21,639 nucleotides of DNA from a virus. The notes under the pieces are model-generated. The model saw nothing but the letters and a program-made list of their open reading frames with translations. It searched no databases and had not been told where the DNA came from. The stretch lies in the IMG/VR virus record IMGVR_UViG_3300002161_000040, positions 1 through 21,639 of that record; one strand, given 5' to 3'. How positions within the stretch are numbered: position 1 is the stretch's first letter; each line of letters opens with the position of its first letter. Positions 1 to 21,639 of the stretch are shown piece by piece. The translations under genes were made by a program, and so were the position numbers.

Positions 1-195
1 CAGTGGCGGCCTCTGTGGTCATGGGGTGATGGCATTGACGCTGAAGCGCCTGGGCCAGTGCCAGGCTCAGACCGAATCAGGAAATACAGAGAGAAAATGT
101 CAGCCGATGACAAAGACTTTGACGCTGCCAGACGTAGACAGAAAAGACGGGTTGTGAAACGCGACCCTCTTGTGGCCGCGTTTTTTGGGTCTTAG
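1..195 (+). CDS. C-terminal end of a plus-strand hypothetical phage protein (5' partial)
   Basis: A plus-strand frame is open from the window edge to TAG at 193-195 and encodes the last 64 residues of a protein that starts outside the window. It reads coherently: a Trp/Gly/Pro-rich part, then a basic segment (RIRKYREKM, ARRRQKRRVVKRD) and the ending PLVAAFFGS. No domain could be identified. It is the only plus-strand gene supported here and is convergent with the minus-strand late operon, whose last stop codon begins at the very next base. A terminator-like hairpin lies within its last codons, which fits the end of a transcript running in from the left. A DNA-associated role suggested by the basic tail would be a guess. 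Confidence 0.6.
   Translation, partial: QWRPLWSWGDGIDAEAPGPVPGSDRIRKYREKMSADDKDFDAARRRQKRRVVKRDPLVAAFFGS
157..186 (+). terminator. Putative intrinsic terminator inside the end of the plus-strand gene
   Basis: The arms AAACGCG (157-163) and CGCGTTT (177-183) are perfect complements. The helix extends past one A/C mismatch by two more G-C pairs (165-166 with 174-175), leaving a 7-nt loop. In plus orientation the stem runs into six T (181-186). The hairpin is inside coding sequence, 9 nt before the stop. In the minus direction the trailing T run is short, so it should work mainly on plus-strand transcripts. Confidence 0.5.
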
Positions 196-2052
196 TTATT
201 CTTGCGCACCAATGGCCGCGCCAAATCCCATTTGTTCAGCCTTTTTGCGCAGTGACTGGGCCAGTGGCTCGACTTTCATTATGTTGGCCTTGCCCATCAT
301 TGTTGCTGCCAACTTGGGATCAAGCATAGCCTCAACAAGCAATTGCTGAATCTGCTGATCAGGCAATTTATAAAGAAAGTCCAGTGGCCTTGTCATAGTG
401 CGCAATGTGGTGTTATCAGCCAATGACTCACTAAACACTCGGCCAATCAGGTTGCCCATGCTCATGTTTTGGAATGTGTTTGAACCAGGGGCTTTCACGC
501 CTGGTGCAGTTGCAGCCTGACCACGATTGATCTCGTTGATGATGTTGTCCAAACGGGTCTGAGCCGCTGGCGACAATTGAGTGCCAATTTCCTCTGCCTT
601 GGCGGCCACTTGCCTGCGTAATGCTGACGCTGCCAAGACTGGCTCACCCGTCATTAGGTTGGGCTGACCAGTTGTGACTTTGGCCTCGATGCCCTGCAAC
701 AAGCGCATCTGATCAATGGCACTCGATGACTTGCCATATTTCTCCATGTAGTTTTTAAAGCCTGGAGCGCCAGATTCAATGGCGTTGTCAATGACTGGCA
801 ATAGGTCTGCAAGTTGGCCTTTGGCCAGACGCAAATTGGCTTGTTCGCCTGCCAACTTGCCAGCCATGGCATCTGTGATGTCTTTTCTGACACTGTACAA
901 AGCCATTGGGTCAATGGTCCCAGTATCAGGATCAACGCGCCTAGCCAATAGACTGTTGACATAGCCCATTGCCTCATCGACTGATTTGCGCTGGGTTGCA
1001 GGGTTGGCCATGATGCCGGAAATGGCACTTGTGATCGGCTCAACGCTTACGGGTTGTTTGTTTGCAAATGCAGACTCACGCATTGGGGCAGTGATGCTGG
1101 TGCGTTTGGCTTCAGCGTATGGGATAGAGCCAGGCTGAGTTACATCGCCACCACGGCCACCAAGCCTTCTGAATGATTCAAGCAAAGCCTGCTGATTTGC
1201 AGACAATACGCTTGGGAATGCACCAGACTGGTCCAATGCGCGAATGGCAGTTTCAGCCGCAGCCAAGCCAGGATCACGCGCACCAGCTGCTGTCGTGACT
1301 CTCACACCTGGCACAAGAGGCTGGGCCTGTTGCAAATTAAGTGCTGCTTGCTCTGGGTTTGTGGCCAGTCGATTCAAGACATTGCCAACAATAACCTCAC
1401 GGCCTGTCTGCGTAAATGGCTTAACCATTGCACCAGGCGCTTCTAAGATTCTTTGTGTAGGCGAGAGCTTTGGGCCACCTGGGGCGACCATGCCTGCCAA
1501 CATTGCACCGCCAACTTGGAGAGCTGGAGGCGCGCCACCTTCGCGCAACATTCCACCAGCGCCTGATGCTGTCAATGCAGCCGCTGTCTGGGCCTTGGGG
1601 CTTTGCGCAAAGAATTGGGCCAAGTCTCTAGCCACGCCAGGCAGTCTTGGCGCGACTTCACCAGCAAGACGGGCAACACCACCAGTGCCATAACCCGCAG
1701 TAGCCACATCTTGCATGATTCGCTCTTGGGGTGTTCTAGCCTCTGGGAATCCAATGCCTGTCAATGTTCTTTCAACGGCTTGGCTTTGCGTTGGGATTCT
1801 TGTCCCAGCAGCCAAGTTAAAAAAGTTGACCATGGGATCGACCACCATAGGCAGCAGGCCACCAGCAGTCAATGCCGCTTGAGCCATGGGTCGAACAGCC
1901 ATTCCAACTTGACGGCCTAGTGTGTCTGGCGCTTGAGCTGGTGCAGCCACTGGAGGCGGCATTGTCTTTAATATTTCGGTGATCTGCTCTTTGGTCATGT
2001 CGTCAGGAAACCCGACTGGACCAACACCAATGACATTCACATATTGGGTCAT
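196..2052 (-). CDS. Putative internal virion / DNA-ejection protein (618 aa)
   Basis: This is a large Ala/Gln/Leu-rich protein with no enzymatic motif. Near the N-terminus (residues 8-30) it carries VGPVGFPDDMTKEQITEIL. This resembles the short 'F-P-D-x-M-x-x-x-x-I' element that recurs at the start of phage virion-associated proteins (e.g. FPDSMSDADI). Residues ~45-85 (MAVRPMAQAALTAGGLLPMVVDP) could be membrane-interacting, and the rest looks helical. It is the last gene of the minus-strand block, after three other large low-complexity proteins, a position typical of podovirus ejection proteins. The ATG follows the upstream stop by 9 nt, with GGTG attached to that TAA. No lysozyme or transglycosylase motif was seen. 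Family assignment is inference from style and position. Confidence 0.6.
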   Translation of the reverse strand: MTQYVNVIGVGPVGFPDDMTKEQITEILKTMPPPVAAPAQAPDTLGRQVGMAVRPMAQAALTAGGLLPMVVDPMVNFFNLAAGTRIPTQSQAVERTLTGIGFPEARTPQERIMQDVATAGYGTGGVARLAGEVAPRLPGVARDLAQFFAQSPKAQTAAALTASGAGGMLREGGAPPALQVGGAMLAGMVAPGGPKLSPTQRILEAPGAMVKPFTQTGREVIVGNVLNRLATNPEQAALNLQQAQPLVPGVRVTTAAGARDPGLAAAETAIRALDQSGAFPSVLSANQQALLESFRRLGGRGGDVTQPGSIPYAEAKRTSITAPMRESAFANKQPVSVEPITSAISGIMANPATQRKSVDEAMGYVNSLLARRVDPDTGTIDPMALYSVRKDITDAMAGKLAGEQANLRLAKGQLADLLPVIDNAIESGAPGFKNYMEKYGKSSSAIDQMRLLQGIEAKVTTGQPNLMTGEPVLAASALRRQVAAKAEEIGTQLSPAAQTRLDNIINEINRGQAATAPGVKAPGSNTFQNMSMGNLIGRVFSESLADNTTLRTMTRPLDFLYKLPDQQIQQLLVEAMLDPKLAATMMGKANIMKVEPLAQSLRKKAEQMGFGAAIGAQE

Positions 2053-2064
2053 AACTTCACCTTA
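2050..2064 (-). promoter_or_regulatory. Stop-fused ribosome binding site TAAGGTG-N4-T-ATG (copy 1)
   Basis: The TAA stop of the 486-aa gene forms the 5' end of the purine-rich SD TAAGGTG, and the next ATG lies exactly 9 nt beyond the stop. The same 15-nt architecture occurs at 3520-3534, 4934-4948 and 10100-10114. Confidence 0.7.
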
Positions 2065-3522
2065 CTGGTAAACATATTGTTTTTTGACTGGGTCCCATGT
2101 TGGGACACCAGACATCATTGGTTGTGCAGCAGGGACAGCAGTCGGTGCAGGCGCTAATGGGGTGTAAGGCTCATAAGCCTTGCCAGCGGCCTTTTGCATT
2201 CCCAATGTAACCACACGCCTAGCTTCTGCTTTTTGCGCAATCTTTTCTGGTGTATCGCCCACCATTGGGAAATAGGTCGCATATTCTTGTCGCGCCTCAT
2301 CCACACCAATGGCAGCACCGGACTCTTTGCGCAGCTTGGCGCGAATCCAGTCTTGTGCGGCTTGGTCGAATTGTTGCGTTTGCACATTTTGACTACTTCG
2401 AGCCGCTACACCACCCACAAACGGGATGGCCTCAAGAGTGCGAGTCATTGCTCCTGGTTGTGAGCCAGCAGGCAAACTGCCAATGATGCTTTGAGCCAAT
2501 TCCATGCGCTGGGCAAAGCCAGCAGCATTTGTTTCACCCTCTGTCGGCTTACCGCCAGAGACACCTTTGAGTTGTTGGCCACCAGCGCCCATGACTGGCG
2601 TGGCTGCACCGCCTGGTGCTTTTGGCACATAGGCAAAACCTTCTGGGGTTTCTCTGATCTCTGTCGCACCACGCAAAAATTCTTGTTGACGCAAGCCAAG
2701 ACCACCTTGGGCCACGGCCAAATTGCCTCTGGCCACTTGCAAATTTGCAATTTCACTTGGAGTCATTGTCTGGGCAAATGTTTCGCCACCCTTCAATGAC
2801 GACTTGTTAACAGCCACAGTCTGGCCACCAAGGTTTTGCAAGACGACATCGCGCTTTGGCCCAAAGCCTTGCATGGTCTTGATGTCGCCAGACTTATATT
2901 GCTGGACCAAGATGGGATTGCCTTTAGGGTCAGTCACCTCAAATGGTTGGCCAACAACTTCAGCCCTTGGGTTTAAATCTCTGGCAATGTCTTGATAGCG
3001 CTTTGCGTCTTCACCTTTGCCAGCTGCTGCATAAATGTCTGCGATTCTTAAATACTGACCAGCTTTAATCTCATTAGCACTTGGCTGTGGAATATTTGCA
3101 GCCAGTTCAGCACGGGCCATCGTTGGGCCAGCTTGCATACCAGGCACAGCCAAGGCTTGCATCTCTGGACTCAATGCAGTTGGTGCAGGGCCAGTCAATA
3201 CGCCAGCGACTTGCTTTTGTAAATCTTGAGCTGTTTTGGCTTCTTGGAGTTTTGCACCCAAAAGCAAATCTTGAAAAGAGCCAGCTCTAGCCTGCTGATA
3301 ACCTTGCTGGCCTGCCTGCAAAGCTGATCCAAGTGCTTGGCCCATACTGATTGGGACTGCACTTCGGCCACTGGCCTGCAATAGTGCGCCAGCTGCTGAC
3401 AGTGCCGCATTACGGCCAAGCAGTTTGCGCTGATCTTCTGTCAGCAATGCATCAAGCCCCGTTGGCACACCGCCACCGCCAAACATACTGCCTAGATTTG
3501 AAAAATCAAATTGAGTAGCCAT
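2062..3522 (-). CDS. Putative virion structural / ejection protein (486 aa)
   Basis: This protein has a Gly-rich N-terminus (FSNLGSMFGGGG), then an Ala/Gln/Leu-rich helical region (LSAAGALLQASGRSAVPISMGQALGSALQAGQQGYQQAR, residues ~40-80) typical of phage internal virion proteins. A Pro-rich, aromatic C-terminal tail ends in WDPVKKQYVYQ. There are no catalytic motifs, signal peptide or clear TM segment. Its start has a good SD (AAGGTGG) fused to the preceding TAA, and its own stop forms the SD of the next gene. Its place among four similarly composed proteins after the gp10-like tail gene suggests a virion component, probably delivered with or guiding the DNA. It could also be a minor tail or neck protein. 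I recognise the style, not a characterised family. Confidence 0.6.
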   Translation of the reverse strand: MATQFDFSNLGSMFGGGGVPTGLDALLTEDQRKLLGRNAALSAAGALLQASGRSAVPISMGQALGSALQAGQQGYQQARAGSFQDLLLGAKLQEAKTAQDLQKQVAGVLTGPAPTALSPEMQALAVPGMQAGPTMARAELAANIPQPSANEIKAGQYLRIADIYAAAGKGEDAKRYQDIARDLNPRAEVVGQPFEVTDPKGNPILVQQYKSGDIKTMQGFGPKRDVVLQNLGGQTVAVNKSSLKGGETFAQTMTPSEIANLQVARGNLAVAQGGLGLRQQEFLRGATEIRETPEGFAYVPKAPGGAATPVMGAGGQQLKGVSGGKPTEGETNAAGFAQRMELAQSIIGSLPAGSQPGAMTRTLEAIPFVGGVAARSSQNVQTQQFDQAAQDWIRAKLRKESGAAIGVDEARQEYATYFPMVGDTPEKIAQKAEARRVVTLGMQKAAGKAYEPYTPLAPAPTAVPAAQPMMSGVPTWDPVKKQYVYQ

Positions 3523-3534
3523 ATTTCCACCTTA
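3520..3534 (-). promoter_or_regulatory. Stop-fused ribosome binding site TAAGGTG-N4-T-ATG (copy 2)
   Basis: TAA of the 149-aa gene, then GGTGGAAAT, then ATG of the 486-aa gene. Spacing is identical to the copies at 2050 and 4934, which supports the chosen start. Confidence 0.75.
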
Positions 3535-3981
3535 ATCCAGTAAACCTTTGAGGCGTGTATTGACCACATCGCCTCTGCTCATCATGTTAGTTGATCCCGT
3601 ATCTGGTGCAAGCAAAGATGCAGCCCTCATGGCCCGTCTTTCCTGACCAGGCTTGATGGCCAGCTCTGCCACCGGAATGCCGCCTCTATCCATGGCCACC
3701 GCCACATTGTCAAAGCCCTTGGCCTGATCGTATGCATAGCCAAAGAGCGCCATGCCCACATCTTTCTCAGACCCTTGGTCAATGATCTTGACCTTTGCAG
3801 GGTCACTGGTGATCACAATGCCGCGGCTTGTCTGAGCCACTGTCAACCCGTCAGGAATGCGCGAGGGCATCGGTGATCCAGGCGTGATCAGGATGGTGTC
3901 ACGCTTGCTTGATGGATCAAGCAAAGCCATGAGCTGCGCGTCAGCGTAGCGTTGTGGCTCTGGGGTTGGATTGTTTGGCAT
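3532..3981 (-). CDS. Conserved-looking hypothetical phage protein (149 aa)
   Basis: This is a small soluble protein with no TM segment. It has a Pro/Gln-rich start, a central alpha/beta-like region (DTILITPGSP ~30-38, GIVITSDPAKVKIID ~54-68) and a Gly-containing motif (MALFGYAYDQAKGFDNVAVAMDRGGIPVAE, ~76-105). It ends with an Ala/Arg helix and a polar tail. I do not recognise the family. It sits between two putative ejection proteins, one base after the TAA of the upstream gene (TAATATG) and with no obvious SD, so its translation probably depends on ribosomes finishing the 317-aa gene. A virion-assembly or structural accessory role follows only from position. Confidence 0.6.
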   Translation of the reverse strand: MPNNPTPEPQRYADAQLMALLDPSSKRDTILITPGSPMPSRIPDGLTVAQTSRGIVITSDPAKVKIIDQGSEKDVGMALFGYAYDQAKGFDNVAVAMDRGGIPVAELAIKPGQERRAMRAASLLAPDTGSTNMMSRGDVVNTRLKGLLD

Positions 3982-3982
3982 A

Positions 3983-4936
3983 TTAAATTAAGGCAGCCAA
4001 TGCACCAAGACCAGCGCCAGTGCCTGCTGTCAGGCCAAGAGTGCCAGCCAATTGAGAGCCAGCCAATGCACCGCCTAATAGGCCAGCACCGACATTCTGG
4101 CTGTATGGAGTCGTTGCCACCATGCCAAGGTTGGCAGGCTGCGCACCGAGTGAAGACTGGACCACGCCAAGACGCTGGAGGCCAATGTTGCGAATCGCAT
4201 CCATTTGTTGCTGGTCCAAAGCCTGACGCGCACCACCAGCAGCCATAACTGCTTGAGCGCCACCAAGACGCAATGCTTGCTGTTGAGCCGCCAAATTACC
4301 TAGCTGGCTTGCACCGCCTAGCCTTAATTGCGCACCTTGCAAGCCTGCTTGCTGATTGGCAATGTCGGCTGCTGATCTGCGCGCAATGTCTGCCTGCTGC
4401 ATGGCCATTGCCTGGTTAAATGCTTGCTCGTTTAATGTTGTGCCAAGTGTGCCAGCCTGCTTGGCAAAGCCTGCATTGGTCAAAGCCTCGGCCACACCTT
4501 GTCGTGATCCACCAAATGCACGGGCTTGTGTGGCACGTTCACCAGTCTGCTGGATGGCAGCGCGTCTTGCTGATTCCAGATCAGCCAATGCGTTTTCACG
4601 CACCATGCTTGTGTATGGGTTCATGTAAGAGCCAATTGAGCCTGGACCTTGTCCCATGCTCAAATTGGTCTGCTGCGCTGAAATCTGTGCAGGCTGGTAA
4701 ACACCGCCATAAGCCGCCATCTGCGCGGCCAAGTCTGTGCCAGTAATGCCTGGGCCAGCAAGGCCCGTGTTGACCAGAGCTTCCTCGCCTGCTTGGTACA
4801 TCGGGTTATAGCCAGCAAACTGCTGAGTCGGCAAAGCGCCAGCGACCCCTTGGGCCTGCTGAAAGTTGGCCAAAAATGCTTCTTTGATCTGTGGATCAAT
4901 GGAGCTTGTTGAGGTTGTTGTTCCACCTTTTGACAT
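3983..4936 (-). CDS. Putative virion structural / ejection protein (317 aa), Ala/Gln-rich
   Basis: The protein opens with MSKGGTTTSTSSIDPQIKEAF, a Ser/Thr-rich leader then an amphipathic helix, a pattern I associate with phage virion proteins that follow the tail genes. The middle is strongly Ala/Gln/Leu-rich (repeated AQQQ, GGAQ, LGGAS-type segments, residues ~160-245) and probably forms long helices. The C-terminus is Gly/Leu/Ala-rich and hydrophobic (GAGLLGGALAGSQLAGTLGLTAGTGAGLGALAALI), so it could insert in a membrane. That would suit a protein forming part of a periplasm-crossing ejection channel, which is inference. The start has a strong stop-fused SD (AAGGTGGCAATATG). No enzymatic motif is seen. 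Confidence 0.6.
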   Translation of the reverse strand: MSKGGTTTSTSSIDPQIKEAFLANFQQAQGVAGALPTQQFAGYNPMYQAGEEALVNTGLAGPGITGTDLAAQMAAYGGVYQPAQISAQQTNLSMGQGPGSIGSYMNPYTSMVRENALADLESARRAAIQQTGERATQARAFGGSRQGVAEALTNAGFAKQAGTLGTTLNEQAFNQAMAMQQADIARRSAADIANQQAGLQGAQLRLGGASQLGNLAAQQQALRLGGAQAVMAAGGARQALDQQQMDAIRNIGLQRLGVVQSSLGAQPANLGMVATTPYSQNVGAGLLGGALAGSQLAGTLGLTAGTGAGLGALAALI

Positions 4937-4948
4937 ATTGCCACCTTA
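4934..4948 (-). promoter_or_regulatory. Stop-fused ribosome binding site TAAGGTG-N4-T-ATG (copy 3)
   Basis: TAA of the 376-aa gene, then GGTGGCAAT, then ATG of the 317-aa gene. This is the third junction in this block with the same 9-nt gap and SD core. Confidence 0.75.
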
Positions 4949-6076
4949 TCCGAGTAAAGATTTCATTTTCTTGGCAGACACTTTGCCTTCGTTGATCATG
5001 TCCAAAAGTCCACGGCCATATTTATCGACTGAAGACTTCTTGATCACATACTCACCCATGTCAAGATTGACAGCGCCATCATCTGGACCAGGAGGGTTTG
5101 CTCCAAACATCAAACCGCCATGGACATAGCCGCCTTTGGCCAAGCCTGTTGATTCTTGCTGATAGCTTGGCGTTGCAGCAGCCGCTGTTGCTGCCGCTGT
5201 ATTAGCCAAATTAGCCGCAGCGATCTGGTCATATAGACCAGGGTTATATCCACCCATTGCTTGGCCTGCCACCACATTGGCGTATGGATTGCCAACTGGT
5301 CGCATCTGACCCATGACTTGGGCATAAGGTGAGCCAGTGCCACCGACCACATTGGGGTTGTACTGAGCGCCAATTGGGATTGACTGGTAATTGGCAAAGT
5401 TCTGGGCAAAACCTTGTGTGGCATTTGCGAATGGCGTTGTGCCACTGATGCTCATGCTGCCAGTTGGGCCGAGCAAGCCACCAGTGCCACCGGTCACGCC
5501 ACCAGTGCCACCAGTCACGCCAGTAGTGCCACCAGTCACACCACCAGTCACGTTAGTGCCAGTTCCTGTGCCACCAGTCTTTTGCAGTGCAGCCAAACGC
5601 GCTAATTCAGCCAAACGGGCTGCTTCAGCATTGCGTTGCTGCAAAGCCAAAGCCGCTTCGTTTTGTCTGCGAATTAAATCTTGTTGCGCTGCATTAGCAG
5701 CTGCCAATTGAGCCGCAGTCAAAGTGCCAGCAGAAGTCCTAGCCTCTAAATTTCTAGCATCAATCAATGCTTGGCTGGCCGTTCTGTCTCTGGCTGTACG
5801 CGCTGCAAGCTCTGCATCAGCCGCGGCATTGGCAATCAATTCAGCCTCAGTTGTTGGCACTGCTGTCGTGTATTGAGATGCAACACTCTGAGTTGTCACG
5901 CCAGTCGCACGGGCCACATCTGCTGGGCTTATGCCAAGACGATCCATTTCAATGCGCAACATGGCATTGCTTGTGCCTTTTTGTTGCGCATCAAGCACAG
6001 CGTTGAAAATGTTTCGATCAAATTCGGCCTGCGTCATGCCGTTGGCCAATGCCCAATTGAGTGCTTCTGATGCCAT
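4946..6076 (-). CDS. Putative virion structural protein with Gly/Thr-rich linker (376 aa)
   Basis: Three parts are visible. Residues 1-65 contain helices and the segment LGISPADVARATGVTTQSV (47-65), which resembles a helix-turn-helix or short adaptor motif. Residues ~80-165 are Ala-rich and probably coiled coil. Residues 167-200 are almost only Gly, Thr and Val, a flexible linker. The C-terminus (312-376) carries KGGYVHGG..FG..PPGPDDGAVNLDMGEYVIKK followed by a Lys-rich helix. I recognise this 'GGY-GG-GPxDG-x-GEYVI' element as common at the ends of phage virion-associated proteins, though its function is not established. The stop of the upstream gene is fused to a TAGGGG SD 10 nt before this ATG. 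A role in ejection or tail assembly is inferred from the neighbours. Confidence 0.6.
   Translation of the reverse strand: MASEALNWALANGMTQAEFDRNIFNAVLDAQQKGTSNAMLRIEMDRLGISPADVARATGVTTQSVASQYTTAVPTTEAELIANAAADAELAARTARDRTASQALIDARNLEARTSAGTLTAAQLAAANAAQQDLIRRQNEAALALQQRNAEAARLAELARLAALQKTGGTGTGTNVTGGVTGGTTGVTGGTGGVTGGTGGLLGPTGSMSISGTTPFANATQGFAQNFANYQSIPIGAQYNPNVVGGTGSPYAQVMGQMRPVGNPYANVVAGQAMGGYNPGLYDQIAAANLANTAAATAAAATPSYQQESTGLAKGGYVHGGLMFGANPPGPDDGAVNLDMGEYVIKKSSVDKYGRGLLDMINEGKVSAKKMKSLLG
5474..5578 (-). repeat. Low-complexity Gly-Thr-Val coding repeat in the 376-aa gene
   Basis: On the plus strand, imperfect copies of a 9-nt unit (gccaccagt and variants) encode the TGG/TGV linker at residues 167-200. 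Such tracts can change length by slippage. It is an in-frame coding repeat, not an intergenic element. Confidence 0.7.
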
Positions 6077-6086
6077 ATTTATTCCC

Positions 6087-6455
6087 CTAAAGTTCCTTTG
6101 CCATTACAGACCATTGTGGACTGTAACCTTCGTCTTTTAAAAATGTCTTTGCCCAGCCTCTTCGGCCTGCCAAAGTCACCCTGGTGCAACCAACTGATTT
6201 GCCCCAGGATTCGATCAATGGTCTCATCCTTGAGAGTTCATCTAGGTCGCCACCAGCCAGAAAATAATGCAAATTCTTTAGCCTGGGATAGACAATGATC
6301 TCTGTCAATACCACCGAGTCCTTGGCTGGCCACAGCTGTAATCTGTGATCTTCAACCATCTCAGCGACATCGTCAAAATTATGTGTGCCTCCAGAGTATT
6401 CTAATGCCGCCTCCACATGATGGCGCAGTCTTTCCAAATGCTCTTTATCACTCAT
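6087..6455 (-). CDS. GNAT-like phage protein (122 aa)
   Basis: A compact alpha/beta protein. The N-terminal helix (HLERLRHHVEAALEYSGG) is followed by the strand motifs LQLWPAKDSVVLTEIIVYPRLKNLHYFLAGG (~34-70), a helix with LIESWGKSVGCTRVTL and the ending GRRGWAKTFLKDEGY. This layout, including G-R-x-G-W-x-x-x-F/L....G-Y/F, is what phage GNAT-fold proteins near the internal virion genes look like. The usual acetyl-CoA pyrophosphate loop (R/Q-x-x-G-x-G/A) is not clear, so catalysis is doubtful and a structural or regulatory use of the fold is possible. Its ATG overlaps the stop of the gp10-like gene by 4 nt (ATGA), implying co-translation with tail genes. Confidence 0.55.
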   Translation of the reverse strand: MSDKEHLERLRHHVEAALEYSGGTHNFDDVAEMVEDHRLQLWPAKDSVVLTEIIVYPRLKNLHYFLAGGDLDELSRMRPLIESWGKSVGCTRVTLAGRRGWAKTFLKDEGYSPQWSVMAKEL

Positions 6456-7930
6456 CGCTTACCAGCTGGCACTGCATCAAGCCTCATCACGCCAATGCGC
6501 CAGTCGGCCAAAGTGTTGCCAGTCACCTTCATATTGACTTGACGGCCAGAAAACCGGACAGAAGTCGGGTTGGCTGCCGTATATGGTCCAAATGACGATT
6601 GTGTGCCTGTCGGGTAATTGCGGGTTTTGAATGAAACCACCGCCTCGCCCAGTGTCTGCTCGTCTGGGACAACTTGGCGCACCGACATGATGTTGTCGCC
6701 ATTGCCCAATTGGACTGGTCCAGACTCGGCATAAAGGCTGGCGCTGTCATAGTTAAAACCGACCTCATGCTCATAGATGTAACCAGTGCTAGACACCATC
6801 AAAGGATAAGTAAACACCCCAGCATCAACCCCAGCAGTTCGACCCAATGTGCCAATGTTCCAGTGGTTTTCGCGGTAATTGAAAGTGACATAAGAGTCAT
6901 TCTCATTGCTGCCACTTGATGGATAGAACCACCAGATTTCACCAAACTTACTGACATGGACCGAGTAAATCTTAGATGCCTGGGCAAAGTTGATATTGGT
7001 AAAGATGTAATCTGACACATCACTTGGCAGTGGTTTGACATAGCCGTCATATATCCAAAAGCCAGAATTGCTCATCCAAATGGCTGCCGTATCAATAGCC
7101 GCCACTGCTTGGGCCGAAATGAGACCGCAGCCGCTTGCAGCCTTCTCAAAGCCATAAACAAATGGAGCGCCAACATACTGGGCCGTGTGGACATCCACAT
7201 CTGTAAACAGTAGGTTGACACCCTTGACCCGCTTGCCAGCGATCAATGTGCCAGGGCTGGCCAAGTCATAGTCGCCTGCCAGATTGTCGCCTGCTGGTGT
7301 CCACTGGGTATTGTTCTCTTGGTCGCACCACTGCACTTTGCGTGGGTTTCCACCAGCGCCAAGGGCAAAGATAATGCGCTCTTGGGTGACTAAAACCGCC
7401 TTATTGTTGACTGGGGCATTGGCAATGGCCGCGGCCAATGTTGGCGTTGAAAAGCCTAATTGCCACTCATAAATCTTGCCATCCCATGAAGAGCAAGCAA
7501 TCAAATACTCACCCCATGTGTCCAGCGACCAGGTGGTGGCTGCAATGGGTGTTCCAGTGTCAGGCCGTGCCACGCCATAGGCCAATGTGCCATAAGTGCT
7601 GTAACCATAGCCTGTCAGCACAGTGGAGCTGGCATAGCCACTTGTGAAGCCTGTGGGCGTAATGTCTTTGAGTGTTCCAGCCTCATTCATGGCATAGAGC
7701 TTGGAATGTGTACCAGCGCCAATGTATCGATTGCCACTGTTATCGCGCCAAGTAATGATGCCTCGGCATGAGCCTGTCATCTGTGAGCTTGACCTGGTGC
7801 GCCATCCATTGATGGGGCGCAGTGTCCCTTCATACCAGCGAACTAGGTTTGCGTCATACCAGCGGCCAGCTGCCTGGTATTCAGTACCATTTCGGAAAAC
7901 ACCTGGGGGTAGCTTTAAAGGTATGTACAT
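6452..7930 (-). CDS. P22 gp10-like tail hub / phage stabilisation protein (492 aa)
   Basis: The N-terminus LPPGVFRNGTEYQAAGRWYDANLVRW....LRPINGW (7-43) is the signature opening of the phage stabilisation family (P22 gp10-like): a claim that the protein 'knows' the genomic segments as beta-propeller blades. The rest has repeated short beta strands with Gly-Thr and aromatic turns (YIGAGTHSKLYAM, GEYLIACSSWDGKIYEW, IWMSNSGFWIYDGYVKPLPSDVSDYIF), consistent with a propeller-like tail hub or nozzle. The C-terminal ~70 residues form a beta-rich domain (VSFKTRNYPTGTQSSFGPY). In podoviruses such proteins lie below the portal/adaptor and close the DNA channel. The ATG lies 8 nt after the upstream TAA with no clear SD. 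The length matches P22-type gp10 (just under 500 residues). Confidence 0.75.
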   Translation of the reverse strand: MYIPLKLPPGVFRNGTEYQAAGRWYDANLVRWYEGTLRPINGWRTRSSSQMTGSCRGIITWRDNSGNRYIGAGTHSKLYAMNEAGTLKDITPTGFTSGYASSTVLTGYGYSTYGTLAYGVARPDTGTPIAATTWSLDTWGEYLIACSSWDGKIYEWQLGFSTPTLAAAIANAPVNNKAVLVTQERIIFALGAGGNPRKVQWCDQENNTQWTPAGDNLAGDYDLASPGTLIAGKRVKGVNLLFTDVDVHTAQYVGAPFVYGFEKAASGCGLISAQAVAAIDTAAIWMSNSGFWIYDGYVKPLPSDVSDYIFTNINFAQASKIYSVHVSKFGEIWWFYPSSGSNENDSYVTFNYRENHWNIGTLGRTAGVDAGVFTYPLMVSSTGYIYEHEVGFNYDSASLYAESGPVQLGNGDNIMSVRQVVPDEQTLGEAVVSFKTRNYPTGTQSSFGPYTAANPTSVRFSGRQVNMKVTGNTLADWRIGVMRLDAVPAGKR

Positions 7931-7938
7931 GGCAGTAT

Positions 7939-8589
7939 TTAGGTAATGTTTGAGACAAAGCTCATTGTGACAATGGCTGATGGGACTGCTGGCCGTGTTG
8001 GGCTTGTTCCAGCAGCGTATTGCTCAATGGACACACCCGTGTCGGTTGGCCTCCACATTATCTCAACATAGTTGGTCGCATTTAAGCTGACAAAGTAATT
8101 CATGGCAGCAATGGTGTGATACGGGTCTCCAGCAGCTTTTCTAGGTGCAAAGCCAAATCTGCTGTTTGAGTTAGCTACATTTGTACCATTGACCCGAAAC
8201 CAGACATCCACATCCTGAGAAGAATTTGTCGTATTTGCAAACTGAATAGAAAACTGCAAGTTCCAGATTCCGGCATCGGCCACAGTGATCCTTGATCCAC
8301 TGGCAATAGTCACGCCATTGGCAAAGTCTGTGGTGTTGAATGTGACCGGATAGGCCGTGGTGGTGTTGGCAGCCACTTGGTCGGTCGAATCTTGGAAAGC
8401 CCCATGGGGGTTATTCATAAACCGACCGCCCCTTGGTCCAAACAAAGAACCAAGCACAAATGACAGTTTCTTAAAGTAAACAGTCAATGCGCCATTGTTT
8501 TCGTTGAAATGCCTGCGCTCATAGGTCTCGGTCGGATAACCGAGTCCTGGTGGAGCTGGATTCTCAAGTTGTTGTGTTTGGCTGGCCAT
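7939..8589 (-). CDS. C1q/jelly-roll-like virion protein, possible tail or capsid decoration (216 aa)
   Basis: Residues 19-45 (YPTETYERRHFNENNGALTVYFKKL) look like a phage anchoring segment. Residues ~75-215 have the beta-sandwich pattern of C1q/TNF-like phage domains: PVTFNTTDFANGVTIASGSRITVADAGIWNLQFSIQF, then DVDVWFRVNGTNVANS, then YFVSLNATNYVEIMWR and a terminal strand SAIVTMSFVSNIT. Such trimeric domains occur in phage fibres and head decorations and can bind carbohydrate; that role is inferred here. It precedes the gp10-like hub gene by 8 nt. The ATG has only a weak SD. There are no enzymatic residues. Confidence 0.65.
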   Translation of the reverse strand: MASQTQQLENPAPPGLGYPTETYERRHFNENNGALTVYFKKLSFVLGSLFGPRGGRFMNNPHGAFQDSTDQVAANTTTAYPVTFNTTDFANGVTIASGSRITVADAGIWNLQFSIQFANTTNSSQDVDVWFRVNGTNVANSNSRFGFAPRKAAGDPYHTIAAMNYFVSLNATNYVEIMWRPTDTGVSIEQYAAGTSPTRPAVPSAIVTMSFVSNIT

Positions 8590-8614
8590 GGTCTAATTTT
8601 GCCCTAAATGGGGC

Positions 8615-8758
8615 TTACTTGGCCATCAAGTACAGCCCCACATTTGAAAATGCGTAGCCTGCATAGACCACTGCCATGTGCGGGTTGCCTTTAAAGAGCT
8701 GCTCCCCAGCAATGTAGGCATAGATCGCGCCAGTCAGAATGATCAGCCAGGCGCTCAA
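8615..8758 (-). CDS. Small two-segment membrane protein with TTG start (47 aa)
   Basis: The frame from TTG (8758-8756) to TAA (8617-8615) gives 47 residues with two hydrophobic stretches. SAWLIILTGAIYAYIAG (2-18) and MAVVYAGYAFSNVGLYLM (28-45) are separated by a polar turn EQLFKGNPH. The TTG overlaps the TGA of the metallophosphoesterase gene in the 4-nt pattern TTGA, and a purine-rich GGGTGA lies just upstream. This coupling, plus the pattern typical of tiny phage membrane proteins (G-N-x-x-M-A-V-V-Y-x-x-Y-x-x-x-N-V-G), argues that it is real although it has no ATG at its start. The function is unknown; a membrane role near lysis or entry genes is possible. Confidence 0.75.
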   Translation of the reverse strand: MSAWLIILTGAIYAYIAGEQLFKGNPHMAVVYAGYAFSNVGLYLMAK

Positions 8759-9741
8759 AATTCACCCACATCGATGACCTCACCCCTAAATTCCACCATG
8801 TCTTCGTCAAATTTGTGGACCAGCTCTGGCCACAAAAGTGTCCCATTAAAGAAGTTCAGCACCGCAAAGCCTGATCGATGATTGGCTGGATTGATTTCGG
8901 CATAGGTAAATTGTGGGCCATCAGTCTCAGCCAAAGTGCCTGTATCTACTCCAAAACGATTGCCGTTATAGTCAGCAAATGGCGTGACCTTTAGGCTATG
9001 CAAGTGTCCAGTAACTATTGACACACCCGCATTGACAGTATTGTTGTGAGTGGCATGAACACCACCCTTGTATCGGTGCTTGATGATGCACTGCTCAGTG
9101 GGCCATACCGCCCAGCAAAACTCCCAATCTAGGAAGTGGTCTGTTAGCTTAAATCCCAATACTTCTTTAAATTGTGGTGCGTGTTGGGCCAGTCGGTTGC
9201 CAAATCTGACATCGTGATTGCCCCATGTCCACAGTAGCTTTACATTATGTCGGACAGACTTTGCAATCTCCTCTATTTCGTTAAGCGCACCCTGACAAGC
9301 CTTTAGTTCTTGAATGACAGTAGTCGCTGGTTGTTCAGTAACGTCATGGCGGCTTATAGACGCACCATCAAACGCATCTCCATTGCAGATCACCGCATGA
9401 GGCTTGAATTCTTGGATGGCCCACAGTAAGCCTTTAAAGGCCGTAGACCTTTGACCAGGTATGAAATGGGCGTCTGAGAAAACAATCACAGTGCCATCTA
9501 GCATTCCAAGTTCAACTTGCTTGAGTGGACTAAATGACTTGGGTTTATTTTTATCGTATTGCATACCACGCAAGTCACTTGCGTTAAGCACCATGTTGTA
9601 TTGTTTTTCAATCCACCTTCTGCGTAAATGAGCCGCCCTATTGTTTATTCCCAAATGTTTGGCTATTTTTGTGGCAGATTGAAGTTGACCCCACAGTTGG
9701 ATAAACTCCATATCACTGCAAGTTTCGTTATGAGCGCCCAT
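8755..9741 (-). CDS. HTH-metallophosphoesterase (calcineurin-like) protein (328 aa)
   Basis: The C-terminal ~245 residues contain the ordered metal-binding motifs of calcineurin-like phosphoesterases: SDAH (89-92), GDAFDG (121-126), GNHD (174-177), a His near GVHATH (227-232) and GHLH (245-248). All expected ligands are present, so a dimetal hydrolase acting on phosphodiesters or phosphomonoesters is likely. The substrate could be DNA, RNA, a nucleotide or a phosphorylated compound. The N-terminal ~50 residues (FIQLWGQLQSATKIAKHLGINNRAAHLRRRWIE, 13-45) look like a helix-turn-helix, pointing to nucleic acid. Its start overlaps the metallopeptidase gene by 14 nt and its end overlaps the small membrane protein by 4 nt. 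It is an unusual enzyme to find inside a late operon. Confidence 0.85.
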   Translation of the reverse strand: MGAHNETCSDMEFIQLWGQLQSATKIAKHLGINNRAAHLRRRWIEKQYNMVLNASDLRGMQYDKNKPKSFSPLKQVELGMLDGTVIVFSDAHFIPGQRSTAFKGLLWAIQEFKPHAVICNGDAFDGASISRHDVTEQPATTVIQELKACQGALNEIEEIAKSVRHNVKLLWTWGNHDVRFGNRLAQHAPQFKEVLGFKLTDHFLDWEFCWAVWPTEQCIIKHRYKGGVHATHNNTVNAGVSIVTGHLHSLKVTPFADYNGNRFGVDTGTLAETDGPQFTYAEINPANHRSGFAVLNFFNGTLLWPELVHKFDEDMVEFRGEVIDVGEF

Positions 9742-10102
9742 GAGAATCCTTAGAGAGTAATTTTTCTAGCAGATTGACCACCCTATGCTCTTGTGTCTCA
9801 ATCTCATCTTGAGATGACTTAGGGTCTTGAGCCACTGTCATAAGATCATGCAAAAAGACATGAAGCAATTCATGCAGGGCCGTCTGGTCTAAAGATTCTG
9901 GGGTGATCTTTTCAGCACCAAAGTCACCCAAACGATATGTGGCCAGTCTGGCCGCTTCATTAAATTCCACTGAAGCCATGGCATTCTTTGCAGGCTTCAA
10001 ACCCTTCTCAATGCGCCAGTCGCCAAGATTAAGCACTTGCTGCCACTTCCGCACACTTTGTGCAAAAAGCGCGGAGTCTTCTGGTGTGGGAATGTTTGAC
10101 AT
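9728..10102 (-). CDS. Putative HExxH zinc metallopeptidase (124 aa)
   Basis: Residues 77-81 are HELLH in a hydrophobic helix (TALHELLHVFLHDLM), giving two Zn-binding His and the catalytic Glu. A downstream helix (DEIETQEHRVVNLLEKLL, 99-116) contains Glu and His that could give the third ligand, as in short phage minimal metallopeptidases. The N-terminus has the WQQVLNLGDWRIE motif, reminiscent of SprT-like or other small phage peptidases. There is no signal peptide, so it acts in the cytoplasm or is packaged. Its SD is the same TAAGGTG-9-nt motif seen in the ejection genes, and it overlaps the metallophosphoesterase gene by 14 nt. The target could be capsid or scaffold processing or a host protein; neither is shown. 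Confidence 0.75.
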   Translation of the reverse strand: MSNIPTPEDSALFAQSVRKWQQVLNLGDWRIEKGLKPAKNAMASVEFNEAARLATYRLGDFGAEKITPESLDQTALHELLHVFLHDLMTVAQDPKSSQDEIETQEHRVVNLLEKLLSKDSHGRS

Positions 10103-10114
10103 ATCAACACCTTA
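10100..10114 (-). promoter_or_regulatory. Ribosome binding site TAAGGTG-N4-T-ATG (copy 4, not at a stop)
   Basis: This has the same TAAGGTG motif and 9-nt spacing as copies 1-3, but the TAA here is not the end of any open frame, since in-frame stops precede it closely. The sequence thus seems to be kept as an SD in its own right. Confidence 0.65.
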
Positions 10115-10137
10115 CATGACTTATATGTCAATTTAAT

Positions 10138-10731
10138 TTAAGTAAGCACTGAAAGTGCTTCATTTATATGCTTAATCCTATCATCTAAGCCAATAAAACC
10201 GCCATTGATCTTCTTGGTCATGGTCCGGTAGTCTTGACTATCCGCATACTGGTTGAGCTTGTGGGTGTCCCAAAACCATCCAGCAGTGAGCGCTGCATAC
10301 TGGGGCGTGGCCACCAGTTCGGGATTGGCCCAGAAGTCAACACCCAGGGCCTTGCCAGCGTGAAAATACGAACTAGCGCCAGTCAGCTGGATGCATCCTC
10401 GGCCAATAAAACGCCAGGCATCACCAGAAGCCTCATCCCTGTTGCCCATACGATTCGAGTAAACGACTGTGGCAATGAGCTTTGGATTTCGCTGGCAGGC
10501 TTGGGCCTTGGCCGCGTCAAAGCGCTTGGGCCATGTCTTCATCAGCCCGGCAGCAGAATATGACAGACCCTCTTTTAGCATTTTGAAATTTGCACACTCA
10601 TGGCTGCACTGGCCGATGAATGCAGCCTGGCGCAATGGCGTTGAAATGTCAAAGCGCTGGAAAGTTTCATTAAGCGCATCGACCCACTCTGGACCAATGT
10701 GCAGTTGTTGGAGCTGCTGACTATTGACCAT
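10138..10731 (-). CDS. Endolysin, glycoside hydrolase family 19 type (197 aa)
   Basis: This is a single-domain GH19 lysozyme/chitinase-like enzyme that cleaves the peptidoglycan glycan backbone. Key motifs are in order: GQCSHECANF (40-49, with catalytic Glu45), LKEGLSYSAAGLMKTWPKRF (52-71, with the second acid probably Glu54), VVYSNRMGNRDE (89-100), the family signature GRGCIQLTGASSYFHAG (110-126) and INGGFIGLDDR (175-185). The length is normal for a phage GH19 endolysin. There is no signal peptide or SAR-type N-terminal TM, so it needs a holin. It overlaps the i-spanin gene by 11 nt upstream. The downstream 35-nt gap is one of the few in the operon. Confidence 0.93.
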   Translation of the reverse strand: MVNSQQLQQLHIGPEWVDALNETFQRFDISTPLRQAAFIGQCSHECANFKMLKEGLSYSAAGLMKTWPKRFDAAKAQACQRNPKLIATVVYSNRMGNRDEASGDAWRFIGRGCIQLTGASSYFHAGKALGVDFWANPELVATPQYAALTAGWFWDTHKLNQYADSQDYRTMTKKINGGFIGLDDRIKHINEALSVLT

Positions 10732-11188
10732 TGACTAAAACCCTCATTTCGTTATAGGCGTTGATGCAGGCGTTGAGCTTGACAATGGCTTTGTCTCCAT
10801 CGGCTGCGATGTCGATAAGAGCTGCAATAGTCTGTCGCTCAAGTTCGCTTGCATCGGTGTTGCTATTTCCTGTGGCAATGGTGGCACTTGTGCTGGCTTG
10901 TGGACAACTTGGGGCTGGGAGGCGCAGCCGACCAGTGTGAGCAAGCTCATGCATAGCAGACTGTTTTTTCTTGACATCATCTTGGGCCTTTCTCAATTTC
11001 GTTTCTTGGTCTGACAATTTAGAAGTCATGTTTTTTTCAAGTTCACGGGCTTCATCATTCTTTTGGGCAATGGCCAGTTTCATGTCATTGTCCCTGTCTT
11101 CCCAGCCAAAGTGATAGCCACCTCGGTAAGAGCCAAACAAGGCAATGCAGATTGCCAATATCAAATATGGTATGGGTATGCCAAACAT
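10721..11188 (-). CDS. Rz: i-spanin, Rz-like inner-membrane protein (155 aa)
   Basis: There is a single N-terminal TM (PIPYLILAICIALFGSY, 5-21), then a periplasmic coiled coil rich in Lys, Glu and Gln (DNDMKLAIAQKNDEARELEKNMTSKLSDQETKLRKAQDDVKKKQ, ~33-76). The typical Rz tail follows (MHELAHTGRLRLPAPSCP, 78-95) and a helical end. With the o-spanin it spans the periplasm and disrupts the outer membrane after endolysin action. Its ATG shares one base with the stop of the 169-aa gene (TAATG). A complete o-spanin frame lies inside it, which is strong support for both genes. The Rz-type name is by architecture, not a homology search. Confidence 0.88.
   Translation of the reverse strand: MFGIPIPYLILAICIALFGSYRGGYHFGWEDRDNDMKLAIAQKNDEARELEKNMTSKLSDQETKLRKAQDDVKKKQSAMHELAHTGRLRLPAPSCPQASTSATIATGNSNTDASELERQTIAALIDIAADGDKAIVKLNACINAYNEMRVLVNGQ
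10744..10980 (-). CDS. Rz1: o-spanin, Rz1-like outer-membrane lipoprotein nested in the Rz gene (78 aa)
   Basis: This gene is wholly embedded, in another frame, within the i-spanin gene, as in lambda-like Rz/Rz1. The N-terminus MMSRKNSLLCMSLLTLVGCASQ is a lipoprotein signal with the lipobox LVGC and acylated Cys19. The mature protein is about 60 residues, rich in Pro, Ser, Thr and Gln (VVHKPAQVPPLPQ), as o-spanins usually are. It starts at tandem ATG codons. It should be sorted to the outer membrane (residue +2 is Ala, not Asp) and pair with the i-spanin coiled coil. Although it is a shadow frame by position, the lipobox at the right distance makes it convincing. Confidence 0.88.
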   Translation of the reverse strand: MMSRKNSLLCMSLLTLVGCASQPQVVHKPAQVPPLPQEIATPMQANLSDRLLQLLSTSQPMETKPLSSSTPASTPITK

Positions 11189-11697
11189 TATTCTGACTCC
11201 TGTCTGGCCTGCGCCAGCTGTTCGCGCTCATGGTCATCCTCAAGATGGTCCGGTGGCGTGTCTGGTGGTGGACCAGGTGTCCAAGACTCATCAAGCTCTG
11301 GATTGGTCCACTTGGGCATTGCACCAAACGGCTGGTTGGGGATGCCATTGGTGGTGGCATTAAAGCCGTGATTGTTGCTGTAACCATATTGGCCATAACC
11401 GCCCATTGGCTGACCAGGGCATTGCCCCATCTGCATGGGTGGTGGCTGCTGCCTAGAAGTCATTGCCCGTTTACCGATAACACCACCAATACCGCCCACA
11501 ATCAATAGAACGATATCGTTCAGCATCTTGGTATATGCCTGGTCAATCGGGGCCATGCTCTTAATTGGCTGGGTGACAAAAGTCACTGAGTACAAAAGAG
11601 AAATCACGATAAAGAAAAGAATCAGGGTGACAGCAAGCACCACAATGCTCCAGACCCTGACTTCAATTTCTTCAGTTGTTAGGTTTAACTTCTTCAA
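11188..11697 (-). CDS. Two-TM membrane protein with Gly/Pro/Gln-rich tail, holin candidate (169 aa)
   Basis: Two hydrophobic segments, VWSIVVLAVTLILFFIVISLLYSVTFV (15-41) and MLNDIVLLIVGGIGGVIG (58-75), are followed by a long soluble tail rich in Gln, Pro, Gly, Met and Tyr (QQPPPMQMGQ..., GGYGQYGYSNN). The tail ends in an acidic, charged helix (PPDHLEDDHEREQLAQARQESE). Two TMs directly upstream of spanins and endolysin make it a holin candidate, but the long low-complexity tail is unlike a classical holin and no family is certain. The TTG start is chosen because GGAG lies 7 nt upstream (11705-11708). It overlaps the lipoprotein gene by 26 nt and ends sharing a base with the Rz start. Confidence 0.65.
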   Translation of the reverse strand: MKKLNLTTEEIEVRVWSIVVLAVTLILFFIVISLLYSVTFVTQPIKSMAPIDQAYTKMLNDIVLLIVGGIGGVIGKRAMTSRQQPPPMQMGQCPGQPMGGYGQYGYSNNHGFNATTNGIPNQPFGAMPKWTNPELDESWTPGPPPDTPPDHLEDDHEREQLAQARQESE

Positions 11698-11863
11698 CTT
11701 TTTTCTCCAAGATTGGTGCGACTAAATACTCTGGACAAGTCTGAGTAAATAGGCATCTAGGTTTCTGACAATCTGTCGCATGAAAATTATCGGGATTCTG
11801 GCACTTATATCGATAATTTTCTTCGCAGCCAGTTAACAGCAAAAGAAGCAATAAATATCTCAT
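11672..11863 (-). CDS. Small Cys-rich lipoprotein (63 aa)
   Basis: The signal peptide is very short and almost all Leu (MRYLLLLLLL), followed by the lipobox LTGC, so Cys13 should be acylated after cleavage. The mature part has four further Cys (21, 32, 37, 43) in ENYRYKCQNPDNF....CQKPRC...QTCPEYL, which could form disulfides in the periplasm or on a membrane surface. The C-terminus is charged (LEKKVEEVKP). I recognise this general Y-R-Y-x-C-Q-N-P pattern from small phage lipoproteins but know no function; superinfection exclusion or envelope modification are possibilities. It follows Glu at +2, not Asp. Its ATG overlaps the preceding stop (ATGA). Confidence 0.8.
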   Translation of the reverse strand: MRYLLLLLLLTGCEENYRYKCQNPDNFHATDCQKPRCLFTQTCPEYLVAPILEKKVEEVKPNN

Positions 11864-12015
11864 TTGCCTAAACCAACCTTTCCAAGTAGAAGATTAACAA
11901 TTCTGTCAGACAGATCATCAGGTAAGAATTTCATAAACCCCAAGAAATAAAGCGCCACACACCCGTAAACGAATATCTTGAGGCATAGGTCAAAGGTCTT
12001 TTGATACTCATTCAC
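11860..12015 (-). CDS. Small single-TM protein with GTG start (51 aa)
   Basis: The sequence has a short polar N-terminus (VNEYQKTFD, the GTG read as Met), one TM segment (LCLKIFVYGCVALYFLGFMKF) and a C-terminal amphipathic part (LPDDLSDRIVNLLLGKVGLGK). A longer frame opens with TTG at 12042. I chose the GTG at 12015 because AGAAGG sits 8 nt before it and because it gives a 4-nt GTGA overlap with the upstream stop, the arrangement used throughout this cluster. The stop in turn overlaps the lipoprotein start (ATGA). Function unknown; with its neighbours it forms a set of co-translated envelope proteins. Confidence 0.75.
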   Translation of the reverse strand: MNEYQKTFDLCLKIFVYGCVALYFLGFMKFLPDDLSDRIVNLLLGKVGLGK

Positions 12016-12509
12016 CGACCACACCTTCTGGTAGCTGCGCAAAATTCCATCAATTCATTCACACCGACAAACACCAAAAACAAGACAAAGCAGACTCCAC
12101 CAATTGCCAGGCCAATCTCTAATTGTTCTTGCTCTTTCTCTTTGGCTGCTTTCTCTGCCTTCTTTAACGCACTTATTTCTTTGGCATCAGCAAGGTCCAT
12201 CTCGGCCTGCCTGGCTTTAATCTTGTTCCAGACATCGATCTTGCCTGTCTGCATGAAAAGCATTTTCAGCTCTTCCTCAAATGCTCTGGCCTGCTCCAGT
12301 GCCATCTCGATCTGGAGGGCCGTTCCCATGTTGCTGCCTTTGCCAGACTGCTTGGCTTGGAGCATGGCCTTGGTGGCAGTTGACTTGGCATCGAAAAGTT
12401 TGCCAATCATGGGCGCAAGTGAGCCTAAGTCATTGGCAACATTTGCTGCCTTCTTGACCATGCTAATGGCGCTTTGTATTCCTGCTAGGGCCGTGATTGG
12501 ATCGATCAT
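12012..12509 (-). CDS. Coiled-coil membrane protein (165 aa)
   Basis: The N-terminus MIDPITALAGIQSAISMVKK is typical of small phage proteins in this context. A long helical, Ala/Lys/Glu-rich region follows (EQARAFEEELKMLF....AKEISALKKAEKAAKEKEQEQLE, residues ~70-130), then one TM (IGLAIGGVCFVLFLVFVGVNEL, ~131-152) and a short basic tail (AATRRCGR). I use Met at 12509, not an upstream in-frame ATG (12533), because GGGAGAAG lies 5 nt before it and it overlaps the preceding stop as ATGA. The protein is probably a cytoplasmic coiled coil anchored at the C-terminus. Function unknown; a virion or envelope role is possible. Confidence 0.75.
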   Translation of the reverse strand: MIDPITALAGIQSAISMVKKAANVANDLGSLAPMIGKLFDAKSTATKAMLQAKQSGKGSNMGTALQIEMALEQARAFEEELKMLFMQTGKIDVWNKIKARQAEMDLADAKEISALKKAEKAAKEKEQEQLEIGLAIGGVCFVLFLVFVGVNELMEFCAATRRCGR

Positions 12510-12625
12510 TTTCTCTTCTCCCACTTGAGACAAACAACCTTCCGATTGTAGACATCACCAGTCCATGTCCACCTGGTGCATCGATATTCTGTGGTTGCTG
12601 CTAATAGGACCAGAGCATAGATCAT
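12506..12625 (-). CDS. Tiny protein with N-terminal hydrophobic segment and two Cys (39 aa)
   Basis: The first ~11 residues are hydrophobic (MIYALVLLAA). A compact, aromatic, Cys-containing part follows: TEYRCTRWTWTGDVYNRKVVCLKW (12-35). Cys16 and Cys32 are 16 apart and could pair if exported. The WTWTGDVYNRKVVCLKW segment looks like a small beta-hairpin and is too well formed for a chance frame. I recall similar tiny phage proteins in this gene string. The ATG at 12625 is chosen because it overlaps the TGA of the 30-aa gene as ATGA, and the stop overlaps the next ATG the same way. SD is weak (GTGG), consistent with translational coupling. Function unknown. Confidence 0.75.
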   Translation of the reverse strand: MIYALVLLAATTEYRCTRWTWTGDVYNRKVVCLKWEKRK

Positions 12626-12714
12626 GGCCACATCAAAACAATGACAAAACTGCACCAAATTACAAATGCAGTAATGCAGACCGCAGCAATGATTGCCACG
12701 GCCCAGTCTTTCAT
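12622..12714 (-). CDS. Micro membrane protein (30 aa)
   Basis: ATG (12714-12712) to TGA (12624-12622) gives a protein that is nearly all one TM helix: MKDWAVAIIAAVCITAFVIW, then a second half CSFVIVLMWP. It is below normal gene-calling limits. Support comes from its position: the ATG overlaps the TGA of the 75-aa gene in an ATGA quartet, its TGA overlaps the next gene in a second ATGA, and the composition is coherently hydrophobic. The upstream sequence is A-rich (TTAAAAA) with no strong SD, so re-initiation is likely. Function unknown; small pinholin-like or regulatory membrane peptides are possible but unproven. Confidence 0.7.
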   Translation of the reverse strand: MKDWAVAIIAAVCITAFVIWCSFVIVLMWP

Positions 12715-12938
12715 TTTTTAATCCAAGTCTGCCAAATAGCACCAGCAGCCATGATCAATCCACCCACCCACAGAATAGGCTTGGCAGCAGAGGCTATCCA
12801 GCCAAGCACTTTAAAAGCCCCGTCAAGAGCCTTTAAAGCCTCCACAAGACCACTTGTGTTCTTGTCTATGGAATCTACTTTAGCTTCAACTGCAATCAGT
12901 CGCTCGTAGATTTGTTCGTGGGTGACTTCTTGTGGCAT
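12711..12938 (-). CDS. Coiled-coil plus TM protein, XhlA/holin-like (75 aa)
   Basis: The N-terminal half is amphipathic coiled coil (HEQIYERLIAVEAKVDSIDKNTSGLVEALKALDG, 7-40). The C-terminal half is hydrophobic (AFKVLGWIASAAKPILWVGGLIMAAGAIWQTW, 41-72) with a Lys-Lys end. This layout, a short helix-rich N-domain plus one C-terminal TM, resembles XhlA-type haemolysin/holin accessory proteins, so it is a candidate for the lysis holin or its partner. The assignment is by architecture. It starts directly after the TAA of the kinase gene (TAAATG) and ends in ATGA overlapping the micro membrane protein. It begins the run of small envelope genes that reaches the spanins. Confidence 0.7.
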   Translation of the reverse strand: MPQEVTHEQIYERLIAVEAKVDSIDKNTSGLVEALKALDGAFKVLGWIASAAKPILWVGGLIMAAGAIWQTWIKK

Positions 12939-13724
12939 TTAAACACCCATTTGTTTTCTTATCTTGGTTGCTGAAATGGCGTGTGTTGCATCATCAAAAG
13001 ATTCTTGTTCAATCTTGTATCCAACATCACGCCCATAGGTGATGTTAACAATATTTGGGACAAGTTGTATCTCATACTGGCCTTGATACAAAGGGTCTAA
13101 ATCACGTTTGATAAAGTCTTTGACCTGATTGGCCGCAAACGGGTTTGAGCCGTTCCAGCCCTGGCAGTCTCTGATCTGGATGACCACCTGACCCGTCTTG
13201 GCCAATGATCTCTCAAACAGCTTTCGATGGCCTTCATGCCATGGCTGCCATCTGCCCAACATCTGGACAGTTTCTTTCTGCCAATCAAAGACAGGGCGAG
13301 GGCGTTCATCCAAGATGTGGGCAGCAATGAACTCACCCCACTTTTCAGCCTTCTGCTCAGTAATCCTAAAGTCATACTGCTCTGGCGCAACAAACACCTT
13401 GTTGGTGTCTTCAAATCGGCCTTGATTGATCGTGTCTACCCAGACAGTCCAGTCAGCCTTAAAGTTGTTGCGCATCTCAACCAGCGGGGCAACAAAGTCG
13501 CAGATCACATAATCCACATCGAAGCTGTCAGCAAGATCACGCATCCGCAGACTTTGGCGAATACGGCCTTCATGGGAGAAATCCCAATCATTGTATTTCT
13601 TACGCACATCATCAGCGTTCAGCCACATGACTGTTTTATGGTTGTTTTGCAGATGCTCAAGAATATGCTGCGCAAGGTAAGTTTTACCAGCACCAGGCAA
13701 CCCCATGATTAGAATTCTTTTCAT
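12939..13724 (-). CDS. APS kinase-like domain fused to a nucleotidyltransferase domain (261 aa)
   Basis: N-terminal domain (1-145): Walker A GLPGAGKT (8-15), WLNADDVRKKYNDWDFSHEGRIRQSLRMRDLA (34-65) and CDFVAPLVEMRNNF (75-88), then VWVDT (94-98). The order and residues match adenylylsulfate kinases (D-x-x-R after the P-loop, S-P-x-x-x-R-x-like segment), which make PAPS from APS and ATP. C-terminal domain (~152-261): GRWQPWHEGH (157-166) has the HxGH-type signature, and ISATKIR (250-256) matches the ISxTxIR end motif of NadM/NMNAT-like nucleotidyltransferases. It could be an ATP-sulfurylase-like or adenylyl/cytidylyltransferase activity. The closest motif style is NMNAT, not canonical ATP sulfurylase, so the second reaction is open. 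It is coupled by ATGA to the sulfotransferase gene, which supports a sulfation role. Confidence 0.8.
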   Translation of the reverse strand: MKRILIMGLPGAGKTYLAQHILEHLQNNHKTVMWLNADDVRKKYNDWDFSHEGRIRQSLRMRDLADSFDVDYVICDFVAPLVEMRNNFKADWTVWVDTINQGRFEDTNKVFVAPEQYDFRITEQKAEKWGEFIAAHILDERPRPVFDWQKETVQMLGRWQPWHEGHRKLFERSLAKTGQVVIQIRDCQGWNGSNPFAANQVKDFIKRDLDPLYQGQYEIQLVPNIVNITYGRDVGYKIEQESFDDATHAISATKIRKQMGV

Positions 13725-14542
13725 CCCTTGACCTTATAAAGTTGTTTGATTGCAAACTCTGGAGCTGGTGTGCGCCAGAAGTCTTTGCCCGAATACTTCT
13801 CCCATACTGACTTTGGCAGAATTGACGGGCGCTCTTGCCATGTCACTTCTTTGCGTACTGTATGCAGACTCTTCATGTTCAAGGCTTTGTCAAACACTTC
13901 GTTCTCATACTCAACATTCTTGAAGTCATGGTCAAAGTAAGGCTTGCCAATAAACCCATAAATCTCACGCATCACGCTTTCGGGCTTTTTGCATAGAGAT
14001 TCATATTCCACCAACATAATCATGTCGGGGTTTAACAGTAAACCTTCTTCTAAGAAGTAATAAGGCTTGACCACTTGGCCTTCTTTCTTTACATCCATCA
14101 AGGCATCGCACCTTGTTGTGACTGTCTGCCTAGCTTCATCGTCTGTCAGGCTTGCACCATACAAAGAGTTCTTGGCAGCAATACGCTCAAAGCTGTCCAA
14201 TATCCAAGGCAAGTCACGCACACAGCAAATAATCTTTGTCTGTGGGTACAGGTCTTTTAGCAAAGATGTTTTGGCAGTCCATCCCCTGCTAGTGTCAAAT
14301 ACAGTTTTAGGACTGACAGACTCGTAGTATGCATTGACAATAGATTTAAGAATGTGCCTGCGGCGATCTTCGTCAATCAAATGGTTGCTCTCACTGCCCG
14401 TGATGACGTTAATGGTTGATGCCACCAAGCCTTGTACGGGGGAGGATATATCTGCATAGAACTCAGGGTTCTGACGCAAGATAGCCGAGAGCAAAGTTGA
14501 GCCTGAACGTGGCAAACCTGAGATGAAGAAAAACTCTTTCAT
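13721..14542 (-). CDS. Sulfotransferase (273 aa)
   Basis: A PAPS-dependent sulfotransferase by motif. The 5'-phosphosulfate-binding loop is SGLPRSGSTLLSAIL (8-22), the DTSRGW motif is at 83-88, and the 3'-phosphate-binding segment is CCVRDLPWILDSFERI (106-121) with Arg109 and Ser117. VEYESLCKKPESVMREIYGFIG (178-199) matches the usual C-terminal helix region. The length of about 270 residues is normal. It would transfer sulfate from PAPS to an acceptor, here unknown: a glycan on host or virion, a lipid or a protein Tyr. There is no TM, so it is cytoplasmic. It overlaps the downstream APS-kinase-like gene (ATGA) and the upstream fibre-associated gene (ATGA), so it is co-expressed with adhesion proteins. 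Confidence 0.85.
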   Translation of the reverse strand: MKEFFFISGLPRSGSTLLSAILRQNPEFYADISSPVQGLVASTINVITGSESNHLIDEDRRRHILKSIVNAYYESVSPKTVFDTSRGWTAKTSLLKDLYPQTKIICCVRDLPWILDSFERIAAKNSLYGASLTDDEARQTVTTRCDALMDVKKEGQVVKPYYFLEEGLLLNPDMIMLVEYESLCKKPESVMREIYGFIGKPYFDHDFKNVEYENEVFDKALNMKSLHTVRKEVTWQERPSILPKSVWEKYSGKDFWRTPAPEFAIKQLYKVKG

Positions 14543-14973
14543 CCTTGATTAGCCTGTGGAATCCAGTTGACTGTAGCTTCATCCCATTGATAGCGCACAT
14601 TACCGCCATTCATGATGGCATCAACGGGTCTTGGTACAGGCGCACTCCAAGTCATCGTGTCTGGGTAACCAACCCAAGATGGGTAAGGTCTACGCGCCAG
14701 ATGTTCAGCGTCTTTAGCGGCATTGAACTCGGCTTCAGTCAAAACCTGCAACACACCAGCAATAGTCGTGTCGGCATCATCATCGCAAGTGCCGTAGTAT
14801 CTTGGCGCACGAAGATATGTGCCGTCAGGGGCTGTAGATACAGGCCATGTAGAACTGTCATGCCAGATATGAGTCCAACCTTTGATGGCTGGCATGGATG
14901 GGCCTGTGCGCTGCGGCTCAGATGTGCAAACTATTTTTGTTACTGCATCTACTTCGGTAATGCAAATGTACAT
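14539..14973 (-). CDS. Putative fibre-associated or assembly protein (144 aa)
   Basis: The sequence is Trp/Pro-rich with no known domain. It starts with MYICITEVDAVTKIV, has a WTHIWHDSSTWPVS segment and ends with VRYQWDEATVNWIPQ, the 'Y-x-W-D-E-x-x-x-x-W' ending that I associate with short phage proteins next to tail fibre genes. A strong SD (AAGGAG, 7 nt before ATG) makes it likely to be well translated. It lies 20 nt after the C-type-lectin-like fibre protein and overlaps the sulfotransferase start by 4 nt. It may assist fibre folding or be a virion component; neither is shown. Not recognised as a catalogued family. Confidence 0.6.
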   Translation of the reverse strand: MYICITEVDAVTKIVCTSEPQRTGPSMPAIKGWTHIWHDSSTWPVSTAPDGTYLRAPRYYGTCDDDADTTIAGVLQVLTEAEFNAAKDAEHLARRPYPSWVGYPDTMTWSAPVPRPVDAIMNGGNVRYQWDEATVNWIPQANQG

Positions 14974-14993
14974 TGTGATGCTCCTTATAAAAT

Positions 14994-15635
14994 TTAAACT
15001 GCTACTCTGCGAACAGCTCGCACAGAATACGAATAGGTTTTATTGGAAAATGTCTGATAGCCGTTACTGAAGTTTTGCATTTTTGCTGTTTGAGAAGAAT
15101 CCTCGGTGCTAGACCAATAATAAGTCGCTGTAAACGCTTGTGCGCCGCCTGTTTGGAAAGCTGTTGCTGAGGTTTGTGCTGGTGTTCCAGCCGTGTAATT
15201 ACTGCCACGACTAGGGACTGCGTTGGTGTTAGTGCCTGATGATGTGTTGTTGCTCGTTGTAGTGGGTTTTAAATTGTAGTAACACACTTCCAACTCATTT
15301 TTTGCAGGCATATACCAATCACTAAACCCACCAATAACCAAGTCATTACAGAAGTGACCCGCTGGGTAAACAGTAGAATTTCCATCAGCAACAATATCTG
15401 CCGTGTTCTGTGGGCCATTTATAACACTGTCTGCACCCGCAGTAGCTGTGTTTGCATTTTTATATACCTTAGAATTTTGAGCAGTAGAAACTGGGCCAAT
15501 AACTAAGTTGTGTGTAGCAACACCGCCTACACCAATCTGCCCCGCAAAGAACCCACCCTCATAAGCCGAACCAATAGCTGGCCCTGTAAAAAAACTTCTT
15601 TGATTTTGAAAAACAGCTTGTAGTGCGCCACTCAT
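14994..15635 (-). CDS. DUF1566/C-type-lectin-like protein, putative tail fibre tip (213 aa)
   Basis: The N-terminal part has [21 protein letters not shown] (18-38), the usual 'I-G-x-x-Y-E-G-G' opening of DUF1566-type domains. Then come a Gly/Asn region, [21 protein letters not shown] (102-122), [21 protein letters not shown] (172-192) and [11 protein letters not shown] at the end (203-213). DWYxPxKNELE, YWSSTE and VRAVRR are the hallmarks of the DUF1566/Lcl C-type-lectin-like fold. These are receptor-binding modules in phages and are also variable proteins in diversity-generating retroelements. The start overlaps the upstream fibre stop by ATGA, so it is translated with the shaft. It probably contacts the host surface. 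Confidence 0.75.
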
Positions 15636-16435
15636 GTTAAACCACTCCCTGAAATTAACCAGTTTGTTGAAGTAATCTTGATGGCAGTTGCTGACCCATA
15701 TTGAGCCAAACTGCGTGAGCCTGTAGTGCCAGCAGAAGATAAATACATTGTGTCAGACGTAATGGCAATCGTTACCACTTGGCTTGTCATGTTGATAAAC
15801 GTGATTGCAGTTCCAATTGGGTAAGCCACAGAACTATTTGCTGGAATTGTGAAAGTTCTCGCATTGGCATCACTTGATGGATGGAAGATGTGTTTGCCAG
15901 CATCAGCCAAAACTAATGTGTAAGCAGCAGATTGACTGTTCTGTGGAATATTCTTATATCCAACTTCATTTGTTCCATCTACTGTGCAAGATGACAATGT
16001 GCCGCTTGATGGTGTACCCAATACTGGTGTTGTCAGCGTTGGGCTTGTCAACGTCTTATTAGTCAGTGTCTCTGTGCCGTTCAAAGTAACATCACCAGTG
16101 GCAGCAGCTGCAAAACCTAATGTGCCAGAGCCGTTTGTTTTAAGCACATAGTTGGCCGTGCTGTCAGCTGTGGGCAATGTGAATGTCGTGACAAAGCTCT
16201 GCAAGTTGGAATCATAGGCCAGCACATCAGTGCCAATGGCCACGCCAAGTGCTGTCCTGGCTGCTGATGCAGTAGCGCCACCCGTGCCACCTTTTGTGAC
16301 CTTTAACACTGGGCCTGCATCAAACAATGCGTCAATGCTGTCTAGGTCAGAATTGATCTTCGTTCCCCAGGTGTCGGTGGATGCACCGACTTCGGGTTTC
16401 GTCAGCAATAGATTTGTGGTGGTTGAATCTGCCAT
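15632..16435 (-). CDS. Tail fibre-like protein with phage anchor and beta repeats (267 aa)
   Basis: The N-terminus [39 protein letters not shown] (1-39) is a well-known phage fibre anchor. Residues 44-58 hold [15 protein letters not shown], another fibre signature. A beta-solenoid-like region follows ([41 protein letters not shown]), with [12 protein letters not shown]-type strands, and a C-terminal beta domain ([33 protein letters not shown] ... [21 protein letters not shown]). A longer frame would start at TTG 16462, but ATG at 16435 has the SD AGGGG 5 nt upstream and begins with the conserved anchor. It probably forms the shaft carrying the DUF1566 protein that follows. Confidence 0.8.
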
Positions 16436-16443
16436 GTTTACCC

Positions 16444-17256
16444 CTATGCGGCTATTTGCCAAGTTTCGCTATTATCAGCAATTGCAGTCCAAGTTTCACT
16501 TGAATCACTAATTGCATTCCATGTTTCTGACTGGTCAGAGATCGGTGTCCAAGTTTCTGAATTATCAGATATTCCTGACCAGCTCTCTGACGTGTCGTTT
16601 TCTTGTTCCCATTTTAGTCTTGCATTGACCGCCATGGATGACACTGCAATGAAGAGAATTTGGGCAGACTGCCTGCGCTGCGCATCCACTGCCATGGCGC
16701 TGGTGGCCACAATGACCATGCCAGAATTGCCAATGATCGTGGTGGACACTGTCAGGGTTGATGCGTCAACAATGTCAAATGCACCAATTGCCACTCTGGT
16801 GGCTGCAATTGATACTGTACTGGTGTCGCTAATGGCGGCTTCGCCTATCGCATACCTGACACCATCCACGGCCATGGTGGATGTGTCGCTGATGGCAAAT
16901 GATGCAGTTGTCAGCCTATTGGCCTCCACGGCCATGGTGCTTGTGTCGCTGATGGCCAGTGATGCACTAATAATGACATTTGCGTCAATCGTGACTGTGC
17001 TTGTGTCAGATATTAAGACTTCAGCAAATGTGAATCTGGTGGCTGCCACCGACATGGTGGACTGCGCGTAAATCTCAAACTGGGTATTGGAGACCACCGA
17101 TGCCTCAATGGCCATGGTGGATGTGGCTGTAATGTTTACAGCAGGCTCAAATGTGCCTCTGGAGTAATTGCCCTTGCCATAAGAGCCGTAGCCGTAGCCT
17201 ACCCTCGGATCAGAGTATTGACCAGCGCCAAAATTCCCTGATCCATAGGCTGCCAT
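16444..17256 (-). CDS. Repeat-built virion/fibre protein (270 aa)
   Basis: Residues 1-36 are Gly/Tyr-rich ([26 protein letters not shown]). From ~43 to ~222 the protein is nine copies of an exact 20-residue unit centred on [12 protein letters not shown]. Copies at 83-102, 103-122, 123-142 and 143-162 match best and those at the ends are more diverged. From ~223 to 268 it changes to 10-residue units of the form SETWxxISDx (five copies, the first SESW). There is no TM or catalytic motif. An extended beta or solenoid fibre with a C-terminal Trp-rich rod is plausible. The start follows the Gp80-like gene by one base, TAATATG, with no clear SD. Family unknown to me; the virion role is inferred from position. 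Confidence 0.65.
16453..17130 (-). repeat. Coding tandem repeats: 60-nt units, then 30-nt units
   Basis: In the 270-aa gene, nine 60-nt coding units (about 17130-16591) are followed by five 30-nt units (about 16590-16453). On the plus strand the phrase gtgtcgctgatggc and relatives recur in the 60-nt set, and tccaagtttctga-type phrases recur in the 30-nt set. Copies are diverged in DNA but fixed in length, so selection on the protein fold is likely. Confidence 0.85.
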
Positions 17257-17257
17257 A

Positions 17258-17653
17258 TTAGGCCAAAGTGATGCTCAATGAAGATGCTGGAATGCGCAAG
17301 ACATCGCCAGAATTGATTGTGCGAGCTGTGGTCAGTGGTGACCAGGCCAAAAGGTTTCCACCCGTAGATGCGTCAAAAATGCCTGCCCAGCCAACTGATC
17401 CCCAGTTACCGCCAGAAGCAGCTGCAAACTCGATGGCCGCTGCATTGGTGAATGTCGTGGCCGTGCCAGAGCCGGAAATCGTGCCAGTAACCACGCGAGC
17501 ATAGCCATTGCCAGAGACCTCAGTGCCGCCACCCGTGTCACTGGGTGCAGCCGTGAAAAGGCCAACATACCAGGCAGTTGGGCGCGTGGCCGTGTTAGTT
17601 GTAAATAGAAAATTTAAAACTAGGTTTTCGGTGTAGTCGCTGAAAGATGACAT
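17258..17653 (-). CDS. Gp80-like minor tail / fibre protein (131 aa)
   Basis: A beta-rich small protein. The start is MSSFSDYTENLVLNFLFTT. AWYVGLFTAAPSDTGGGTEVSGNGYARVV (27-55) is the typical 'YLxLFTxxPxxxGxGTEVSGxGYAR' pattern of phage structural proteins I know as Gp80-like tail proteins. The rest (FTNAAAIEFAAASGGNWGSVGWAGIFDASTGGNLLAWSPLTTARTINSGDVLRIPA) also matches that family. The SD is TAAGGA, formed with the upstream TAA, 10 nt from stop to ATG. The gene opens the fibre block after the adaptor. No enzymatic function is expected; it is probably a head-tail or tail tip structural protein. Confidence 0.7.
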   Translation of the reverse strand: MSSFSDYTENLVLNFLFTTNTATRPTAWYVGLFTAAPSDTGGGTEVSGNGYARVVTGTISGSGTATTFTNAAAIEFAAASGGNWGSVGWAGIFDASTGGNLLAWSPLTTARTINSGDVLRIPASSLSITLA

Positions 17654-17663
17654 GGTCTAGTCC

Positions 17664-18287
17664 TTATCCAAAAGTCTTTGCACGGGTCAGTAATGCACCA
17701 CCAGAAGATGCACTTCGATCATCGGCAGTTTGTGAATCATTCAAGGCGCGCTCATAGAGTGTTGCCCATGTCTGGATTCTCGCATCATCTTGCAAGTATG
17801 GTGCAGCCTGGAGCAATGCTCCATACAGATAAATGTCTGGGTTTGATGTCAAAAGCCAATTGCTTGTATTGGCATTTGATAACTTTGCCAACTTTGCGTA
17901 ATAGGTCAGTTCGGTCGTGTAGTTTGCGTCTGGTGTTGGGACTAATCTAAACTGGCCACCAACAATGCCAAAAAATTTGGGTCTGGCGCTGGCCGTGAAT
18001 TTGGTCATTTCATTGTCAAGCGCATCAATACTTAAAAACGACAATGGGGTCTGGGGGTTTGTGCTTGTGAGCTTGAGGGATTTGACCTCCAAAAAGTCAC
18101 TTGGCACTGCACCATATTGCGCATCAAAAGACGCATTGGCCCTGACGATCATCTGCCTGGTGCGCAGTGTTCGCTCAATTTGTGCCTCGGCCAGAGAGAT
18201 AAAGTCAGGAATGACAGAAGTCAGGTCCGACCGATTAAGCCAGTCGCCAATGGATGTCTTTAATTCTGCGTAAGTGCTAAGTGCCAT
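17664..18287 (-). CDS. Head-tail adaptor / tail completion protein, SU10-adaptor-like (207 aa)
   Basis: The N-terminus MALSTYAELKTSIGDWLNRSDLTSVIPDFISLAEAQIERTLR (1-42) is the signature opening of phage adaptor proteins (SU10-adaptor/gp4-like). The middle carries LPSDFLEVKSL-like YGAVPSDFLEVKSLKL (60-75) and beta-rich segments. The end has NTSNWLLTSNPDIYLYGALLQAAPYLQDD (~143-171) and a helix. It should bind the portal and connect to the tail. The frame is open further upstream to 18371, but that part would be a Lys/Arg-rich translation of a purine repeat. The ATG at 18287 has GAGG 6 nt upstream and fits the conserved start. It overlaps the glycosyltransferase gene by 11 nt. Confidence 0.78.
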   Translation of the reverse strand: MALSTYAELKTSIGDWLNRSDLTSVIPDFISLAEAQIERTLRTRQMIVRANASFDAQYGAVPSDFLEVKSLKLTSTNPQTPLSFLSIDALDNEMTKFTASARPKFFGIVGGQFRLVPTPDANYTTELTYYAKLAKLSNANTSNWLLTSNPDIYLYGALLQAAPYLQDDARIQTWATLYERALNDSQTADDRSASSGGALLTRAKTFG

Positions 18288-18960
18288 TTTTCGCCTCTTT
18301 TTCCATCTCTTTTTGCATCTCTTTTTCCATCTCTTCTTTGACAATCCAAGTGTGTGGGTGGCCAAATTCAAAAGTGCCTATGTGGCCAATTTCATGCGAG
18401 ACATCGTGGTCGATGTAGACTTTAAAGCCCAGCTCTCTGGCTTTCCTACAAAAGAACACATCTTCACCCATGTAGCCCCGTGTGGTCTGCCAAGGCATAT
18501 CAAACCATGGCTCAGACATACCCTCAAACACCTTGCGCTTGATCAGCATTATGCCCGTTCCAATGCTTCCCACCTCTTCCAATCCAGTCGAATCTGGCAT
18601 GGTAAAGACGGGGATTCGTTTGTCGTTCTCGTCATAGTTCTGGGCCGTTGGACCAGTGGGCATTCTGCGCCTGGCACAGTTGGCAGCCACAATGTCTTTG
18701 TCATGGGCCAAGAGCCTTCCCACCATGTTTTGGGGAAATGTCATGTCCGAGTCAATGAAGAGAATGTGTGAGCAGCCCTCGGCCATCGCATCCAAGCAAA
18801 GGTCAGCCCTTTGGTTTTGGAGAATCGTGCCTTGCATCAGTTTTAGACTGATTGCATCATCAGTGCTGATTGTGTGATACGCCACCATATTGACTAAGCA
18901 ATAGCAATAATTGGTGTGGACTTGATCACGGGCAGGGGTGCATACAGCAATGTAGTTCAT
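18277..18960 (-). CDS. GT-A glycosyltransferase-like protein (227 aa)
   Basis: A GT-A fold nucleotide-sugar transferase. The start is MNYIAVCTPARD, then SLKLMQGTILQNQRADLCLDAMAEGCSHILFIDSDMTFP (38-75) with DSD at 70-72 as the metal-binding DXD motif. GTGIMLIKRKVFEGM (134-148) and GEDVFFCRKARELGFKVYID (165-184) with a probable catalytic acid at E166-D167 follow. There is no TM or signal, so it is cytoplasmic; the acceptor could be a virion protein, DNA or a host glycan. The C-terminus is a charged repeat tail EEMEKEMQKEMEKEAK. The start overlaps the previous stop by ATGA. Its place in the head genes, between MCP and adaptor, suggests virion protein glycosylation. Confidence 0.8.
   Translation of the reverse strand: MNYIAVCTPARDQVHTNYCYCLVNMVAYHTISTDDAISLKLMQGTILQNQRADLCLDAMAEGCSHILFIDSDMTFPQNMVGRLLAHDKDIVAANCARRRMPTGPTAQNYDENDKRIPVFTMPDSTGLEEVGSIGTGIMLIKRKVFEGMSEPWFDMPWQTTRGYMGEDVFFCRKARELGFKVYIDHDVSHEIGHIGTFEFGHPHTWIVKEEMEKEMQKEMEKEAKNGT
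18296..18334 (-). repeat. 12-nt tandem repeat GAGATGGAAAAA at the 3' end of the glycosyltransferase gene
   Basis: About three and a half copies of GAGATG(G/C)AAAAA encode the charged tail EMEKEMQKEMEKE. The last, altered copy (GAGGCGAAAA) is the SD of the adaptor gene. Confidence 0.8.
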
Positions 18961-19274
18961 ACTTTCCCAGGTCTTGTTCTAAAAAATTTGTTGTCGCTGT
19001 CGTTGAGCCAGCGTTTCATGTATTCCTGATCATCGATCTTTCCCTCGGCCTTCATCTTATAAAAAAGGGATTCGGGGATAGATGCCACCAAGTGCCATTC
19101 GCCAGTCCAGTTGGCCTTCTCATCCACAGCGTTATAGATGGCCTTGTTGGCCTCCACCACCGCAGTCACATCTTGCTGGGTCTCAATGGTCACATCGCCA
19201 GTTTCAGCATTCTCATGCCAGAAGCGCTTGATGCCTTGATCTTTGTTTTCGCTCAGTAGTCTTTTGTGAATCAT
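18957..19274 (-). CDS. Conserved-looking small phage protein after the capsid gene (105 aa)
   Basis: The sequence MIHKRLLSENKDQGIKRFWHENAETGDVTIETQQDVTAVVEANKAIYN (1-48) has the look of a family I recall downstream of podovirus capsid genes (K-R-L-L-S.., W-H-x-x, T-x-Q-D-V-T-A-V-V-E-A-N-K). Its C-terminus is PESLFYKMKAEGKIDDQEYMKRWLNDSDNKFFRTRPGKV. The role is unknown, probably head or connector related. The ATG lies 3 nt after the U-tract of a terminator and has no SD. It may be translated from read-through RNA, or leaderless-like. The stop overlaps the glycosyltransferase ATG by 4 nt. Confidence 0.7.
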   Translation of the reverse strand: MIHKRLLSENKDQGIKRFWHENAETGDVTIETQQDVTAVVEANKAIYNAVDEKANWTGEWHLVASIPESLFYKMKAEGKIDDQEYMKRWLNDSDNKFFRTRPGKV

Positions 19275-19277
19275 GTT

Positions 19278-19307
19278 AAAAAAAGGGCCAAGTTTCCCTG
19301 GCCCTTT
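19278..19307 (-). terminator. Intrinsic terminator after the major capsid gene
   Basis: In minus orientation the RNA reads AAAGGGCCA (from 19307), loop GGGAAACT, TGGCCCTTT, then a run of U (A7 on the plus strand, 19278-19284, part of which is in the stem). The 9-bp stem is perfect. It follows the capsid stop (19322) and lies just upstream of the 105-aa gene. It should limit read-through from the capsid gene into the tail genes. Confidence 0.85.
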
Positions 19308-19321
19308 CCGTTTACCTTCGA

Positions 19322-20284
19322 TTAAGAAGTAACTAAGTCTGCTGCCAGACCATGGGCATTTTCAGCCGTAACTTTGTGACCCCACTCAGCGATCAGCATA
19401 CGCTTTTCAGCGTCACCAGTCTTGGCCAATTCGACTTGTGCGTAAGGGCGCAGCACAGTCATCTTGGCGTAGTCAGGGTCGATCACCCATGCATCGCGCT
19501 CACGCTGGAATCTATTTGCAATGACCTGTACGTTTCCGAAATCTGAAACATAAATGTCAACTGCACCAACCAATGTGGCAGGCTTTGCACCGCCATCAAT
19601 GTTGAAACGGCTGGAGGCAATACCAGAGAAACCTGACACGCGCTGTTTGTTAACAGGACCGCACATCAAAATCTTAGGTGTACCACCAGCAGTCCACACT
19701 TTCTGAATCACATTCTTGAGAATGGTTTCAGTAAATGTGCGCACTGTGCCATCTGTACGGGCGCTGTTTGGCAGCGTTGTGTAAGATGGGTCAGCACCGC
19801 CAGAGCCTTTGTCGGTGTTTGTTTTCACAAACGCGCCCAAAGAGGCCGTAGTACGGGCAGTTGTAGAATCACCAGCTGCGGCAATAGCGCCATTCAGCAT
19901 GGAGAATTCTTGATCGCGCTTGATTTCAGCGCCACGCTTTGCGATCTGGTAAGCCAGTTCGCTGCGACGACCAGCCTTGTTCACCACTTCTTCAGTAGCT
20001 GACAAGATGATTGTCTTGCGTGAAATCTGTGCATAGTTTTGCAAACGCACAGTGGCAGTCACAGAGTCAAACGATGCAACATCGTCACCCTCTAACTGGG
20101 CATTGGCAGCAGCTGCGGCCAATGTATCGGTCTGCCACTCATACAAGCTGTTGGACACGTTCTCGCGGCCAATGTTGCTCATGTAAGGGGTTTCTTCGGG
20201 TGCAATGTTTGTGATCACATTGCTCAAGTCTTCGCGGATGCCCTTGGCCGAATAGGTCAAGAACGTATTGCTAACGATAGCCAT
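19322..20284 (-). CDS. Major capsid protein, SU10/DUF5309-type HK97-fold (320 aa)
   Basis: The N-terminus MAIVSNTFLTYSAKGIREDLSNVITNIAPEETPYMSNIGRENVSNSLYEWQTDTLAAAAANAQLEGDD is the DUF5309/phiSU10 major capsid opening (Y-S-A-K-G-x-R-E-D-L-S-x-x-I-x-x-I-x-P-x-x-T-P). Further motifs are YAQISRKTIILSATEEVVNKAGRRSELAYQIAKRGAEIKRDQEFSML (~82-128), KNVIQKVWTAGGTPKILMCGP (185-205) and YVSDFGNVQVIANRF (245-259). The end is LAKTGDAEKRMLIAEWGHKV. The length of about 320 residues matches such capsids. The stop-fused SD TGAGGA sits 7 nt from the scaffold stop to the ATG. It is followed at once by an intrinsic terminator, as expected for a very abundant mRNA. Confidence 0.9.
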   Translation of the reverse strand: MAIVSNTFLTYSAKGIREDLSNVITNIAPEETPYMSNIGRENVSNSLYEWQTDTLAAAAANAQLEGDDVASFDSVTATVRLQNYAQISRKTIILSATEEVVNKAGRRSELAYQIAKRGAEIKRDQEFSMLNGAIAAAGDSTTARTTASLGAFVKTNTDKGSGGADPSYTTLPNSARTDGTVRTFTETILKNVIQKVWTAGGTPKILMCGPVNKQRVSGFSGIASSRFNIDGGAKPATLVGAVDIYVSDFGNVQVIANRFQRERDAWVIDPDYAKMTVLRPYAQVELAKTGDAEKRMLIAEWGHKVTAENAHGLAADLVTS

Positions 20285-20291
20285 AATTTCC

Positions 20292-21272
20292 TCATTTCAA
20301 TAAAAGTTCAATTGCAGAAGCCGCGTCATCGACACGGCCAGTTTTTGCAAGACGCTGCTTTGCTCGCGTACTCTCAGTTGTTGTCGAAACCCGACCAGCT
20401 GCACCAGGCTTGGCTGTTCGTGGGCCATTGTTCACCACAGGCTTAATGCCTTGGCGTTTACTTACCATCTGGTCAAACAGTGCTGCTTTACGCAGCAACA
20501 AGACCAGTCGGTGGTCGTAAACGCTCTTCAAATCTTCATCGGTAAAGCCTGCTGCCTTCGCAGACTCAATCACCAGCGCCTTTTCGGCCTTTGCCTTCTT
20601 GGGGTCTTTCCAATCAGGTAAGGCTGCCAATAGAGCTTCTTGCTGGCTGGCAAGTTGGGCTTCCATGGCGCGCTGCTGTTCATACTGGGACACTTGAGAA
20701 AGTCGTTGCTGTTCGGACTGAATAGCACCTAATTTCTCTTGTCTCTCCCGCATGACTTCCTTTTGCCTCACCCACTCGATAGGGTCCTCATGATAGAGGC
20801 GCTCCAAATCGACTTGAGGCTCTGAAGACTGAAGTTGGGCTTGCAATGCTCCCAACAATTGAGCATATTGCTCACGCTCGGCTCGGACTGCATAGGTCTC
20901 TTGCTCGACTTGCTTTCGCACTTCGGCAATCTGCTGCGTTTTCCGAGTGTAGTCCTGAGTCCTGGAGTAGCCCTTTTGGAGTTCGTCTAGCGTGACAGAA
21001 ACTTCCTTGCCGTCAACTTTGACAGTGAAAGTCTGTGGCTGTTCGCCCTCTTCGGTCTCTTCCTCTTCTCCTGACTGTTCCTCTGGGGTCTCTTCGTCTG
21101 GCGCGTCTTCCACACCAGACTCATCCTCCTCAGAAGCCGCTGCCTCTAAGTCCTCTTCAGACTCTTCGGCTGGCTGCGTCTCGTCAAGTTCTGCTTGTCC
21201 CTTTTGGGGGGCTAACATTGCCGAGATAGCACTGGTCGCATCGACCATATTCATTGCTTGTATTTCTGCCAT
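20292..21272 (-). CDS. Capsid scaffold / assembly protein (326 aa)
   Basis: A strongly acidic N-terminal third (ELDETQPAEESEEDLEAAASEEDESGVEDAPDEETPEEQSGEEEETEEGEQ) precedes TFTVKVDGKEVSVTLDELQKGYSRTQDYTRKTQ (81-113), a motif common to phage scaffold/assembly proteins. A long Glu/Gln/Arg coiled coil follows (~115-225) and a Lys/Arg-rich C-terminus, which is the usual coat-binding end of scaffolds. It lies immediately upstream of the major capsid gene, 7 nt away, where scaffolds belong. No protease motif was seen. No strong SD is visible before the ATG at 21272, and the gap to the upstream gene is 14 nt. Confidence 0.82.
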   Translation of the reverse strand: MAEIQAMNMVDATSAISAMLAPQKGQAELDETQPAEESEEDLEAAASEEDESGVEDAPDEETPEEQSGEEEETEEGEQPQTFTVKVDGKEVSVTLDELQKGYSRTQDYTRKTQQIAEVRKQVEQETYAVRAEREQYAQLLGALQAQLQSSEPQVDLERLYHEDPIEWVRQKEVMRERQEKLGAIQSEQQRLSQVSQYEQQRAMEAQLASQQEALLAALPDWKDPKKAKAEKALVIESAKAAGFTDEDLKSVYDHRLVLLLRKAALFDQMVSKRQGIKPVVNNGPRTAKPGAAGRVSTTTESTRAKQRLAKTGRVDDAASAIELLLK

Positions 21273-21286
21273 AGTAATTTCTTAAA

Positions 21287-21544
21287 TTAAGGTTTCTGTG
21301 ATTTGCTGATAGCGTTCTGTGCAATTTTCCCGTTGTCCATTATCTTGATCAACTCTTGCCGCAGGCCGTCAATGGCCTGCAACATACACCACGCTGTCTC
21401 GCGCCTCCCAGACTCTTCGGGTTTCGATGAACGAAATGCCCAAAGTTGGTCGCCTTCTAATTTCGCAATTGCTGCATTGAGGGTTTCATCCTCCAGCAGC
21501 TGCTTGGCCTTTCGGCCTTTGTTTACCAGGTCTTCGTTTGTCAC
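21287..21544 (-). CDS. Small conserved-looking head-region protein, GTG start (85 aa)
   Basis: A helical protein: LVNKGRKAKQLLEDETLNAAIAKLEGDQLWAFRSSKPEESGRRETAWCMLQAIDGLRQELIKIMDNGKIAQNAI. The pattern 'L-L-x-x-E-x-L-x-x-A, W-x-x-S-x-x-x-x-x-x-x-R-E-x-x-W/H, L-x-x-x-x-x-L-x-x-I-x-x-x-G-x-I' resembles a family I recall between portal and scaffold genes. Its function is unknown. The start GTG (21544) comes directly after the TAA of the portal-end frame. AAGGA lies about 12 nt upstream, so the SD is distant, and translational coupling to the upstream gene is likely. Confidence 0.65.
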   Translation of the reverse strand: MTNEDLVNKGRKAKQLLEDETLNAAIAKLEGDQLWAFRSSKPEESGRRETAWCMLQAIDGLRQELIKIMDNGKIAQNAISKSQKP

Positions 21545-21639
21545 TTACTGTGCCATTCCTTGAAAGGTTGATGGGGGCATCATCTCAGGCGCTGGTGGCT
21601 GCGGCTGGGACACAAACTGTGCCGCCTGCTGCTGGGCCA
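21545..21639 (-). CDS. C-terminal end of a probable portal protein (5' partial)
   Basis: The minus-strand frame is open from the window edge to TAA (21547-21545). It encodes AQQQAAQFVSQPQPPAPEMM and then PPSTFQGMAQ. A Gln/Pro-rich tail is common at the end of podovirus portal proteins, and the place directly upstream of the small protein, scaffold and capsid fits a portal. Nothing else of the protein is in the window, so the call rests on gene order. Confidence 0.55.
   Translation of the reverse strand, partial: AQQQAAQFVSQPQPPAPEMMPPSTFQGMAQ

Follow-up and report, generated by a model that had tools for sequence, protein, structure and literature searches.

A candidate non-canonical PAPS synthase encoded beside a sulfotransferase in a water-dwelling phage, and its relatives in phages and bacteria

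The window analyzed in this study, a stretch of 21,639 nucleotides from a water-dwelling phage (IMG/VR record IMGVR_UViG_3300002161_000040), encodes a sulfotransferase, P0002, and a kinase-nucleotidyltransferase fusion protein, P0001 (261 aa; phrog_10255). Profile comparisons and a structural model suggest that P0001 is probably a non-canonical PAPS synthase feeding the neighboring sulfotransferase, the two proteins forming a self-contained sulfation module. The two-gene module itself is real and more than a chance arrangement, because relatives of P0001 are encoded on at least 597 and relatives of P0002 on at least 175 IMG/VR stretches, and the median dN/dS against relatives is 0.03 for P0001 and 0.05 for P0002, values that indicate strong purifying selection on the two genes. 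The role of sulfotransferases in phages has been called unclear (PMC10580990), and four virus contigs with cysC have been reported (PMC8190135). Literature searches, judged by titles and abstracts, found no description of the fusion, and on the same basis the putative PAPS-making two-domain form has not been described before.

Gene pair and domain assignments

Both open reading frames proposed in an earlier note on this DNA were confirmed on the minus strand, where they share an ATGA start/stop overlap (Table 1), and the motifs quoted there (GRWQPWHEGH, ISATKIR, SGLPRSGSTLL, and DTSRGW) were all found as described. The same junction is present in the five relatives whose junctions were inspected. 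Elsewhere in the window, a gene located among head genes (18277-18960) shows glycosyltransferase-type PHROG matches (phrog_12406 and phrog_34859), and four consecutive ORFs of 618, 486, 149, and 317 aa (196-4936) have no PHROG match.

Table 1. Features of the sulfotransferase and fusion genes in the window
Feature	Position	Strand	Basis
Sulfotransferase gene P0002, 273 aa, PF13469/PF00685	13721..14542	-	Pfam, relatives, alignment, dN/dS 0.05
5'-phosphosulfate-binding loop SGLPRSGST, residues 8-16	14495..14521	-	Alignment of 13 sequences
3'-phosphate-binding motif R109...S117, spacing 8	14192..14218	-	Alignment of 13 sequences
ATGA start/stop overlap of P0002 and P0001	13721..13724	-	4 nt, couples the two genes
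Kinase-nucleotidyltransferase fusion P0001	12939..13724	-	Pfam, PHROG, AlphaFold2, dN/dS 0.03
Predicted APS-kinase domain, residues 1-138	13311..13724	-	Profile, Foldseek, conserved pocket residues
P-loop GLPGAGKT, residues 8-15	13680..13703	-	Alignment
Predicted compact NMNAT-fold adenylyltransferase domain, residues 146-261	12942..13289	-	Profile, AlphaFold2, Foldseek
HIGH-superfamily motif GRWQPWHEGH, residues 157-166	13227..13256	-	Alignment
YGRDVGY, residues 230-236	13017..13037	-	Resembles ATP sulfurylase GRDHAG; profile does not align them
ISATKIR motif, residues 250-256	12957..12977	-	Alignment

The sulfotransferase identity proposed for P0002 was borne out. The protein matches Pfam Sulfotransfer_3 (4.5e-18) and Sulfotransfer_1 (1.2e-10), scores 66.7 bits with its family profile against a curated cut-off of 27 bits, which places it in PF13469/PF00685, and keeps both PAPS motifs (PRSGST and R109/S117). 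Among 13 diverse aligned sequences, G9 and R12-T16 of the loop are invariant and P11 is nearly so, as R109 and S117 are invariant too, with a residue spacing typical for PAPS-dependent sulfotransferases. Because these loop residues and the R109/S117 pair are unchanged throughout the alignment, P0002 likely binds PAPS.

By profile and fold, the N-terminal half of P0001 is predicted to be an APS kinase, an assignment that our analyses strengthen. It matches Pfam APS_kinase (PF01583) over residues 4-90 with an E-value of 7e-10 (39.6 bits vs a cut-off of 21.1), and stays far under the NCBIfam apsK equivalog cut-off (28.7 vs 138.7). With a profile of 75 sequences, the first PDB matches were APS kinases (2yvu, 6e-16), and the best 50 Foldseek PDB matches for the kinase domain (AlphaFold2 model of P0001, pLDDT 94.1 and pTM 0.84) were mostly APS kinases or PAPS synthetases, judged by titles. 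Conservation reaches 99-100% at D38, R41, F49, R54, R60, F77, and P80, which the profile alignments match to positions of APS kinases (Asp-x-x-Arg, Phe, Arg, and FxxP); all of these positions except R60 we take to be the APS-contacting pocket. The APS-kinase features that the earlier note had read from the letters thus recur in profile, fold, and core pocket residues, and the contrary outcome that it had named, a different P-loop kinase lacking APS-binding residues, does not fit any of the three. At the same time, the domain has Gln or His where canonical APS kinases have Asn, the profile match stops near residue 86-96, and the canonical cap motif RDxKGLY was not found in the P0001 sequence past that match.

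The second domain is best described, from profile and model, as a compact NadM/PPAT-like adenylyltransferase outside the ATP sulfurylase family, in agreement with both parts of its earlier description as NadM/NMNAT-like and not a canonical ATP sulfurylase. NadM is its nearest relative by sequence: residues 155-211 give NadM/NMNAT matches in NCBIfam and the PDB, and the domain profile matches NadM at 4.5e-10, covering only the first ~80 residues of the domain, which is ~50 residues shorter than NadM. The NadM curated cut-off is not reached (29-30 bits vs 127-181), and Pfam gives P0001 a weak CTP_transf_like match. Within GRWQPWHEGH, the G, R, Q, P, H, G, and H residues are invariant across 68 sequences. 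A small HIGH-superfamily fold is predicted by AlphaFold2 (pLDDT 91.8 for the domain); Foldseek returned no match at E<=0.001, and the weaker matches comprised NMNAT, PPAT, pantothenate synthetase, and the ATP sulfurylase 1v47. Homology with ATP sulfurylase (PF01747) received an hhalign probability of 9%, and the motifs QxRNPxHxxH and GRDHAG of that family are absent from the domain, which has GRWQPWHEGH, missing the QxRN part, and YGRDVGY instead. A relationship to ATP sulfurylase through the GRD motif was considered and rejected, since profile alignment sets the two motifs apart.

Distribution in phages and bacteria

The two-gene order, which the earlier note had proposed to seek in related phages, is kept in 53 of the 80 loci closest to P0001, where a sulfotransferase gene lies immediately upstream of the fusion; in 17 it lies elsewhere in the locus, in 7 the upstream sequence is missing, and 3 have no sulfotransferase. 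Among 27 phage records searched whole, picked mainly for having no adjacent sulfotransferase, 18 contained a PF13469 match. Two genes upstream of the fusion, phages of Stenotrophomonas and Xanthomonas encode a protein with PRSRS that has a PF17784 match of 8.3e-6 in one phage and under the cut-off in the other. Sulfotransferase domains of sister loci often sit inside proteins of ~590 aa, which they open in L051 (473-2260), L070 (2846-4615), and similar loci. In L051, the C-terminal part of this protein matches TPR profiles only weakly and resembles no PDB entry convincingly; a glycosyltransferase reading of the C-terminal part of the ~590-aa proteins was dropped for want of a PDB match, and this part was left unassigned.

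In nine sister loci (L053, L059, L062, L063, L067, L069, L071, L075, and L076), the genes after the fusion are of the CTP_transf_like, cupin, PfkB, and NAD-epimerase types and make up an ADP-heptose-like set, their families having been scanned for members of L053, L059, and L063 and the remaining loci judged by eye. These neighbors suggest a sugar-nucleotide pathway and, with it, a glycan target.

More distant phages present a looser association. PF03567 or PF13469 matches occur in 6 of 35 distant phage records with the fusion, and three of these six have 5 to 10 PF03567 matches each. Large phage records behind L182, L190, and L206 were seen to combine 5 to 10 Sulfotransfer_2 matches with a kinase-nucleotidyltransferase gene. 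Pfam searches of neighbors in 50 distant viral representatives revealed no sulfotransferase enrichment near the fusion (Sulfotransfer_2 in 2 of 137 proteins within 1.5 kb vs 4 of 138 beyond 3.5 kb), and we therefore make no claim of a general linkage across phages. Fusion and sulfotransferase are thus tightly linked in the phage group of the window and loosely in distant and large phages.

A scan of GTDB genomes located both domains in SAR11, SAR86, SAR116, Bradyrhizobium, and others. In most SAR11 and SAR86 loci examined, the two domains are encoded as separate adjacent genes, and some SAR11 loci carry the fusion. Sulfur genes adjoin the pair in particular lineages. In 17 loci from marine Alphaproteobacteria (L273-L288 and L291), the gene immediately preceding the pair encodes CysQ, with Xsc farther upstream in those long enough to show it (representatives of both named by NCBIfam); AprM, AprB, and AprA homologs are found on three SAR11-like loci (L250, L251, and L322; AprA and AprB of L251 named by NCBIfam); a sulfotransferase gene lies 15-29 nt upstream of the pair in 5 SAR86 loci; and sulfotransferases, one of them P0002-like, adjoin it in 4 Bradyrhizobium loci. 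Many other bacterial loci examined showed no sulfur gene near the pair. A SAR11 pair also lies near GcvT/DmdA-like and MetF-like genes (L307, 4616-6695), where the DmdA identity fell under the curated cut-off (230 vs 410 bits) and was not used, and another SAR11 genome contains a second nucleotidyltransferase-domain match ~4 kb from the fusion (L269, 13113-13520).

SAR11 bacteria have been described as lacking assimilatory sulfate reduction, Ca. Pelagibacter being without cysDNCHIJ and sat according to the text of a paper whose Table 3 nevertheless includes cysC and cysQ for several strains (PMC5069961). In 46 carrier genomes we found Sat in 4, CysN over the cut-off in 8, and a PF13469 match in 37, the absences here and below being partly inflated by incomplete single-cell genomes. 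Of 158 Pelagibacterales genomes (completeness of at least 80% requested), ~127 carry the kinase and adenylyltransferase pair, that is, 136 matching at 1e-10 less 9 weak matches set aside; 119 genomes have a PF13469 match and 9 have Sat, whereas apsK exceeds its cut-off in 6, always in CysN-length frames. The six apsK-positive genomes belong to the nine with weak pair matches only, which in these six we read as absence of the pair. Exclusion between pair and apsK is significant (Fisher 3.8e-5, phylogeny ignored), and it is seen only against these six genomes: mutual exclusion of pair and Sat was rejected, as 7 of the 9 Sat-positive genomes carry the pair. Presence of the pair was not correlated with PF13469 in this order (97/127 vs 22/31, p=0.64).

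Proposed reaction and alternative explanations

In the proposed mechanism, the C-terminal NMNAT-fold domain would convert ATP and sulfate to APS and pyrophosphate, and the N-terminal domain would phosphorylate APS at the 3' position to give PAPS. P0002, translationally coupled, would then use PAPS to sulfate an acceptor, for which a phage-directed glycan of the virion fiber or the host envelope is the most likely candidate. The use of sulfate by the second domain, the glycan acceptor, and the timing of action are what we infer, and the substrate of the second domain is the weakest link of the mechanism. We put at about even the chances of a broader hypothesis, in which ATP sulfurylase activity arose once more in an unrelated protein, the NMNAT-fold domain, and SAR11, SAR86, and their relatives have in the two-domain unit the PAPS synthase that they seemed to lack, a unit that phages then acquired for their own sulfation. 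Assignment as a PAPS synthase is favored because the domain pair resembles that of PAPS synthetases and is encoded side by side in SAR11 and SAR86, because carrier genomes rarely have Sat or CysN while sulfur genes adjoin in some lineages, and because a sulfotransferase gene precedes the fusion in most of the best 80 phage loci.

The affinity of the second domain to NadM raises the question of whether P0001 could be an enzyme of NAD salvage, uniting nicotinamide riboside kinase and NMN adenylyltransferase like NadR in reversed order, with an incidental sulfotransferase neighbor. A NADAR gene adjoins the fusion in Stenotrophomonas phage Bhz60, and a NAD synthase gene lies near it in L167. We nevertheless regard this as quite unlikely, given that the kinase groups with APS kinases in both profile and fold searches, that the adenylyltransferase is shorter than NadM and similar to it in its first part only, and that CysQ, AprBA, Xsc, and sulfotransferase neighbors recur in several bacterial lineages. 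In addition, a NadD-family match is present in 151 of the 158 Pelagibacterales (127 over the cut-off), so another NMN adenylyltransferase should be needless there.

An unlikely, though somewhat more plausible, alternative divides the labor differently: the kinase would turn host APS into PAPS, and the second domain would adenylylate some other phosphate, such as a sugar phosphate, in preparing the acceptor. HIGH-type domains often adenylylate phosphorylated acceptors, and the ADP-heptose-like gene set of the sister loci would agree with such a role; those loci, however, already have a CTP_transf_like gene of their own beside the fusion. SAR11 and SAR86 chromosomes with the pair are also mostly without ATP sulfurylase, and host APS should therefore be missing, except where AprBA could form it from sulfite. 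Another reading, which we consider very improbable, is that the unit works in the reverse direction or handles sulfite and APS, using APS made by AprBA from sulfite in organosulfur-degrading hosts, and that phages carry it to boost metabolism, with no tie to sulfotransferases. The AprMBA neighbors and the distant phages that have the fusion and no recognized sulfotransferase are consistent with it, whereas aprMBA lies near the pair in three related loci only, the fusion is coupled to a sulfotransferase in the phage group of the window, and an APS-kinase domain should yield PAPS, which indicates sulfuryl transfer.

If the PAPS-synthase assignment is true, a compact, non-orthologous enzyme would explain the supply to sulfotransferases encoded by SAR11, which is among the most abundant ocean bacteria, and the published question on the role of phage sulfotransferases (PMC10580990) would become directly testable with one operon. 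Adenylylation of sulfate by the second domain, if it occurs, would mean that sulfate can be activated in a novel way, and would offer a small enzyme for PAPS regeneration.

Comparison with known systems

Homologs of P0002 with ~23-32% identity occur in cyanophages and marine single-cell viruses. The sulfotransferases of cyanophages S-SKS1 and S-SRM01 (28-32% identity) differ from P0002 in their surroundings, as no kinase-nucleotidyltransferase is annotated within the flanking 5 kb, and both phages are absent among the P0001 matches.

Among cellular enzymes, PAPS synthetases (human PAPSS1/2 and Sat-APS kinase fusions, e.g., 2gks) likewise join an APS kinase to a HIGH-superfamily adenylyltransferase, and human PAPSS has the kinase first, as does P0001. 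In P0001, an NMNAT-type domain of ~115 residues stands in place of the PF01747 ATP sulfurylase of PAPS synthetases, and the kinase cap is shorter. CysNC and CysD-CysN-CysC are presumed to share the overall reaction with P0001, sulfate to PAPS, but P0001 has neither a GTPase subunit nor a CysD-type adenylyltransferase. By sequence, NadM and archaeal NMN adenylyltransferase (2qjt and 1f9a) come nearest to the second domain and have GRxQPxHxGH in common with it. NadM carries an SGNP-type segment, in place of which the shorter P0001 domain has YGRxVGY, and unlike NadM this domain is fused to, or encoded adjoining, a predicted APS kinase.
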